Assembly: GCA_027621915.1 (NCBI GenBank)
Contig: JAQCAD010000007.1
Location: 1-64,000, forward strand
Direction of reading: 5' to 3'
Origin: Pseudomonadota bacterium
GTDB lineage: Bacteria > Pseudomonadota > Gammaproteobacteria > Steroidobacterales > Woeseiaceae
DNA: 64,000 nucleotides
Shown: positions 1 through 64,000 of the stretch, piece after piece
Position numbering within the stretch: position 1 is the first letter of the stretch
How the letters are laid out: each line of letters begins with the position of its first letter
Made by a program: the position numbers and the translations under genes
The notes under the pieces: model-generated
Databases searched by the model: none
The model's input: the letters and a program-made list of their open reading frames with translations, nothing else
What the model was told of the DNA's origin: nothing

Positions 1-2
1 TT

Positions 3-263
3 GCGAGTGGGACCATACCGAATTTTCCGGCAAACTTGGCCTTGCTGAAAGAGGCCAGCATTGTCGGCGCCTGGTGGGGCACGTGGTCAGCGAAAAATCC
101 GCAGGAGCAATCTAGGAATGTTCAGGAATTGGCAGCAATGATTGCTGACGGTCGATTGAAACCAGAGATTACTGCGACCTATAGACTGGATGAGTTCAAA
201 GAAGCATTTCGGTCTATCTCTGAACGAAAGGTAACGGGAAAGATCGTATTCACATTGGTGTAA
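3..263 (+). CDS. Zinc-type quinone oxidoreductase / alcohol dehydrogenase, C-terminal fragment
   Basis: Only the last 86 or so codons lie in the window; the reading frame is open to the left edge, so the start is outside. The visible part reads as the end of a medium-chain dehydrogenase/reductase of the NADPH:quinone oxidoreductase group: a PANLALLKEASIVGAWWG segment, then a stretch like 'NVQELAAMIADGRLKPEI' and the closing 'FKEAFRSISERKVTGKIVF', which match the usual C-terminal half of the nucleotide-binding fold and the last catalytic-domain strand. The family uses NADPH to reduce quinones or enones. It meets the next gene tail to tail with a 14 bp overlap. Substrate cannot be deduced. Confidence 0.8.
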   Translation, partial: ASGTIPNFPANLALLKEASIVGAWWGTWSAKNPQEQSRNVQELAAMIADGRLKPEITATYRLDEFKEAFRSISERKVTGKIVFTLV

Positions 264-924
264 CGCCTTGAACACTTCTACACACAACGTTCGAGCTATC
301 GACTGATGCGACTCGATCGCGTAAACATTTTGCCCAATCGACAATCTCCACCGACATTTTGTGGTATTCGCGAAGTCGGTCCATGTTTGCCTCGAACCGT
401 GGAAGCAATTCTTTTCCATCCTCGTCATAGAATCCGGCACTTCCGGTTTTCATGAGGGGAAGCACGTCCGACTCGGTGAATTCCGCGTAACGCACATAGC
501 GGTCGCCCAGGCCAGATAACTCATTGTAGTAAAACCCCAATTCATATAGCAGGTTTGGCTCAAGCAATTCTGCGAGTTGGGCCTGGCTAACGACCTGCCA
601 TGTCGTCAATGGCGGTTTTTCCGCGCCAAATATTCGAAAGACGTATGGTGGTTCTTTTTCGCCGTGTTGCCGCGCTTCGTCCCATTTCTGCAGCCCATCC
701 TGCATGTACTCATTGAACGAACCGCTGACGTCGATCAGGTCAGTGAGATCCTGAACCAGCACAGCAACAACTTCCGCTGTTCTGTCCTTGCGGTCAAGTT
801 CATCGCGATAATTGTCAACCCAAAATGCACCGTATACACCGACAAATACAACCACCAGTTCCGCGAGCAATATTTTCCAGGTACGAACGATGTTCAGAAA
901 TGATTGACTCACAAGTTTCCCCAT
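250..924 (-). CDS. Hypothetical membrane-anchored protein (DUF6090-like layout)
   Basis: A 224-residue protein with one predicted transmembrane helix near the N terminus (about residues 15-35, ILLAELVVVFVGVYGAFWV), followed by DNYRDELDRK and a long, mostly charged helical region. A single N-terminal helix followed by an N/D-N-x-x-x-E-x-x-K patch and a regulatory-looking tail resembles DUF6090-type proteins, but I do not recognise the family firmly. It likely sits in the inner membrane with the bulk in the periplasm or cytoplasm. The start may be the ATG at 924 or the GTG at 912; the GTG has a better-placed GGGG ribosome-binding site. It overlaps the quinone oxidoreductase end by 14 bp. No function can be assigned. 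Confidence 0.65.
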   Translation of the reverse strand: MGKLVSQSFLNIVRTWKILLAELVVVFVGVYGAFWVDNYRDELDRKDRTAEVVAVLVQDLTDLIDVSGSFNEYMQDGLQKWDEARQHGEKEPPYVFRIFGAEKPPLTTWQVVSQAQLAELLEPNLLYELGFYYNELSGLGDRYVRYAEFTESDVLPLMKTGSAGFYDEDGKELLPRFEANMDRLREYHKMSVEIVDWAKCLRDRVASVDSSNVVCRSVQGVTPM

Positions 925-1085
925 TTACAGTTTAATCAAAGCCCGCTCCGCCTTTGGTAGCCCGTCCGTTCGGACCAGCGCCGTCACAATATATCAGCAC
1001 ATGAGGAACCTTTCTTCATAACCGAGCGTGTTAGCCATAAGAAACGCATCGACGGCAGATGTGAGTGCTTGCAGGAGGCAACCCG

Positions 1086-1322
1086 ATGAGATGCAATCCG
1101 GTGTGGAAAATTGAGGCGTCATTCGATAATGAATTACCGAGCAATGGGAACCGTAAAGGGCCAATGGAGAGCTCAATCGTGCCAGGCGTCGATCCGAATG
1201 CGCCGGTAGCGAAAATCGCTGTCCCGTCAATTATCGATCAGTCGTCACCAACCATTGACAGGTTTGTGGGATTCAATCCATACGACACTGCAGTTCTGCA
1301 GAACAAATACGGCAATAACTAG
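1086..1322 (+). CDS. Possible small hypothetical protein (78 aa)
   Basis: The ATG at 1086 has a strong Shine-Dalgarno sequence (AGGAGG at 1073-1078) at good spacing, and the frame stays open to 1322, overlapping the last bases of the convergent SDR gene by 4 bp. The product has no signal peptide, membrane helix or motif I recognise and contains several Pro/Asn/Asp-rich turns. The strong ribosome-binding site is the main evidence; a competing open frame exists on the other strand (994-1230) without such a site. It may be a genuine small protein or a chance frame in an intergenic gap. Confidence 0.4.
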   Translation: MRCNPVWKIEASFDNELPSNGNRKGPMESSIVPGVDPNAPVAKIAVPSIIDQSSPTIDRFVGFNPYDTAVLQNKYGNN

Positions 1323-2134
1323 CCGCCGATCCGGCGTCGAAATCGCTGCATTCCGGTGATCCATCGATCGCGGTCACTGGCTTTGCGTTGCACATAATTT
1401 ACGACTTGTGGATGCGGCAAAATCAGGAATGTCTTTTCGTAAATCCCGTCAACAATACAATCCGCAACCTGTTTGGCGGACAGGATCCCATCGACATCGT
1501 TGCCGCCGAATCCGCCGCCTGTCGACACCGAGTCATCTTCAATTCCTATCATCCTCGTGGCAACGGCCTGAGGGCAAACAACAGACACGTTGATGCCCTG
1601 CTCTCCGTGCGTAATCGCGAGCGACTCTGCAAACGCAACTGCGGCATGCTTGGTCGCCGAATAGGCTGCATCATCAATTTGACTGAGAAGACCGGCCGCA
1701 GATGCGACACTTGCGATGTACCCCCCGCCGCGCGCGATCATCCGTGGCAACAGGTATCTCGCGGCATAGACGTGAGCCATGACATTGACGCGCCAACAAG
1801 CGTCCCAACGATCGTCAGTCGAACGAATGCCGCCGCCTTTTGAGGCTGCACCCTCCTCACCGTCGCCAAAGCCAACGCCTGCGTTGGAAACGAAAAGATC
1901 GATAGCCCCGATTTCAGCTTCAACTTTTTCGATCAGATCTTTTACAGCAATTTCAGCACTGGCATCGAGCGCAAATGCATGCCCGTCGAGGCTACTGGCT
2001 ACGGTTTTCGCCGCCGCTGCATCGATGTCGACGACTACGGCTGTAACGCCGTCTTCGTGCAGCCGCCTGCAAAGCGCACGACCGATACCGTGGCCACCGC
2101 CAGTAACGACCGCAGTTCTTATCGGCGACGTCAC
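1319..2134 (-). CDS. Short-chain dehydrogenase/reductase (SDR family)
   Basis: A 271-residue classical SDR. It starts with the Rossmann dinucleotide motif TGGGHGIGRA (residues about 11-20), has an NAG-type motif (SNAGVG) at about residue 85 and the catalytic YSATKHA at about residue 159, preceded by a Ser-rich strand (ASVASAAG) that supplies the catalytic Ser. An Asp at the end of strand 2 (VDIDAAAA) suggests NAD(H) preference. Expected to be a soluble NAD(P)-dependent oxidoreductase of unknown substrate. It lies 5 bp downstream of the sugar dehydrogenase gene on the same strand, so the two probably share a transcript; whether they act in one pathway is inference only. Confidence 0.9.
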   Translation of the reverse strand: MTSPIRTAVVTGGGHGIGRALCRRLHEDGVTAVVVDIDAAAAKTVASSLDGHAFALDASAEIAVKDLIEKVEAEIGAIDLFVSNAGVGFGDGEEGAASKGGGIRSTDDRWDACWRVNVMAHVYAARYLLPRMIARGGGYIASVASAAGLLSQIDDAAYSATKHAAVAFAESLAITHGEQGINVSVVCPQAVATRMIGIEDDSVSTGGGFGGNDVDGILSAKQVADCIVDGIYEKTFLILPHPQVVNYVQRKASDRDRWITGMQRFRRRIGG

Positions 2135-2139
2135 TCCCG

Positions 2140-3330
2140 TTATCTGCTGATGCGGAGCAGTTCAGCGAATCCTTTTGGCGCGTCCGACTCCTCGTTCGTC
2201 AACGCGTAAAGGGCGCCGTCCGGTCCCTGGCGAAGTTCCCTGATGCGCTGGTTGCGATCGACGAGCATTCGCTCTTCACCAATGACGTGGTCCCCATCCA
2301 GGACCAAACGCGTGATGTGCTGACCCGATAATGACGTGACGAACACGTTACCCTTCCATTCAGGAAACATGTCGCCCGTATAAAACATCAGGCCGGAGGG
2401 TGCTATCGAAGGCCTCCAAAAATAACGAGGCTGCTCCATGCCATCTTCAGCCGTGTTTCCGTCGCCGATCGGCTTGCCGTCATAGTTGGTCCCATAAGAA
2501 ATAACCTGCCAGCCATAGTTGGCACCAGCTTTGACGATGTTAAGTTCATCGCCACCGCGCGCGCCATGCTCGGTCATCCAAACGTCCCCGGTCTTCGGGT
2601 TCGTTGCCATGCCAGAAACATCCCGATGACCTAGCGTATAGATTGCCGACGACACACTGGGATCATCACTCCAGGGATTGTCGTCAGGGATGGTACCGTC
2701 GGAATTGATTCGCAGGATTTTGCCAGCGTGCGACGTCATGTCCTGAGTTGCAGTCATCGGACCTGCGCCCGCGACCAGGAGTTTGCCATCCGGTGCGAAG
2801 TGCAGTTCCTGTTGCCCGTTACCCTCGAGAATTACCTCAACATTTTCGAGCCGGTGTCCATCCCGATTCAATCTGGCGCGTGCGACCCGTGGAGAATTCG
2901 GAGATTCAGCATTACCGGTAGCAACGGTATATGAAAAGTAGATCGTCTGGTTGACATTAAACGCAGGATCGATCACCAGATCAAAAAGCCCGGCCCAATC
3001 TTCGTGTGATATGTCCGGCAATCCCGACAAGGGAGCGGACATTTTTCCGCTCTTCTCCACAATCCGCATGGTTCCTGTGTATTCATTTATGAGCATGGAT
3101 CCATCTGGCAGAAATGCGAGTGCCCACGGCACACTGAGGCCTTGTGCAACGCTTTCGACGCGGTAAGTCGACCTTGACGCTGCAGGTGCCCTTGTCTGGC
3201 CCGCAAATGCAGGTAGCGAAGGGATACGATCGAGCTTGATTACCGGCGGATTATCACCATCCTGCGCGACGACCGGCAGGCAAACTGCAATTGCCGAAAC
3301 CAACAGTGAAATCGATCGAAATAATGTCAT
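2140..3330 (-). CDS. PQQ-dependent aldose sugar dehydrogenase-type beta-propeller, exported
   Basis: A 396-residue protein with a clear signal peptide (residues 1-22, ending VVAQ). The body matches the soluble glucose/sorbosone dehydrogenase family (YliI/Asd type): VPWALAFLPDGSMLINE near the start, a HAGKILRINSDGTIPDDNP block, GHRDVSGMATNPKTG, the signature EHGARGGDELN, and the closing IAPSGLMFYTG and RQGPDGALYALT blades. Members oxidise aldose sugars in the periplasm using PQQ and calcium, passing electrons to quinone or cytochromes. No PQQ synthesis genes are visible here, so cofactor supply is unknown. First gene of a two-gene unit with the SDR. Confidence 0.88.
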   Translation of the reverse strand: MTLFRSISLLVSAIAVCLPVVAQDGDNPPVIKLDRIPSLPAFAGQTRAPAASRSTYRVESVAQGLSVPWALAFLPDGSMLINEYTGTMRIVEKSGKMSAPLSGLPDISHEDWAGLFDLVIDPAFNVNQTIYFSYTVATGNAESPNSPRVARARLNRDGHRLENVEVILEGNGQQELHFAPDGKLLVAGAGPMTATQDMTSHAGKILRINSDGTIPDDNPWSDDPSVSSAIYTLGHRDVSGMATNPKTGDVWMTEHGARGGDELNIVKAGANYGWQVISYGTNYDGKPIGDGNTAEDGMEQPRYFWRPSIAPSGLMFYTGDMFPEWKGNVFVTSLSGQHITRLVLDGDHVIGEERMLVDRNQRIRELRQGPDGALYALTNEESDAPKGFAELLRISR

Positions 3331-3460
3331 TTTTCACCTCCACCATGTGTAATGGCCACAGTATATAGATGTGCGGGGAAAACGAACCATAGTTCTGGCG
3401 CCTCGGTTACAATATGCGAAAAGATTCACCACCAGACATCGATCATCGGGGGTCCGTTTC

Positions 3461-3826
3461 ATGAAAAAGCTTTTATCGCAGGAAAACTCGCTGGAAGCGC
3501 TTGCAATTTTGTTCGCGATAGCTGCGATGCTTGGAGTAATGCAGACCTTCATAATTGGGAAACATTTCGTCATTCCGACGATGATTCTTGTACCGGCGAT
3601 ATTCTTTGGAAACCTCGCGCGATTTGGTATTAGCGGCCAACGTTGGGCCAAGCACGCGCTCTTCTGGGTTTTCTTTGTGATGGCTTGTCACGCGTTTTTC
3701 GCGTTGTTCTGGGCGGCCACGCCGAGGGAAATTCTTGGCGATTTGTTCTTTCCGATTTACGGCATGGTATTTTTGGTGCTGACAACACTCTGCTCAATCT
3801 ACGCAAAGAAAAACAAGTTGTTCTGA
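3461..3826 (+). CDS. Small integral membrane protein (four helices), unknown function
   Basis: Start chosen at the ATG at 3461 (MKKLLSQENS), which follows a GGGGG stretch at proper spacing; the upstream extension to 3371 is charged and unlike a membrane protein. The 121-residue product has about four hydrophobic helices (roughly residues 12-27, 34-50, 60-80 and 90-113) with short loops and a lysine-rich end (AKKNKLF), suggesting an inner-membrane protein with its C terminus inside. I do not recognise the family. It is divergent from the sugar dehydrogenase and lies 60 bp upstream of the HAD phosphatase. Confidence 0.7.
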   Translation: MKKLLSQENSLEALAILFAIAAMLGVMQTFIIGKHFVIPTMILVPAIFFGNLARFGISGQRWAKHALFWVFFVMACHAFFALFWAATPREILGDLFFPIYGMVFLVLTTLCSIYAKKNKLF

Positions 3827-3886
3827 TCGAGTGACGGTTTCTTTCGCAAGTGAACAGACTGCCAGTCGTTTTGACTTTGATCGGCT

Positions 3887-4543
3887 ATGACAATTGATCC
3901 AAGTGCCGTGAAAATAAGGACTTTGATATTTGATCTCGACGGCACGATCAGTGACCCGTTCGAGGGTATTTCGAAGAGCGTAAATTACGCGCTGGGCGAA
4001 CTGGGTTACGAAACAGTGGATCCCGAGCAGGTTCGACCCATGATCGGACCACCATTGACTGAGATATTCGCATTCCTGATCGGGGATGTGCCCGAAGGTC
4101 ACATGCAATTGCTTGTGGATAAATATCGTGAACGTTATGCGAGTATCGGCTACCGCGAAAACCTGATTTATGACGGAATTCCGGAAACCATTGCCGCGTT
4201 ATCGACGGCTGGATATCGTCTTGGCATCTGCACTTCAAAGCGCGCTGACTACGCGACCAGCATTGTGAAAATGTTTGGCCTGTCAACACACTTTAGGTTT
4301 ATCAGCGGCGGAGACGTCGGCGTCCACAAATCAGAACAGCTCGAAGAACTCGTCGCCAACGGGGTCGATGCGAGGACCGCTGCCATGATTGGGGATCGAC
4401 ATATTGATATCGAGGCGGCTAAATCGAATGGCATTATGTCGGTTGGCGTTGACTGGGGTTTCGGCGCCGACGAGGAACTCAATCTGGCTGCGCCGGATTA
4501 TCGTGTACGCTCCCCACGGGAACTTCTGGATCTGTTCGAATGA
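3887..4543 (+). CDS. HAD-superfamily hydrolase, phosphoglycolate phosphatase-like
   Basis: A 218-residue haloacid dehalogenase phosphatase. Motif I is DLDGT with the nucleophile Asp16 and general acid Asp18; a C1-type helical cap follows (residues about 22-95). Motif II is the Ser/Thr of ICTSK, motif III a Lys in GVHKSEQ, and motif IV the metal-binding MIGDRHIDI. This matches the Gph/PGMB branch, which removes phosphate from small metabolites such as phosphoglycolate or nucleotides. It ends in an ATGA overlap with the penicillin acylase gene, so the two are translationally coupled; no functional link is known. Confidence 0.9.
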   Translation: MTIDPSAVKIRTLIFDLDGTISDPFEGISKSVNYALGELGYETVDPEQVRPMIGPPLTEIFAFLIGDVPEGHMQLLVDKYRERYASIGYRENLIYDGIPETIAALSTAGYRLGICTSKRADYATSIVKMFGLSTHFRFISGGDVGVHKSEQLEELVANGVDARTAAMIGDRHIDIEAAKSNGIMSVGVDWGFGADEELNLAAPDYRVRSPRELLDLFE

Positions 4544-6840
4544 TAAAGTCGATCGTGACATTGTTTGTGCTGACATTTACCGCTACCTGGTCGCTCGCCG
4601 AAAACCAGAGCTACACGGTTGACGGGCTGGAACAACCGGCAGAAATAATCGTAGACGAGTGGGGCGTGCCGCATATTTATGCGAGCACACATTATGATAC
4701 CTTCTTCGTACAGGGATTTAACGCGGCGAGGGACCGGCTCTGGCAAATCGATACCTGGCGACGCCGTGGCCTGGGTCAGCTCTCAGAAGTGTTTGGTGAG
4801 CAATATTTGCAGCAGGACCGGGCCTCTCGCTTATTCCTGTATCGCGGCGACATGTACCGCGAGTGGCTTGCATATGGATCCGATGCGAAACTGATAGCCG
4901 GAGCGTTCACATCCGGCATCAACGCCTACATCGATCAGATCGCCGAACATCCGGATCTGTTGCCCCCTGAATTCGAGTTGTTGAATTACAGCCCTGCCCG
5001 ATGGAGTCCAGAAGATGTCGTCAGGATTCGGGGTCACGGATTGTGGGGGAATGTCGCGCGAGAAGTTGAACGCGCGCTGATTGTTTGTAAGTCGGACCTT
5101 GAAACGGCCGCGTATTGGCAAACACTGGAACCCGAATGGAAGACCGTTGTGCCGACGGGCCTCGACCCGTGCCTGATCCCTGCCGATGTTCTGGATAATT
5201 ACTACCTGGCCAAGGCCCAGGTCCGGTTCGATCAGCCTTCGATGGCACTCACGGACAGCATGGTGACGTCATCTGATCGAAGCCTTGGCAGCAACAACTG
5301 GGTTGTTGCGCCGTCGCGAACGCGGACCGGCCGACCCGTACTGGCGGATGATCCGCACCGCACTCATGCAGTGCCATCACTCCGCTATATCGCACACCTC
5401 GTAGGACCCGGCCTGAATGTCATCGGGGCGGGTGAACCCGGGTTGCCGGGCATATCTATCGGCCACAATGATCGGATCGCATTTGGACTGACCATTTTTC
5501 CGATCGATCAGGAAGATTTGTACGTGTATGTAAAGGTGGACGGTGGCTACCGTTATCAGGATGGTGTGAAGCCATTCCAGACAGTTATAGAAGAATTTGA
5601 GGTCCGTGGCCGCGACGATGTGGACATAGAACTGACGTACTCCCATCACGGCCCGATAGTCTACGAAACAGAAACACATGCTTTTGCGGTTCGTGCCGCC
5701 TGGCTTGAACCGGGAATGGCACCTTATTTCGGCAGCGTTGAATACATGCGTGCATCGGACTGGCGGGAGTTCCTCGCGGCCCTCAACCGTTGGGGCGCGC
5801 CCCCTGAGAACCAGGTATTCGCTGATGTTGAGGGCAATATCGGTTACAAGCCCGCGGGACTTTTTCCACGTCGAATCGGTTGGGACGGGTTGCTGCCGGT
5901 TCCAGGTGACGGCCGCTACGAATGGCAGGGTTTTTTTGACATGGACGTATTACCTGTCGAGTTCAATCCGGGCCGGGGATTCACCGGAACAGCGAATTCA
6001 ATGAATCTGCCAGACGATTATCCAATCAGCCGTTATCCGGTGGGCTTCGAGTGGAGCACGCCGTGGCGCTACCGGCGCCTCTGGCAGGTATTGCAACAAC
6101 AGGATGACCACTCAGTCGGTGATTCTGCAGCGCTTCAGCGAGACTACCGGTCACTCTTTGCGTTGGAAGCAGTCAGCCGGATACCTGACGGTATCGGAGG
6201 GGCCGGCGCAGAAATATTGCGCGCCTGGGATGGGGAGCTCGGACCTGATTCGAGCGCAGGCGCTTTTTTTGCGGTCTGGTATTACCGGCACCTGCAACCT
6301 GCGTTGGCAACAGTTTTGCTGTCCGAGGAGCCCCAGCTGGTTGCAGGTATGGACACATTGGGTGCGCTGCGCCTGATGTCAGAGGAAAGATCGCACAAGG
6401 CGATCGCCCTTTCCCTGGATAGTGCGTATGCAGAAACGCTCTACCTGCTGGGCGAAAATGCACAAGAATGGCGTTGGGGTGACTTGCACCAGATTCAGTT
6501 TGAGCACCCTCTGCAGCACGCTGCCGCCAACGAACTTGCGGCGACGATGCGGTTTCCGGCGTATCCCCGGGGTGGTAGTGGTAACACAACGAATGCCACC
6601 GGTTTCAGCGCGAGCGACCTGTTGGTCCGCGCTGGCGCCTCCTATCGCCAGGTTATTGACGTGGGGAACTGGGATGCCGCGACAATGACGAACGCGCCGG
6701 GCCAGTCCGGTGATCCACGCTCCCCTTTCTACGGAAATTTGCTCAAAGACTGGGCCGAAGAAAGGTCCTTTCCACTGATTTACAGCCGTGAAAGAGTCCT
6801 CGAACACGAGGTTTTCCGCATCAAATTACAGCCGAATTAA
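4540..6840 (+). CDS. Penicillin acylase family Ntn-hydrolase, periplasmic
   Basis: A 766-residue precursor with a signal peptide (residues 1-20, ending SLAEN). The alpha-subunit region holds the family block DEWGVPHIYA and FNAARDRLWQID. The self-cleavage site is the GSNNWVV motif, with Ser251 expected to become the N-terminal nucleophile of the beta subunit after removal of a spacer; the following LADDPHRTHAVPS block is also conserved. The beta subunit ends with GNTTNATGFS and NAPGQSGDPRSPFYGN, typical of the family. Such enzymes hydrolyse side-chain amides: beta-lactam side chains, acyl-homoserine lactones, or siderophore acyl groups (PvdQ). Substrate cannot be told. Coupled to the upstream HAD gene. 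Confidence 0.9.
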   Translation: MIKSIVTLFVLTFTATWSLAENQSYTVDGLEQPAEIIVDEWGVPHIYASTHYDTFFVQGFNAARDRLWQIDTWRRRGLGQLSEVFGEQYLQQDRASRLFLYRGDMYREWLAYGSDAKLIAGAFTSGINAYIDQIAEHPDLLPPEFELLNYSPARWSPEDVVRIRGHGLWGNVAREVERALIVCKSDLETAAYWQTLEPEWKTVVPTGLDPCLIPADVLDNYYLAKAQVRFDQPSMALTDSMVTSSDRSLGSNNWVVAPSRTRTGRPVLADDPHRTHAVPSLRYIAHLVGPGLNVIGAGEPGLPGISIGHNDRIAFGLTIFPIDQEDLYVYVKVDGGYRYQDGVKPFQTVIEEFEVRGRDDVDIELTYSHHGPIVYETETHAFAVRAAWLEPGMAPYFGSVEYMRASDWREFLAALNRWGAPPENQVFADVEGNIGYKPAGLFPRRIGWDGLLPVPGDGRYEWQGFFDMDVLPVEFNPGRGFTGTANSMNLPDDYPISRYPVGFEWSTPWRYRRLWQVLQQQDDHSVGDSAALQRDYRSLFALEAVSRIPDGIGGAGAEILRAWDGELGPDSSAGAFFAVWYYRHLQPALATVLLSEEPQLVAGMDTLGALRLMSEERSHKAIALSLDSAYAETLYLLGENAQEWRWGDLHQIQFEHPLQHAAANELAATMRFPAYPRGGSGNTTNATGFSASDLLVRAGASYRQVIDVGNWDAATMTNAPGQSGDPRSPFYGNLLKDWAEERSFPLIYSRERVLEHEVFRIKLQPN

Positions 6841-7036
6841 CGGCCACACGGCCCATCGACGACTGTTAACCGTTGTTTTTATTATCCTTTTCTCCCATCA
6901 GATGTCCTACACCTTGTCGTCAGCAAATCTTTCGGCAATCCACAACGAATCTTCATTAAGTCTCTCGACCTGATCTCTACATTCTGTTCCATCGACACGG
7001 CTACGGCCGAAATGGAACCGGAAAAGGAGACAGGAC

Positions 7037-8515
7037 ATGACAATTGCAAACAGAAAAACTACAAACATCGCGCCCGCCCTCATCGCTGGCCTTCTTAACG
7101 CCTGCGCTGCTAACAATCAGCTCGCTGTCAGCGAAACCGTTGACGCGTCGCCGAACAGCCCGTTGGTCCGGCGTAGTGTTACTGCTGTGCAAGGCAGCTA
7201 TCTGCTGGCGCGATCCTTTCATGTCGATCCTGTCAACCGGCCGGTATCAAATGCCATGTCGCTGGGTTCTTACGCAATCAAATCAACGACCGGCTTTCTG
7301 CAGCGTATAGCGATCGGTACAGTGCAGTTTCCTTCACTGGAAACACAACCAATCCCTGCAATCGCTTATGCCGATGGCATGGATCTCGACCAATGGGAAA
7401 GGGATCTGGATCGAATCAGTGGGCGGAAAAGCAGCCTTGGAACGATCGAGTTCCTGGTTGACGGCGATGAATACTTCCCGCGAATGCTGGCAGCTGTCAA
7501 AAGTGCCCAGGAATCCATCGACATTCGCACTTACATTTTCGACAACGATGACTTTGCGGTGACAGTCGCAGACGAGCTGAAAACAATGTCCGATACAGTC
7601 GATGTCCGCGTCATGTTCGACGGCATTGGCAATCTGGCCGCACTGCAAGCGAATCCGAGTTTGATGCCACTGAATTTCAGGGCACCTGTCTCCATGGAAC
7701 GCTATCTGGAACGGCAATCGAATGTCAGAGTACGAACATTATCCAATCCCTGGCTGACTGGAGATCACACCAAAACAACGATAATTGACAAGAAAATCGC
7801 GTTTATCGGCGACATGAACATAGGTCGTGAATACCGTTATGATTGGCACGATTTGATGATGGAGGTACACGGTCCTGTTGTCGATCAACTGCAATATGAC
7901 ACGAACAAAGCGTGGGCAAGGGCCAGCATATTCGGCGACGTTGCCAATTTCTTCGCGTTTCTTTCCGGCAGGGAAAAACATGCGGATCAAACAGGTTATC
8001 CGGTCCGGGTTCTTTACACGCGAAACTTTAACTCAGAGATTTACCGCGCTCAGTTAGAAGCCATTCGAAGGGCCCGTAGTTACATCCTGATCGAGAACAG
8101 CTATTTCTCGGACGATGCAATCCTTTACGAATTGGCAAGAGCACGCCGTCGCGGAGTTGACGTGCGCGTAATCCTGCCGGCACAAGGCAATCACGGATCA
8201 CATGATGCCAGCAACCTGGTGGCGATAAACAAGATGCTGGATAACGGTATTCGCGTCTATAGATTCCCGGGTATGAGTCACATCAAAGCAGCCGTTATTG
8301 ATGGCTGGGCGTCGGTTGGAACCGCCAATTTCGACAAACTCAGCCTGCAGGTCAACAAGGAGGTAAACCTTGCGACGTCTCACGGCCCGACTATCGTTGC
8401 GCTTCTTGATCGGGTATTCATTCCGGACCTGGAACGATCCAGGGAGATCAACGAAAAGGTCGAAATCACGCTACAGTCCCGTTTGCTCGAGATTGTTACC
8501 GATGAATTTCTCTGA
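7037..8515 (+). CDS. Phospholipase D-like / cardiolipin synthase-type lipoprotein
   Basis: A 492-residue protein with two complete HKD motifs: HTKTTIID (about residue 244) and HIKAAVID (about residue 415), each followed by the G-x-x-N segment (GDMNIGREY and GTANFDKLS). This duplicated arrangement is that of cardiolipin synthase ClsB/ClsC-like transphosphatidylases. The N terminus has a hydrophobic stretch ending LLNAC, a possible lipoprotein box with Cys at about residue 23, so it may be membrane anchored. It stands alone between a 196 bp gap and a small membrane protein. Activity on phosphatidylglycerol is an inference from the family; other phosphodiester substrates are possible. Confidence 0.85.
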   Translation: MTIANRKTTNIAPALIAGLLNACAANNQLAVSETVDASPNSPLVRRSVTAVQGSYLLARSFHVDPVNRPVSNAMSLGSYAIKSTTGFLQRIAIGTVQFPSLETQPIPAIAYADGMDLDQWERDLDRISGRKSSLGTIEFLVDGDEYFPRMLAAVKSAQESIDIRTYIFDNDDFAVTVADELKTMSDTVDVRVMFDGIGNLAALQANPSLMPLNFRAPVSMERYLERQSNVRVRTLSNPWLTGDHTKTTIIDKKIAFIGDMNIGREYRYDWHDLMMEVHGPVVDQLQYDTNKAWARASIFGDVANFFAFLSGREKHADQTGYPVRVLYTRNFNSEIYRAQLEAIRRARSYILIENSYFSDDAILYELARARRRGVDVRVILPAQGNHGSHDASNLVAINKMLDNGIRVYRFPGMSHIKAAVIDGWASVGTANFDKLSLQVNKEVNLATSHGPTIVALLDRVFIPDLERSREINEKVEITLQSRLLEIVTDEFL

Positions 8516-8630
8516 ACAGTCCTGCGGAGCAGTACGCCTGTGCGGAACAACTGCACGATTCGGCGTGCGAATTTTGCGCCGGCAAGCTACAGTGGCAAAC
8601 ACGAATCGTCCTACGGGTTGAGGGCCGTTT

Positions 8631-9044
8631 ATGAAGATATTTATCGGCATTTTCGTTGTTGTCGTTCTGCTTCTTTATTACGTATTAGTGCATCGACCGA
8701 AATCAGCGCCAAAGACTCGTCCGGTCGAGCGTCGGCCGGCCCTGACGCAACCCGATTCGTCTTTTCATGCTGTCTCACTGAAATTCCCTCCAACGGCCTG
8801 TGAGGCCGCGAAAGCGATGGATGGCAGGCGATTTCTCTCCACTGCGGCGCCGCGACTTCCATTGCCAGAATGCAAGTCTTTGGAGTGCAAATGCCGGTTT
8901 GTGCATCACAAGGATCGACGACTTGGTGATGATCGTCGCAATCCGTATGGAGAGGGATTCGGCGGTGCCAGCACAGGCAATTATGAGGAAGAGCAGCGAA
9001 AGCGAAGCGAGCGTCGAGATGACCCGCCTGATGATTTTTCCTGA
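8631..9044 (+). CDS. Small membrane-anchored protein with Cys cluster and DRR-x-x-x-DRR motif
   Basis: A 137-residue protein: one N-terminal transmembrane helix (residues 4-20), a Pro/Arg-rich linker (about 24-45), then a conserved-looking core PECKSLECKCRFVHH followed by KDRRLGDDRRNPYGEG and a charged tail. A GAGGG ribosome-binding site precedes the ATG. The spacing of cysteines and His-His suggests metal binding or disulfides, but the family is not one I can name; similar Cys-rich segments followed by DRR repeats occur in short proteins of marine Gammaproteobacteria, as far as I recall. No function assigned. Confidence 0.65.
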   Translation: MKIFIGIFVVVVLLLYYVLVHRPKSAPKTRPVERRPALTQPDSSFHAVSLKFPPTACEAAKAMDGRRFLSTAAPRLPLPECKSLECKCRFVHHKDRRLGDDRRNPYGEGFGGASTGNYEEEQRKRSERRDDPPDDFS

Positions 9045-9101
9045 CTGCGGAAGAGAAAGTCGCAGCCAGCTCCCACGACTTGTTCGAATCTGCCGACCTA
9101 A

Positions 9102-9734
9102 TTAGTAGCTGGCATTCGCAATTGTCTGCTCGTAAGCGGCCAGTTGTTGTTCATAAACGGCTCGGTCTTCAACCAGACCGACAATTTCAGCTTCAAGCTG
9201 ACCGGTACGCTCGGAAAGGTCTTTCAATTCTGCGAGTAAGAGAATTCGATCTTCGGTAGTTGTTTCCCGACTGATCAAACCCAGTTCCGCCTCTGTGATT
9301 CGTTTTTCAGCGCGATCGAGCTCCGCCTTTTTCGCACTGATCTGATAGCTGGCCGAGTTCACGCTTGCGCGGAGATTGTAGAGCGTATGTCCGGTGTTGA
9401 ACGCGTCAACAAAATCGGGCTCCAGATCGCTCGGGCAAACACCATTGTAACGGCCTCCGGCAGTGCCGAGGTTATAGCCTCGCGACGGTTGGCAGAACTG
9501 CCTGAGACCCTCGTTTCGGCCGGCCTGGTAAGCCTCGAAATCCGGCGCAACCCCGTGTTTCGCACAGGCCTTGCGATGATCACCCAATCGGTCGGCTGTG
9601 TACCCCTGTGCACCATCCTCGAAGCCGATCGTTCGCCAGTCGCTCATCGAGCATTCATCGGCGCTCATAGACGCGCATCCGCTTACGCCAAGCATTATGA
9701 CGATCGACAAAATTGCTGCTGGTCTGTTGTTCAT
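9102..9734 (-). CDS. DUF2799 domain lipoprotein
   Basis: A 210-residue protein with a lipoprotein signal: a hydrophobic stretch then VSGC at about residues 17-20. The mature part begins with a Cys-Ser-x-x-D-W-x-x-x-G-F-x-D-G-x-x-G block repeated as GFEDGAQGY, YQAGRNEGL and FNTGHTLY, which is the pattern of DUF2799. A long coiled coil (about residues 125-205, rich in Glu, Lys, Leu, Ala) closes the protein. Probably sits in the outer or inner membrane facing the periplasm. Function of the family is unknown. Divergent from the NERD-like gene. Confidence 0.85.
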   Translation of the reverse strand: MNNRPAAILSIVIMLGVSGCASMSADECSMSDWRTIGFEDGAQGYTADRLGDHRKACAKHGVAPDFEAYQAGRNEGLRQFCQPSRGYNLGTAGGRYNGVCPSDLEPDFVDAFNTGHTLYNLRASVNSASYQISAKKAELDRAEKRITEAELGLISRETTTEDRILLLAELKDLSERTGQLEAEIVGLVEDRAVYEQQLAAYEQTIANASY

Positions 9735-9885
9735 TATTCGCTCCCGTGCGGGCTGTCCGATTGCACTTTCCAGAATTTTCGCTGTTACTTAACAGTCGGC
9801 GCTCATGTTGAGCCGTGACAGAATTCACGTAACCAGGGAGGAATCAGGGAGACCAGCAATCACGCGCTCCGTGGAACCAGACCAG

Positions 9886-9901
9886 TGTGATCCAGATCAC
9901 G
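9886..9901. promoter_or_regulatory. CRP/Vfr-like binding site
   Basis: The 16 bp TGTGA-N6-TCACG matches the CRP/Vfr consensus TGTGA-N6-TCACA at nine of ten informative positions. It lies in the 232 bp divergent gap between the DUF2799 lipoprotein and the NERD-like membrane protein, about 66 bp before the latter's start codon, a position suited to activation. No crp gene is in the window, so the assignment rests on the site alone. Confidence 0.45.
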
Positions 9902-9966
9902 GTCTTGTAACGTTTCTCGCGGCTAAATAGTGTCTTGACTGAAGTTCGCCGCAGGACGGCCCATAA

Positions 9967-10827
9967 ATGGACTTAACGGCTCTAAGCGGCGCAGTGACTA
10001 TCGCCCTGGCAAGTACCATCGTCTTTCTGCTCGTCATAAAGTCCTGGGCCCTATTCGTGAAATCGACAACGACTACTCGTTTTCCCGAGAGCATCATGTT
10101 GGAAGCCGCTCAGAGAATTCGGGACAAATTGACGAAAATGAGCCACGACCAATCCGTATACCTTGTATCAGTACTGGTTTTCACTGTCCTGTTTTGTATC
10201 TTCTATTTAATTCCCCCACAGGGGTTGTTCGACGACGTGCCAAAGTGGCAGTTAGTCGCAATTCTGGTGCTGTTGGGAATCGCCGCGGTTATTCTTGTAT
10301 ACAGATTGCTTCAATTGGTGATCGCAAAACGCAATCTGCTCTTCTGCCGCGACGCCAGTATGGCAACTGGTCACGCACTACAGAAAATTACGGCCAATCA
10401 GAACAGGGTTTTTCACGACGTACCGTGTGACGCTGGAATCATCGACAACGTCGTTGTAGGCCTCCATGGCATTTACACGGTTAGCGTAATCGCGAGGCAG
10501 TCCGGCAAGAACAGTCGAGCAATACTAAAAGACGATCGATTGACCTTTGGCGGTAAGAATGCGATTTCCGTGCGGCGAAGCGCAATCAAGTCCGAGCAGC
10601 TTGCAAGGGAGCTTCGCGAAGTAACTGGTCACGAAATTCGTGTACGATCGGTTATCGCAATTCCCGGGTGGGAAATCGAATCGCAACAAAGCAACGAATT
10701 TCTCGTCGTCAATGAACGCAACCTGACCATGATTACCGGGTGGAAGGATCCAAAAGAGTATCTGATGAACGAGGATATAGAAGCAATACACGGACTCCTC
10801 ACCAAGCGATGTACTCGTTTCGGATGA
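9967..10827 (+). CDS. Membrane protein with degenerate NERD (nuclease-related) domain
   Basis: A 286-residue protein with three hydrophobic helices (about residues 8-30, 58-80 and 90-115) and a C-terminal soluble domain (about 125-280). That domain has the NERD layout: FHDVPCDAGIIDNVVVGLHGIYTVSVIAR corresponds to the family's 'D-x-x-x-x-x-N-I-D-H-V-V-V-G-x-x-G-V-F-x-I-E-T-K' core when aligned, but the E/D-x-K that completes the nuclease-like active site is replaced by V-x-V-I-A. So binding or scaffolding is likelier than cleavage. A CRP-like site lies upstream. Start chosen at ATG 9967 after AGGA at 9952-9955. Family assignment is moderate. Confidence 0.6.
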   Translation: MDLTALSGAVTIALASTIVFLLVIKSWALFVKSTTTTRFPESIMLEAAQRIRDKLTKMSHDQSVYLVSVLVFTVLFCIFYLIPPQGLFDDVPKWQLVAILVLLGIAAVILVYRLLQLVIAKRNLLFCRDASMATGHALQKITANQNRVFHDVPCDAGIIDNVVVGLHGIYTVSVIARQSGKNSRAILKDDRLTFGGKNAISVRRSAIKSEQLARELREVTGHEIRVRSVIAIPGWEIESQQSNEFLVVNERNLTMITGWKDPKEYLMNEDIEAIHGLLTKRCTRFG

Positions 10828-11043
10828 TAGCCAGACTTCAATAATTCAACTTGATCCGACATTGAACTGATCACTCGTGCCAGAGAACTGTATCAGCGCT
10901 TTTCTCAGGTAGGCGCGGGCAGGATCCGGAAACTAAAGCCGCATGCAAGGGCAAGCTGGGGTCTGATATGTACGGGATCTTCGGAACCTCTGGTAATATG
11001 CACAATCTTATTCAGGTGCCTGACCTTTCAGACGCTTAGCCGG

Positions 11044-11049
11044 TATAGT
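11044..11049 (+). promoter_or_regulatory. Candidate -10 element before the anchor-B lipoprotein gene
   Basis: TATAGT with a weak -35 (CTGACC at 11020-11025) 18 bp upstream, about 43 bp before the TTG start. Suggestive only. The rest of the 264 bp gap 10828-11091 shows no gene or clear hairpin. Confidence 0.3.
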
Positions 11050-11091
11050 AGCGTTTGGCTGAATCTCTGATCTGTTAGGAGACGACAAAAA

Positions 11092-12366
11092 TTGAATCCG
11101 AAGAGCAAGCATTATGCCATTTTGTTGCTATCGCTGATCGGGATCGGGTGTGGCGGCAGTGGCGGCAGCCCAATTACCGCACCACCGCCACCACCGCCAC
11201 CACCGCCACCGGTGGGCCTCAGTACGGGTCCGGAAAGCTGTATTGGCGGTATGGCCGGTAACTTCACCTGTTCCGGATTGTCCCTGCGCAAAAGAGTGCC
11301 TAACGACGCCATGGGCGGCGGCGACGGCAACGATATCTGGGGCTGGGCGGATCCAGTGAATGGAAACGAATACGCACTGATGGGGTTAACCAACGGTACG
11401 GCGTTCGTCGATGTGACAGATCCCGACAACCCAGTGTTCCTGGGGCACCTTGCAACCAACACGGTAGAATCGCCGTGGCGTGACCTCAAGGTCTACATGG
11501 ACCATGTTTTCGTTGTAGCTGACGGCGCGGGCTCACACGGCATGCAGGTTTTTGATCTGACACGCCTCCGAGGCGTCACATCACCTCAAGTCTTCACAGC
11601 CGACAACATATACATTGATTTCAGAAACGCGCACAACCTCGCTATCAACGAAGCAACAGGATTCGCCTACGCGGTCGGCACCAATACCTGTAGCGAGGGA
11701 TTGCACATCGTCGATATCTCAACACCAACCAGTCCGGTATTCGCCGGTTGTCATACCGATGCCGATACTCATGATACGCAGTGTGTCATTTATCAGGGCC
11801 CGGATCCGGACTACACCGGCCGTGAGATCTGTTTCAGCTCAGCTAAAACAAATACCGCAAACACGCTGCCCGTTAACACACATCATGTGGGCATTGCAGA
11901 TGTCACCGATAAGTTAGCACCGGTGACCATCTTCGAGCGGAATTACCCGGACGCGGGATTTGCCCACCAGGGTTGGCTGACTGAGGATCATCGGTTCTTC
12001 CTGCTCGGTGACGAGTTGGATGAAACTACTTTAGGTGTGCCGACACGTACGCTGATATTTGATATAGCGGACCTCGACGCACCCGTATTTGTCTCGGCCT
12101 ATCAAGCGACCGCTGATTCGATCGACCACAATCTTTACGTATTGGGGAATCGCGTATTCCAGGCGAACTACACGTCCGGTGTGCGCGTACTCGAATTCCA
12201 GGACTTATCGAACGATGAAATCACGGAAGTTGCCTTTCTGGATACTTTCCCGAACAGCGATATCGCGGAATTTGATGGCGTCTGGAGCGTCTATCCATAC
12301 CTCCCGTCAGGAAACATCATTGCCAGCGATATATCGAATGGACTTTTCATCCTGACGTTGCAATGA
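11092..12366 (+). CDS. Choice-of-anchor B family beta-propeller lipoprotein (LVIVD repeats)
   Basis: A 424-residue exported protein. Translation is taken from the TTG at 11092, which has an AGGAG site 8-12 bases before it. A signal peptide ends in the lipobox IGIGC (Cys at about residue 20), followed by a Gly/Ser stretch and a run of ten prolines. The rest is a beta-propeller of LVIVD-like blades: NEYALMGLTNGTAFVDVTDP, FVVADGAGSHGMQVFDLT, LHIVDISTPTSPVFAGCHT, GVRVLEFQDLS and a closing NGLFILTLQ. Family members are surface proteins seen in marine bacteria; their ligand is unknown. It meets purA tail to tail with 4 bp between. Confidence 0.85.
   Translation: MNPKSKHYAILLLSLIGIGCGGSGGSPITAPPPPPPPPPPVGLSTGPESCIGGMAGNFTCSGLSLRKRVPNDAMGGGDGNDIWGWADPVNGNEYALMGLTNGTAFVDVTDPDNPVFLGHLATNTVESPWRDLKVYMDHVFVVADGAGSHGMQVFDLTRLRGVTSPQVFTADNIYIDFRNAHNLAINEATGFAYAVGTNTCSEGLHIVDISTPTSPVFAGCHTDADTHDTQCVIYQGPDPDYTGREICFSSAKTNTANTLPVNTHHVGIADVTDKLAPVTIFERNYPDAGFAHQGWLTEDHRFFLLGDELDETTLGVPTRTLIFDIADLDAPVFVSAYQATADSIDHNLYVLGNRVFQANYTSGVRVLEFQDLSNDEITEVAFLDTFPNSDIAEFDGVWSVYPYLPSGNIIASDISNGLFILTLQ
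11181..11210 (+). repeat. Tandem 9-bp repeat encoding poly-proline
   Basis: The unit ACCACCGCC occurs three times in a row plus a partial copy, coding for the Pro run just after the lipid-anchor Cys of the anchor-B protein. Slippage here would change the length of the linker by three residues at a time without a frameshift. Confidence 0.85.
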
Positions 12367-12370
12367 GCAC

Positions 12371-13669
<1,299 letters not shown>

Positions 13670-13864
13670 CTACCGAACGATGTACAGCATAATTATTCCG
13701 ACGGATGCGACGCTCAGCCCGGTCAGCCGCAAACCATTGTCATCCATTTGTGCGACCCTCTGGACCGTCTTTCGAAACACGCCCGGTCCCACGAAAGGAA
13801 TCATTCCTTCGATGATCAGATACAGAGAAATCGCCGTTAGAATATCTTGCCACATTGTCTTCAC
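13670..13864 (-). CDS. DUF2065 inner-membrane protein (YjeT-like)
   Basis: A 64-residue protein with two transmembrane helices (about residues 7-27 and 45-62) and the conserved connecting block EGMIPFVGPGVFRKTVQRV. Size, sequence and position between hflC and purA fit DUF2065 (E. coli YjeT). The role is unknown; its constant presence beside hflKC suggests a link with the membrane quality-control complex, but that is inference. Confidence 0.9.
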   Translation of the reverse strand: MKTMWQDILTAISLYLIIEGMIPFVGPGVFRKTVQRVAQMDDNGLRLTGLSVASVGIIMLYIVR

Positions 13865-13925
13865 CCAATAACGACCTGCCGCGAATTACTAATTGCTGCA
13901 CGGTTCGAATACTCTCAACGAGTTG

Positions 13926-14801
13926 TTAGTTTTGTTCGCCGCTCGAACTATTGAGGTACCGGAAAAATTCGTTGTTCGGGTCGAGAACCAGAATATCACC
14001 TGCTTTGCCCAGCGATTTCTTGTAGGCGTCTATACTGCGGTAGAAGGCGTAAAATTCCGGATCCCTGTTGTAGGCGCCAGCGTAAATTTCTGCCGCCAGC
14101 GCATCTCCTTCGCCGCGAATTATTTGTCCATCTCGATACGCGTCAGCGAGAATAATTGTCCGTTGTTTGTCCGCCTCCGATCTTTTCTCTTCGGAAGTCT
14201 GGCGCCCTTGCGCCCGCAATTCGGCAGCAACACGCGCGCGTTCTTCACGCATTTCGCGATACACAGCATTTTTCACATCGTTCGGAAACTCGACCTGCTT
14301 GATTCGTACATCGACCAACTCTACACCCAGGCCCGTCGCCGTCATTGATGCGGTAACCAGCATGTCACGCATCAATGCAGCACGCTCAACTGAAATAGCC
14401 TCTTCGACCGAACGCTTGCCGAACTCCGTAACAATCGAGTTTCTAATTATTTCTGACAGTCGGTCATTTGCAATCTGCGCCGATCCGCCGGTCGACGTAT
14501 AAAACGTTACTGGATCGACGACTCTCCACTTGACGAAGAAATCCACCTGCAAAGCCCTGCGCTCGGCAGTGAAGATACGTTCGGGTTGATCACTGATTGT
14601 CAGTATCCGGCGTGGGAACTTACGCACATTTTGATATATCGGCCACTTCCAGTGCAGACCCGGTTCGTAGTTTGCCTCGACGACCTCACCAACCTGAAGT
14701 TTAATGGCCATTTCTCGCTCGTTAACAGTAAATGCCGAGAGACCAATGACAACGAACAAGAGGCCTGCGGCTACGAGAACAGCAAATCTGGAATTACTCA
14801 T
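13926..14801 (-). CDS. hflC: FtsH protease modulator HflC
   Basis: A 291-residue SPFH/prohibitin-type protein with an N-terminal signal anchor (about residues 7-25) and a periplasmic SPFH domain with NEREMAIKLQVGEVV and GLHWKWPIYQNV. The long helical part (about residues 185-235) is rich in Glu, Arg and Ala, with EERARVAAELRAQG, ending in the family's FYAFYRSIDAYKKS. Together with HflK it forms the cage around FtsH that restrains degradation of membrane proteins. Starts in an ATGA overlap with the hflK stop, which should hold the two at equal output. Confidence 0.96.
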   Translation of the reverse strand: MSNSRFAVLVAAGLLFVVIGLSAFTVNEREMAIKLQVGEVVEANYEPGLHWKWPIYQNVRKFPRRILTISDQPERIFTAERRALQVDFFVKWRVVDPVTFYTSTGGSAQIANDRLSEIIRNSIVTEFGKRSVEEAISVERAALMRDMLVTASMTATGLGVELVDVRIKQVEFPNDVKNAVYREMREERARVAAELRAQGRQTSEEKRSEADKQRTIILADAYRDGQIIRGEGDALAAEIYAGAYNRDPEFYAFYRSIDAYKKSLGKAGDILVLDPNNEFFRYLNSSSGEQN

Positions 14802-15943
14802 CGCGGCTCCCTCCTGCTTCTTTCCCGGGTTTCATCAATAACTTCTCGCTCAGGCATTTCTGCAGTATCTGTCGACTGGCCATCGGCAGCGCGATTGGTT
14901 TCGGAACCAGGATTAGGACGATTGACGCCGCGCGTCAATTGATCCAATGGCAAATATATGAGGTTTCCGGCACCGCCCTCCGAATCGATAATGACCTTGT
15001 TTGAATTGCCGTAAACCTCCTCGATGGCCTCGAGATAAAGGCGGTCACGGGTTACTCGCGGCGCTTTCTGATATTCCGTCAGTAACGCCTCGAAACGTGA
15101 CGCTTCACCTTCAGCATCCCGAATCACCCGGTCCCGATAAGCTTCCGCATCAAGCCGAACCCTCGCGGCACTGCCTCTTGCTCGTGGAATGATGCCTTTC
15201 TCGTAAGTGTCAGCCTCAAGGACGTAACGGCTGGAATCATTTTCGGCCTGCTGTGCATCGTCGACCGCTTCCTGCACAGCACTGGGATAATCAAGGTCCT
15301 CGAGACTGATCGAAGTGACCACGATCCCGGCTCCATACATATCCAGTGTGCTTTGCACTATTTCCTGTGTTCGCGGTGCGATCTGGTCACGTTGCTCGGT
15401 GACCAGTCTGATAAGCGTGCTGGTACCGACGACTTCACGAAGCGCGCTTTCGGTAACATCCTGAAGTGTTGACTCGGGATCGATAACTTTGAAACTGTAC
15501 GCGACCGGATCTGTACGTCGATACTGAACGACCATCTGAATGAAAACGTAATTGCGGTCCGCCGTCAGCATTTCCGTCTGGAATGGAAAATTGTCGACCG
15601 CGTTTACGTTAACGATGTCGACTATCTCAACCGGATAAGGAATATGCCAGTGCAGACCGGGTAACGTTGTCAAGGTATAAGCGCCAAAGCGTTGTTCCAC
15701 GCCGCGCTCAGCTGCGTCAACGCGGTAAAAACCCGTCAGTCCCCACGCTACGCCCAGCATTACAATCAACACATAGGCACCCGCCGAACCGGAAGTGGAA
15801 CTACCTCTCCCCTCGCCGAGTACACCGGACAATTTCTTCTGCCAGCCCCTCACGATGCTGTCTAAATCGTTCGGTTTCGCATTATCGTCATCCCAGGGGT
15901 CTTTCCCGTTACCAGAATCATTCCAAGCCATAATCTTCTTCAT
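14798..15943 (-). CDS. hflK: FtsH protease modulator HflK
   Basis: A 381-residue partner of HflC. A cytoplasmic Gly/Asp-rich N terminus (WNDSGNGKDPWDDD) precedes one transmembrane helix (about residues 52-72) and the SPFH domain beginning VDAAERGVEQRFGAY with LPGLHWHIPYPVE. The helical C-terminal part contains GEASRFEALLTEYQKAPRVT, typical of HflK, which ends in a low-complexity tail. The start may be the ATG at 15943 or the ATG at 15931 (MAWND), the latter matching other HflK N termini better. One base separates it from hflX. Confidence 0.96.
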   Translation of the reverse strand: MKKIMAWNDSGNGKDPWDDDNAKPNDLDSIVRGWQKKLSGVLGEGRGSSTSGSAGAYVLIVMLGVAWGLTGFYRVDAAERGVEQRFGAYTLTTLPGLHWHIPYPVEIVDIVNVNAVDNFPFQTEMLTADRNYVFIQMVVQYRRTDPVAYSFKVIDPESTLQDVTESALREVVGTSTLIRLVTEQRDQIAPRTQEIVQSTLDMYGAGIVVTSISLEDLDYPSAVQEAVDDAQQAENDSSRYVLEADTYEKGIIPRARGSAARVRLDAEAYRDRVIRDAEGEASRFEALLTEYQKAPRVTRDRLYLEAIEEVYGNSNKVIIDSEGGAGNLIYLPLDQLTRGVNRPNPGSETNRAADGQSTDTAEMPEREVIDETRERSRREPR

Positions 15944-15944
15944 C

Positions 15945-17255
15945 TCAAATTAACGCCGCCGACTCTTCCGTCTGAGGCACTTCCAAAAAATCGAATGAGA
16001 GGTTTTCTCGCTTTATAAATCGGCGAAAATCCCGCTCAACCAAGTTCAACTCAAGCATCCAGCCACCGTCATCCGCAGGCTCTTCCCGGACCACAGCACC
16101 CAGATCAAAAAGTAATGCTCGCTGGCGACCCTGACCAGGCTGTAGTCGAACCACACCATGTATTTTTTTCCGGATGAGGCGACTTCCGATCGCGTCCAGC
16201 AACAAAGAGATGCCCTCGCCCTTCACGGCAGACAGCCAGACTGCGCGTCCCTGCCCGTTGCGATTATTCGTCAGGCGAGGCGCTCGGTCCAGTTTGTCGA
16301 TCTTATTGTACACCCTAATCTGAGGCACACGATCCGCATCCAGCTCTTTCAGTACCCCATTGACCTGTCGGACTCGATGCCATCGATTGGGATCGCTGGC
16401 ATCGATCAGATGCAGGATAAGATCCGCCTCTCTGGCTTCCTGCAATGTCGACCGAAATGCCGCTATCAGCTCGTGCGGCAGGTCTCTGACAAACCCGACG
16501 GTGTCCGCGACAACACACTCACTACCATCTGCCAGCATCAGTTTTCTAACGGTCGGGTCCAGCGTCGCGAATAACTTGTCCTCGACATAAACACCGGCAT
16601 TGGTCAACGCATTGAACAGTGTCGATTTTCCGGCATTTGTATATCCGACCAGGGCAACGGTCGGGATCTCAGCACGAATCCGATTCTGCCTGTTCATCGT
16701 TCGTCGGCTATCCACGTGGACCAGCCTCTCATTCAACTGCCTGATTCGTTTGCCGACGAGTCGCCGGTCCGTCTCCAGCTGCGTTTCGCCCGGACCTCTA
16801 AGGCCAATACCGCCTTTCTGGCGCTCGAGGTGGGTCCAGCCCCGCACGAGGCGGGTAGACAGGTGTTGGAGTTGAGCAAGTTCGACCTGTAACTTGCCCT
16901 CAAAACTTCGCGCACGCTGGGCGAAAATATCCAGAATGAGACCAGCGCGGTCGAGGACGCGGCAATTCAACGCCTTCTCGAGGTTTCGTTCCTGGCTCGG
17001 GCTTAATGACGCGCTGGATATAACCAGTTCGGCGTGGTGCTCAGCAATGCGATTCGACAGTTCACCCAGCTTTCCCTTTCCGATGAAATATCTCGAGTCG
17101 GGGCGCTTTCGGGAGCTACTCAACTGATCGACAATGATCGCCCCCGCTGAAACAGCCAGCTCGGCGAATTCTTCCTGTTCGTTGAGTTGCGGTGTTCGGC
17201 CCGGCGCTGCGTGAAGCAGAATAGCTCTTTCGCCGCTCTTCGGTCGCTCAAACAA
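15945..17255 (-). CDS. hflX: Ribosome-associated GTPase HflX
   Basis: A 436-residue TRAFAC GTPase. The N-terminal HflX domain (about 1-190) includes DRAGLILDIFAQRARS and the glycine-rich GIGLRGPGETQLETDRR. The G domain follows: G1 GYTNAGKSTLFN, the G2 region with FATLDPTVR, G3 DTVGF, G4 NKID and a C-terminal extension. HflX binds the 50S subunit and rescues or splits ribosomes stalled under stress. It lies 23 bp downstream of hfq and 1 bp from hflK, so the whole set probably forms one transcript. Confidence 0.96.
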   Translation of the reverse strand: MFERPKSGERAILLHAAPGRTPQLNEQEEFAELAVSAGAIIVDQLSSSRKRPDSRYFIGKGKLGELSNRIAEHHAELVISSASLSPSQERNLEKALNCRVLDRAGLILDIFAQRARSFEGKLQVELAQLQHLSTRLVRGWTHLERQKGGIGLRGPGETQLETDRRLVGKRIRQLNERLVHVDSRRTMNRQNRIRAEIPTVALVGYTNAGKSTLFNALTNAGVYVEDKLFATLDPTVRKLMLADGSECVVADTVGFVRDLPHELIAAFRSTLQEAREADLILHLIDASDPNRWHRVRQVNGVLKELDADRVPQIRVYNKIDKLDRAPRLTNNRNGQGRAVWLSAVKGEGISLLLDAIGSRLIRKKIHGVVRLQPGQGRQRALLFDLGAVVREEPADDGGWMLELNLVERDFRRFIKRENLSFDFLEVPQTEESAALI

Positions 17256-17278
17256 TGGCGACCTCCAGGATCACATAC

Positions 17279-17527
17279 CTAGTCGTCTGAATCACCTGTT
17301 TCGTCTTCCGGCAACGGCAAACGAATATTGCGTGCCGGCACGATGGTGGATATAGCGTGTTTGTAGACCATCTGATTGACACTGTTCTTCAGCAACACGA
17401 CGAACTGATCGAATGAATCAACCTGCCCCTGTAGTTTAATGCCGTTGACCAGATAGATGGAAACAGGAACTTTTTCCTTCCGTAAAATATTGAGGAACGG
17501 ATCCTGCAACGATTGCCCCTTAGCCAT
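17279..17527 (-). CDS. hfq: RNA chaperone Hfq
   Basis: An 82-residue Sm-like protein. Sm1 is present as [21 protein letters not shown] and Sm2 as the diagnostic YKHA in [11 protein letters not shown]. The proximal-face Gln (GQSLQDP) and Lys of YKHA, needed for poly-U binding, and the rim arginines are kept; the C-terminal tail is short and acidic ([10 protein letters not shown]). It forms a hexamer that pairs small RNAs with mRNAs. A GGAG site precedes the ATG. The 148 bp gap to miaA (17528-17675) may hold its own promoter; a TAGAAT element lies near 17645-17650 on this strand. Confidence 0.97.
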
Positions 17528-17675
17528 TTTCTGGGTCTCCTTATTATTATTATTTGCTTCTTTTTACTAAGCAAAACATCTGTAAAACAGGGTATTCCGG
17601 TGGCGCCGGTCGCTCATATGCCCTGATTGCCCTAGCGATGAAAAATTCTATCACAAGCCCGAAAAACCATTGTCG

Positions 17676-18632
17676 TTATTTGTAACGCCCTTCCTGATGA
17701 TCGATCCGGCAGGCGACATACGTCGATATGGTTGCCAAAGCGTCGGATTCAAGAGGATTGACGGCCAATATATCCTTCTCGCTTCGAAGCCATGTCAGCT
17801 GCCGTTTCGCCAGTTGCCGGGTCGCTGCCAATGCCCTCGAGCGGGCCTCCGTCAGGCCAAATTCACCGGTCAAATGCAACCAGTACTGTCGATATCCGAC
17901 CGCTCGCATCGACGCATGTTCCGCCGTCAACCCAACCCGATTCCGCAATGACTTCACTTCGTCGACAAAGCCTGCATCCAGCATCAGGTCCAGGCGGGCA
18001 GCAATTCGCGCATGCAATTTGCTGCGTGGCTCCGGGATCATGGCAATTTTGACGAAATCTTGCGGATTTCGGGTGGCGAAGGTTTCTGCCTGCCATTGCG
18101 ACAAACATCGACCGCTGAGTCGATAAACTTCGAGTGCTCTCTGAATTCGCTGCGCGTCATTGGGATCAATTCTGGCAGCGGCGACGTGATCGATTGCTGC
18201 GAGTTGGCGATGCATGCCAGGCCAGCCGGACGCGGCTGCTTCATCGTCAATGGCGGCCCGAACAGACGGATCCCTCCCGGGCAGGATTGCGATTCCACCG
18301 ACTAACGAGCGAAAGTACATCATCGTTCCGCCGACAAGGAGCGGAACCCGTCCGTTCGCGTGTATGGCGTCGATTGCAACGTTGGCATCGCGCACGAATT
18401 CGCCCGCCGAATAACTCTGTTCAGGATCCCGGATATCAATGAGTCGGTGCGGGTAACGACGCAGCATATCGGCGGTCGGCTTTGCAGTGCCAATGTCCAT
18501 GCCCCTGTATACGAGCGCCGAGTCCACGCTGATCAGGTCGATTGGGAATTTGTCTGCCAGCATCATCGCGACCTCAGTCTTGCCAGAGGCAGTAGGACCC
18601 ATAAGGCAAATGACTGGCTGGTTAGCCATCAA
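17676..18632 (-). CDS. miaA: tRNA dimethylallyltransferase
   Basis: A 318-residue enzyme that adds an isopentenyl group to A37 of tRNAs reading UNN codons. The P-loop GPTASGKTEVAM is at about residue 12, followed by ISVDSALVYRGMDIGTAKP with the catalytic Asp, the LIDIRDPEQSYSAGEF block, LVGGTMMYFRSL, the DPNDAQRIQRALEVYRLSGR signature, and RQLAKRQLTWLR near the end. Length and motifs are complete. Three bases after mutL and upstream of hfq, as in enterobacteria. Confidence 0.97.
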   Translation of the reverse strand: MMANQPVICLMGPTASGKTEVAMMLADKFPIDLISVDSALVYRGMDIGTAKPTADMLRRYPHRLIDIRDPEQSYSAGEFVRDANVAIDAIHANGRVPLLVGGTMMYFRSLVGGIAILPGRDPSVRAAIDDEAAASGWPGMHRQLAAIDHVAAARIDPNDAQRIQRALEVYRLSGRCLSQWQAETFATRNPQDFVKIAMIPEPRSKLHARIAARLDLMLDAGFVDEVKSLRNRVGLTAEHASMRAVGYRQYWLHLTGEFGLTEARSRALAATRQLAKRQLTWLRSEKDILAVNPLESDALATISTYVACRIDHQEGRYK

Positions 18633-18635
18633 TAA

Positions 18636-20393
18636 CTACTGCCCGCGAAGAAAAAGGCGGTCAAGCTCGGCGAGGCTGATGCTGGTCCAGGTAGGCCTGC
18701 CATGATTGCATTGATCGGCGCGGTCGGTTATTTCCATTTCTCGTAACAAAGCGTTCATCTCGGGAAGCGTCATTGCCCGATTTGCGCGCAGCGAATGATG
18801 ACAGGCCATTGTTGCCAAAATCTCGTGGCAGGTTTCTTCGATGCGATTGCTCGTGCCGGACTCCATCAGATCCGAAATGACGTCCCTCAACAAGGCCTCT
18901 GCATTGCCCTGCTTGAGCATTGCCGGCACTTCACGAATCAGCAAGCTTGATGGTCCGCTTCGGGTAATCCCCAGACCCAACTGCTCGAACATATCGCCCG
19001 ATTCCTCGGCAAGCGAAGCTTCCGCTTCCGAGACAGAAACCGTGGTTGGAACGAGCAGCGGCTGTCGCGTGATCTTCTTATTCGAAAACGACTTTTTCAG
19101 CTTTTCGTAAACAATTCTTTCATGAGCCGCATGCATATCGACGACTACAACTCCGTTGGCATTTTCGGCAAGTATGTAAACACCGGCGAGCTGTGCGATC
19201 GCGAAACCAAGGGGTGGAGTCGTTGCGGATTCCGGCAATCCTGTCTCGGTCATTGGCTTCGCCGCTAAAGCCTGATAAGCGCCGATGGCCTCAGCAACAG
19301 CTGACGAACCTGCGTATCCCGATGGCAATGACATTGTTGACTGCCGTATCACCTGACCACGCAATAGGGAGACCGGCGCAGCGTCGACATCGTGACCGCC
19401 TGGTCGGGTTTCGCGCAGACAATGTTCGATCGCCTGCGAAACGAATCCGTGCACCATTCGACCATCACGAAACCTGACTTCAAGCTTTGCCGGGTGTGCA
19501 TTGGCGTCGACCATGGATGGATCCATTGACACGTGTAAAACGTACGCTGGATATCGACCGTGAAAAAGCACATCTCGATAAGCGTGCCTGGCCGCATGTG
19601 TGAGCGTCTTGTCACTCACGCTGCGACCGTTTACAAACCAGAATTGCATATCCGCCTGGCTGCGATTAAAGGTGGGCAGCCCGATCCAACCTGATATCGC
19701 GATCATTTCAGCCGCTCCGTCTATCAGCATCGCCTGAGACGCGAAAACTTCTCCACAAATTTTGCCAATGCGTTGCAACCTGGACGCATCATCTGTCGCC
19801 GCTTTCAGGTTCAGTGTTACATGTCGATTGTGCGATACAGAAAATGCGACGTCCGGTCGCGCCAAGGCCAGTCGGCGAATCCACTTGTCAATGTGGCTGA
19901 ATTCGGTTCGTTCCGTGCGGAGAAATTTTTTGCGGGCCGGCGTATTGTAGAAAAGGTCGTTTACCTCGACAGTCGTGCCAATCGGATGTGCTGCGGGTGC
20001 CAGTTCGCCAAGCCTGCCGTTGTCGGCCTCAACCTGCCAGGCACCATCCCCGTGTCGCGAAACAATGGTCATGCGCGCGACAGAGGCAATACTTGGCAGC
20101 GCCTCGCCGCGAAATCCCAGTGACACGACAGCTTCCAGGTCTTCAAGACTGGCGATCTTACTCGTCGCATGGCGTGACAATGCCAGCACTATCTCGTCTT
20201 TCGGAATGCCGGCACCGTCGTCACGAACGCGAATCAACTTCTGGCCACCGGCGATTACGTCAATCGATATCGCGTGAGCGCCAGAATCGAGGCTGTTCTC
20301 GACCAGTTCCTTGACGACAGATGCCGGACGCTCAACGACCTCGCCGGCAGCGATCTGATTGACTAGGTGGTCCGGGAGTTGACGAATAGGCAT
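18636..20393 (-). CDS. mutL: DNA mismatch repair protein MutL, endonuclease type
   Basis: A 585-residue protein. The N-terminal GHKL ATPase has NQIAAGEVVERPASVVKELVENS, DDGAGI and GFRGEALPSIASV. The C-terminal dimerisation domain contains DMHAAHERIVYE, the D-[Q/M]-H-A-x2-E-x4-E metal-binding motif of the nicking endonuclease, plus ACHHSLRANRAMT and the terminal CNHGRPT. So this MutL should nick the new strand itself, as in most bacteria without MutH; E. coli MutL lacks this motif. Located between the amidase and miaA. Confidence 0.97.
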   Translation of the reverse strand: MPIRQLPDHLVNQIAAGEVVERPASVVKELVENSLDSGAHAISIDVIAGGQKLIRVRDDGAGIPKDEIVLALSRHATSKIASLEDLEAVVSLGFRGEALPSIASVARMTIVSRHGDGAWQVEADNGRLGELAPAAHPIGTTVEVNDLFYNTPARKKFLRTERTEFSHIDKWIRRLALARPDVAFSVSHNRHVTLNLKAATDDASRLQRIGKICGEVFASQAMLIDGAAEMIAISGWIGLPTFNRSQADMQFWFVNGRSVSDKTLTHAARHAYRDVLFHGRYPAYVLHVSMDPSMVDANAHPAKLEVRFRDGRMVHGFVSQAIEHCLRETRPGGHDVDAAPVSLLRGQVIRQSTMSLPSGYAGSSAVAEAIGAYQALAAKPMTETGLPESATTPPLGFAIAQLAGVYILAENANGVVVVDMHAAHERIVYEKLKKSFSNKKITRQPLLVPTTVSVSEAEASLAEESGDMFEQLGLGITRSGPSSLLIREVPAMLKQGNAEALLRDVISDLMESGTSNRIEETCHEILATMACHHSLRANRAMTLPEMNALLREMEITDRADQCNHGRPTWTSISLAELDRLFLRGQ

Positions 20394-20467
20394 GCGAAAA
20401 CTGCAGAAAGCGAGGAATCCGCCATTCTTCCAGATGATCGAGGTGATTTGTAGCTAAGTATTAAGGA

Positions 20468-21790
20468 CTAGGTGCCCGCATAGACAGGAATTGTCAGAGT
20501 CTGGCCGACGCGAACGTTGTTGTTCGACAGCCGGTTCGCGGATTTGATCGCCGACATACTGACGTTATACCTTGCGGCAATCTCACTTAACGTGTCACCG
20601 CGAGAAATCACGTGCCTTACAGGGTCCTGTGGCGCGCGCTTCTGATTCAGGGCGATCAGCGTATTCTGCGGCGGATTGTCATGGAAATATTTTCGTACGC
20701 CCTTGAGTATCGCGTTGGCGAGCTCGCCTTGATGCGCACTGCTCCTGAGTTTCTTTTCTTCGTCCGGATTAGAGATATAGGCCGTCTCAATCAGAATCGA
20801 CGGAACATCTGGCGACTTTAATACGAGGAAGCCTGCCTGTTGCACTGCGCTGCGATGCACCTTGCCAATTCGGGCAAGCTGCCCGATGACCTCACCGCCG
20901 ACATCAAGACTCGCGCTGAGTGCCGCGTTCTGCGACAAATCGAGTAAAACGGATGCCAGTACCGGGTCTTTATCGGCGAGTGATACGCCACCGACCAGAT
21001 TCGATGCGTTTTCGCGTTCGGCCAACCACTTGCCTGCCTCATCGCTCGCACCCTTCAGAGACAGGACATAAACCGACGCACCACTTGCACGACGATCATC
21101 CACAGCATCGGCGTGAACGGAGATAAACAGGTCCGCCTGGCTGCGACGAGCTACCTCCATGCGGTCACGATGATCGACGTAGTAGTCGCCGCTTCGAACG
21201 AGCACCGCCTTCATCCCCGGTTCCGCGTTAATTTTGTTTGCAAGAAGCTGCGAAATACTCAGTGCGACATCTTTTTCGCGAGTCTTGCCTCTGCCAACGG
21301 CGCCCGGGTCGTGTCCGCCATGCCCGGGATCAACAACAATGACGATGTCGCGGCCTGCAACATGCGCTTCCGATGCGCGCTTGACGGTTTGCACTTTGCC
21401 CTGCTGCTGCAGGTCTATGACAAGACGATCTCCGTACTCGTCATTCGGTCCCGCTGTGAAGCTTCTCGAACGAACGGTCTCATTGAGGTCAAAAACAACC
21501 CTGAGCTGCCCGTTCGATCGCACACCCGTACGAATGGATCGAATGGCTCCTCCGACCGGTAATTTGTTTACCGAATTGGCGAGTCGGCTGTCCTTAAGGT
21601 CGACAACCAGCCGGTCCGGTCCTCGTAACGTAAATATAGTGTGTTCGGCCGGCCTGCTGAGATCGAGAACGACTCGCGTACGGCCATTTTCAGACCACAG
21701 CCGAACGTCTTCCACGGTCGTTGCCGCGCCAGCGACTGCCGAGGCCGGCAGTAGCATTGCGATGAGTGTCAATCTTCCAATGAAGCCCAT
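20468..21790 (-). CDS. N-acetylmuramoyl-L-alanine amidase (AMIN + Amidase_3 + LysM)
   Basis: A 440-residue periplasmic cell-wall amidase of the AmiB/AmiC group. A signal peptide (1-21) is followed by an AMIN domain (about 25-130, with [12 protein letters not shown] and DRLVVDLKD), the zinc amidase domain (about 150-370) and a C-terminal LysM (about 390-436, [19 protein letters not shown]). Zinc ligands and catalytic Glu are visible in [22 protein letters not shown] and IETAYISN. It splits septal peptidoglycan and is normally switched on by EnvC or NlpD. Position between tsaE and mutL is the classic amiB place. Confidence 0.95.
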
Positions 21791-21904
21791 GCGAGGCCTA
21801 ATTCCTGCGAAATTGGGATTATGTTGGATGAGTATACGATTTCTGAAAAAAATGCCAATATTTTTCTGAAATATTATGAGGATACGAGAGTTTGTTAAGG
21901 CTAA

Positions 21905-22369
21905 TCAGAGAGGTGTTACGCGAGCACAATATTTCCTGCCTCGATCCGTCAATCCGGTCAGTTCGGCAGCGCGCCCATTGCCCGCGTAGCGAAGCTCGAC
22001 CAGCACATCGGCTTGCCCGGCAAGGTCAGGTACCCGCTCCGGCCATTCGATAAGGCGCAGTCCATCTTCCATATCCGACCAGCCCAGGAAGTCGAGATCT
22101 TCCGGATTGACAATTCTATATAAATCAACATGATATATGGTTTTTTTCGATAACTGGTAGGGCTCGACCAGGGTATAGGTAGGGCTGGGAACAGTGCCCG
22201 TGTGGCCGAGGGTCCTTAGCATTGCTCTTGCCAGCGTCGACTTCCCGCTGCCCAGTTCACCCTGCAATAACACGATCCAGCCCGCCACACTTTCAGGCAA
22301 CGCCCGGGCCATTGCGGCGCCCAAGCGGTCCGTGTCACTTCGGTCGCCCAGTGACAGATCCAGAGTCAC
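21905..22369 (-). CDS. tsaE: tRNA threonylcarbamoyladenosine biosynthesis ATPase TsaE
   Basis: A 154-residue P-loop protein with Walker A GELGSGKSTLARAML (about residue 36), SPTYTLVEPY, and the Walker B-like HVDLYRI with GWSD and LIEWPER. These are the family hallmarks. TsaE powers the TsaB-TsaD complex that installs t6A at position 37 of ANN-decoding tRNAs. Its start overlaps the nnrD stop (ATGA), as usual. tsaB and tsaD are not in the window. Confidence 0.96.
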   Translation of the reverse strand: MTLDLSLGDRSDTDRLGAAMARALPESVAGWIVLLQGELGSGKSTLARAMLRTLGHTGTVPSPTYTLVEPYQLSKKTIYHVDLYRIVNPEDLDFLGWSDMEDGLRLIEWPERVPDLAGQADVLVELRYAGNGRAAELTGLTDRGRKYCARVTPL

Positions 22370-23841
22370 TTGTTCACCTGTTGCCTGATTTGGGCGATGA
22401 GGTCTGACGCGATCATGCCTCGCTCGCCACTGATCGCCGCGCGATCCCCGGCAGCCGCATGGATCTGTACGCCAGCGACCGCCGCGGTTTCGTCACCCAG
22501 GCCCTGAGCCAGGAATGCCGCAATAATCCCGGCCAAAGCATCTCCCATCCCGGGACTCGCCATGCCCGGGTTTCCGGAACTGCAGAGCCAGGGAGCCCCG
22601 CTTGCCGACGAAACCAGCGTCCCGGCTCCCTTCAGGACAATCGTGCCGCCATACTTGGCGGAAAGCGCCACCAGCGTTTTACGGCGCTGGGCTTGCACGT
22701 CGCTGGCCTTTGTACCGAGCAATCTCGCAGCCTCGCCTGGATGTGGCGTCAGAATCCAGTGCCGGCCAGGCTGGCCACCCTTGGCGATCAGGCTTAACGC
22801 ATCCGCATCTGCGACAACGGGACGATCGCTGGCCAATACAATCGCAAGCAACGATTCAGCCCAGCTGTCAGTGCCCAACCCCGGGCCGATCACCACCACC
22901 GTGGCCTTATCGACCAACGGCTCAAGGTCCCCCGGCGTTTCGATGCCGTGACACATCAGCTCAGGTCGGCTGATCGGGATCAAGGTACTGTGTGATGGGT
23001 GAGTCGCTATGGTTACGAGCCCGGCCCCGCTTCGAAGCGCTGCCTCACCGCAAAGAGTAACGGCACCTGGCATGCCGGGACCGCCACCAACCACCAGGAC
23101 ATGTCCGAAGTCTCCCTTGTGTGCATTCCGCGGGCGAGGAAGCAAGAGTTTATGAACGCTGTCATCGTCGATTCGGCGCAATATTGGTTCTTCAGTCCTG
23201 CGACAATCATCGGGAATAGCCAGGTCCGAATACCGTAACGTTCCAGTATGATCCGGCCCGCTGGCGAGGAACAAACCACTTTTGAGGCCAACAAACGTCA
23301 CCGTCAAATCAGCGCTGACTGCAGCACCCATCACTGCTCCGGTATCGCCATGAATTCCGGACGGGATATCGAGTGCGACGACAGATGCCGGATGATCATT
23401 CATGGCATTGACCAGCTCGGCGAACCGGCCTTCCACCGGCCGCTCCAGCCCGCTACCCAGTAATCCGTCAAAAAGAAGTTCTGCATCGATGTCGAGCGTT
23501 CCGGCAAACTCGGCCGACTCGCCCCCCAGTGCAGCAAAGTCCATGTAAGCTTTCGCCGCATCGCCGGTAAGATTCGCGGGAGATGAAACAGAAATGACGG
23601 ATACTGCAATTTCGCGTTCGGCTGCCAATCTCGCGACAACGTAGCCATCCCCTCCGTTGTTGCCTGTGCCGCATATCACCTGCCATCGCTTTGTGCCGGG
23701 ATACGCATCCAGCGCTGCCGTGACTGCAGCCTCGCCTGCACGCATCATCAAGGCGTAACCACCAATTCCGGCATCATTGATAGCCGCCTGATCGATACTT
23801 CTGACGCTCGCTACTGAATAAATCTCGGTGGGTAGATTCAT
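22366..23841 (-). CDS. nnrD: Bifunctional NAD(P)H-hydrate epimerase / ADP-dependent dehydratase
   Basis: A fused repair enzyme (also called YjeF or Nnr). The N-terminal epimerase (about 1-215) has VRSIDQAAINDAGIGGYALMM and GTGNNGGDGYVVARL; the C-terminal ribokinase-like dehydratase (about 225-490) has HKGDFGHVLVVGGGPGMPGA, VIGPGLGTDS, LTPHPGEAARLL and the ADP-binding GNPGMASPGMGDALAG. Together they restore damaged hydrated NAD(P)H. I take the ATG at 23841 (MNLPTEIYS) rather than the TTG at 23880, because family members start close to the epimerase domain. Neither has a strong ribosome-binding site. Confidence 0.95.
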   Translation of the reverse strand: MNLPTEIYSVASVRSIDQAAINDAGIGGYALMMRAGEAAVTAALDAYPGTKRWQVICGTGNNGGDGYVVARLAAEREIAVSVISVSSPANLTGDAAKAYMDFAALGGESAEFAGTLDIDAELLFDGLLGSGLERPVEGRFAELVNAMNDHPASVVALDIPSGIHGDTGAVMGAAVSADLTVTFVGLKSGLFLASGPDHTGTLRYSDLAIPDDCRRTEEPILRRIDDDSVHKLLLPRPRNAHKGDFGHVLVVGGGPGMPGAVTLCGEAALRSGAGLVTIATHPSHSTLIPISRPELMCHGIETPGDLEPLVDKATVVVIGPGLGTDSWAESLLAIVLASDRPVVADADALSLIAKGGQPGRHWILTPHPGEAARLLGTKASDVQAQRRKTLVALSAKYGGTIVLKGAGTLVSSASGAPWLCSSGNPGMASPGMGDALAGIIAAFLAQGLGDETAAVAGVQIHAAAGDRAAISGERGMIASDLIAQIRQQVNK

Positions 23842-23911
23842 AATTGCAAGGACAGTGACGTCGACGACGGAAGGATGCAATTATACTGACAGATCACCAA
23901 GGATCAGAATT

Positions 23912-24997
23912 TTGCATTCAAATTACCCGGACAATGAAACGGACCTTGTCGCCCTGGTTGGCGACATTCGCCGTTGGGGAACCGAACTTGGTTTTCAACA
24001 AATCGGCATTTCGGATATTGAATTGTCAGTAGCCGAGGGCAGGCTCGCCGAATGGCTGCAAAAGGGCCATCACGGAGAGATGGATTACATGGCACGCCAT
24101 GGGCACAAGCGAAGTCGGCCCGATCAGCTGGTGCCCGGCACAGTCAGTGTGATTGTAGCGCGCATGGATTACCTGCCATTCGAGACACCGCCGCCGGACA
24201 CCTTGCTCGATCATCCGAGCAAAGCGTATGTATCCAGATATGCTTTGGGTCGCGACTATCATAAAGTCATGCGATCGCGCCTGAAGGCGCTAGGGCAGAA
24301 AATCGTTTCCCGCATTGGCCCGCATGGTTACCGGGTGTTCGTCGACAGCGCACCGGTTCTTGAAAAGCCGCTTGCTGAAAAAGCGGGCCTCGGATGGATT
24401 GGAAAACACACTAATCTGATAAACAAGAACTCAGGCTCCTGGTTTTTCCTTGGTGAGCTATACACAGATATTCGTCTGCCGCCGGACGAATCGGCAAGCG
24501 CGCACTGTGGTACGTGCCGTGCTTGCATCGACGTTTGTCCAACCAAAGCCATCATCGGTCCCTATGAACTTGACGCGACACGCTGCATTTCTTATCTGAC
24601 TATCGAGCTGAAAGGCGACATTCCTGTTGAGTTTCGAAAAATGATTGGCAACAGGGTTTACGGTTGCGATGACTGTCAATTATTTTGCCCCTGGAACAAG
24701 TTCGCCCAACCGACTGACGAAAAGGATTTTTCACCGCGCCACGACCTCGACTCAGCCGAGCTCGTTACACTTTTTTCTTGGACGGAAGCAGATTGGCAGG
24801 AGAAAACCGAGGGCAGCGCAATTCGGCGCATAGGATACGAGCGCTGGCAACGCAACATCGCGGTCGCACTTGGTAATGCGAAAAGCAGCCAGGACGTAAT
24901 CGATTCCCTGGTGAAAAAGCTGAACACAGATTCGCAAATGGTCAGCGATCACGTAAAGTGGGCGCTCGATCAGCATTGTCAAAAATCACTTCAGTAA
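23912..24997 (+). CDS. queG: Epoxyqueuosine reductase
   Basis: About 361 residues from the TTG at 23912, which has AAGGA at 23899-23903; an upstream TTG at 23828 would add residues unlike the family. It carries two 4Fe-4S clusters: HCGTCRACIDVCPTKAI and CDDCQLFCPWNKF, and the cobalamin-binding upstream part with GYRVFVDSAPVLEKPLAEKAGLG. QueG performs the last step of queuosine synthesis, reducing epoxyqueuosine to queuosine in the wobble position of GUN-decoding tRNAs. Divergent from nnrD, as in many Gammaproteobacteria. Confidence 0.95.
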   Translation: MHSNYPDNETDLVALVGDIRRWGTELGFQQIGISDIELSVAEGRLAEWLQKGHHGEMDYMARHGHKRSRPDQLVPGTVSVIVARMDYLPFETPPPDTLLDHPSKAYVSRYALGRDYHKVMRSRLKALGQKIVSRIGPHGYRVFVDSAPVLEKPLAEKAGLGWIGKHTNLINKNSGSWFFLGELYTDIRLPPDESASAHCGTCRACIDVCPTKAIIGPYELDATRCISYLTIELKGDIPVEFRKMIGNRVYGCDDCQLFCPWNKFAQPTDEKDFSPRHDLDSAELVTLFSWTEADWQEKTEGSAIRRIGYERWQRNIAVALGNAKSSQDVIDSLVKKLNTDSQMVSDHVKWALDQHCQKSLQ

Positions 24998-25013
24998 AAA
25001 AACGGACTTTTAT

Positions 25014-25883
25014 ATGTTTAAAGCACCTGCGTCTGAATATCTCGTGCCGTTCGACGGAAGTTTTCGCGTCGACAACTCGCCGACCCGCGGCGCGAACCCG
25101 CAGATCAGCAAGGAACATCTCAAGCACTGCGTCAGAAAATTGAGCACTCAACAGCAAGCGTTGCAAGCCTCGGACCGGCACGCCGTACTGCTGGTTTTTC
25201 AGGGAATGGATGCGGCTGGCAAAGACGGGACAATTCGTGCCGTCATGAGGGGGGTCAATCCGGCTGGGTGCCAGGTTTCGAGTTTCAAAAAACCGTCGCT
25301 TAAGGAACTCGACCACGATTTCCTGTGGCGAACCAGTTGGGCGATGCCGGAACGCGGACAGATAGGTATTTTCAATCGAAGTCAGTACGAAGAGGTACTC
25401 GTCGTTCGCGTGCACCTGGATATTCTGGAATTCCAGCAATTGCCGAGCTCAGTCAATCGAGAAACCATTTGGCGAGACAGGCTTGAGTCGATCAGGGACC
25501 AGGAAAAGCATCTGGCACGAAATGGAACGATTATTCTCAAATTCTGGCTCAATGTTTCGAGGAAAGAGCAAAAAAACCGATTCTTGGCGAGACTGGATAA
25601 CGCAGATAAGCAATGGAAGTTTAACCCGCGCGACGTCCGGGAACGGCAATACTGGAACGAATATATGCGCGCCTACGAGGACGCTTTGAACAGCACATCA
25701 AGGGAATGGGCCCCCTGGTACGCCATTCCTGCGGACGACAAACGCTTTATGCGCGCCACCATTGCCGGAATTGTTGTCGCCGCATTAGAGAGCATCGGCC
25801 TGACCTATCCTCTGCCAAACGAGGACGATATGGGCAAATTCGAGGAATCGAGAAGGATACTAAATGAACCAGATGGAAACTAA
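25014..25883 (+). CDS. Polyphosphate:nucleotide phosphotransferase, PPK2 family
   Basis: A 289-residue PPK2. Walker A is in FQGMDAAGKDGTIRAV (about residue 65), the lid and Walker B region in DFLWRTSWAMPERGQIGIFNRSQYEEVLVVR, and the later WKFNPRDVRERQYWNEY and PWYAIPADDKRFMR are the typical tail. It moves phosphate between polyphosphate and AMP/ADP or similar; the HDFLWRT...PERGxIGIFNRSxYEEVLV form is the one seen in PPK2 class III-like enzymes that can act on AMP and ADP, though class from sequence alone is uncertain. Lies 16 bp after queG. Confidence 0.93.
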   Translation: MFKAPASEYLVPFDGSFRVDNSPTRGANPQISKEHLKHCVRKLSTQQQALQASDRHAVLLVFQGMDAAGKDGTIRAVMRGVNPAGCQVSSFKKPSLKELDHDFLWRTSWAMPERGQIGIFNRSQYEEVLVVRVHLDILEFQQLPSSVNRETIWRDRLESIRDQEKHLARNGTIILKFWLNVSRKEQKNRFLARLDNADKQWKFNPRDVRERQYWNEYMRAYEDALNSTSREWAPWYAIPADDKRFMRATIAGIVVAALESIGLTYPLPNEDDMGKFEESRRILNEPDGN

Positions 25884-26004
25884 ACTGATCGCATCACGGC
25901 AACTCCCGCAAGCGTAGTTGGTCGATTCCGGATTTGCGATTCATTGCGTTGTCATAACAATTGATTTCGCGTACAAGGTTTCAGAATAATTTAATTCTCC
26001 CCTG

Positions 26005-27015
26005 GTGATATTCAACACTAGGCCACATCGTATCGGGATATTTGTGTCCGGCCAGCTAAAAAATGTCAATTCAGATTACAAGAAATCCCTTTTGGCCGGG
26101 CTGGATCTTTTTCATGGTGTTCGCCCGGACGATGTACAAACTTTGTTACAGGAATGTGACCGACGCGACCTTTCCGCCGGTGAGCTACTGCTGTCTCCCG
26201 GGGAGAAAAACGAAAACGTATATGTTGTACTGTCCGGGGAGCTGAACGTTCACGTCGGGTCACCGGACTCGCCTGTCCTCGCAACAATGGAAGTCGGGGC
26301 CTGTGCCGGCGAAATGTCGATTATTGCAGATCGCGATCCATCGGCCTACGTGATCGCAGCGCAACCGACGCATTTGCTTGTCATCCACAAGGATATATTG
26401 TGGAACATGGTCGACGCGTCGCACGAATTTTCAAAAAACCTGCTCATCGTATTATCCGAACGAGTACGAAGTCATAACAATTTCATTGCCGCCAGCATTG
26501 GCGACTGGCGAAAACTTGAAAAGCATGCGACAACGGATGCATTAACCGGACTGGGCAACCGGCACGCTATGGAAGAATCATTTCCCCGTGAGGTCAATCG
26601 ATGTCTTAAAGACGACCTTCCGGTGTCCCTGATTATGGTTGACGTCGATAACTTCAAACCCTTCAATGACAAGTTCGGACACGTCGCCGGAGATCGGGCG
26701 CTTTCCGCCGTCGCGCATATTCTCGGCAAACAGTTTCGCCCACGTGACCTTCTTGTTCGTTTCGGTGGCGACGAATTCGCCGTACTCCTGCCAGCGGTGT
26801 CAGTCAAAGAGGCTGTGATCGTCGCCGAGCGTGTTCGTGTTGCTGTTTCCGGCGGCACAGAGTCGAGTGATGACTCTCTGATCCAGATTCCAATCAAAGT
26901 CTCTATGGGCGTTGCCCAGATCGATAGCCATGGAACGTTTGAATCTCTGCTCAAGGCGGCCGATGCGGCGCTTTATCGAGCAAAGGATGCCGGTAGAAAT
27001 ACCGTTTCCGACTAA
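26005..27015 (+). CDS. Diguanylate cyclase with N-terminal cyclic-nucleotide-binding-like domain
   Basis: A 336-residue regulator. Residues about 30-140 form a CAP_ED/cNMP-binding fold: LFHGVRPDDVQTLLQEC, LLLSPGEKNENVYVVLSGELNVHV and GACAGEMSIIADRDPSAYVIA. After a helix, a GGDEF domain (about 175-330) has TDALTGLGNRHAMEE, DVDNFKPFND, the intact GGDEF active site in RFGGDEFAVLL, and an RPRD inhibitory I-site five residues before it. So it should make cyclic di-GMP and be product-inhibited; whether the N-terminal domain binds a nucleotide is not shown. Start: GTG 26005 or GTG 26044. Convergent with panC. Confidence 0.92.
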   Translation: MIFNTRPHRIGIFVSGQLKNVNSDYKKSLLAGLDLFHGVRPDDVQTLLQECDRRDLSAGELLLSPGEKNENVYVVLSGELNVHVGSPDSPVLATMEVGACAGEMSIIADRDPSAYVIAAQPTHLLVIHKDILWNMVDASHEFSKNLLIVLSERVRSHNNFIAASIGDWRKLEKHATTDALTGLGNRHAMEESFPREVNRCLKDDLPVSLIMVDVDNFKPFNDKFGHVAGDRALSAVAHILGKQFRPRDLLVRFGGDEFAVLLPAVSVKEAVIVAERVRVAVSGGTESSDDSLIQIPIKVSMGVAQIDSHGTFESLLKAADAALYRAKDAGRNTVSD

Positions 27016-27023
27016 TCGTATTT

Positions 27024-27872
27024 CTAGATATGCACAATAAGATTGTCGATAAGGCGAGCGTTACCCAGGTACGCCGACACAAGTACGACCAGTTCATCAG
27101 AATCCCTGTCAGGGACATCCAGATTTTCAGCGCGTCTAATACTGACGTATTCCGGTTTAAAACCGTGCGCCAAAAGTTTGTCCAGTACGGCTGATTCCAG
27201 CTCCAAGTAATTTCGCTGCCCGGCAGCCAGACCACGACCGACCTCATCTATAAACGCATACAGCTTTGGCGCGGTAGCTCGCTCGTCGTCAGTCAGTAAC
27301 CGGTTTTGCGAACTCATTGCAAGACCGTCTTCCTCTCTCTTGGTCTCACCACAGATAATTTGAATCGGCAAACTTAAATCAATTGCCATTCGCCGAATGA
27401 CGAGTTGCTGCTGGTAGTCTTTTTGACCGAACACGGCAACGTCCGGCTGCACAATACTGAATAGACGGCTAACCACGGTCGTCACGCCATCAAAATGTCC
27501 GGGCCGGAGCGCCCCGCAAAGATCATTCGTCAATGCAGGTACAGTGACGGAGGTAGCATTGTCCACGCCAAACGGATAAATCGTGTCTGTATCAGGTGCG
27601 AAAATCAGGTCAGACTTCGCCTGCTTCAGACGACGCTTGTCCCGCTCCAGGGTCCTTGGGTACCCATCGAAATCTCCACTATTTGCGAAATGAGTTGGAT
27701 TTACAAACACGGATACGACCACTCTTTCGGCATGTTCGCGGGCGATCTTTACCAGGCTCATGTGACCGTCATGCAGATTCCCCATCGTCGGGACCAGTGC
27801 AATATGCTCACCGGAATGTCGCCAGTCAGCTAGTTGCTCGCGTAACACTTTTACATCGCCTATTGCTTTCAC
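27024..27872 (-). CDS. panC: Pantoate-beta-alanine ligase
   Basis: A 282-residue enzyme forming pantothenate from pantoate, beta-alanine and ATP. The nucleotidyltransferase motif VPTMGNLHDGHMSLVK (about residue 27), VSVFVNPTHF, GHFDGVTTVVSRLF, the FGQKDYQQQLVIRRM block and the KMSKS-like AMSSQNRLL are all present. In this cluster type panB normally sits just upstream; here there is only a 240 bp gap and then the kinase gene. Confidence 0.97.
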   Translation of the reverse strand: MKAIGDVKVLREQLADWRHSGEHIALVPTMGNLHDGHMSLVKIAREHAERVVVSVFVNPTHFANSGDFDGYPRTLERDKRRLKQAKSDLIFAPDTDTIYPFGVDNATSVTVPALTNDLCGALRPGHFDGVTTVVSRLFSIVQPDVAVFGQKDYQQQLVIRRMAIDLSLPIQIICGETKREEDGLAMSSQNRLLTDDERATAPKLYAFIDEVGRGLAAGQRNYLELESAVLDKLLAHGFKPEYVSIRRAENLDVPDRDSDELVVLVSAYLGNARLIDNLIVHI

Positions 27873-28112
27873 ACGTTTCTCAACGAATTCGAAATCCGAC
27901 TAAAATAATTAAAAATTCAGGGAAAGCTATGCTCGGCTTCCGGTTACTGCTTGTCTTTGACCGTCCTGACATAACTTCAGGTCGCCGCAAATGGCAATTC
28001 ACTGCCAGACTGCATTTCTTGACGACATTCGACATTCTTCCAAGTGCAAATCCAGACTATGCCACGATTCTGAGCGTGTTTCCGGTGCCCGTATGTCAAA
28101 CTTTTTTGAACG
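27873..28112. other. Non-coding gap where panB would be expected
   Basis: The 240 bp between panC and the deoxynucleoside kinase hold no convincing gene and no recognisable panB remnant in either strand. In related clusters folK-(kinase)-panB-panC, panB fills this place. It may contain the panC promoter, but I see no strong element. Confidence 0.6.
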
Positions 28113-28802
28113 TCAGGCAAACGCGACTGCAGCTGCAGGATTGAAGAAATGTCGGCCGCCGGTTGTTCGGCGAACCTGATCGAACAACGCGTCATAGTCT
28201 GCGTCGTTTCTAACTGGATCGATAGCGGACGCGTTAACAATCAACAATGGTGAATCATCATAATTGTAAAAGTACCGAGCGTAAGTATCTGCAACTTTTT
28301 CCAAATAAGCGCGATCGATCATTCGTTCGTATTCTATACCTCGGCGCGCAATTCGAGACATCAACGCATCGACCGACGCTTGCAGGTATATCACCAGGTC
28401 AGGCCTTGGTACTTCAACATCCAGTTTGTCGTAAATTTGTTCATACAACTTCATCTCGTCCTGACTTAGATTTAATTCGGCGAACAGCCTGTCTTTCAGA
28501 ACGTGGAAATCGGCGATACGAATTGGCGCGAACATGTCGGACTGTCGCAATGATTCGAGCTGCCGCGTTCGTTGAAACAGGAAAAACAACTGGGCCGGCA
28601 GCGCTGTCTTTCGACCTGATCTGTAAAACTGCTCAAGGAAGGGATTTTCGACCGTACCTTCCAGCACCAGCTCACCGGAAAAACTTTCCGCCAGACGTTT
28701 TGCCAAACTGGTCTTGCCAACACCAATAGGCCCCTCGACTACGATGAATCGCGAGTGCGGCCGATCGGCATTGATATCGTCTGGTGCTGTTGTTGTATTC
28801 AG
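28113..28802 (-). CDS. Deoxynucleoside kinase (dNK family), non-canonical start
   Basis: A P-loop kinase of about 229 residues. The nucleotide-binding loop VVEGPIGVGKTS lies upstream of the first ATG/GTG/TTG in frame (TTG 28706), so the gene must start earlier. The best candidate is CTG at 28802, which overlaps the folK stop (CTGA) and has AAAGAG 7-12 bases before it; ATT 28808 is the other option. Further motifs: DRLFAELNLS, PDLVIYLQASVDALMSRIARRGIEYE (LID-like Arg-rich segment) and the closing NDADYDALFDQV. Members phosphorylate deoxyguanosine/deoxyadenosine or thymidine for salvage. Position after folK is usual for this family. Confidence 0.85.
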   Translation of the reverse strand: MNTTTAPDDINADRPHSRFIVVEGPIGVGKTSLAKRLAESFSGELVLEGTVENPFLEQFYRSGRKTALPAQLFFLFQRTRQLESLRQSDMFAPIRIADFHVLKDRLFAELNLSQDEMKLYEQIYDKLDVEVPRPDLVIYLQASVDALMSRIARRGIEYERMIDRAYLEKVADTYARYFYNYDDSPLLIVNASAIDPVRNDADYDALFDQVRRTTGGRHFFNPAAAVAFA

Positions 28803-29302
28803 TTCAATCTCTTTATTTGCGGATTGTTGATATCTACCAGGCGAGCCAGTTGTGCGATCGTGGCGAGGCCCGGAACGCGATAGTGAGGTGTAATCTCACA
28901 CCAGGGTAACAATACAAAATTTCGATTTGCAATACCTGGGTGCGGCAGCGTCAGATCGTCACTTGATAACCTCATCGCTGAATACGCAAGCAAATCCAGA
29001 TCGATTGTCCGCGGGCCCCATCGTTCCTCACGGCGATCCCTGCCGTGTTTCATCTCGATGGCCTGCAGGTAAGATAACAATTCCTGCGGGGAGAGTTCGG
29101 TCATTATTGCGATGACGCCGTTTACAAAGTCTGGTTGATCATGTGGCCCCAGCGGCGCAGATCGATAAAGTCCCGATCGAAGGACCACTACAGATTGCGG
29201 CAACTCCTCTAGATGATTAACCCCCCGTCGAATCTGTTCTTGTGGTTCATCGAGATTGCTCCCGAGGCCAATATACGCAGGCCGCCAAAGCGGCGATGTC
29301 AT
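28799..29302 (-). CDS. folK: 2-amino-4-hydroxy-6-hydroxymethyldihydropteridine pyrophosphokinase
   Basis: A 167-residue HPPK that transfers pyrophosphate from ATP to the pterin in folate synthesis. Family motifs are complete: YIGLGSNLDEP at the start, YRSAPLGPHDQPDFVNGV, the signature RWGPRTIDLDLL with the metal-binding DLD, and LPHPGIANRNFVLLPW. Starts in an ATGA-type overlap with the pcnB stop and ends overlapping the kinase start, so pcnB-folK-kinase should be translated as a coupled unit. Confidence 0.97.
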   Translation of the reverse strand: MTSPLWRPAYIGLGSNLDEPQEQIRRGVNHLEELPQSVVVLRSGLYRSAPLGPHDQPDFVNGVIAIMTELSPQELLSYLQAIEMKHGRDRREERWGPRTIDLDLLAYSAMRLSSDDLTLPHPGIANRNFVLLPWCEITPHYRVPGLATIAQLARLVDINNPQIKRLN

Positions 29303-30624
29303 GCGGAACCGGCCCCGGACTTCCGGCGTTTGCGCGGACGGCGACGCTTCGTTGACTCGACTTGAGTTCCGAGTTCGAAACTACGCGCCCGCTCCTCGGA
29401 GTTCTGATGCTGCACGTCGGTCCAGAACTTCGCGAGTTCCTGATCAAAATCCCCGCACTTCGCTCGCAACAACATGAAGTCGTAGGCAGCACGAAATCTC
29501 CGGTGCTCAATAAGATTCAGAGCACGCTTGCCACGTTTGACGCCGAACCTTGGTTGCATGGCCAGCATCTCGCGCATCGGTGTCGTAAATCGACGAGGAA
29601 TGGCAATGCGTGACTGTTGTAGTCCCGCCATCTCATAGGAAGCAAGACTCAGTGACTGCGATGCAGACATTTTTTCTTTCACAGACAGTTTTTCTGCCAG
29701 CGCTTTGATCGGTGCCCAAAGAAATACGGCAAGCAAGAACATCGGCGTCACCGACTGATCTGCGGCTACGCGACTGTCCGTGTCGGCGAGCGCTGTTCGT
29801 GCGAATTTGAGAAAGCTCTCGTCGTCGTCCAGCGCCTTATCAGTCTCGGGAAATAGCAATCGAAAAAGTTTGTAATCACGTAACTTTTCGAAAGTCATGG
29901 CGGCATGTCCCGCCTGAAACATCTTCATGAATTCGTCGAACAGGCGTGCCGGTGGAACGTTACTCAGCAGCCCTCGATTATTGAGAATTGATTTCTCGAC
30001 TTCTTCGGCGATTCGAAAATCCAGCTTTGCTGCGAAGCGAATGGCACGCAACATTCGTACCGGGTCTTCCCGAAAACGCGTATCGGGATCTCCGATAAGC
30101 ACCAGGCGACGGTGCTCCACATCTTTAACGCCGCCAACATAGTCCCAGATGCTGAAGTCGGCAATATTGTAGTAGAGGGCGTTGCAGGTAAAATCCCTGC
30201 GCCACACGTCTTCATCGATACTGCCGTAGACATTATCGCGGAGGATGCGGCCCTGATGATCGTGCTCAACGTCGCCTTGATTCTCACTGCCATCGGCAGC
30301 ACCGCGAAAGGTAGCTACCTCAATGATTTCGCGGCCGAAGCGCACGTGCGCGAGCCGAAAACGCCTGCCAATCAATCGGCAATTGGAAAAGAGTGACCTG
30401 ACCTCGTCCGGACTTGCATTCGTGGCAATGTCAAAATCCTTGGGATGCAGGCCCAACAAGGCGTCCCGTACACCTCCTCCTACCAGAAAGGCCTGAAATC
30501 CGGCCTTGTGCAGCCGGTAAAGGACTTTGAGCGCGCTCCCGGAAATCTCGTCCCGGGACACGTTGTGGGAGGGGCGCGGAATGATGGTGGGCTTTGATTT
30601 ATTGGTATTCCCGCTGTTCTTCAA
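29299..30624 (-). CDS. pcnB: Poly(A) polymerase I
   Basis: About 441 residues from the TTG at 30624, chosen because GGAAG lies 7-8 bases upstream and the protein then begins just before the family's IIPRPSHNVSRDEIS; the longer frame to 30783 would run into the tRNA promoter on the other strand. The nucleotidyltransferase core has FLVGGGVRDALLGLHPKDFDIATNA with the catalytic DFD, RRFRLAHV and the neck RFREDPVRMLRAIRFAAKL. The basic tail (STKRRRPRKRRKS) is typical of PcnB and separates it from CCA-adding enzyme. It adds 3' A tails that speed RNA decay. Confidence 0.93.
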   Translation of the reverse strand: MKNSGNTNKSKPTIIPRPSHNVSRDEISGSALKVLYRLHKAGFQAFLVGGGVRDALLGLHPKDFDIATNASPDEVRSLFSNCRLIGRRFRLAHVRFGREIIEVATFRGAADGSENQGDVEHDHQGRILRDNVYGSIDEDVWRRDFTCNALYYNIADFSIWDYVGGVKDVEHRRLVLIGDPDTRFREDPVRMLRAIRFAAKLDFRIAEEVEKSILNNRGLLSNVPPARLFDEFMKMFQAGHAAMTFEKLRDYKLFRLLFPETDKALDDDESFLKFARTALADTDSRVAADQSVTPMFLLAVFLWAPIKALAEKLSVKEKMSASQSLSLASYEMAGLQQSRIAIPRRFTTPMREMLAMQPRFGVKRGKRALNLIEHRRFRAAYDFMLLRAKCGDFDQELAKFWTDVQHQNSEERARSFELGTQVESTKRRRPRKRRKSGAGSA

Positions 30625-30727
30625 GTCGTCTTCCGCAGTCAGCTTAGTAATCGCGGCCGTATGATAGCAGCACCCGCACGGCCGAGGCAGGAAAAGACAC
30701 GTTCGACACAAAGACCCGGAATTGAGC

Positions 30728-30755
30728 TTGAGCATTGCCACGACCCGCTTATAAT
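30728..30755 (+). promoter_or_regulatory. Promoter of tRNA-Glu
   Basis: A perfect -10 (TATAAT, 30750-30755) with a -35 of TTGAGC (30728-30733) 16 bp upstream. It would start transcription near 30762, about 25 bases before the tRNA. It lies inside the 5' extension of the longest pcnB frame, which argues for the later pcnB start. Confidence 0.75.
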
Positions 30756-30787
30756 AGCGGCCCGGCTCAGGCGGCAAGACCAACTCA

Positions 30788-30863
30788 GCTCCCTTCGTCT
30801 AGTGGTTCAGGACGCTGCCCTCTCACGGCGGTAACAGGGGTTCGAATCCCCTAGGGAGTACCA
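30788..30863 (+). tRNA. tRNA-Glu (anticodon CTC)
   Basis: A complete 76-base cloverleaf. The acceptor stem GCTCCCT pairs with AGGGAGT (one G-U), the T arm is AGGGG-TTCGAAT-CCCCT, and the anticodon stem CTGCC/GGCGG encloses the loop CTCTCAC, giving anticodon CTC. The 3' CCA is encoded. The body closely follows bacterial tRNA-Glu. The CUC-reading form is a less common extra isoacceptor; the usual UUC form must be elsewhere. Confidence 0.96.
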
Positions 30864-30875
30864 AACAAAGACAAT

Positions 30876-30899
30876 AGAGGCCCCCACGGCCTCTTTTTT
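30876..30899 (+). terminator. Rho-independent terminator of tRNA-Glu
   Basis: A perfect 7 bp stem AGAGGCC/GGCCTCT with a 5-base loop followed by a T run, 12 bases after the tRNA CCA end. Confidence 0.9.
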
Positions 30900-31113
30900 G
30901 TCGAGCGTCATGGCGTGAATGCCTGTATACTTCGCCGTTCGCAACGGATCCCACAGACTGGTTCCTTCATCCGCGCTGACGGGTGAGAACATTCGCGAGC
31001 CGTAATCATATTGGATCCCGGACCGCCACACCTGGCTCGACAAAGAATGCACTGATAGTCGCAAATCGCGCAATTCAATAATTGCGTTAACCACCAACCA
31101 CCAGAGATCAACT

Positions 31114-31368
31114 ATGAACAGCCAGTCGTCACTAATGGGAAATCCCTACGAGATCGTATCGATTCAACGTGCGGAGACGCCCCCCGATGGTGAAGGGGCC
31201 GATTGGTACGACTACGAGATTGTGCAGGGACAGCACACCATCAATGGATGCCGACAGGGAAAACTGAAGGCTGTCACCGAGGCGGTCGAGGTGATAGTCG
31301 CTCAGTTGAATGAACGACGGTATGGAAAACGAGGGCGTGCGCCGTCGGCGGCCAAGACCAAGAAATAG
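31114..31368 (+). CDS. Conserved hypothetical small protein (84 aa)
   Basis: A soluble, compact domain (NPYEIVSIQRAETPPDGEGADWYDYEIVQG when read in pieces, then an alternating strand and a helix LKAVTEAVEVIVAQLNERR) and a basic, disordered end (KRGRAPSAAKTKK). The helix and strand pattern with a lysine-rich tail suggests nucleic-acid or ribosome binding, but I do not recognise the family. It is convergent with the PLD gene, 2 bp apart, and lies downstream of the tRNA terminator. Confidence 0.65.
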   Translation: MNSQSSLMGNPYEIVSIQRAETPPDGEGADWYDYEIVQGQHTINGCRQGKLKAVTEAVEVIVAQLNERRYGKRGRAPSAAKTKK

Positions 31369-31370
31369 AT

Positions 31371-32489
31371 TCAGCCAAAAATATACTCGCACCATTCCTT
31401 GATCTTTCGATAGTTAAGGTCTTCCGGGCCGGCGACTTTTTTGCTCGCATCACGACGCTCGGAATAAGCATTGCGAATATCCCTGGCGCACCGAGAATCA
31501 CCGGACATCAATACATTCAACTCAGCGAACTGGTTAAGAGCACGCCTGTTAAAATTTGCAGATCCTATTAGTATCGACCGGCCGTCAATATCCATCATCT
31601 TCGAGTGCAGCATGTCAGGCGACAGATAGATTGACGCCCGACCGTTTGTGCGGCAATAAATGTCATACATGGTTTTCAGATTCCGTTCGTTCTGAATGTT
31701 TGCCCATGCAGGTACGACGATTTCAACTTCAATACCACGCTTTGCAGCATCGATGAGACCGGCAGTGACATCGGCGTCGCCGAAATAGGCCATTTCAATA
31801 CGGCACGTTTCTTTCGCACAATTGAGAAGATTCAATACACAGGGTTTTATCTCAAATCGATGCTCGCCTGAATGGTCATTAAGGACAAACTCTAAATCTG
31901 ATATTTCCCTCGCACCACCTGATAACCGCTCCTTGAGACGCATCACATGCTGCTTGCCTCGACACTCAAGCAAATAGTCTCTCCAGATTCTGCCGTTTGC
32001 GTCTCTTGATATGATTCGTTCTTCAAAATTCATGCCGCCAACAAACAGATATTCGCCATCGATAATTGTGAATTTTGAATGATCGTTCCTTACGATGTGG
32101 TCGAAGATTTTGACGTTCTCATGGTTCCGTAGTCTCTCTACCAAATCATTAGGTTGCTGAATGGTCCAGGACATCAGATCCGGTTTCGAGGAGTAAGCGT
32201 TGATGACGCGCTGCTTGACCGCAGTAGTGAAATCGTAATCCTTATGGAAAAAACTCTGTCGATTTTCTTCTCCCAATTCGAAAATCGCGCCGAGCTTGTC
32301 TTTGGTGATCGTGATCTCCACACCGCGGTCGGCGGCGCCCAGCAAAGCCTGGCCAATGCGATTACCGGCCGGGTCATCGCGCCAGATAAACATATTGACA
32401 ACAATCGATTTTGCGGAGGAATCGACACATGCGACCAGGCGATCCAGCGCGTCTTGCCCATCGGACAAAACGAATACATTTTGTGCCAT
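31371..32489 (-). CDS. Phospholipase D-like protein with two HKD motifs
   Basis: A 372-residue soluble PLD-superfamily protein without signal peptide. HKD1 is HSKFTIID (about residue 137) with GGMNFEER; HKD2 is HSKMMDID (about residue 306) with GSANFNRRALNQFAELNV. Both are complete in the H-x-K-x4-D pattern. The layout matches cardiolipin synthase-like transphosphatidylases lacking the membrane N terminus (ClsB type). It is only distantly like the PLD lipoprotein at 7037-8515, so it is not a recent duplicate. Substrate unknown. Confidence 0.85.
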   Translation of the reverse strand: MAQNVFVLSDGQDALDRLVACVDSSAKSIVVNMFIWRDDPAGNRIGQALLGAADRGVEITITKDKLGAIFELGEENRQSFFHKDYDFTTAVKQRVINAYSSKPDLMSWTIQQPNDLVERLRNHENVKIFDHIVRNDHSKFTIIDGEYLFVGGMNFEERIISRDANGRIWRDYLLECRGKQHVMRLKERLSGGAREISDLEFVLNDHSGEHRFEIKPCVLNLLNCAKETCRIEMAYFGDADVTAGLIDAAKRGIEVEIVVPAWANIQNERNLKTMYDIYCRTNGRASIYLSPDMLHSKMMDIDGRSILIGSANFNRRALNQFAELNVLMSGDSRCARDIRNAYSERRDASKKVAGPEDLNYRKIKEWCEYIFG

Positions 32490-32622
32490 TGTCTGGTGTT
32501 AGCTCGTTTGCCGGATCATGTCGATTTTCATGCGAAAAGTGCGCCACACAACCCAACTCGAAGGCATGGTAAAACATCGATCGCCAGAACGTCGCTTGCG
32601 CATAAATCTCATCCAAGCAACT

Positions 32623-32862
32623 TCAGGCATGAATGTAGGCGACAGCATTACCGATCTCCGGAACCGGGGGGCGTAATTGCTTGTCCACGATCGCGCCACA
32701 ATCCTGGCACCTGAATTTTGTTTTCGTTAGCTGTCGCCCCCCCAGGCCACTGGAAATGAGACTATCGATATCTGCCTCACCCCAGCGATTGCACCTGATG
32801 CAATGGAGTCCAAGCGTGTGTTGCTGGTCCTGCAAGTCGATGAATGTAACCAGCCGTGGCAC
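32623..32862 (-). CDS. Small zinc-ribbon-like protein
   Basis: A 79-residue protein with two CxxC pairs: LHCIRCNRWGEADID (about residues 20-24) and KFRCQDCGAIV (about 50-55), spaced as a zinc ribbon. The N-terminal strand (LVTFIDLQDQ) and acidic middle are otherwise featureless. Could bind nucleic acid or act as a small metal-binding partner. The family is not identified; length and cysteine pattern are the evidence. Downstream of the MAPEG gene on the same strand. Confidence 0.6.
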   Translation of the reverse strand: MPRLVTFIDLQDQQHTLGLHCIRCNRWGEADIDSLISSGLGGRQLTKTKFRCQDCGAIVDKQLRPPVPEIGNAVAYIHA

Positions 32863-32886
32863 GGTGTCAACCCATCGACAGATGTG

Positions 32887-33270
32887 TCATAACAACCTCA
32901 TAACCGCACCAACCAAACCGCCAACCAGGAGGACCATCATGGCCAATGCACCAACGCTGAATCCGACCGTTCGTTTACCAGGATCCTGAAGGTAAGCGCT
33001 GCGATATATTTGCCTTCCGACGATGAACACGATGCCCAGACCTGCCGCGATATCGGCGCGGACGTAATTGGCAAACATCCACATTGACGGTATCAATATT
33101 ATGAGCTGCTCTATGGTGTTCAGATGAACCCTGGACGCCCTCTCAAATTCGGGAGCACCCGACATCGCTGGCGCATTGATTCCGGTTTTGATCCGGGCCT
33201 GCCCTGCCTGAAATGAGAAAACGAACACTTGCAGTAGCGCGAGCGCTGTAACAATTGCGACTAATTCCAC
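32887..33270 (-). CDS. MAPEG family membrane protein
   Basis: A 127-residue integral membrane protein with about four helices. The motif RASRVHLNTIEQLIILIPSMW with the E-R-x-x-R-x-H-x-N-x-x-E core is typical of the MAPEG family (glutathione S-transferase / eicosanoid enzymes), as is VGRQIYRSAYLQDPGKRTVGF. Bacterial members may conjugate glutathione to hydrophobic compounds or reduce lipid peroxides; substrate is unknown. Confidence 0.88.
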   Translation of the reverse strand: MELVAIVTALALLQVFVFSFQAGQARIKTGINAPAMSGAPEFERASRVHLNTIEQLIILIPSMWMFANYVRADIAAGLGIVFIVGRQIYRSAYLQDPGKRTVGFSVGALAMMVLLVGGLVGAVMRLL

Positions 33271-33414
33271 GACATATCTCCTTTATTTTTCTTACTCTGT
33301 ATGATGCCGGCTGGCGGGCGCAATACAGTTAGGACAAGATGCGTACGCGCCGTCGGTCGATAATACATTAAACACGCCGGCTCATACGCTCGCCTGCAAG
33401 AATAAAGAGACAAC

Positions 33415-34749
33415 GTGACGCCAGAAGAACCAACAACGCCGTCCCGACAGAAAATCATCGCATGGATTTCGCGCGCGCTGGGTATTGAACCTGGCGAATT
33501 TGCTGCGGTCGCGTGGTCTTTCGTCTATTTCTTTTGCCTCCTGTCATCTTATTACATGCTGCGCTCGGTGCGTGAAGCGATGGCAATTGTCAGTGGCGTC
33601 AGGAACATCCCGTGGCTGTTCACGGGCACGTTCATACTGATGCTTCTTGCGACGCCGGTCTTTGGCTGGATAACGTCGAGATATCCACGGCGTACGTTCC
33701 TGCCCTGGATTTATTACTTCTTCATTTCAAATATTCTGGTTTTTTTCGTCGTATTCACTTACGCCCAGAACAATGAGATCAGCCAGGTGTGGATCAGTCG
33801 CGCATTCTTTGTCTGGCTGAGCGTTTTCAATTTATTCGTTGTGTCGGTCTTCTGGAGCTTCATGGCGGATATCTATTCCCGGCAACAAAGCAGGCGACTC
33901 TTCGGCGTGATCTCGGCTGGCGGCAGCACCGGCGCGCTTATCGGCCCGATTATTACCAGTTCTTTGGTTACGCGCATAGGATTTCAAAATCTTTTGCCAC
34001 TGTCTGCTTTGTTGCTGCTTTTAGCGGTTTATTGTGTCTATCAGCTTCGTTACTGGGTTAGAGGGCGCGAGACAAATACTGCCGAGACAAAGCAAATTGG
34101 TGACGACTCGCAGTTAATTGGTGGCAGCGCATGGGCGGGCGTCAGATTTGTGCTGACAACTCCATACTTCGCAGCCATCGCGTTTGCACTTGCGTGCGCC
34201 AATTTCCTCGGCGGTGCGACTTACATGTATATGGCCGAAATGGTCAGTATTACGTTCGAGGGAACGGACCGGCAAACGCAGATTTTTGCCATAATGGATG
34301 CAATGATTAACGCTTTGTCCTTCATCGGACAACTATTAATCGTCAAATATTCAGTAAAGAAACTTGGCATCGGTGGCACGTTGTTTTTATTGCCACTTGT
34401 GTCTGTTGTCGGCTTTGCTCTGCTCGCTATCAACCCTGTATTTATCATTATTGCAGGCCTGCAGGTTTTACGTCGTTCACTGGGTTTCGGATTCTCCAAG
34501 CCAACCAGTGACATGCTCTATTCGGTTGTCTCGAAGGAAGCGAAATACAAAGCCAAAAATTTCATTGATACTGCCGTCTATCGTGGCTGGGATGTCGTTT
34601 CGACGTGGACAATTCGATTCATTGGGGGCATTGGTTTGAGCGGAGTCGCGATGGTATGTGTGCCGATTGCCGTGATCTGGGGCCTGGTAGTGATCTGGAT
34701 TGGACGAGAGTACAAGCGACGCGATCTCGAATTGTCGCCCAATGCTTGA
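33415..34749 (+). CDS. NTP/NDP exchange transporter (Npt/ADP-ATP antiporter-like MFS)
   Basis: A 444-residue membrane protein with about 12 helices starting from a GTG (33415). The N-terminal block GIEPGEFAAVAWSFVYFFCLLSSYYMLRSVREAM when read in segments and the later SAGGSTGALIGPI and RRSLGFGFSKPTSDMLYSVV (segments) match bacterial relatives of the ATP/ADP translocases. Family members in obligate intracellular bacteria import host ATP; free-living relatives are common but their substrates are mostly unknown. Its end overlaps the RDD gene by 8 bp, so the two are co-expressed. Confidence 0.82.
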   Translation: MTPEEPTTPSRQKIIAWISRALGIEPGEFAAVAWSFVYFFCLLSSYYMLRSVREAMAIVSGVRNIPWLFTGTFILMLLATPVFGWITSRYPRRTFLPWIYYFFISNILVFFVVFTYAQNNEISQVWISRAFFVWLSVFNLFVVSVFWSFMADIYSRQQSRRLFGVISAGGSTGALIGPIITSSLVTRIGFQNLLPLSALLLLLAVYCVYQLRYWVRGRETNTAETKQIGDDSQLIGGSAWAGVRFVLTTPYFAAIAFALACANFLGGATYMYMAEMVSITFEGTDRQTQIFAIMDAMINALSFIGQLLIVKYSVKKLGIGGTLFLLPLVSVVGFALLAINPVFIIIAGLQVLRRSLGFGFSKPTSDMLYSVVSKEAKYKAKNFIDTAVYRGWDVVSTWTIRFIGGIGLSGVAMVCVPIAVIWGLVVIWIGREYKRRDLELSPNA

Positions 34750-35167
34750 TGCTAGCCTCGCTCGAAGACTCGGCGCGGCGCTGTATGACGGCCTGCTCGT
34801 GTTAGCACTTATGTTTCTTGTCACGCTGCCATTTATTGCTATCCGGGATGGCGAGCCGGTCGAACCTGGGCAGGGCCCATATCGAATCGCCCTGTTCGTT
34901 ACCGCCTATTTTTTCTTCGTCGGCTTCTGGTCAAGATACGGACGAACACTCGGTATGCAATCGTGGGGTCTGCAACTTGAAACAGCGAAAGGCGAAAAAC
35001 CGGATATCGCGCGCTCCAGTTTGCGTTTCTTCGCCGCCGTGCTATCGCTGATCCCGTTGGGTCTGGGATTCTGGTGGCAACTATGGGATAAAGATGGTCA
35101 AACCTGGCATGACCGAATATCCGGCACTCGGCTCAGGTTCTATCCCAAATCCGGCGCCGAATTGTAG
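34742..35167 (+). CDS. RDD family membrane protein
   Basis: A 141-residue protein from the ATG at 34742 (MLDASLARRLGAALYDG); the longer upstream frame runs inside the transporter gene. The first helix carries RRLGAALYDGLLVLAL, the family's R-x-x-A-x-x-x-D signature that gives RDD its name; a second helix and the RYGRTLGMQSWGLQLE and LGFWWQLWDKDGQTWHDRISGTRL blocks complete the usual RDD pattern. The family's role is unclear (some are linked to sodium or ion transport). Overlaps and probably works alongside the preceding transporter, but that is inference. Confidence 0.9.
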   Translation: MLDASLARRLGAALYDGLLVLALMFLVTLPFIAIRDGEPVEPGQGPYRIALFVTAYFFFVGFWSRYGRTLGMQSWGLQLETAKGEKPDIARSSLRFFAAVLSLIPLGLGFWWQLWDKDGQTWHDRISGTRLRFYPKSGAEL

Positions 35168-35194
35168 TTTGAATTTGCAGTAAGCGTGACTGTC

Positions 35195-36259
35195 TTAGCG
35201 CACGCGTGTCAACGCAAAACTCGTGACACCAAGTAAAGCCACGGAGGGCAACCAGGCGAAAACCGCCGGGTTCAGTCTGAAAACCTGGCCTGAGTTTGCG
35301 AGCATCTCGCTGGCCAGAAAATAGGCAAGTCCAATGAGTACGCCCAGCATAAGGCGCCCACCAGACCCTGCTGATCGCAATGATCCGAAGACGAACGCGA
35401 GTGCGAGCACCGGCATAATAATTACTGTCACGGTCCTCGCGATTCTTGACCACAATTCCGTCTCATAACGTTGCGAATCAAGTTCGTTTCTCTTCAAGTA
35501 AGCGATGTAGGTAAGCAGGCCACGCGCTGACAAACTGACCGGCTTAACCAGTGTAATACCCAACATGTCTGCATCAAGATCGAATGACTCCACGGCTACG
35601 GAAGATTCCACAACCTGCACAGAATCATTTTGGAACCGGGTTTCCTTGACGTTTTCAAGAATCCATTTATCGGAATCGTCGATTCCGGAATTCTCCGCCC
35701 TCGCGATCGCACCGAGTGAATTGTCATCGTTAAAACGAAACACGTAGAGCGTTCCAAATTCGAACTCTGAATTTATTTTCTCCAGGTGAAGAATGACGGG
35801 ACCGTCCTTTACCCATGTTGCACTGCCGAAATCTCGATCCTCCTGCTCAAATCTCGCCTCGTCGCGCATAGTCCTGGCGAAATAATCCAGAGGCGGCCCG
35901 ATGTATTCACCGACCAGCGCCATCATAATCATCAACACTGTGCCTGAAAGCGCAACCATTCCCGCAAGCATTGCTATGGAGAGACCCGCTGTGCGCATGA
36001 CAACCAGTTCACTGTTGTTTGCCAATGCGCCAAGCCCCAGCAATGCGCCAATGAGTGCGGCTATCGGAAACATCTCGAACGACAACTGCGGCAATCGAAG
36101 TATAGTGAACAGGAGCGCCTCCGGGATCCCGTAGGCCCCCTGGGTCGATTCGAGTTGCCCGATAAACTCGAATAAACCGGCGAGCGCGAGCAGAACGAGC
36201 ATGACCAGCAAGGTGCTGCTCAATATCGCTCGCATTAAATAGTTGGCTAGAAGAGTCAA
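35195..36259 (-). CDS. lptG: LPS export ABC transporter permease LptG
   Basis: A permease of about 354 residues from the TTG at 36259, which overlaps the lptF stop as TTGA; the longer frame to 36352 would add an unlikely hydrophilic head. Helices lie at about 8-30, 50-72, 95-115 and near the C terminus, around a beta-jellyroll periplasmic domain (about 130-260). The EALLFTILRLPQLSFEMFPIAALIGALLGLGAL coupling-helix region (read in parts) and the C-terminal helices match LptG. With LptF and LptB it pulls lipopolysaccharide out of the inner membrane. Confidence 0.93.
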   Translation of the reverse strand: MTLLANYLMRAILSSTLLVMLVLLALAGLFEFIGQLESTQGAYGIPEALLFTILRLPQLSFEMFPIAALIGALLGLGALANNSELVVMRTAGLSIAMLAGMVALSGTVLMIMMALVGEYIGPPLDYFARTMRDEARFEQEDRDFGSATWVKDGPVILHLEKINSEFEFGTLYVFRFNDDNSLGAIARAENSGIDDSDKWILENVKETRFQNDSVQVVESSVAVESFDLDADMLGITLVKPVSLSARGLLTYIAYLKRNELDSQRYETELWSRIARTVTVIIMPVLALAFVFGSLRSAGSGGRLMLGVLIGLAYFLASEMLANSGQVFRLNPAVFAWLPSVALLGVTSFALTRVR

Positions 36260-37350
36260 TTTCCAGCCGTCCGAGAAAAAATGCGTCGATGTACGCCATT
36301 TTGCAACGCGAGCAAAGTAAGCGCCGCAGAAAACATCAATCCGTGAACCCACCAGAGACCGAGCTGTACCGGAACCACTTCCTGCTCCAGCCAGGCTTTT
36401 CCTGCGCTAAGGAGATTGAAGTAAATGATGAAAACAAGCAGGCCAATCGCGAGGCGTCCGTAACGCCCTTGCCTGGGTTGGCTTCGGCTAAGCGGAACGG
36501 CGAGCATCGCCAAGATAATTGTTGCAAGCGGAATCCCGATGCGCCAGTGCAATTCCGCAAGCTCAAGTATTGCAGTCGATGCAATAAGGTCGGCAGTTCG
36601 CATCGCCCTGGGTTCAAGATTCGGATCTTCCATGTCCGGCAACCTATAGGGAATGCCGTGTTCTGCAAATTCCATTACGCGAAAGTCTGCGGTTCCGGGG
36701 ACGCCTTCGTACCGGCGTCCGTCATGAAGTACAAAAAAACGTGTATTCGGATCGTCCGATTCGACCTGCTCTCCTCGTTCGGCAATTACAACCTCAACCC
36801 CGTTATCCGTTCTGCGCTGCAAGAACACGTTCTCGATAGCACCGTCTTCGGAAATATTTTCGGCATAGACGACGGAACCCTGCCGACTGTCGCTGGTAAA
36901 TCGCCCCGGCTCGATACTGGATAGATCAGCCTGACGTCGCGCCTCGAGCCCGATACGTTCAATCTCGCTCAGCGCCATGGGCGATACGTCTGTCGATAGC
37001 CAGCCGACTGCCAGCGCGAGTGGAATCAGGAGCCATGAAAGTGGGCGATAAATATCAATCGGCCCGACCCCGCACGCCATCATCGCGGGCATTTCGCTGT
37101 CGCGATACAGTCGGCCCAATGCAAGCATGATCGAAAGGAAAAGCCCGATCGGGACAAGAATCGTCAGGTATTGCAACGCGGTGAGGCCGATGATCTGGAA
37201 TATGGCCTCTTTGGGCAATTTGTCTTTCGCTACGTCGCCTAAAACACGGGCAAACTGGTTCGTCAGCAAGATGGCAAGCAACACCATTGTAACCGCCAGC
37301 CAGGATTGGGCGATTTCACGAAATATGTATCGATCAAGAATACGAAACAT
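36256..37350 (-). CDS. lptF: LPS export ABC transporter permease LptF
   Basis: A 364-residue permease starting FRILDRYIFREIAQSW with an N-terminal helix, then TNQFARVLGDVAKDKLP and the coupling region LALGRLYRDSEMPAMMACG, followed by the periplasmic jellyroll (about residues 125-260) and three C-terminal helices (LSRSQPRQGRYGRLAIGLLVF in part). This is the standard lptF-lptG pair, divergent from pepA; the 233 bp gap between lptF and pepA should hold both promoters, though none is obvious. Confidence 0.95.
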   Translation of the reverse strand: MFRILDRYIFREIAQSWLAVTMVLLAILLTNQFARVLGDVAKDKLPKEAIFQIIGLTALQYLTILVPIGLFLSIMLALGRLYRDSEMPAMMACGVGPIDIYRPLSWLLIPLALAVGWLSTDVSPMALSEIERIGLEARRQADLSSIEPGRFTSDSRQGSVVYAENISEDGAIENVFLQRRTDNGVEVVIAERGEQVESDDPNTRFFVLHDGRRYEGVPGTADFRVMEFAEHGIPYRLPDMEDPNLEPRAMRTADLIASTAILELAELHWRIGIPLATIILAMLAVPLSRSQPRQGRYGRLAIGLLVFIIYFNLLSAGKAWLEQEVVPVQLGLWWVHGLMFSAALTLLALQNGVHRRIFSRTAGN

Positions 37351-37583
37351 GGCTATACCGGTGATTTTCCTGACTTTTGGACATCTGGAATCGCGCCATG
37401 TTCGGCGGGATCGGGTAGACTACCGCTTTTGATTTGTCTGCGACAGCCTTTGGGCCCACGGCCCGCTAGCGGCGACCAACAATAATCAGAGGCGGAGCCT
37501 CCAACGCAGTTATGCCCACGGATTCAATGCCTAAGGCGTACCGATAATCGTGGACGAACCGACTGATCCAGGAGTCCTTCCGT

Positions 37584-39080
37584 ATGGAATTGTTAACTAC
37601 CACCGGTGCCGCATCCCGCAAAACAGGCGACTGCATAATTGTCGGAGTTTACGAGAATGGCCATATCGGGGTTGCGGCATCGAATATCGATTCTGCCAGC
37701 AATGGCGCGATCAGCAAGCTTGTGCGGCTTGGCGATGTAACCGGCAGTCCGGGTAGCAGTATCCTGATCAGCGATCTTCCCGGCGTTCGTGCCAGGCGAG
37801 TGCTGATCGTTGGTCTTGGCAAAAAAAGTAATTTCAATGTAAGCCAGTTTCGACGTGCATTGGGGACCGCAGCGGCCAAAATTCAGGACAGCAAGATTCG
37901 AGAGATCACCAGCTACCTGAGCCTCGAGGACGTCTCCGGCACGAACCATTACTACCTTGCGCGTTATACGATTGAAACATTTTGCAATTCGTTATACCGA
38001 TTCACTGAAACCAAGAGCATCAAAAAGTTACGACGTCCCGCACTCCGCAAATTTTGTATTGCGACGAGCTCGCGGTCCGATGCGATCAGAGTGCTAAAAG
38101 GCGCGGAGCACGCCCAGGCTATCGTCGCTGGAATGTCGCTGGCGAAAGATCTTGGCAACCTTCCGCCGAATGTTTGCACTCCGGCGCACCTTGCCCGGAC
38201 TGCACAGTTGATCGCGAAAAAACACAAAAGCATAGCGACCAGGGTGCTTGGTGAATCCGAAATCAAACGGCTGGGGATGAATTCCTTCTTATCCGTAACC
38301 AGCGGCAGTGCTTTACCTGCAAAACTGATAATCATGCAATACAAGGGCGCAGGAAAAGCCAGACCACTCGTGTTCGTGGGCAAAGGAATCACATTTGATG
38401 CCGGCGGAATTTCGCTGAAACCGGGCCCGGGCATGGATGAAATGAAATTTGATATGTGCGGTGCGGCTGCCGTCATCGCGACGATGACAGTTGTTGCGAG
38501 CCTGAAACTACCTATCAATCTTACTGTTGTTGTCCCCGCCTGTGAAAACCTTCCCAGCGGCACAGCAACTCGGCCTGGCGACATCGTAACCAGCATGTCA
38601 GGCAAGACGATCGAGATTCTCAATACTGACGCTGAAGGTCGTTTAATCCTGTGCGACGCGCTGACCTATGCGCGGCGCTTTAAGCCGGAAACCATAATAG
38701 ACGTGGCCACATTGACTGGAGCCTGCGTTGTCGCGTTGGGGCACCATCGTACGGCGGTAATGAGCCGTAGCGACGATTTGGCCGGACAGCTAACCGCAGC
38801 AGGGATCGGTGCGGATGACCGTGCCTGGCATATGCCGCTTGCTGACGAATACGCACAGCAGCTCGATAGTAATTTTGCGGATTTTGCGAATGTCGGTGGT
38901 CGTGACGGCGGCGCCATTACTGCCGCGTGCTTCCTCAGTAAATTCACCGAGGGATTGAACTGGGCACATCTGGATATTGCCGGCACCGCTTGGCGATCTG
39001 GCAGCGCCAAAGGCAGCACCGGCCGGCCAGTTCCCTTGCTGTCAGAGTTTATTCTAAGGCGCGCGCGCGCTATTCCTTAA
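37584..39080 (+). CDS. pepA: Leucyl aminopeptidase (M17)
   Basis: A 498-residue M17 peptidase with an AGGAG site nine bases before the ATG. The metal and catalytic residues are in GKGITFDAGGISLKP (Lys and Asp), the KFDMCGAA block, and the signature NTDAEGRLILCDAL (Asp, Glu, Arg). The N-terminal domain is the usual non-catalytic part. In E. coli PepA also binds DNA at cer sites and the carAB promoter; whether this one does is unknown. First gene of pepA-holC-valS. Confidence 0.96.
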   Translation: MELLTTTGAASRKTGDCIIVGVYENGHIGVAASNIDSASNGAISKLVRLGDVTGSPGSSILISDLPGVRARRVLIVGLGKKSNFNVSQFRRALGTAAAKIQDSKIREITSYLSLEDVSGTNHYYLARYTIETFCNSLYRFTETKSIKKLRRPALRKFCIATSSRSDAIRVLKGAEHAQAIVAGMSLAKDLGNLPPNVCTPAHLARTAQLIAKKHKSIATRVLGESEIKRLGMNSFLSVTSGSALPAKLIIMQYKGAGKARPLVFVGKGITFDAGGISLKPGPGMDEMKFDMCGAAAVIATMTVVASLKLPINLTVVVPACENLPSGTATRPGDIVTSMSGKTIEILNTDAEGRLILCDALTYARRFKPETIIDVATLTGACVVALGHHRTAVMSRSDDLAGQLTAAGIGADDRAWHMPLADEYAQQLDSNFADFANVGGRDGGAITAACFLSKFTEGLNWAHLDIAGTAWRSGSAKGSTGRPVPLLSEFILRRARAIP

Positions 39081-39082
39081 TC

Positions 39083-39511
39083 GTGTCAAAAGTCGATTTT
39101 TACGTACTACCCGGCAGCGGGGAAATATCACGGCAGCAGTTTGCCTGTCGGCTGGCTGAGAAAGCCTATCGGCTCGATAACAGCGTACACATTCATGTTG
39201 CTGATCATGAGAGCCTTCAGATACTCGACGACCTGCTGTGGACTTTTCGTGACGGCAGTTTCGTACCGCACGAAGTCATCGATGCGGTGCATAGCAAAGC
39301 TGGTACGCCGGTGACCATTGGCTGTGTCGAGTCGTTGCTGCCCGGCTGTGATCTGCTGATCAACCTAAGCCATTCGATTCCGAAATCCGCATCGTCTTTT
39401 CCGCGCGTGGCAGAAGTTGTAACCTCAGACGAAGAAAGCAAGGCCGAGAGCCGGAAACGCTTCGTTGATTATCGAGATCAGGGACATTCACTCGACACCC
39501 ACAAACTTTGA
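39083..39511 (+). CDS. holC: DNA polymerase III chi subunit
   Basis: About 142 residues from the GTG at 39083 (SKVDFYVLPG), two bases after the pepA stop. Motifs such as KVDFYVL, RLAEKAYRLDNSVHIHVAD, LDDLLWTFRDGSFVPHEV and PVTIGC match HolC. Chi ties the clamp loader to single-strand-binding protein. Position between pepA and valS is conserved across Gammaproteobacteria. Confidence 0.93.
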   Translation: MSKVDFYVLPGSGEISRQQFACRLAEKAYRLDNSVHIHVADHESLQILDDLLWTFRDGSFVPHEVIDAVHSKAGTPVTIGCVESLLPGCDLLINLSHSIPKSASSFPRVAEVVTSDEESKAESRKRFVDYRDQGHSLDTHKL

Positions 39512-39568
39512 CCAAAACGTATAGACACTTTTAGCTTTGCGCGAGGCAGAGACAAAAGTGGAGGTTCC

Positions 39569-42325
39569 ATGGATAAATCGTACCGCCCAAAGGACATAGA
39601 ACAGCGCCAGTATGAGCGCTGGGAAAATAATGGCTGGTTCGCGCCGGCTGGCGATGGCGAGCCCTATTGCATTGTCATCCCGCCGCCCAATGTCACTGGA
39701 ACCCTGCATATGGGCCACGCATTCCAGGACACGATCATGGATGCACTGATCCGCTACAACCGCATGTCAGGGAAGAAAACGCTCTGGCAACCCGGAATGG
39801 ATCATGCGGGCATCGCGACTCAAATGGTCGTTGAGCGCCAGCTGAATGGTGAGGGCAAGTCACGCGTAGAGCTGGGGCGAGAGAAATTTGTAGAACGCAC
39901 GTGGAAATGGAAGGCGGAATCCGGCGGCCAGATCGCCAATCAATTTCGGCGGATGGGCGCGTCACTGGATTGGGGGCGCGATTGCTTCACCATGGACGAC
40001 AAACTGTCGGCCGCGGTAATAGAAGCGTTCGTTCGACTTTATGACGACGGTCTGATCTATCGCGGCAAGCGGCTGGTCAACTGGGATCCGGTCTTGCATA
40101 CCGCGTTATCCGATCTCGAAGTTTTGCAGACCGAAGAGCCCGGAAATCTCTGGCACTTTCGTTATCCACTCGCTTCTGGCAAAGGCTATTTGGTCGTCGC
40201 CACCACGCGCCCCGAGACGATGCTGGGCGATAGTGCAGTTGCTGTTCATCCTGAAGATGATCGATACAGAGATCTGATCGGTCAGGAAATAATCCTCCCA
40301 TTGGTCGGTCGCCGCATTCCCGTCATTGCCGACGACTACGTCGACCCGGAATTTGGTACCGGCTGCGTCAAAATCACGCCCGCGCATGACTTTAATGATT
40401 ACGAAATCGGCAAGCGCCACAACCTCACCGAATACAACATTTTGAGCGAGGACGCAGCCATTAACGATCTGGCTCCGGAACCCTATCGCGGCATGGATCG
40501 CTTTGACGCACGCAAGAAGGTGGTGTCAGATCTGGACGCGTTGGGATTGCTCGACAAGGTGGAGGATTACGAACAGAAATTGCCGCGCGGCGATCGTAGC
40601 GGCGCGATCATCGAACCATTTCTAACTGATCAATGGTATGTCGATATCAAGCCGCTGGCCGAACCGGCTATTAAGGCAGTCGAAGATGGCCGAATTAAAT
40701 TCGTGCCGGAAAATTGGTCGAAAACGTATTTCGAATGGATGTACAACATTCAAGATTGGTGCATCAGCCGCCAGCTCTGGTGGGGTCACCGCATTCCGGC
40801 GTGGTATGACAATGACGGCACCATCTACGTCGGTCGCGACGAGCAGGAAGCACGCGATAAGCATAAATTAGGCGACGACGTCGTTCTGCGTCAGGACGAT
40901 GACGTCCTGGATACCTGGTTCTCATCAGCCTTGTGGCCTTTCAGTACACAAGGATGGCCTGAAAATACCGAGTCACTAAATGCGTATTACCCCGGCAATG
41001 TCCTCGTAACAGGGTTTGACATCATTTTCTTTTGGGTTGCCCGCATGATTATGATGGGTCTCAAGTTCATGGATGACGTGCCCTTTCGCGAAGTCTACAT
41101 TCACGGTCTGATCCGGGATCCCGAAGGCCAGAAAATGTCCAAGTCCAAGGGCAATGTACTCGATCCGCTCGATCTGATCGACGGCGTCAATCTGGACACA
41201 TTGATCAGGAAACGCACTACCGGCCTGATGCAATCCCATCTATTGCCAAAGATTGAGGCGGGTACCAGGAAACAATTTCCGGACGGCATCGAAGAGTTCG
41301 GCGCTGATGCGCTGCGTTTCACGTTTGCATCATTGGCAACCACCGGCAGAGATATTCGCTTCGACGTTGGTCGGATCGATGGCTACAAGAATTTTTGCAA
41401 CAAGCTTTGGAATGCGTCCCGCTACGTGATGATGAATACGGAGGCGCTCGATGATGGTGAGGTCGAATTCAGTACGGCTGATCGCTGGATTCGATCGCGA
41501 ATGCAATTAACCGCATCGTCAATGGAAGAATATTTCAATACGTATCGACTCGATCTCGCGGCCGCAGCCATTTACGATTTTACGTGGCACGAGTTTTGCG
41601 ACTGGTATCTCGAACTGTCGAAACCTGTTCTGCAATCAGATGAATCGACGGACGCGGAGAAGCGCGGCACCCGGAGGACCCTCATCGAGACCCTTGAATC
41701 GATCCTTCGAATGCTTCACCCGCTGATGCCCTTTATTACCGATGAAATCTGGGGACAGGTAGCACCACGAGCGGGAGTCGCCGGCGACACTATCATGTTG
41801 CGACCGTTTCCCCAGGCAGACGTCGCGAAGCGCGACGCCGCTGCGGAATCGGAACTGGAATGGGTTAAACAGTTCATTCTTGGAATCCGGCAGATTCGCG
41901 GCGAAATGGACATTTCTCCGGGTAAAGCAGTACCGGTATTGTTAGAACAACATAGCGAACTGGACGTTCAGCTTGCAAAGCGAAATTTGCGACTGCTGCA
42001 GCGCGTAGGACGAGTTGAATCTGTACGGGTTCTTGCCGACGGAGAAGAGGCGCCACTATCGGCGACTGCCTTGCATGGCAATATGCGATTGCTGGTGCCA
42101 ATGGCAGACCTGATCGACACACAGGCCGAAATTCAACGCCTTGAAAAGCAGTACGAGAAAGTCGCTGTAGATCTTGCACGCAGTCAAAGCAAACTGGAAA
42201 ACGCCAATTTTGTGAACAATGCGCCAGAGGCCGTGGTCATACAGGAAAAGCAACGAGTAACGGACTTCGGGCAGCAGTTGGCGCAGCTCGATGAACAGTT
42301 GGCCCGGCTTCGTACACTCAAGTAA
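39569..42325 (+). CDS. valS: Valyl-tRNA synthetase
   Basis: A 918-residue class I synthetase. The HIGH motif is in [14 protein letters not shown], the CP1 editing domain covers about residues 190-340 ([20 protein letters not shown]), and KMSKS is in [16 protein letters not shown]. The tail is a coiled coil (about 855-918, with [21 protein letters not shown]), typical of ValRS. Complete in length. GGAGG precedes the start at suitable spacing. It charges tRNA-Val and removes mischarged threonine. Confidence 0.98.
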
Positions 42326-42428
42326 CGGTATTTTGGGGAACAGTTCACAATCCTGACCCCACCGGAGTGCATTGCGTCGTGCTATTAGCGACTATTGGTC
42401 ATAATTCAGCTGGGCTAAGGAAATGATC

Positions 42429-43394
42429 ATGCAGCAGGGCAATACCCTGGAGAAACTGCCACTGAGCGGCGATAAGCTAAAGGTTGCACTGGTGGCCGCT
42501 CGCCAGTCGCTGGGCAACATCATACTGGGCAAGAATAGTGAAATTGCGCTCGCCCTCGCCTGTCTGCTGGCCCGCGGACATTTGTTAATTGAAGACTTGC
42601 CTGGTCTGGGCAAAACCATCCTGGCACAGTCCCTGGCCCGCGTGCTGGGACTCAGTTTCCAGCGCATACAATTCACCAGTGACCTGTTACCCGCTGACAT
42701 CGTTGGAGTGTCTATTTTCAGGCAGGAAAGCGGCGAATTTGAATTTCAACGCGGACCGATCTTCGCGGAGCTGGTTCTCGCGGACGAAGTGAACCGTGCA
42801 ACACCAAAAGCCCAAAGCGCCCTGCTCGAAGCGATGGAAGAGCGCCAAGTGTCGGTGGACGGACAAACTCATAGTCTGCCCTCGCCTTATTTCGTTGTCG
42901 CTACTCAGAACCCTTCTGATCAGATCGGAACATTTCCCTTGCCAGAATCTCAGCTGGATCGATTTCTCATGCGACTGGAACTCGGTTACCCGAACGAAGA
43001 AAACGAGCGCGCGTTACTGACCGGAACTGACCGGCGGCAACTTCTCGCAGAGGTCGGGCCGGTACTGAATCCCGAGGTGCTCGCAGCACTGCAGGATGCT
43101 GTGGCAAAAGTACACATGACAGACCCGCTTATCGACTACATTCAGGCACTTGTGCGCTTCACGCGCGAATCCCCTGATATCGAAACAGGATTGTCGCCGC
43201 GCGGCGCACTTGCATTGGTCGCGGCGGCCAGGGCGCATGCCTATGTGGAAAGTCATTCCGGTGTCTTCCCTGATGACGTACAAGCCGTCTTTGCATCCGT
43301 CGCCGGGCATCGCCTGAAACCTGCCAGTAGCTCGGCGTACCGAACGCCGGCGGAACTGAGTCGGTATGTCCTCGACAACGTCCACATACCTTGA
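42429..43394 (+). CDS. MoxR-type AAA+ ATPase
   Basis: A 321-residue AAA+ protein. The ATG at 42429 (MQQGNT) is preferred over ATG 42423 because the AAGG at 42417-42420 is then eight bases away. Walker A DLPGLGKTILAQSLA, Walker B LVLADEVNRATPKAQSALLEAMEE, sensor 1 VVATQNP and a C-terminal lid with GLSPRGALALVAAARAHAY are all typical of MoxR. MoxR with DUF58 and a transglutaminase-like protein is a recurring trio, thought to remodel or activate other proteins. Overlaps the DUF58 gene by 29 bp. Confidence 0.93.
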   Translation: MQQGNTLEKLPLSGDKLKVALVAARQSLGNIILGKNSEIALALACLLARGHLLIEDLPGLGKTILAQSLARVLGLSFQRIQFTSDLLPADIVGVSIFRQESGEFEFQRGPIFAELVLADEVNRATPKAQSALLEAMEERQVSVDGQTHSLPSPYFVVATQNPSDQIGTFPLPESQLDRFLMRLELGYPNEENERALLTGTDRRQLLAEVGPVLNPEVLAALQDAVAKVHMTDPLIDYIQALVRFTRESPDIETGLSPRGALALVAAARAHAYVESHSGVFPDDVQAVFASVAGHRLKPASSSAYRTPAELSRYVLDNVHIP

Positions 43395-44400
43395 TCTTCT
43401 GAAGTTGCCGGCGTTTCGCGATGCCGCAGAGAAACGCGTCCGTCGGTGGGCCAGGAAGCGTCAGGGGACTGACAAGCCGATAACCCGTTTGTTGTCGAGG
43501 CGTATCTACATTTTGCCAACGGGCGTTGGCCTCGTTTTCGGACTAATGACTTTCACTATGTTGTTAGGATCGATGAACTACAACAACAACCTGTCGTTCG
43601 TCCTGACATTCCTCCTGGTCGGTCTGGGCTTCGTTTCCATGCATCAATGCCAGCGCAACCTGGTCGGACTGGAAATTGCGTTCGCTGGAATTGATCCTGT
43701 CTTCGCGGGTCAAGCGGCAGAATTCAAGATTGCTATTACCAATCATTCGAAAAACCGACGACCAAACCTGCGGCTCGGTGTTGGCAGCGTCAACAGCCTC
43801 ATCGATGATCTGGAACCTGGAGAAAGCCGGGTATTTCGTCTCGAACTTCCAACCACTGCGCGGGGTCGGATTCACCTGGAACGATTCAGCGTCAGAACGA
43901 TGTTTCCATTTGAATTATTTCGCTCCTGGGCCTGGTTATACATGGATCTCTCGGGACTGGTCTACCCCAAACCTGCGAAGAACGCGCCAGACCCACCACC
44001 GACTCAATCTGCGCACGGCCACCGACAGCACGACGCCCGAGGTGAGGAGGACTTCGCCGGTTTACGCAGGTTTCATTCGGGCGACTCGCCACGCCACGTC
44101 GCGTGGAAAGCGTATGCACGAACGGGAGACCTCCTCTCCAAACAATTTTCGGGCGCGGACACGAGCAGCCAATGGTTCGACTTCGATCAGGTTGACGCAA
44201 CAGACATTGAAAAAAGACTTTCGATCCTGACTCGCTGGATTATTGATGCCGACAGAACGCAGCGCGACTATGGCCTTCGCCTACCCGGTGAGGAATTTCC
44301 TCCGGCACACGGTGAAAGTCACCGACACAGGTGCTTGAAGGCGCTGGCATTTTTCGATTCAGCGGCCAGGGAAACGAAAGCCAGCAGAGAAATCTCGTGA
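43366..44400 (+). CDS. DUF58 domain protein
   Basis: A 344-residue protein with two helices (about residues 47-65 and 70-88), an exported or cytosolic middle domain, and the DUF58 core: ARGEEDFAGLRRFHSGDSPRHVAWKAYAR (in pieces) followed by a von Willebrand-like fold with DTSSQWFDFDQV. The LRRFHSGDSPRHVAWK signature is diagnostic. Presumed partner of the MoxR ATPase. The gene starts inside the moxR end and its stop overlaps the TgpA-type start (GTGA), so all three are coupled. Confidence 0.92.
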   Translation: MSSTTSTYLDLLKLPAFRDAAEKRVRRWARKRQGTDKPITRLLSRRIYILPTGVGLVFGLMTFTMLLGSMNYNNNLSFVLTFLLVGLGFVSMHQCQRNLVGLEIAFAGIDPVFAGQAAEFKIAITNHSKNRRPNLRLGVGSVNSLIDDLEPGESRVFRLELPTTARGRIHLERFSVRTMFPFELFRSWAWLYMDLSGLVYPKPAKNAPDPPPTQSAHGHRQHDARGEEDFAGLRRFHSGDSPRHVAWKAYARTGDLLSKQFSGADTSSQWFDFDQVDATDIEKRLSILTRWIIDADRTQRDYGLRLPGEEFPPAHGESHRHRCLKALAFFDSAARETKASREIS

Positions 44401-46367
44401 GCAAACGGATCGGAACTGATGGATCCTTGCTGCACAGCCTTCCATGGACGCTGGGCGCCCTGGCCTTTTCAGTCGTGCCTCACCTGCAATTTTTGCCAAT
44501 TTGGGTAACGGCGATATTTCTGGCTTGTTCGGCATGGCGATGGCAGGTCGAACGGAAACGATGGCGCCTCCCACCGACCTGGATTCGGATCGTCCTGTCA
44601 CTCCTGTGTTTCATTGGCGTCCTGGCATCCTATGAGTCGGTCAGCGGCGTTGGCCCCGGCTCAGCGCTGCTGGCCGTTATGGCGGCACTCAAGTTGCTGG
44701 AAACGAAAGAACGGCGTGATCAGTTCGTTTTGCTGTTCATCTCCATATTTCTGATCATGTCCTCGTTGCTGCGAGAGCAGTATCTATGGTCGTTGCCATA
44801 CCTGATGTCAGGCGTGCTTTTCACGATGACTGCATGGCTACGCATGGCCGATGCACGAAAAATGAGCGTCGTCCAGAGTTTGCGTACGGGCGGTCGACTG
44901 ATGGCCTATTCCGTGCCGCTTATGATTGCCATGTGGATCTTCTTTCCACGCATCGCAACGCCATTCTGGGCCGTTCCGATCGACACAAGCGGCGCAACAT
45001 CAGGACTGAGCGATCAAATGAGCCCAGGAGATATCAGCTCGTTATCATTGTCAGACGCCGTAGCATTTCGCGTTAACTTCCCGGGCGCCATTCCGCCACC
45101 ACAACAACGCTATTGGCGTGGCCTGGTTTTGCACCGCTTCAACGGCCGAACGTGGACCGGAAACGATCCATCATTCGACACCCGGGCACGTGACGACGTC
45201 GATTATCTGGGCGAATCGGTCAAATACCAGATAACCATGGAACCTACTCGCCAGCACTGGATACTTGCGTTGGATATGCCCTCAGAGTGGGATCGCAATC
45301 AGCGCATCTTCATGGCATCGCAACAACAGCTTGCACGTATGCAACCAGTGGATCAGAGGATTACCTACAGCGTGACATCGCACCCTTCGTATCGGCTGAA
45401 TAATCAGTTGTCGCGATTTAGCAGCGACTATTACACGCAGCTTCCGGGAAACTCGAACCCACAATCGGTCGAACTGGCGCGGGAAATGCGAGCATCTGCC
45501 GATTCGAGCGAGACATATATCAATCAGGTTCTCCGAAAATTCCATCAGGAAGAATACTTTTACACGCTGCAACCGCCACCGCTTGGAAATGACCCGGTCG
45601 ATCGATTCCTGTTCGATACGCGACAGGGATTCTGTGAGCATTATGCTTCGGCATTCGCGGTGTTGATGCGGGCAGCCGGTATCCCAGCAAGGGTTGTACT
45701 TGGCTACCAGGGCGGGGAGATCAATCCAATGGGTCGATACCTGATCGTGAGGCAAGCCGATGCACATGCCTGGAACGAAGTGTGGTTGCCTGAGCGAGGT
45801 TGGTTTCGCGTTGACCCGACCGCCGCTGTGGCACCGCAGCGTATCGATGAAGGCCGATCCGGTGCGATGTTCGACGGCATCGGTGCCAGCTGGGGTCTCG
45901 ACGCCCCTTCAGAATTCCTGTATCAGATCACAATGACGTGGGATGCGTTGAATACAAAATGGAACGAATGGATTCTCGCCTATGGCCCGGACAACCAGAG
46001 CAAGTTCATGGAATGGTTGGGAATGGACGATCCGGACTGGCAAAAAATGATGTTAACGCTGGTCGCCCTCGTCATCTTGCTGATCCTGATCATTAGCGTA
46101 TTACTTATCATGCGGTACCGACCACCGCCGAAAGACGAAATCGCACGGCTCTACCGCAAATTTACCGTTGCAGCAGGCGTCGATCCAGCTATTGGTGAAA
46201 CACCGCTTTCGTATTTCGCCCGACTGACTAAAGAAATCCCGGAACTGGCGGGCGCCGCCGACGACATTACATCGTTGTATCTGGACGCTCGTTACGGTCC
46301 CTCGGAAATGGCATCGGTAAAGGCGCTACAGTCAGCTGTCACCGGTTTTGCCAGGCAGCGCCACTGA
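44397..46367 (+). CDS. Transglutaminase-like membrane protein (TgpA type)
   Basis: About 656 residues from the GTG at 44397 overlapping the DUF58 stop. Five to six N-terminal helices (about 15-190) are followed by a periplasmic transglutaminase-like domain with the catalytic triad visible: Cys413 in RQGFCEHYASAFA, His457 in ADAHAWNEVW and Asp473 in RVDPTAA. A late helix (about 558-580) and DUF4129-like cytoplasmic tail follow (YRPPPKDEIARLYRKF). TgpA of Pseudomonas is an essential periplasmic transglutaminase; here the target is unknown. Convergent with prfC, 6 bp apart. Confidence 0.92.
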   Translation: MSKRIGTDGSLLHSLPWTLGALAFSVVPHLQFLPIWVTAIFLACSAWRWQVERKRWRLPPTWIRIVLSLLCFIGVLASYESVSGVGPGSALLAVMAALKLLETKERRDQFVLLFISIFLIMSSLLREQYLWSLPYLMSGVLFTMTAWLRMADARKMSVVQSLRTGGRLMAYSVPLMIAMWIFFPRIATPFWAVPIDTSGATSGLSDQMSPGDISSLSLSDAVAFRVNFPGAIPPPQQRYWRGLVLHRFNGRTWTGNDPSFDTRARDDVDYLGESVKYQITMEPTRQHWILALDMPSEWDRNQRIFMASQQQLARMQPVDQRITYSVTSHPSYRLNNQLSRFSSDYYTQLPGNSNPQSVELAREMRASADSSETYINQVLRKFHQEEYFYTLQPPPLGNDPVDRFLFDTRQGFCEHYASAFAVLMRAAGIPARVVLGYQGGEINPMGRYLIVRQADAHAWNEVWLPERGWFRVDPTAAVAPQRIDEGRSGAMFDGIGASWGLDAPSEFLYQITMTWDALNTKWNEWILAYGPDNQSKFMEWLGMDDPDWQKMMLTLVALVILLILIISVLLIMRYRPPPKDEIARLYRKFTVAAGVDPAIGETPLSYFARLTKEIPELAGAADDITSLYLDARYGPSEMASVKALQSAVTGFARQRH

Positions 46368-46373
46368 CCACGA

Positions 46374-47954
46374 CTAATATTCCCGGGTTTCTCTGAACTC
46401 GATATCCGGCCAACGTTCCTCGGTCAATGCCAGATTGACTTTACTCGGAGCGATATACACGAGGCTGTCGCTATGGTCGAGCGCAAGATTATCATGCGCT
46501 TTTCGTTTGAATTCCTGCAGAATTTTTACATCGCTGGTTTCGACCCAGCGAGCCGTCGCGACGTTGATTGCTTCGAATTGGCACTCGACTTTGTACTCGT
46601 CTTTCAGACGGTGCGCGACAACATCAAATTGCAGCGGACCGACGGCACCGAGTATCAGGTCATTATTTCGCATCGGCTTGAACAGTTGCGTCGCTCCTTC
46701 CTCGCACAATTGAGCGAGTCCTTTTTGCAGCGCCTTTAGCTTCAGCGGATCCTTTAGTACCGCGCGTTGAAAAATTTCCGGCGCAAAACTTGGGATGCCT
46801 GAAAATTTAAGGTCTTCGCCCTCTGTAAAACTGTCCCCGATATTGATCGTGCCATGATTATGCAGGCCGATTATGTCGCCAGCGAACGCGGAATCGGCAT
46901 GCTGGCGATCTGCCGCCATGAAAGTAATCGCGTCTGCGATTTTCATTTCCTTGCCGGAGCGCATGTGTTTCAGGCGAATGCCTTTCTCGTACTCACCGGA
47001 ACAGATTCGCATGAACGCGATGCGATCGCGATGACCTGGATCCATGTTCGCCTGAATCTTGAAAATAAAACCCGTCATCTCTGCCTCATCCGCCTTCACG
47101 ATTCGCGTGCCGCTTTCTCTCGATCCCGGCGACGGTGCGTACTCGACAAATGCATCAAGTAGCTCACGCACGCCGAAATTTGAAATAGCGGAACCGAACA
47201 GAACAGGTGTCTGCTTCGCCGAAAGGTAGGAATCAACGTCAAGTTCCGGGCAGGCACCTTTAACCAGCGCGATTTCTTCACGAAACCGATCCGCATCATC
47301 ACCAAGAATTTCTGTGGCTTCCGCAGATTCCAGGCCATCAACCGATTCAATGATGGACGCTCTTTGCTTTCCCGAACTTGAATAAACGTAGATGCGATCC
47401 TCCAGAAGATGGTAAACGCCCTTTAACGCCCGACCCATACCGATTGGCCATGTCACGGGCGAACATTCAATGCCAAGCACTGTCTCGATTTCGTCCAGCA
47501 ACTCGACCGGCTCGCGACCCTCACGATCCAGTTTGTTTATGAAGGTCATAATCGGCGTGTCTCGGAGACGACACACTTCCATCAATTTGATAGTCCTTCG
47601 TTCAACACCCTTCGCGCAATCGATCACCATGAGCGCCGAATCCACCGCAGTCAGTGTCCGGTAGGTATCCTCGGAAAAATCTTCGTGTCCAGGCGTGTCG
47701 AGGAGATTTACCACCCGATCCCGGTACGGAAACTGCATTACCGAAGATGTTATCGAGATACCACGTTGCTGTTCGAGCGCCATCCAGTCGGACGTAGCGT
47801 GCCTTGTCGCCTTGCGCCCTTTTACCGTGCCGGCCATATTGATGGCACCACCGAAAAGCAACAGCTTTTCGGTGAGCGTTGTTTTGCCTGCATCGGGATG
47901 AGAAATAATGGCGAACGTGCGCCTCTTGCTCACTTCCTGCTGAATCGTCGACAT
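46374..47954 (-). CDS. prfC: Peptide chain release factor 3
   Basis: A 526-residue translational GTPase. G1 is [12 protein letters not shown], with the family's [16 protein letters not shown] switch I and [14 protein letters not shown]3 is [10 protein letters not shown]4 NKLD. The C-terminal domains ([30 protein letters not shown]) match RF3. RF3 removes RF1/RF2 from the ribosome after peptide release, and also takes part in quality control. Complete. Confidence 0.97.
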
Positions 47955-48016
47955 GGGATTAATTTTTACTGCGGGTTGGAATTCGCCCGGAGTTTAACGG
48001 TTGGCGGCGTGCCCGG

Positions 48017-48496
48017 CTAGCCGGGATTCTTGTTTAATTGCTTAGAGAACACTGCAGCGTCTTCCCTGCCGTCGTTAGCCTGATAATAGGCAGGCCGGTA
48101 AGCGATATTGCGGAAACCCTTCTTCAGATAAAGGGCAATGGCTTTTTCGTTCGACGGGCGGACCTCAAGGAAAATTTCATTGACTCCATCCCGTCGCGCA
48201 GCGCTGAGAATGTCATCGAGAAGCCGCTCGCCGTATCCCAGTTCGCGATAAAGCGGGTCGATACACAGATTGAGAATATGCGCGTCACCCGCCGCAATCG
48301 AAAGCACACTGTAACCAACAACGGCGCCTTCACGCTCTACGACGGCGCAATGATATCCGGCCAGCAGGCAATCCCGGAAAACCCCATGACTCCAGGGAAA
48401 CTCATAGCTGCGACGCTCGATATCCGACACTTCCGCAACGTCATCGTGAATCATCTCCCTGGTATGTGCGGGTATTTCCCGGATCGGCGTGATCAT
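48017..48496 (-). CDS. rimI: Ribosomal protein S18 alanine N-acetyltransferase
   Basis: About 159 residues, starting at the ATG 48496 that overlaps the UDG stop (ATGA) rather than the upstream codon at 48544. A GNAT fold: VAEVSDIERRSYEFPWSHGVFRDCL at the start, ILNLCIDPLYRELGYGERLLDDIL with the acetyl-CoA loop (RxxGxG variant ELGYGE), and LEVRPSNEKAIALYLKKGFRNIAYRPAYY at the end. These are strong RimI features. Acetylates the N-terminal Ala of S18. Confidence 0.94.
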   Translation of the reverse strand: MITPIREIPAHTREMIHDDVAEVSDIERRSYEFPWSHGVFRDCLLAGYHCAVVEREGAVVGYSVLSIAAGDAHILNLCIDPLYRELGYGERLLDDILSAARRDGVNEIFLEVRPSNEKAIALYLKKGFRNIAYRPAYYQANDGREDAAVFSKQLNKNPG

Positions 48497-49191
48497 TCCC
48501 GTAGCTCTTCCATCACTTGACGCGCAAGACACAGATCCTGCCACGCTTTTCTTTTTTGGGTCGGGCTGCGAAGCAGATAGGCTGGATGATACGTCACGAT
48601 GACTGGTATCCGTCCAGTACCCAGTTGGTGTTTTTGGCCACGCAGGTTTCCCAGCGGGGCATCTGTATTCAGCAAACGCTGGGCGGCAATTCTTCCGACA
48701 GCGAGAATGATTTTCGGCGAGACGAGCTCTATCTGACGATCAAGATGGCTTCGGCAAGACGTCGCCTCATCATTCGCCGGATCCCTGTTGTTCGGCGGAC
48801 GGCACTTCAGGATATTGGCGATAAATACGGAATCGCGGGACAGATTAACTGCACGCAACATTTCATCCAGCAACTTCCCGGCGCGACCAACAAACGGTTC
48901 TCCCCGGCGATCTTCCTCGGCGCCGGGCGCCTCGCCAATGATCATCCAGTCGGCTAACTGGTTGCCGACACCAAAAACAGTCTGTGTGCGTGTTCGATGC
49001 AAAACACAGCGGGTGCAGGCAGCAACTTGCTGACGCAGTTCGCCCCAATCTGGTGCGCCGGAATCAGATGGATCCGCATCGGTCGAATCCTGACTGCCAT
49101 CAGGAAGACCGTGACCTCGCATTGTGTAGACGTCAATTTCGAGCGCTTTCAGGTAAGCGCGACGTCTGGCTTCTGCGGATGTCATTGGCAT
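48493..49191 (-). CDS. Uracil-DNA glycosylase, family 4 (Fe-S)
   Basis: A 232-residue enzyme. Motif A is [26 protein letters not shown], motif B HPAYLLR near the C terminus. Four cysteines for the 4Fe-4S cluster are seen: CTRC (about residue 58), and the pair in [19 protein letters not shown]. It removes uracil from DNA formed by cytosine deamination. Coupled with rimI by an ATGA overlap, a common arrangement. Confidence 0.94.
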
Positions 49192-49247
49192 CTTCGATTT
49201 CGACAGGCGATCAACCTGATTCCTTGGTCAGTTGATTTCTATTAAAA

Positions 49248-49874
49248 TCACGGGTGAGGCAATTTCGCCAGCACATCCACGCCCGCGAATACCTTCTGGC
49301 CTTCCTTGACCAAAAGGCGGCTATTGATGGGCAATTGTACTTCGGCGATACGGGTCATGCGCAAATACGCACACCGCTGACCTTGCCCTATCCGATCGCC
49401 GTATCCAGGAAACGCCAGTGGCGCCAGACCGAACCGATGGCCGTGAAACTGGAGAACCACATCATCACCCTCATCAGTACGAACCCATAGGCCGCTGCAC
49501 GCCCCGACCTCAGCGCCATCAAGCAGGGTACCTCGAAAATCCATGATCTTTCCCTCGACCGGGCATCGGGCAGAGTATGCGCCCAGGCTTTTTACGCGAA
49601 TAAAAATCCTGTGCGCATCACCGCTCAATGCACCATTGGCAGTCAGGCTGACTTCAACAACCGTACCGTCAACGGGACTGACCACTCCGAGTGGGACTGC
49701 AGGAATAATCCTTCGGGGATCACGAAATACCAGTAACAGCCAGGCAAGAATAACGCCCGGTACAATTGCGTACTCGTACCCAATCAATTGCCAGCATGCG
49801 ACGGTGGCGACCAGCGCAAGAAACAGGAGTGGTATGCCCTCCTTGGCTACAAATGGAATACGCCTGCCCTTCAA
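49248..49874 (-). CDS. Phosphatidylserine decarboxylase-like membrane protein lacking catalytic residues
   Basis: A 208-residue protein with two N-terminal helices (about residues 12-30 and 34-50) and a PSD-type beta domain (VSPVDGTVVEVS, CPVEGKIMDFRG, VKEGQKVFAGVDVLAKL). This is the short PSD form also found in archaea and many bacteria. The Asp in SPVDG is kept, but where active relatives have D-V-H-V-N-R the sequence has L-G-A-Y-S-A-R, so the His is gone, and the FGS self-cleavage site near residue 183 reads as MTR in the best alignment. So it probably cannot form the pyruvoyl group and may be a pseudoenzyme or lipid-binding protein. Alone between the UDG gene and divergent proS. Confidence 0.7.
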   Translation of the reverse strand: MKGRRIPFVAKEGIPLLFLALVATVACWQLIGYEYAIVPGVILAWLLLVFRDPRRIIPAVPLGVVSPVDGTVVEVSLTANGALSGDAHRIFIRVKSLGAYSARCPVEGKIMDFRGTLLDGAEVGACSGLWVRTDEGDDVVLQFHGHRFGLAPLAFPGYGDRIGQGQRCAYLRMTRIAEVQLPINSRLLVKEGQKVFAGVDVLAKLPHP

Positions 49875-50006
49875 ACCGACCAGTCCCTATACTTTTCGCG
49901 CGAGATACCGCAGAAATTTTCTTGACGTCACCGGAATGGGCCGCAAGCATAAAGTCTCGTGTAGAATACGCCCGCCACCGCCACCGCAATCGGGATCAGA
50001 CTATAC

Positions 50007-51731
50007 ATGCGTTTCACGAAGTTTGGACTAACTACTTTACGAGATACTCCCTCGGAAGCCGAAATTGTCAGCCACCAGCTGATGCTAAGAGCAGGCCTCA
50101 TCCGCCGACTTGCCTCAGGGCTGTTCACGTGGATGCCGATGGGGCTGCGAATCCTTCGTAAGGTCGAAACAATTATCCGTGAGGAGATGAATAAAGCCGG
50201 GGCGCTGGAGCTGCTGATGCCTGCGGTACAACCGGCAGAGTTATGGCAGGAGTCGGGACGATGGGATAAGTACGGCCATTTGCTGTTGCGCATGAAAGAT
50301 CGGCATGAACGCGAATATTGCTTCGGCCCGACACACGAAGAAGTCATTACCGATATCGCCAGACGCGAACTGCGTAGCTACAAACAACTGCCTGTTAATT
50401 TTTATCAGATCCAGACGAAGTTTCGCGACGAAATCAGGCCGCGCTTTGGCGTCATGCGAGCGCGTGAGTTTTCGATGAAAGATGCGTACTCCTTTCACGT
50501 CGATCAGGCTTCGCTCGAGGAAGGCTATCAAGTCATGCACGAGGCCTACACGGCGATATTCAACCGCCTCGGCCTCGAATTCCGTGTTGTTGACGCAGAC
50601 AGCGGCGAAATTGGTGGCAGCCGGTCACAAGAGTTCCACGTACTGGCCGATTCGGGTGAAGACGCGATTGCCTGGAGTGACGACGATGATTTCGCTTCCA
50701 ACGTTGAAACCGCCGCGACACTCCGACCGAATGGCAAACCTGCGGCACCGACACTGCAAATGGAAAGAATCAGTACACCGAACACGCGAACGATTGAGGA
50801 TCTGACGACGCTTTTGAAGGTCAATTCTTCACAAACGCTCAAGACATTGATCGTCGAGGGCGACGACCAACCTGTTGCGCTGATCCTGCGGGGTGATCAC
50901 GAACTCAATGCGATCAAAGCAGCCAGACTCGAAGGAGTCGCCGCGCCATTGACGATGGCGGACCCGGCGGCGATTCGTATGGCAACTGGTTGTGAACCTG
51001 GATTCGTTGGACCAATTGGCCTTGATATTCCGATTTATTTTGACCATGCAACCAGCGCGATGTCAGATTTCGTTTGCGGCGCAAACGAAATCGACACGCA
51101 CCTGACCGGAGTGAACTTCGGACGCGACATCGATACGCCGCAGACTGTCGACATCAGGAATGTTATTGAAGGCGATCCCAGCCCCGGTGGCAAAGGCACG
51201 CTCAGTATCGCCCGCGGTATAGAGGTCGGCCATATTTTCCAGCTGGGCACGGCCTATTCTGCGGCCATGAATGCAACAGTGCAGGACCAGGATGGTAAAG
51301 ATGTTGTGATGGCGATGGGCTGCTACGGAATCGGGGTAACTCGAATAATCGGCGCGGCCATCGAACAGAACCACGATGAGCGCGGCATCATCTGGCCGGA
51401 ACCACTGGCGCCTTTCGACGTTGTGCTGATACCGATCAATATGCACCGGTCCGATACATTGCGCGAAGCCGCGGAAGTGCTTTATACAGAACTCCAGGAA
51501 CGTGGCCTCGAAGTTCTCTTCGACGACCGCGACGCGAGGCCTGGTGTGAAGTTTGCCGATGCGGAATTGATCGGCATTCCACATCGACTCGTTATCAGCG
51601 ATAGAGGCCTCGAGGCCGGGGAGTTAGAGTATCGACATCGACGGGACGACGACTCGCGTGTGATGAAACGTGATGACGCTCTCAATTTGCTATTTGGGTC
51701 AACGTTAAAGTTACAATCCGCCGATTCCTGA
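50007..51731 (+). CDS. proS: Prolyl-tRNA synthetase (bacterial type)
   Basis: A 574-residue class II synthetase. Motif 1 is around [17 protein letters not shown], motif 2 around [25 protein letters not shown], and motif 3 around ATMGCYGIG-like [13 protein letters not shown]. An insertion (INS) editing domain occupies about residues 225-400, the mark of the long bacterial form, which clears Ala-tRNA-Pro. C-terminal anticodon-binding domain contains [21 protein letters not shown]. Complete. Confidence 0.97.
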
Positions 51732-51757
51732 CAGGCTGCTTCTCACCGGATGAATGA

Positions 51758-52324
51758 ATGCGACTCCCGTTTTTAACCGCCGCATTGCTGCTTGCGTTGC
51801 TGCCACACGAAGTGCATTCGCAGGATGCACCGGATCCTGATCTCGTTGCGCTGCTACGCATTGCGGCCAGCGAAGTCGACAGTTTTCCGGATCATTTCGA
51901 TGCACAGGTCTGGCTCACCGACATGTCGGCAAGACTGGCCAGGCAGGTGAAGAATCCTGGGGAAAGGATTGAGATCCTGCAGCGCGTTCATCGGGAAGCG
52001 ACTCGCGCGGGACTCCCTCCCGAACTGGTTCTCGCTGTCATAGACGTGGAAAGTAATTTTGATCGCTTCGCGATTTCCGGTGCCGGTGCTCGCGGCCTGA
52101 TGCAAATCATGCCGTTTTGGCTGAACGAGATCGGACGCCCTGACGATAATCTGATGCAGATCGAAACGAATCTGCGCTTCGGCTGCACGATTCTCAAGTA
52201 TTACCTGGATCTGGAGAAGGGCAATATTCCCCGCGCCCTTGGTCGTTACAATGGCAGCCTTGGCAAAAGAAAATATCCGAACAAGGTGCTCGATAAACTT
52301 CGGCTTAAATGGTTTCGGGCCTGA
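51758..52324 (+). CDS. Lytic transglycosylase (SLT domain), exported
   Basis: A 188-residue protein with a signal peptide (residues 1-22, ending EVHSQ). The SLT lysozyme-like domain covers about residues 85-185: the catalytic Glu is in LVLAVIDVESNFDRFAIS, then GARGLMQIMPFW, NLRFGCTILKYYLD and ALGRYNGS. It cleaves the glycan strand with 1,6-anhydro ring formation in the periplasm. A short stand-alone transglycosylase 26 bp after proS. It ends 8 bp from the convergent acylphosphatase. Confidence 0.92.
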   Translation: MRLPFLTAALLLALLPHEVHSQDAPDPDLVALLRIAASEVDSFPDHFDAQVWLTDMSARLARQVKNPGERIEILQRVHREATRAGLPPELVLAVIDVESNFDRFAISGAGARGLMQIMPFWLNEIGRPDDNLMQIETNLRFGCTILKYYLDLEKGNIPRALGRYNGSLGKRKYPNKVLDKLRLKWFRA

Positions 52325-52332
52325 GCTAACCG

Positions 52333-52608
52333 TTACTCAAGACGCCGGCCCAGACTGAAGTCTTCTGGGTTCGAGCAACTTACGTCAATTGATTTTACGG
52401 CGGTAACCGATGCGAGTCTCGGTCCCTTTCGCAACCATTCACCCAACTGCTTGATTGCGACGGCCGAACCACAAGCCCGTACCTCCACACTGCCGTCTGG
52501 CATGTTAATGGCGTGTCCTTTCAGATCCATTGATTCGGCAATATCGCGCGTACTGGCACGGAAGAAAACGCCCTGCACTTTGCCGGTTACAACGAATAGC
52601 TGACACAA
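52333..52608 (-). CDS. acyP: Acylphosphatase
   Basis: A 91-residue acylphosphatase from a TTG start. The active-site loop is VTGKVQGVFFRASTRD with the Arg (about residue 18), and the catalytic Asn lies in HAINMPDGSVEV (about residue 36). It hydrolyses carboxyl-phosphate bonds of small acyl phosphates such as 1,3-bisphosphoglycerate or carbamoyl phosphate. The final strand (FSLGRRLE) is slightly atypical but the length is normal. Confidence 0.93.
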   Translation of the reverse strand: MCQLFVVTGKVQGVFFRASTRDIAESMDLKGHAINMPDGSVEVRACGSAVAIKQLGEWLRKGPRLASVTAVKSIDVSCSNPEDFSLGRRLE

Positions 52609-52632
52609 CTCAGGAATTTCCGAAATATCGAA

Positions 52633-52980
52633 TTACGGCTGCGGATCGTCCAGGTCAACACTTTCGGCATTTTCCAGTGCGTCAATGGCGCGGTTTTTAG
52701 CCTGGATGGCATCACTACGTGCCTGAGCATACGAACGCTCAGAAAGTTTACGTTGCGCACTGTCCAGATAGGACTGCGCTGCCCGCATGTCATCCGGTGC
52801 AAGGAGTTCAGCACCGGCCTGTCGCGCAACTGCGATGGCCTGACGGGCGTCGCTCATTTCCTGTACAGGCGGACCAGTTTCGCAGGCGGCCAGGCCTGCC
52901 AGCACCAGCAGCAACAGGACTCTGCGCAAGAAGTCGCCCACCCGACACACGAATTTTTCGATTATGTTTTTCACGCGCAC
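52633..52980 (-). CDS. DUF4398 lipoprotein
   Basis: A 115-residue lipoprotein: signal with VLAGLAAC (Cys at about residue 33), then a helical domain with SDARQAIAVARQAGAELLAPDDMRAAQSYLD (in parts) and a repeat-like KNRAIDALENAE. The DARxAIxxAxxAGAExxAPxxxxxAxxxL pattern is DUF4398, a helical envelope domain often found in OmpA-linked lipoproteins. Function unknown; 24 bp upstream of acyP on the same strand. Confidence 0.88.
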   Translation of the reverse strand: MRVKNIIEKFVCRVGDFLRRVLLLLVLAGLAACETGPPVQEMSDARQAIAVARQAGAELLAPDDMRAAQSYLDSAQRKLSERSYAQARSDAIQAKNRAIDALENAESVDLDDPQP

Positions 52981-53100
52981 GACAGAAAGCTAGCAAGGGC
53001 CGATACGGGTCGTCAAGCAGTGCTTTTCAGACTGACTGACGCGTTGTCTGCTGCTAGAGTTACCGGGTCGCCGGAAATGATCAGGAAACAGCGAGATCTG

Positions 53101-53463
53101 ATGAGAATTACCATTTATCACAACCCGGGATGCTCCAAGTCAATGAAAACATTAACATTATTAGAGTCCCATAATATTGCTCCGACAATCGTTGAGTATC
53201 TGTCGGCACCGCCGGACGCGGCTACGCTCCTGCGTTTGGCTAAATTGCTCGACGTACCGCTTGCCAGCCTCCTGCGGCGTGGGGAAGCGGCCTATCAAGA
53301 TGCAGTAAATGCGATCCCGCTGCACGACGATCGATCTCTCGCCGAGTGGCTGCATGAACATCCAAGCGTGCTTGAACGACCGATCGTTGTGAATGAGGAA
53401 AGAAATTGCGCGGTCGTTGGCCGGCCGCCGGAAAATGTACTGAGCCTTTTGCACGATGACTGA
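53101..53463 (+). CDS. Arsenate reductase ArsC-like (glutaredoxin-linked family)
   Basis: About 120 residues from ATG 53101; the longer upstream frame is a shadow of the neighbouring lipoprotein. The catalytic Cys lies in NPGCSKSMKTL (Cys near residue 10), and the arginines of the family are in LLRRGEAAY, RPIVVN and VVGRPPENVL. Both the ArsC arsenate reductases and the related YffB/Spx-type proteins share this fold; the RPIVV and GRPPE signature favours ArsC. Ends 8 bp inside the flavoprotein gene, so they are probably co-transcribed. Confidence 0.88.
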   Translation: MRITIYHNPGCSKSMKTLTLLESHNIAPTIVEYLSAPPDAATLLRLAKLLDVPLASLLRRGEAAYQDAVNAIPLHDDRSLAEWLHEHPSVLERPIVVNEERNCAVVGRPPENVLSLLHDD

Positions 53464-54055
53464 GATACTCGTTTTGTACTATTCCCGCACCGGTGCTGTG
53501 GAGGCACTGGCACGAGAGGTGTGTCGCGGCATCGATGCAGTGAACGATGTCGAAGCGCGATTGAGAACGGTGCCGCCCGTATCTGCGATTACAGAAGCCA
53601 CTGCAGACACGATTCCTTCCGCGGGACCGCCGTACGTCACCCATGCAGACCTCAATGAGTGTGACGGTCTCGTTATGGGCAGCCCAACCCGTTTCGGCAA
53701 CATGGCCGCACCGCTGAAGTATTTTCTCGACAGCACGGGTAGCGAGTGGCTCGGCGGAACGCTAAGTGGAAAACCTGCCGGCGTTTTTACCTCCACATCC
53801 ACGCTTCATGGTGGACAGGAAAGCACGCTGTTAACTATGGCCCTGCCATTAATTCATCATGGAATGTTGCTGGTCGGAATTCCCTACACCGAACCGGAAT
53901 TATCCACGACGACGACTGGTGGCTCGCCGTATGGGGCCAGTCATGTCAGCTGGAACAGGGACACTGACGGATTGTCAGCGGAAGAAAAAAAACTGGCGCA
54001 GGCGCTTGGAAAACGAGTTGCGCAGATCGCGGTCAAGCTCAGGGCGGTCAGGTGA
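53456..54055 (+). CDS. wrbA: NAD(P)H:quinone oxidoreductase, WrbA-like flavoprotein
   Basis: A 199-residue flavodoxin-like enzyme. The FMN phosphate loop is YYSRTGAVEALAREV (about residue 8), followed by GSPTRFGNMAAPLKYFLDSTG and the WrbA signature FTSTSTLHGGQESTLLTMALPLIHHGML (in segments) and GSPYGASH. These are the usual WrbA FMN contacts. Reduces quinones with two electrons and limits oxidative stress. Overlaps the arsC-like gene by 8 bp and the convergent hda gene by 8 bp. Confidence 0.94.
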   Translation: MTEILVLYYSRTGAVEALAREVCRGIDAVNDVEARLRTVPPVSAITEATADTIPSAGPPYVTHADLNECDGLVMGSPTRFGNMAAPLKYFLDSTGSEWLGGTLSGKPAGVFTSTSTLHGGQESTLLTMALPLIHHGMLLVGIPYTEPELSTTTTGGSPYGASHVSWNRDTDGLSAEEKKLAQALGKRVAQIAVKLRAVR

Positions 54056-54731
54056 TTTCTAACACCTCTTTGACGAACGGTATCGTCAGTTTTCTCTTGG
54101 CGATCATCGCCTCCGCGTCGAGTTTATCCAGCATTGCATAAAGACTCGCCATGTCGCGAGGACTCCTGTTGAGCAAAAATCCCGCCGTTTCCGTTGGCAT
54201 TTCGAGGCCCCGGTGTCGCGCGCGCAGCTGCAGCGCTTCGATCCGCTGCGATTCCTCCAGCGAATGAAGATTGAATGTTGGTAATCGCGAAAAGCGGCTG
54301 GTCAGGTCAGCCAGGCCAAATCCACAATCACGCGGCGCTGAAGCCGCAGAACAAATGAGCACGCCTCCCGATTCGATCAATGAGTTGTACAGGCTGAACA
54401 GCGCCAGTTCCCAGTCTGAATCACCGCTAACCGCATCAACATCGTCGATGCAGATAAATTGCCGAATGGCCATCCCTTCGAGGATCGTCGGATCTGCAGT
54501 GACAAAATCAGCCAGCGGCAGAAATTGCGCCTGGTCCCCGGCTCGTTCACAAACCGCCTGCAGCAAATGGGTCTTTCCGGTCGCATGCGCACCACGAATC
54601 CAGCCACCCGGGCTATTCGCCGTCGCTACGGTACGTTCGAGAAACGCAACCAGCGCCTCGTTGCCGATGGGCAGGAAACTCTCAAATACGGCGTGATCCT
54701 GAAGTTTTAATGGCAGTACCAGCTGACTCAA
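54048..54731 (-). CDS. hda: DnaA regulatory inactivator Hda
   Basis: A 227-residue AAA+ protein like DnaA domain III. The N terminus QLVLPLKLQ is the clamp-binding motif. Walker A GAHATGKTHLLQAV, Walker B IDDVDAVSGDSDWELALFSLYNSLIESG (in parts), SRFSRLPTF and the C-terminal RSPRDMASLYAMLDKLD match Hda. It switches off DnaA by stimulating ATP hydrolysis when joined to the sliding clamp. Downstream of the permease gene with an ATGA overlap. Confidence 0.94.
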   Translation of the reverse strand: MSQLVLPLKLQDHAVFESFLPIGNEALVAFLERTVATANSPGGWIRGAHATGKTHLLQAVCERAGDQAQFLPLADFVTADPTILEGMAIRQFICIDDVDAVSGDSDWELALFSLYNSLIESGGVLICSAASAPRDCGFGLADLTSRFSRLPTFNLHSLEESQRIEALQLRARHRGLEMPTETAGFLLNRSPRDMASLYAMLDKLDAEAMIAKRKLTIPFVKEVLEIT

Positions 54732-55837
54732 GATTCGACATCCGGTCGAGAATCTTTATGGCCCGCATTCCCGGATCCAGCATCCATGTCGAAGAATGGG
54801 GGATGCTCCGCAAGGTATGTGGCATAGGTGAAGCGAACCAGCACAGACAAGACGGCTGCCGCGGGTAGAGCCAGCAGGATGCCAAAAAATCCGAACAACT
54901 GTCCTCCTGCGGCAACCGCAAATATCACCAGGACGGGGTGCAGGCCGATTCGATCACCAACCAGTTTTGGCGTCAGAACGGATCCTTCAATCATCTGTGC
55001 TATCGAAAATGTCGCAATGACACCGGCAAGATGTAGTAACGGACTCGGCTCAAGCACTACAGTAAGCCCGGCCAGTGCGATTCCGAACACGAAACCCAGG
55101 TATGGAACAAAACTCACCAGCCCGGCCACTACGCCGATAGCGATCGCGAACTTCACGCCGACAATGGTGAGACCTAACGAGTAGATTACCGCAAGCGCGA
55201 ACATGACCATTATTTGGCCGCGGAGAAATGCACCGAGCACCTCATCGGTCTCGCGCGCCAGTCGGAGCACTGTTGCACGCTGTCGACCAGGAATCAGCGC
55301 CGAAATTTTTCTGCGAATGGGATCCCAGTCGCGCAACAGGTAGAACGTCAGGATAGGAATCAGGAAAAAACTGATTACAGCAGTTGCAAGCGCCCCGCCC
55401 GATCGACCCAACGACAAAAACAGCGTGGTAGCCCAACTGCCCGCCATATCGCTGTATCGAGCGATAAACGCGCCGAGCCCTATCTGCTCACCGGACTCAA
55501 CGCCGAGAAATTCCGTAATCGTCGGTAGCCATACCTGCTCGGCCCGCGTAACGATATCCGGCAAAGCAGATAAAAATGCGGATACCTGCGCGGTGATAAG
55601 CGGCACCACCAGCAGGACCAGCAGGCCAAGGCCCGCGAAAGTTAAAAGAAAGACGATAATCACCGCGACGGTACGCGGGAGTTTCAGCTTTTGCAGGCGA
55701 TCTGCCAGCGGGTCGCCGATATATGCGAGCAATGCAGCCGCAACGAATGGCGTCAGCACAGGAGCAAGCAACCACAGCACCCATCCGATCAAGGCGATCG
55801 CAATCATCCAACTGTTACGAAAACTATTGCCGGTCAT
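54728..55837 (-). CDS. AI-2E transporter family permease (PerM type)
   Basis: A 369-residue membrane protein with about seven or eight helices, including the pair LWLLAPVLTPFVAAALLAYIGDPLADRLQ (in segments) and the conserved FVPYLGFVFGIALAG and KLVGDRIGLHPVLVIFAV. These features identify the AI-2E/PerM family, whose members include the AI-2 exporter TqsA. A role in signalling or in sodium/proton exchange is not known here. In Gammaproteobacteria it often precedes hda, as here. Confidence 0.92.
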   Translation of the reverse strand: MTGNSFRNSWMIAIALIGWVLWLLAPVLTPFVAAALLAYIGDPLADRLQKLKLPRTVAVIIVFLLTFAGLGLLVLLVVPLITAQVSAFLSALPDIVTRAEQVWLPTITEFLGVESGEQIGLGAFIARYSDMAGSWATTLFLSLGRSGGALATAVISFFLIPILTFYLLRDWDPIRRKISALIPGRQRATVLRLARETDEVLGAFLRGQIMVMFALAVIYSLGLTIVGVKFAIAIGVVAGLVSFVPYLGFVFGIALAGLTVVLEPSPLLHLAGVIATFSIAQMIEGSVLTPKLVGDRIGLHPVLVIFAVAAGGQLFGFFGILLALPAAAVLSVLVRFTYATYLAEHPPFFDMDAGSGNAGHKDSRPDVES

Positions 55838-56404
55838 CTACGCCGCATCCCCTGATTGTTCAGTTTGTGCCCTGGCACGTCTTGCCCATGACCACACATA
55901 GTCGATTCCGCTAATGACAATTGTTACAACCACGCTCGCACCAATAATCGTAATCGCGATCTGATCCGGCCAGCCGTAGCCCGCACGGCTGAGCACAAAA
56001 ACCACGAACAACAGTTGCAACGCAGTATTAATCTTGCTTATGCGGGTTGGTTCACCTTCTATTGGCTTTATGAAAAAGTTGTAGATCGTGGCACCGCCAA
56101 CGATCACCACGTCTCTGACAATTACCAGAACCGCGAGCCAAACGGGGATCAATCCCGCAATGACAAGCATGATAAACGTGCCACCAACCAGTAACTTGTC
56201 AGCCACCGGATCGAGTAACGCGCCTACCCGTGTATGCCAGTCAAATCGTTTGGCAAGCAACCCGTCGAGACCGTCCGAAAATCCCGCCACGAAAAACAAA
56301 ATGAGTGCCAGCCCATATCGGCCCTGCCCGATATACAGGAGGATCGGCGCAATCATGGCGATGCGCATCAGCGAAATGGCGTTTGGCAGCCAGCGCAGTG
56401 ACAT
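55838..56404 (-). CDS. CDP-alcohol phosphatidyltransferase (PgsA-like)
   Basis: About 188 residues from the ATG at 56404, preceded by AGGACA at good spacing; the longer frame overlaps the neighbour. Five or six helices surround the active-site motif DGLLAKRFDWHTRVGALLDPVAD, which fits DG-x2-A[RK]-x8-G-x3-D-x3-D of the family. The enzyme moves phosphatidyl from CDP-diacylglycerol to an alcohol such as glycerol-3-phosphate. The substrate is uncertain; the layout upstream of hda and beside DUF2066 suggests PgsA. Confidence 0.85.
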   Translation of the reverse strand: MSLRWLPNAISLMRIAMIAPILLYIGQGRYGLALILFFVAGFSDGLDGLLAKRFDWHTRVGALLDPVADKLLVGGTFIMLVIAGLIPVWLAVLVIVRDVVIVGGATIYNFFIKPIEGEPTRISKINTALQLLFVVFVLSRAGYGWPDQIAITIIGASVVVTIVISGIDYVWSWARRARAQTEQSGDAA

Positions 56405-56408
56405 CAGT

Positions 56409-57578
56409 TCAATTGTCCTGCGAGCGATACAGGTATTCCAACGTGTTGATCTCGTTTCGCATACCAATGTCGGTTCCCAACGGTTGTCCATTCAACCGGT
56501 ATGACGTGGTGTCGATAACGCCGCTCGATTTCACAGGTTCAAGCATGCCTGTGGACTGAATCGCGTTTTCAAGTCGCCTTGTACCGCCCTGCACCTTGAC
56601 AGTGTAGGTAATTGTGTTACCCGCCACTTTGGTGATCAATAGTTCATCCAGGACCCTTAGATTCTCCATAAATCGTTGCACCCGCCCGTACGCGCCGACT
56701 GAATCAATTCCGGCAATCGTAAGATGGATCGTGTCAACGGCCTGGGTGGAATCGATGACAAACCTGGCCGCCAGTGCGTCCGCCAGCACGCCTATCGAAT
56801 CTTCCGGCTCACCTGCCCAGTCCAAACGGTCGGCAGGTCCGAAATACCAGGTCCAGCGGTCCGGCTGCGGGTCATCCGTGCGAATTCGCCCGATCAGTAC
56901 CGATGTTGCCTGGTAACGGGCAGATGCAAATTTGAGCCGGTCGTCGAATCCGCCCCAGACATCGCTAAACCCGACGTTTTCAAGATCCTCAGCGTCCAGC
57001 AGCGGAAAAGCCACAGGTATGCCGCGTCGACGGGCAATATCGAGCACTCTTTCACGCAACAAACGGTTGCGGTCTATCGACCTTGCATCGCCAGGTAAAC
57101 GGTCCGCATCATCGGCGCCAACAATCTCTCGTTCACCCAAACCCCAATCCACGGCGAGCCAGATCAGTGTCAAAGGCCGGTCCGCGCCCCAGATGGGCGC
57201 ACCAGCCTGTCGTAATACGCGCTCTATGGCATCGCCATCGAGCGTGACAACCAGTGTGCCGTCCTGACCGGGACGATATTGCATGACAAATTGAGCAGGA
57301 TTGGGAAACGATGTTGCTGCCTCCTCCGACGCCACCACCGCCGTTGATCCGGTTACTCGAACAAGCACCTCGATTAAAGCCGTTCTATAGGCGTCCGCCT
57401 GGGCATCTGCGTCGGTCGAATCGTATGGCACTTCAACCGTATAAAGCGCTGCCATTTCAATGCCATGCGCGGCAGGGGCAAGCCAAAACAGCGAACACGC
57501 CAGAACGAGGGCAAGCCGTCGGCAAGTTGTCACCGCTGGATCGCAAAGGCGTCCCTGTTTCTGCATAATTCTTTGCAT
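56409..57578 (-). CDS. DUF2066 domain protein, exported
   Basis: A 389-residue protein with a signal peptide (residues about 17-40, ending AAHG). The mature part holds the DUF2066 fold: ALYTVEVPYDSTDADAQADAYRTALIEVLVRVTGS (in parts), FVMQYRPGQDGTLVVTLDGDAIERVLRQAGAPIWG and LTLIWLAVD. These strands and the GAPIWGADRP segment are the family hallmarks. Function is unknown; it regularly sits next to the purM-purN divergent unit in Gammaproteobacteria, perhaps in envelope assembly. Confidence 0.9.
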   Translation of the reverse strand: MQRIMQKQGRLCDPAVTTCRRLALVLACSLFWLAPAAHGIEMAALYTVEVPYDSTDADAQADAYRTALIEVLVRVTGSTAVVASEEAATSFPNPAQFVMQYRPGQDGTLVVTLDGDAIERVLRQAGAPIWGADRPLTLIWLAVDWGLGEREIVGADDADRLPGDARSIDRNRLLRERVLDIARRRGIPVAFPLLDAEDLENVGFSDVWGGFDDRLKFASARYQATSVLIGRIRTDDPQPDRWTWYFGPADRLDWAGEPEDSIGVLADALAARFVIDSTQAVDTIHLTIAGIDSVGAYGRVQRFMENLRVLDELLITKVAGNTITYTVKVQGGTRRLENAIQSTGMLEPVKSSGVIDTTSYRLNGQPLGTDIGMRNEINTLEYLYRSQDN

Positions 57579-57738
57579 GGTTTTCTATCCAGCCAGCGAA
57601 GCGTGAAAAGAGAGTTTCACGATACCTGTTGAAGATCTATTATATCGCCCTCACAGAAATTGCCACTTAAATGTTGCCAACACATACGGCCTGACCCATG
57701 TGGCACCCAACTCAAGAAAAGGCGATAGCCAAACCAGC

Positions 57739-58758
57739 ATGACGACAAAACCCCTGACATACAAAGATGCCGGCGTTGATATCGATGCGGGTAATTCCCT
57801 CGTTGAGCGAATCAAACCGATGGTTGCCAAAACACGGCGTCCGGAAGTTCTGGCAGGACTGGGTGGATTCGGCGGCCTGTTTGCGCTTCCGCCGGGCAGA
57901 TATAGAGAACCCGTGCTGGTATCAGGCACTGACGGCGTCGGCACGAAACTGAAACTCGCGCAGATCACGAATCGACATGACACGATCGGTATTGATCTGG
58001 TCGCGATGTGCGTGAATGACGTACTGGTTCAGGGCGCAGAACCGTTGTTTTTTCTCGATTATTTCGCGTGCGGGCGTCTCGATACCGACCTGGCGGCTTC
58101 CGTCATTTCCGGGATCGCCGACGGCTGCCAGATGGCAGGTGCGGCGCTGATCGGGGGTGAGACCGCCGAAATGCCGGATATGTATGTGCCAGGCGAATAC
58201 GATCTGGCCGGCTTTTGTGTCGGTGCGGTCGAAAAGAGCCGGATTATCGATGGAAGCTCGATCAGGCCGGGCGATTCGATTATCGCGCTCGCATCCAGCG
58301 GCCCGCATTCAAATGGATATTCACTGATCCGACGGGTTCTTGATATCGCCAAGAACCACGATATTGGCGGCGCGCGGGCCGAAGAACTACTCATGGAGCC
58401 AACCAGAATTTACGTTCGCTCCGTCATGCAGCTGATGGAGTCAATAACCGTCAAAGGACTGGCGCATATTACCGGTGGAGGCATTACCGAAAATGTCCCT
58501 CGTACACTGCCCGACAATATGCATGCATCAATTGATACCGGCAGCTGGCGGCAAGGACCTGTTTTCGACTGGTTACAGGCATCCGGTGGAATCGAAACCG
58601 ACGAAATGCGACGAACTTTTAACTGCGGCGTTGGCATGATTGCCGTCGTCGACAGCCGCGATGCGAACTCGGCCATTGAGATTCTCACCGCCGCCGGCGA
58701 ATCCGCATGGAATCTCGGCCAGGTTGTCCCGGGCTCAGGGCCGGTCGAGTATCTATAA
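57739..58758 (+). CDS. purM: Phosphoribosylformylglycinamidine cyclo-ligase
   Basis: About 339 residues from ATG 57739 ([18 protein letters not shown]), the family's usual start; the upstream GTG would add 13 unlike residues. Motifs are [57 protein letters not shown] (in parts), [11 protein letters not shown] and [13 protein letters not shown]. It closes the imidazole ring to give AIR in purine synthesis. Followed by purN. Confidence 0.97.
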
Positions 58759-58795
58759 TCAATAAACGCGTCCATCGGCCAACAGTAAATATATT

Positions 58796-59461
58796 ATGAG
58801 TCGGAGAACGCCACGTATTTCCGCCGCGGTACTTATCTCAGGTGGCGGAACCAATCTGCAGGCCTTCATTGACGAGACCGTTTCCGGCGAACTGGATCTC
58901 GACCTCAAAGTTGTGCTGAGTAACAAACCCGACGCGGCTGGCCTTGAGCGCGCACGCAAAGCAAACATCAAGGTGGAATGCGTCGAGCACAGAGACTTCC
59001 GGGAGCGGGAGCAGTTCGATGCGAAACTGGTTTCAGTGCTGAACAAATATGCGCCGGACATGATCATTCTTGCCGGATTCATGCGAATCCTGTCGCCGGT
59101 TTTTATAGATCGGTTTGCAGGAAAGATCCTCAATATTCACCCGTCCCTGCTGCCGAAGTATCCGGGCCTGAATACTCACCAACGGGCAATCGAAGCCGGT
59201 GAGTCATGGCACGGGAGTACCGTACATTTCGCGACCGCAGAACTTGATGGCGGACCACGAATCATCCAGGGACGCGTGCCGGTATTGCGCGATGACACAG
59301 CTGAATCGCTTGCCCTGCGCGTTCTTAAAGTCGAACACCAGATTTATACGCAAGCAGCGGCTTTGTTGGCGTCGGGGCGGCTGGTGTATCGCGACGGGCA
59401 GGCGTGGCTGGATGGCGTACCGATGGACGAGCCTCTGCAATACACACCGCCCGGCAAATAA
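58796..59461 (+). CDS. purN: Phosphoribosylglycinamide formyltransferase
   Basis: A 221-residue GAR transformylase using 10-formyl-THF. SGGGTNLQAFID binds GAR phosphate at the start; the catalytic Asn and His are in ILNIHPSLLPKYPGLNTH, followed by HGSTVHFATAELDGGP, with the catalytic Asp. Length is normal with a short extension. Just after purM, as usual. Convergent with dcd. Confidence 0.97.
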   Translation: MSRRTPRISAAVLISGGGTNLQAFIDETVSGELDLDLKVVLSNKPDAAGLERARKANIKVECVEHRDFREREQFDAKLVSVLNKYAPDMIILAGFMRILSPVFIDRFAGKILNIHPSLLPKYPGLNTHQRAIEAGESWHGSTVHFATAELDGGPRIIQGRVPVLRDDTAESLALRVLKVEHQIYTQAAALLASGRLVYRDGQAWLDGVPMDEPLQYTPPGK

Positions 59462-59472
59462 GAGAAACGACG

Positions 59473-60039
59473 TCAGGCCTTGGGCAACGTGACCCCCCGC
59501 TGGCCCTGGTACTTCCCGCCGCGATCCTTGTAGGAAATTTCACATTCTTCATCTGACTCGAAGAACAGCATCTGCGCGACACCCTCATTCGCATATATTT
59601 TCGCGGGCAATGGCGTCGTGTTGGAAAACTCGAGCGTCACGTGCCCTTCCCATTCCGGTTCAAGTGGCGTGACGTTTACAATGATGCCACAGCGGGCATA
59701 GGTCGATTTTCCGAGACAGATTGTCAGTACTTTTCGAGGAATTCGAAAAAATTCAATCGTGCGGGCAAGCGCGAAGGAATTTGGCGGGATGATGCAAACA
59801 TCGCTTTGCCTGTCGACGAAACTGGACTCATCAAAATTCTTGGGGTCAACGAATGTAGACTCGATATTCGTGAAGATTTTGAATTCATTGGCGCATCGAA
59901 CGTCATAGCCGTAACTCGACGTGCCGTAAGAAACGATTCGTTCGCCATCGCGCTCGCGAACCTGGCCCGGCTCGAACGGATCAATCATGCCGTGTTTTTT
60001 GGCCATCCGGCGAATCCAGTGATCGGCTTTGATGCTCAT
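59473..60039 (-). CDS. dcd: dCTP deaminase
   Basis: A 188-residue trimeric enzyme that deaminates dCTP to dUTP. The signature [31 protein letters not shown] in pieces includes the catalytic Glu (VTLEFSN) and the Arg/Asn residues; [16 protein letters not shown] and EGVAQMLFF complete the match. The N terminus ([20 protein letters not shown]) is that of the gammaproteobacterial form. Downstream of apbC on the same strand. Confidence 0.97.
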
Positions 60040-60077
60040 TGTTGTCGTTTACTCCACTTAGGGTTTATTCACAGCCA

Positions 60078-61172
60078 TCAGGTATCCTCAACAACAATCC
60101 TGGGGAATCGCGCGCTGTAGTCCCGGCCCTGCATCGCGAGCCGTGCAGCAAGACGCTGAGCCGTCCTGCGGTACGCCTGTGCCGGGCCTTCGTTCGGCTC
60201 CGCTATTACGCTGGGTAGCCCACCATCAGTCTGCTGACGAATCCTTAGATCGAGCGGAATCTGGCCAAGCAAGTCGACATCATAGTCCAATGCCATCTGC
60301 GCCCCGCCACCACTGCCGAACAGGTGTTCTTCATGGCCGCAATTGGTGCAAATATGAGTGCTCATGTTTTCAATAATGCCAAGCACGGGCACATTCACCT
60401 TGCGAAACATCTGCAAACCTTTCCGGGCATCGAGCAATGCAATGTCCTGCGGAGTGGTTACGATGACCGCGCCGCTTACCGGGACCTGCTGTGAGAGCGT
60501 CAGCTGAATATCGCCGGTCCCTGGCGGCATATCGACAATGAGATAATCGAGTTCTGACCAACGTGTCTGCTGCAACATTTGATTCAGCGCCTGCGTCACC
60601 ATTGGGCCGCGCCAGACCATCGGCTGATCCGGGTCAATGAGAAATCCGATAGACATGACCTGCATTCCATGAGCAACCGGGGGCGTCATCGACTGCCCGT
60701 CAGCGCTGGTCGGTTTTTCACCAGATACGCCCAGCATTAGCGGAATGCTCGGTCCGTAAATGTCGGCATCCAGTACGCCGACTTTGGCCCCTTCACCGGA
60801 AAGGGCCAGCGCCAGGTTGACGGCGGTTGTCGATTTTCCAACGCCCCCCTTGCCTGATGCGATCGCAACAATGTTGCTCACATTGGGCAAAGGCTTCAGA
60901 TTTCGCTGGACACCGTGGGCGGTTACTTTCGTCACAATCCTGACCTCAATTTTCCGTGGACCATATTCATCCAGGATTGCGGCACGAATCCGGGCTTCAA
61001 GCTCTGCGAACAGCCCGGCAGCAGGGAAGCCAAGTAGAATATCAACCTGCGCGCGTTCGCCGTCGATCGAGGCCACGGACACTCGCCCGACGTCGGCCAG
61101 CGGTCGATCGACGCCGGGTACGACAATCTCGCTTAAGGATTTCGATAGGGTGTTTTCTGCAGACACTGTCAC
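60078..61172 (-). CDS. apbC: Fe-S cluster carrier ATPase ApbC/Mrp
   Basis: A 364-residue P-loop ATPase. An N-terminal DUF59/MIP18-like domain (about 1-95, containing VDILLGFPAAG) precedes the deviant Walker A in ASGKGGVGKSTTAVNLA, switch I VLDADIYGPSIPLMLG, switch II DMPPGTGDIQLTLSQ and the CxxC metal-binding pair in STHICTNCGHEEHLF. It binds and delivers 4Fe-4S clusters. In many Gammaproteobacteria it is beside metG or dcd, the latter being the case here. Confidence 0.96.
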   Translation of the reverse strand: MTVSAENTLSKSLSEIVVPGVDRPLADVGRVSVASIDGERAQVDILLGFPAAGLFAELEARIRAAILDEYGPRKIEVRIVTKVTAHGVQRNLKPLPNVSNIVAIASGKGGVGKSTTAVNLALALSGEGAKVGVLDADIYGPSIPLMLGVSGEKPTSADGQSMTPPVAHGMQVMSIGFLIDPDQPMVWRGPMVTQALNQMLQQTRWSELDYLIVDMPPGTGDIQLTLSQQVPVSGAVIVTTPQDIALLDARKGLQMFRKVNVPVLGIIENMSTHICTNCGHEEHLFGSGGGAQMALDYDVDLLGQIPLDLRIRQQTDGGLPSVIAEPNEGPAQAYRRTAQRLAARLAMQGRDYSARFPRIVVEDT

Positions 61173-61553
61173 AATTCACGACTCGGTATTAGGTTAAATT
61201 GCTGGGCATGTCGCCCGAATCTGCGACCGCGGGCGGTATTGTAACCACAGATGATCCCAATGATTGCAAGGGATTGCGGAAATATCGGAGATGCAGATAA
61301 TCAGCAGTTCACATTTTGGGCGCGAGGCGATGTGGCATAATGCCGGATCGGGTACGTACGGATGCGATTATTGGTTTGCCATAAGCTGGCAGATCCGGCA
61401 AATCGCCTGGGCAAGAGCGATATCGGTATTGATGGCGTTTGATATCAAGGATCAAATTTCACGACAAGCAGGCGAGGCACTGGCCTGCACAGGATTCGTA
61501 CATCTGCCACTTCCGTCCGTCCCGCAGTCGACGCCCGTGACAGGCGTTTCCTG
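61173..61553. other. 381 bp region upstream of the HEAT-repeat kinase gene
   Basis: No convincing gene. One frame is open on the plus strand (61264-61554, 96 codons), with its TGA overlapping the following ATG by one base, but its composition is unlike a real protein. A candidate extended -10 (TGG then CATAAT, 61333-61341) could promote the kinase gene, leaving a leader of about 200 bases. Confidence 0.4.
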
Positions 61554-62456
61554 ATGGCAATTCTCGGCGGATTCAGGGCCGATCAGTTGATCGGCCAGTT
61601 GACCAACGAAGCGGATACCAATTCGCGATCGGCGCAAAAAACCATCGAGCGCCTCAAGAACATCGGGCCAAAGGTGATTCCCCGGGTCATAGACGCACTG
61701 GCCATGAGCGACAAAAGCCATACGATGGTATTTGTCGATATCCTCGCAAGTTACGTCAGCGACAAGACGCTGAAATTTTACAAGGAAGGCCTTGCTGATG
61801 GCGGCGAACGGGTCGTGGCCGGAACGGCATGGGCACTTTCCAGCAGCAATAATTTCAATGCCAATAACCTCCTCGAATTCTTTGACGACAAAGAGGTTTC
61901 CAAACCGGCTCTGGTTGAGGTCCTGAAAGTACACAAGAAAGACCTGAGTGTGCACGAACTATTGCGGCGCGCGTACGAACTGGAACCGAAGGAGAAGGCC
62001 GCCCTGTTCGCGATCATCGAAGAAACGCTCTCGATCGAAATGGTTCCTGATCTGATCAATCGCATGGGCGGAAAGGATCCTGCCGTAAAGATACATTTGA
62101 TGCAATTGCTGACCAAGTTCCAGCGAGACGACATCAATCGAGCGTTCGAAATGCAGCTCGGTGATACGAACAAGATGGTTCGAAGTGCAGCACTGAGTGC
62201 ACTGGCAGGCCGCAAGGGTCCGGTGAATATCGAGAAGATTACCAAGCTGTTGCTGGATCCCGATCTTGAGGTACAGGGAAAAGCAGTGGACGTGATCGTT
62301 AAAATGAACCATCCGGATACGATCAAATACCTGGTTCCTGCGTTGAAGGACGAATCCGAATATACGCGACGCTCAGCCGTTGAAGTGCTGAACGAGATAT
62401 GTAATCCGGAATCTGTCAAAGACCTGTTAGCCGCCATTAAGGATGATGACTGGTGA
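61554..62456 (+). CDS. HEAT-repeat protein: N-terminal part of an interrupted HEAT-repeat kinase
   Basis: A 300-residue run of HEAT-like helical pairs without signal peptide or membrane helix; examples are KVIPRVIDALAMSDKS, MVRSAALSALAGRKGPVNIEK and YLVPALKDESEYTRRSAVEVLNEICNPESV (in parts). It ends at a TGA after KDDDW, whereas the same repeat one unit later reads DDVDWWVRERAVDALAHIG. The frame then continues as VRARAGDALAEIGG into the kinase part below, so the stop cuts a single gene. As found, this piece alone would be a HEAT-only protein. Start ATG 61554 has only a weak ribosome-binding site. Confidence 0.75.
   Translation: MAILGGFRADQLIGQLTNEADTNSRSAQKTIERLKNIGPKVIPRVIDALAMSDKSHTMVFVDILASYVSDKTLKFYKEGLADGGERVVAGTAWALSSSNNFNANNLLEFFDDKEVSKPALVEVLKVHKKDLSVHELLRRAYELEPKEKAALFAIIEETLSIEMVPDLINRMGGKDPAVKIHLMQLLTKFQRDDINRAFEMQLGDTNKMVRSAALSALAGRKGPVNIEKITKLLLDPDLEVQGKAVDVIVKMNHPDTIKYLVPALKDESEYTRRSAVEVLNEICNPESVKDLLAAIKDDDW
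62454..62456 (+). other. In-frame TGA inside the HEAT-repeat kinase gene
   Basis: The codon lies where the neighbouring repeat has TGG (Trp), so one base change would restore the frame. TGA is used as an ordinary stop by many genes here, so the code is standard. A 6 bp GC stem (62463-62468 with 62476-62481, loop of seven) begins six bases after the TGA. Confidence 0.85.
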
Positions 62457-62711
62457 GTCCGCGCGCGTGCCGGTGACGCGCTCGCCGAAATTGGCGGCCC
62501 GAAAGTTGTCAATTCGGTACTCGAGCTGATCAAGGACAAAGACGAAGACATTCGTCGGACAGCAATTGAAATTCTCAATGCCACCAAGGATGAAAACGCA
62601 GTTGACACACTGATAAAGGCCACCGATGACGTAGATTGGTGGGTACGTGAAAGAGCTGTTGACGCACTGGCGCACATAGGCAGCAAAAAGGCACTGCCAA
62701 AACTCATCGAG

Positions 62712-63968
62712 ATGCTTGGCAAAAATTCGAAGTCCGACACAATCATCGTTCGTGCCATCGGCAAGCTGGGTGATGCCGACGTTATTTCCAAACTGTTGCC
62801 GATGCTGAATCGGCCGGAACGTGAAATTCAGGTCGAAGCAATCAAAGCGATCGCGCATCTCGCCGATCAGAGCCATGCCAATTCGATTCGCGGCGTCCTT
62901 CAGAAAATCAAGCAGTCGGATGACAAGACGATCATTAACAGTGCGGACAAGGCATTGAAGGAACTTGATGCCAGGTTCTCCGAAAGCGTAATCCTGGAAA
63001 ACATCCGCGCCGAAAAGATGTCAGAGCACACTAAAACGTTGCTCCTTGATAATGAAGAACTCAAAAAACTTATCGCGACTCAAAAGCCGACCGAGCAGGC
63101 CGTCGCTGCTGCGGAGGCGCCGCGAATTCTGGACATCGCGAAACTCGAGCCCGGCGACGTTATCGACGGACGCTACAAATATATTGAGAAGATAGGCAAA
63201 GGTGCATTCGGCACCGTGCTCCTGATGCAGGACCAGGTTGTAGACGAACGACTCATATTGAAGTTCCTCAATCCGAATGTTTCATCTGACGAGGAAATGA
63301 TGAAACGATTTGTTCACGAATTACGTTACTCGCGCATGATCACGCATAAGAATGTCATACGTATTTACGATTTCCTGTACCTGCAGGGTGCGTACGCGAT
63401 ATCTATGGAGTATTTCCCGTCGCACACGCTTAGCGGAGAAATTCCGGACAGCAAACCAATGCCCTTTCGCAGAGCACTGCAGTTTTCGATGGACATGGCG
63501 ACTGGAATGGCGGTTGCGCATCAGGCAGGAGTCATTCACCGCGATCTCAAGCCGGCCAATATCCTTGTAAACAGCGATGGGTTGCTGAAAATCGTGGACT
63601 TTGGTGTGGCCGCGGCTGCCAGCAGTGGCGACACTCAGCTGACCAAGACCGGCTACGTCATCGGGTCGCCGAAGTACATGGCGCCCGAGCAAATTCTTGG
63701 CAAAAAAGTGGATGAAGCAGCAGATATCTACAGCATCGGCGTGATCATGTACGAAATGGTTACAGGTATTCCGCCCTACAGCCGTGGCGATCACATGTCC
63801 GTCATGTATCAACACGTGCAGGGTCAAGCCAAGTTGTGTCAGGACGTCAATCCGAATGTTCCGGACGACTACGCGGCGTTGATTGCCAAAGCAATGTCCG
63901 TCGACAAGTCGAAGCGTTACCAGACGATGGATGAGTTAATCGACGCTCTTAGCGCAATCCAGGTATAA
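62712..63968 (+). CDS. Serine/threonine protein kinase, C-terminal part of the interrupted HEAT-repeat kinase
   Basis: The same frame downstream of the TGA; its true coding sense begins at 62457, but the first ATG in frame is at 62712, inside a HEAT repeat and without a ribosome-binding site. After the last repeats (to about residue 95) and a coiled linker, an intact Hanks-type kinase occupies about residues 153-418: Gly loop GKGAFGTV, the Lys in LILKFL, HRDLKPANIL with catalytic Asp, DFGVA, APEQ and a C-lobe with VMYEMVTGIPPYSRGD (VIMYEMVTG). So the kinase domain would be active if made. No transmembrane helix or PASTA domain. Target unknown. Confidence 0.8.
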   Translation: MLGKNSKSDTIIVRAIGKLGDADVISKLLPMLNRPEREIQVEAIKAIAHLADQSHANSIRGVLQKIKQSDDKTIINSADKALKELDARFSESVILENIRAEKMSEHTKTLLLDNEELKKLIATQKPTEQAVAAAEAPRILDIAKLEPGDVIDGRYKYIEKIGKGAFGTVLLMQDQVVDERLILKFLNPNVSSDEEMMKRFVHELRYSRMITHKNVIRIYDFLYLQGAYAISMEYFPSHTLSGEIPDSKPMPFRRALQFSMDMATGMAVAHQAGVIHRDLKPANILVNSDGLLKIVDFGVAAAASSGDTQLTKTGYVIGSPKYMAPEQILGKKVDEAADIYSIGVIMYEMVTGIPPYSRGDHMSVMYQHVQGQAKLCQDVNPNVPDDYAALIAKAMSVDKSKRYQTMDELIDALSAIQV

Positions 63969-64000
63969 AAAACACGCATCTCCAAATAGTGTGCCAGCGC

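Follow-up and report, generated by a model that had tools for sequence, protein, structure and literature searches.

What is new in our analysis is a predicted pseudoenzyme clade within the phosphatidylserine decarboxylase (PSD) superfamily, one member of which, here called pseudo-PSD, lies in the window (the whole 64,000-nucleotide stretch of a Woeseiaceae contig that was analysed). This is not one odd gene: the clade is spread over the class Gammaproteobacteria and is tied to pssA through gene order, and no description of such a family was found in a search of an open-access library (subscription papers being outside its scope). Tentatively, in a reading that we place just short of probable, the protein would be a non-catalytic descendant of a short-type PS decarboxylase from the ilvI-ilvH-ilvC-psd-pssA operon that now assists or regulates the PS/PE branch.

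A short-type decarboxylase homologue with its active site replaced

An earlier note on this DNA had placed a PSD-like protein without its active site at 49248-49874. The gene is there; that interval counts in the stop codon (49248-49250), and the strand, which had not been given, is minus. The features of the gene are as follows.

49251..49874, minus strand: pseudo-PSD gene encoding a 208-aa homologue of short-type PS decarboxylases that lacks the active site (ORF, PF02666, NF003680, profile comparison)
49872..49874, minus strand: TTG start codon, at a position common to 35/49 and 34/46 Woeseiales ORFs (two sets)
49728..49844, minus strand: pair of membrane helices near the N-terminus (residues 11-30 and 33-49; AlphaFold model)
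49575..49577, minus strand: Tyr100, replacing the catalytic His (E. coli His144; ORF counts and profile comparisons)
49461..49478, minus strand: TDEGDD (residues 133-138), nearly invariant across the pseudo clade (class ORF conservation)
49380..49400, minus strand: G-D/E-R-x-G-Q-G (residues 159-165), nearly invariant across the pseudo clade (class ORF conservation)
49350..49355, minus strand: Thr174-Arg175, replacing the Gly-Ser self-cleavage site (ORF counts, structure alignment, profile comparison)

The TTG start is credible, because the open frame runs to just 212 codons in total and the position is common to the 35 of 49 Woeseiales ORFs; retention of this rare start in most Woeseiales orthologues may reflect selection for low translation. 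Homology to the PF02666 superfamily is supported by a score of 23 bits, above the Pfam gathering cut-off of 22, by the profile comparison described below, and by a homologous fold (AlphaFold mean pLDDT 87, pTM 0.82). The blocks from which the fold had first been recognized, SPVDG (residues 66-70), CPVEG (104-108), and VKEGQKVFAG, are all present, and the register read from them was right. Specifically, comparison of profile A1 (49 Woeseiales sequences) with A2 (47 canonical short PSDs), at E 6e-44, sets canonical N-V-H against G-A-Y100 and canonical F-G-S against M-T174-R175, while comparison of A2 with A3 (30 long PSDs), at E 5.5e-13, puts the canonical short-PSD His on the first His of the long-type YHRVH, which is His144 in the E. 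coli numbering of PMC7952604. In structural alignment, residues 51-173 of the model match residues 69-252 in the beta chain of E. coli PSD, and the match stops where that enzyme is cleaved.

Tyr100 occurs in all 49 distinct Woeseiales ORFs and Gly-Ser at the cleavage site in 0 of the 49; together with the low dN/dS of close pairs (mostly 0.07-0.25), these counts establish that the replacements are neither chance nor error. Across the class, the catalytic His is absent from 98 of 100 distinct pseudo ORFs, as against its presence in 30/30 canonical short sequences. The Asp of SPxDG (E. coli Asp90) is kept, as Asp69 in the window, in 49/49 Woeseiales and in 89/100 class pseudo ORFs. That these proteins are still active decarboxylases working through unusual residues is scarcely credible. 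Gly-Ser does persist in 12/100 class pseudo ORFs and His in 2/100, and E. coli His144 mutants still show some late self-cleavage, according to PMC7952604; however, none of the 100 has both His and Gly-Ser, PMC7952604 also reports that the His144 mutants make no PE, the pocket is lost, and a canonical Psd is present in nearly all of the genomes concerned.

Among known families, the closest is the short-type PS decarboxylase (PRK05305 group, NF003680/NF003678; PF02666), which has the same length, two N-terminal helices, FRDPxR, SPxDG, beta core, and operon place before pssA, whereas pseudo-PSD lacks its catalytic His, Gly-Ser, GxFxN, and NER loop. Against the short-PSD model NF003680 (cut-off 262 bits), the four pseudo members tried scored 82-151 bits (82.5 for the window protein) and an active relative scored 318; the window protein and the three other class members each fell below the cut-off of every NCBIfam model. 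The core fold is also homologous to that of the long-type Psd (TIGR00163), as in E. coli Psd (Z 7.6, rmsd 2.9, 114 residues; a canonical short PSD control model reached Z 12.7), but the long Psd is active, cleaves itself, and is encoded at another place in the genome. The top structural match of the pseudo-PSD model was EIIA-Glc (duplicated hybrid motif; Z 13.9, rmsd 3.0, 127 residues); we discarded this likeness as a hint of a regulator, since a canonical short PSD model matches equally (Z 14.4), making it a property of the PSD core. A PDB sequence search returned nothing credible for pseudo-PSD.

The earlier note had counted two catalytic positions lost with the fold and membrane helices kept. 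The fold and helices are indeed kept, but the losses go further. When the 100 class pseudo ORFs were compared with 49 canonical ORFs, the positions more than 85% conserved in the active enzymes and lost in the pseudo clade included, as examples, Ser91, Phe93, Asn95, Phe97, His100, Asn102, Tyr115, Gly118, Phe120, Asn122, Asn124-Glu125, Gln143, Ala145, Gly146, Leu147, Arg151, Ile152, Arg172, Ser175, and Arg176. The headgroup loop GxFxN is found in 49/49 canonical, 0/100 class pseudo, and 0/95 Woeseiales ORFs. By the A2-A3 register and counting from His144, its Asn aligns with E. coli Ser166, named as a phosphate contact in PMC7952604. The earlier note had floated lipid sensing or binding as a role; these losses disfavour it where the old pocket would be used, and other surfaces of the protein may bind lipid. 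More broadly, a sensor that binds PS or PE without conversion and reports its level would fit the retained helices and fold and a gene adjoining pssA, but given the loss of the headgroup loop and the canonical pocket residues we regard it as quite unlikely.

The pseudo clade has also gained near-invariant residues of its own: Glu107, Asp134-Glu135 (100/100), Asp137, Glu160, Arg161, Gly163, and Gln164, with G-x-R-x-G in 98/100 class pseudo ORFs. Conservation this strong could be taken to mean that the conserved polar residues D69, E107, D134, E135, E160, R161, and Q164 carry some other catalytic activity. Such a new enzyme is distinctly improbable: Asp134-Glu135 is already present in 4/19 active gammaproteobacterial relatives (and in 0/30 canonical sequences from the phylum sample), which dates part of these residues to before the catalytic loss; D69 is lost in 11/100 class pseudo ORFs; and no known enzyme with such an arrangement of residues was found.

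Distribution, descent, and the second decarboxylase

Pseudo-PSD genes were found in the genomes of 56 of 99 relatives. An even sample of 369 class genomes yielded 122 with a match to A1, comprising 102 with a pseudo-PSD and 20 with a canonical short PSD, and 247 without any such gene. With identical ORFs merged before counting, these gave 119 distinct class ORFs, of which 19 have His and Gly-Ser, 98 lack His, and 2 have His without Gly-Ser. The missing His is replaced mostly by Tyr (59) or Phe (27). The 12 class members in which His is gone and Gly-Ser is retained (L138, L139, L144, L149, L160, and others) appear to be living intermediates in the birth of a pseudoenzyme. Neither the phages nor the defence library gave a match to pseudo-PSD, and 26 plasmid records matched, all below 60% identity (27-31% among the ten matches listed).

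A 171-row tree was built without alternate Woeseiales rows, the entire genome_contigs group, rows shorter than 150 residues, and columns 100, 174, and 175. In it, a single branch (SH-aLRT 100) has all 123 pseudo rows on one side and all 48 canonical rows on the other. The tree is unrooted, and the rows from outside the class all lie on the canonical side. It requires three changes of His and 12 of Gly-Ser, for which the simplest account is that His disappeared a single time, reappearing twice in rows that lack Gly-Ser, and that Gly-Ser was lost many times thereafter. Two side observations concern single lineages. First, L146 (G360) carries an in-frame TAA and is a pseudogene or an assembly error. 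Second, in the window's own family (f1), the nine small genomes (1.1-2.0 Mb) of genus g5 (G015, G025, G029, G031, G033, G035, G037, G039, and G041) all lack the pseudoenzyme, and 6/9 show a long Psd.

The check proposed in the earlier note was for relatives sharing the replacements and carrying a separate canonical psd. Both turned out as it had anticipated, in keeping with a pseudoenzyme: the relatives share Tyr100 and the missing Gly-Ser, and the genome of the window (G000; 3.56 Mb, 95% complete) encodes, apart from pseudo-PSD, a canonical long Psd that has HRVH and GST. A TIGR00163 match was obtained in 55 of the 56 pseudo-bearing relatives, the exception being G086 (G059 falls below the model cut-off). 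In the class sample, a separate strong PF02666 gene accompanies pseudo-PSD in 97/102 genomes, while 20/20 canonical-short genomes have a single PF02666 match each and hence no separate long Psd. Thus, the long Psd accompanies the dead short form and is missing where the short form is active. Neither PF02666 nor TIGR00163 revealed a long Psd in five draft pseudo-bearing genomes (G184, G337, G287, G313, and G411), which either have assembly gaps or make no PE by that route. These five are 93-98% complete, with pssA and the pseudoenzyme present, and G313 and G411 belong to one genus.

A dead homologue beside an active decarboxylase, as in G000 and the 97 class genomes, calls to mind the AdoMetDC prozyme of trypanosomatids, whose fold differs from the PSD fold. 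That prozyme is likewise a dead relative of a pyruvoyl-dependent decarboxylase kept beside the active enzyme and, in PMC5201418, is described as a paralogue that activates its partner; it differs from pseudo-PSD in being a paralogue of its own partner with activation proven. By analogy, pseudo-PSD might bind the canonical long Psd and promote its self-cleavage or activity. The co-occurrence counts in both samples favour this idea, which would also account for survival of the gene after the replacement of pssA described below. Nevertheless, we consider it unlikely, given the five genomes with no detected long Psd (two of one genus), the location of the long Psd elsewhere in the genome, its functioning without pseudo-PSD in most class genomes, and the distance between the short and long types.

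Gene order, selection, and co-evolution with PssA

Gene order ties the family to pssA. The 100 distinct class pseudo ORFs have ilvC directly upstream in 96 cases and pssA directly downstream in 96, on the same strand; canonical short psd genes have ilvC upstream in 17/19 and pssA downstream in 15/19 class cases, and in 26/30 and 28/30, respectively, in the phylum sample (names of neighbouring genes were checked with NCBIfam on representatives). The window has a different set of neighbours, identified by gene order and NCBIfam.

50007..51731, plus strand: proS, divergent neighbour
48493..49191, minus strand: family 4 uracil-DNA glycosylase (udg), next downstream gene
48017..48544, minus strand: rimI
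46374..47954, minus strand: prfC

Intermediate arrangements exist. Loci L048 and L050-L052 read proS(opposite)|ilvC-psd-pssA-udg, plus rimI where the contig reaches; L040, L041, L043, and L049 read proS|psd-pssA-udg-rimI-prfC; L047 reads proS|psd-pssA up to the contig limit; and the window and most Woeseiaceae read proS|psd-udg-rimI-prfC. The locus thus broke up stepwise, with ilvC and pssA gone in most Woeseiaceae and the pseudoenzyme retained. The pssA genes of G000 and seven other Woeseiaceae lie elsewhere and are of a distant type (8 rows on a branch of 6.88, SH-aLRT 100, in a PssA tree thinned by dropping alternate class_pseudo rows and two thirds of the 'short' rows, along with a few that were duplicated or lacked labels). 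This distant type (L319:5327-6136 in G000; L351-L357) replaces the ilv-operon PssA in most Woeseiaceae; in G000 it adjoins a putative aminotransferase-like gene, named from its sequence, and in L040 and L049, of the same family, the operon-type pssA still stands beside the pseudoenzyme. Since the pseudo-PSD gene survived the swap in most Woeseiaceae, the operon-type PssA cannot be its sole partner. Among 30 inspected pssA loci of genomes without pseudo-PSD, 14 have ilvC and pssA adjacent with nothing between, which, together with the 247 of 369 class genomes that lack the gene, marks its function as dispensable. Two further leads to a partner were dropped: pssA presence is uninformative as a discriminator, with a match in 361/369 class genomes, and the long upstream frames of L243, L271, and L273, considered as possible fusions, read as out-of-frame ilvC and have no match to a neighbour protein.

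The gene is in use and under purifying selection. In Woeseiales, dN/dS for the 25 pairs with the smallest dS (0.07-0.92) was 0.07-0.25 in 24 cases and 0.52 in one, and the five closest class pairs gave 0.12-0.19; some divergent class pairs, whose proteins are very distant, exceeded 0.5 (up to 1.25), and the conclusion rests on the close pairs. A decaying relic that persists by chance in an essential operon might have been suspected from the repeated loss of Gly-Ser (the 12 changes on the tree) and from the absence of the gene from many genomes. We hold this to be very improbable, in view of the selection seen in close pairs, the new invariant residues, frames that are open almost everywhere (the one in-frame stop being that of G360), and a gene that outlived the departure of both operon neighbours.

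Evolutionary distances of pseudo-PSD track those of PssA (partial r 0.58 given IlvC and 0.59 given IlvH), while the corresponding partial r values for IlvC and IlvH are 0.15 and 0.25. A LeuA control over 35 loci gave 0.47 against 0.54, about as strong, so the co-evolution signal of PssA is not specific. PssA as a partner would be favoured by gene order and the partial correlations and opposed by the LeuA control and by survival through the replacement of pssA.

A candidate accessory of PS synthesis

Returning to the accessory or regulator reading, the sequences themselves show the following steps. In pseudo-bearing genomes, the canonical active site now resides in the long Psd. The short copy lost His, most simply once, and then Gly-Ser many times; it also shed the rest of its substrate pocket and gained new near-invariant residues, keeping its two membrane helices, its beta core, and its place adjoining pssA. 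At the inner membrane, the resulting protein may use a surface formed by TDEGDD and GERxGQG to dock on PssA, and perhaps also on the long Psd, thereby tuning PS synthesis or hand-over. In the Woeseiaceae, the role could have been kept with the new PssA type, or with Psd, after the operon pssA was swapped. Four observations weigh against an accessory role: the LeuA control, the pssA swap, the five genomes without a detected long Psd, and dispensability.

In most Gram-negative bacteria the main lipid is PE, and what keeps PS synthesis in balance when PssA is an integral membrane enzyme is, to our knowledge, poorly understood. A dead PSD that is conserved in more than a quarter of the class sample (102/369), mostly just before pssA, is a candidate for that balancing. 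It is possible, if doubtful, that this class-wide family arose a single time from an active PS decarboxylase, when another Psd type assumed its task, and now acts as a regulatory subunit dedicated to PS synthesis, a lipid-pathway counterpart of the trypanosome prozymes and a missing feedback element for integral-membrane PssA enzymes. Further, genes of the pseudo clade may carry the label 'phosphatidylserine decarboxylase' on the strength of homology, yet their products would not make PE. The family offers a clear case of the birth of a pseudoenzyme, in which intermediates that have lost His and kept Gly-Ser are still extant.

Follow-up and report, generated by a model that had tools for sequence, protein, structure and literature searches.

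Does the single in-frame TGA at 62454-62456 divide a locus of two genes, mark a codon that is decoded in an unusual way, or represent an isolated lesion in one conserved gene? The window (the whole stretch of DNA analysed, 64,000 nucleotides) belongs to a draft genome, referred to below as G000, of 3.56 Mb in 101 contigs, with 95% completeness; its relatives are marine gammaproteobacteria of the Woeseia type. The locus comprises the following features:

60078-61172 (-): ApbC/Mrp iron-sulfur carrier gene, the divergent upstream neighbour
61554-63968 (+): gene of a predicted HEAT-repeat Hanks-type Ser/Thr kinase, interrupted; 805 codons counting the TGA, full-length in relatives
61554-62456 (+): product if UGA terminates, a 300-residue HEAT fragment with no kinase domain
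62454-62456 (+): in-frame TGA, codon 301
62463-62481 (+): possible hairpin with a 6-bp GC-rich stem (62463-62468 pairing with 62476-62481) and a 7-base loop, starting six bases after the TGA
62712-63968 (+): longest ATG-started open frame 3' of the TGA, 418 aa, with a HEAT remnant and an intact kinase domain

Translation of the window agrees with the sequence-only reading, which had taken 61554-63968 for one protein of about 805 codons bar one TGA: codon 301 is the sole internal stop of the frame (...AIKDDDW*VRARAGDAL...). Pfam places HEAT repeats both 5' and 3' of it and an intact protein kinase domain at residues 541-792 (175.6 bits); the protein exceeds the cut-offs of PF00069 (Pkinase) and PF13646 (HEAT_2, 224.9 bits). 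Judged from its sequence, the gene encodes a Hanks-type Ser/Thr kinase with HEAT repeats. The catalytic motifs HRDLKPANI, DFG and APE are undamaged and there is no further stop or frameshift in the gene, so the earlier description of a reading frame with intact downstream motifs and no other damage holds. The observation is more than a chance one: in a 0.97-Mb scan of the genome, the coding signal was strong both 5' and 3' of this TGA, and its start-free stretch, 86 codons, was longer than that of every other candidate.

Scanning genome contigs, we recovered 80 homologues of the kinase at 56-90% identity. Aligning them, as the sequence-only reading had proposed, gives a consistent picture: codon 301 is TGG in all 80 (and at all 19 nearest genome loci), and 79 of the 80 have a single open frame, of about 805 codons. 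Trp300, Trp301 and the Trp pair of a second DWW (362-363) are invariant in the alignment. In the window this second DWW occupies codons 361-363, its tryptophans written TGG TGG; the proposal that the stop arose by a G-to-A change from TGG at a Trp position of the repeat is thereby borne out.

The gene is nearly universal in the family. Of 45 good-quality family genomes, 44 have a match. Most of these matches are full-length or stop short just where a contig ends, and in a few small genomes the match is confined to the kinase domain. The order-level sample contains the full-length gene in about a dozen further families, at identities as low as 45%. Its surroundings are equally constant: mrp/apbC lies divergently upstream in 76 of 76 loci reaching that far, and on the other side pilT is the immediate downstream neighbour in 71 of 71, with pilU and metG after it. 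The order mrp/apbC - kinase - pilT-pilU-metG (60078-63968 in the window; L127:4085-8391) is kept in Woeseiaceae and in more distant gammaproteobacteria, at every locus examined. Such constant linkage to pilT-pilU suggests that the kinase may regulate type IV pilus retraction. Our literature searches returned no description of this HEAT-repeat kinase or of its link with pilT-pilU.

Three further kinase genes deserve mention. A homologue in another draft genome (L023:3001-5445) carries an isolated TAG at codon 114 (...FFDEA*VSKP...), differing from the window stop in both site and residue. In the order sample, the kinase at G149:C120:63006-65340 gives two neighbouring, out-of-phase matches in place of one, apparently through a single frameshift. 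A kinase of the window genome (G000:C16), flagged as containing one TAG, was set aside: the TAG is the end of its own 400-aa frame.

How old can the interruption be? Against the nearest relative, synonymous sites of the window kinase are saturated (pS about 0.77), with dN of 0.05. Among 78 near-full-length sequences, the alignment has 190 columns invariant in all, and at these the window kinase shows no private change; the median homologue likewise shows none at otherwise invariant columns. By our arithmetic, unconstrained drift should produce about 190 x 2.3 x t private changes, so that zero hits correspond to t below about 0.007 substitutions per site. Because none of the 190 columns has changed, the stop is very recent or not real. 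The same zero, together with the lack of any other stop or frameshift, speaks against a decayed pseudogene.

We then surveyed 1.77 Mb of the genome, 50% of G000 sampled by stretches, for comparable lesions. Single-codon coding statistics proved too weak for listing interrupted genes; a hexamer model and family searches did better. Isolated in-frame stops, of mixed kinds, interrupt at least five other genes, one in each. One of them, L156:17990-19213 (on G000:C29), emerged when G000 was compared with 0.23 Mb of its nearest relative: this Woeseia-conserved gene, whose product has no Pfam or NCBIfam match, has a TGA at codon 60 (L156:18167) where TGG stands in all 11 genus relatives covering the site. 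The hexamer scan gave the other four:

L229:16856: TGA in an aminopeptidase P N-domain, at a Val/Arg column in relatives
L180:3286: TAG in an S46 peptidase, at a Glu/Asp column in relatives
L134:17219: TAG in a DUF418 protein, at a Lys in relatives
L170:3027: TAA in a fimbrial usher

Each of these scattered stops is the only lesion seen in the portion of the gene read. About 200 G000 genes aligned to E. coli proteins, with 986 Trp codons, contain no genuine in-frame stop. In our judgement every starred stop in that comparison lies in a shadow frame, antisense to a ribosomal-protein, tuf, rpl or similar gene, since the query frames run antisense to annotated genes; these stops were discarded. 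The alignments to E. coli proteins showed no frameshift; a single doubtful one came up against G028.

Six stops in about 531,000 codons (1.77 Mb of G000) amount to at least 1.1e-5 per codon; among the approximately 87 kinase copies of the family two are stopped, which gives 2.9e-5. Assuming that 3.4% of random substitutions yield stops, these figures imply 1.1e-4 (G000) and 2.8e-4 (family kinase copies) wrong or young bases per site. In our judgement, values of 1e-4 to 3e-4 are unremarkable and plausible for a draft consensus.

Against this background, the reading that we favour, with a probability of roughly 92%, is that the kinase TGA is an isolated TGG-to-TGA nonsense substitution in an otherwise intact, conserved single gene, with no role in decoding. 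The lesion is unique to the window genome at this site, and similar ones are scattered there in unrelated genes. Two observations count against it. TGG-to-TGA changes make up two of the six isolated stops, which is slightly more Trp than expected, though not significant (P of 0.09 if every change is equally likely, 0.35 if transitions are favoured). In addition, about 200 genes that also occur in E. coli were free of in-frame stops, an outcome that would fit real mutations screened by selection no less than it fits chance.

That the downstream part is translated separately from an internal start is very improbable. The 418-aa frame from ATG 62712 does hold an intact kinase domain, but this ATG, the earliest in-frame ATG, GTG or TTG, comes exactly 255 bases after the TGA and within a HEAT repeat. 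No plausibly spaced ribosome-binding site precedes it, the sole purine-rich stretch, ATCGAG, abutting the ATG itself, and no homologue starts at the equivalent position. In relatives of 45-91% identity the gene is single and uninterrupted; constant neighbours and a full-length gene across family and order therefore rule out two ancestral genes. The sequence-only reading had doubted two independent genes on the same start-site grounds, and both the doubt and its grounds stand. It had also drawn attention to the GC-rich hairpin after the TGA, and here only the possibility of pairing survives: its folding energy is unexceptional against shuffled sequence (z of -0.96 and +1.19), and the hairpin does not form in the nearest relative, whose fold is different. 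This hairpin is the one feature that would invite selenocysteine insertion at the UGA, the least credible of the readings considered. SelA is absent from the 95% complete genome; tRNA-Sec has no hit above cut-off, and the hits below it coincide with ordinary tRNA genes; relatives carry Trp at the site, not Cys.

Partial or complete reassignment of UGA to Trp across G000 gains some interest from the TGA of L156:17990-19213 at a column where all 11 relatives covering the site have Trp, and we weighed it genome-wide for that reason. It was dropped on the mixed kinds of stop and on the E. coli comparison, in whose 986 Trp codons no genuine in-frame TGA occurs. TGA is moreover the commonest stop of the genome, ending 171 of 354 long frames, RF2 is present, and no tRNA with a UCA anticodon was found among the tRNAs read; we regard reassignment as scarcely tenable. 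G24A is the classical tRNA-Trp change linked with UGA decoding. A four-pair anticodon stem of tRNA-Trp(CCA) has also been tied to it (PMC13092985). The one tRNA-Trp found in the window genome has anticodon CCA and, from its sequence, a C11:G24 pair and a five-pair anticodon stem, so neither applies. The same tRNA bears on programmed or tolerated readthrough, in which tRNA-Trp(CCA) would read UGA often enough to make full-length kinase and the stop would merely lower its level. Trp is the residue inserted by near-cognate UGA readthrough in enteric bacteria, and in-frame stops whose surroundings are under purifying selection are reportedly common among prokaryotes (PMC7918605); the kinase flanks, too, are without decay. 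However, the TGA is conserved in no relative, the hairpin is neither significant nor shared with the nearest one, the tRNA lacks the four-pair stem, and the other isolated stops of G000 include TAG, TAA and non-Trp sites. We thus consider readthrough unlikely. A version in which the ordinary tRNA-Trp reads UGA as Trp often enough to adjust how much of this type IV pilus-linked kinase is made, with L156:17990-19213 as a second site, seems similarly doubtful. Of the causes named by the sequence-only reading, a recent change and a sequence error remain the leading options, and programmed readthrough finds no support, given the hairpin, the absence of recoding machinery, the ordinary tRNA-Trp and the mixed stops.

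The isolated nonsense substitution can itself be understood in two ways. If the base is truly chromosomal, UGA would terminate translation, leaving the HEAT fragment without a kinase, and the locus would be a young null allele. Otherwise, one base of the draft consensus would be wrong. We slightly favour error (about 55%, against about 45% for a young null allele), because the gene is near-universal without any trace of relaxation and because unrelated kinds of stop are scattered in the same assembly. In the case of an error, the annotation is missing a core conserved kinase and has two spurious fragments in its place, and similar faults can be expected in other parts of the draft, as the further isolated stops indicate. 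A real young null allele would amount to a naturally occurring knock-out of this kinase, otherwise near-universal in the family and always found beside pilT-pilU. Neither outcome alters the view of the genetic code.

Three known systems invite comparison. With Hanks-type Ser/Thr kinases bearing N-terminal HEAT/PBS-lyase repeats, the window kinase shares its Pkinase and HEAT_2 matches and its motifs; in contrast to them, it reaches no NCBIfam kinase equivalog cut-off and is constantly linked to pilT-pilU. Systems that reassign UGA to Trp through tRNA-Trp(UCA) or a four-pair-stem tRNA-Trp(CCA) (PMC13092985) resemble the locus in that its TGA sits at a Trp codon, but differ from it in other respects: here TGA is still the stop used most often, the genome has RF2, the tRNA-Trp stem has five pairs and no UCA tRNA was found. 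Finally, isolated in-frame stops in prokaryotic genes have been ascribed to artefacts, sequencing errors, pseudogenes or readthrough (PMC7918605). The window gene is like those cases in having one stop, flanks under purifying selection and a short life, as judged from its non-conservation in relatives; unlike them, it belongs to a single draft genome in which all three kinds of stop occur in unrelated genes, which argues for errors or young alleles over selected readthrough.
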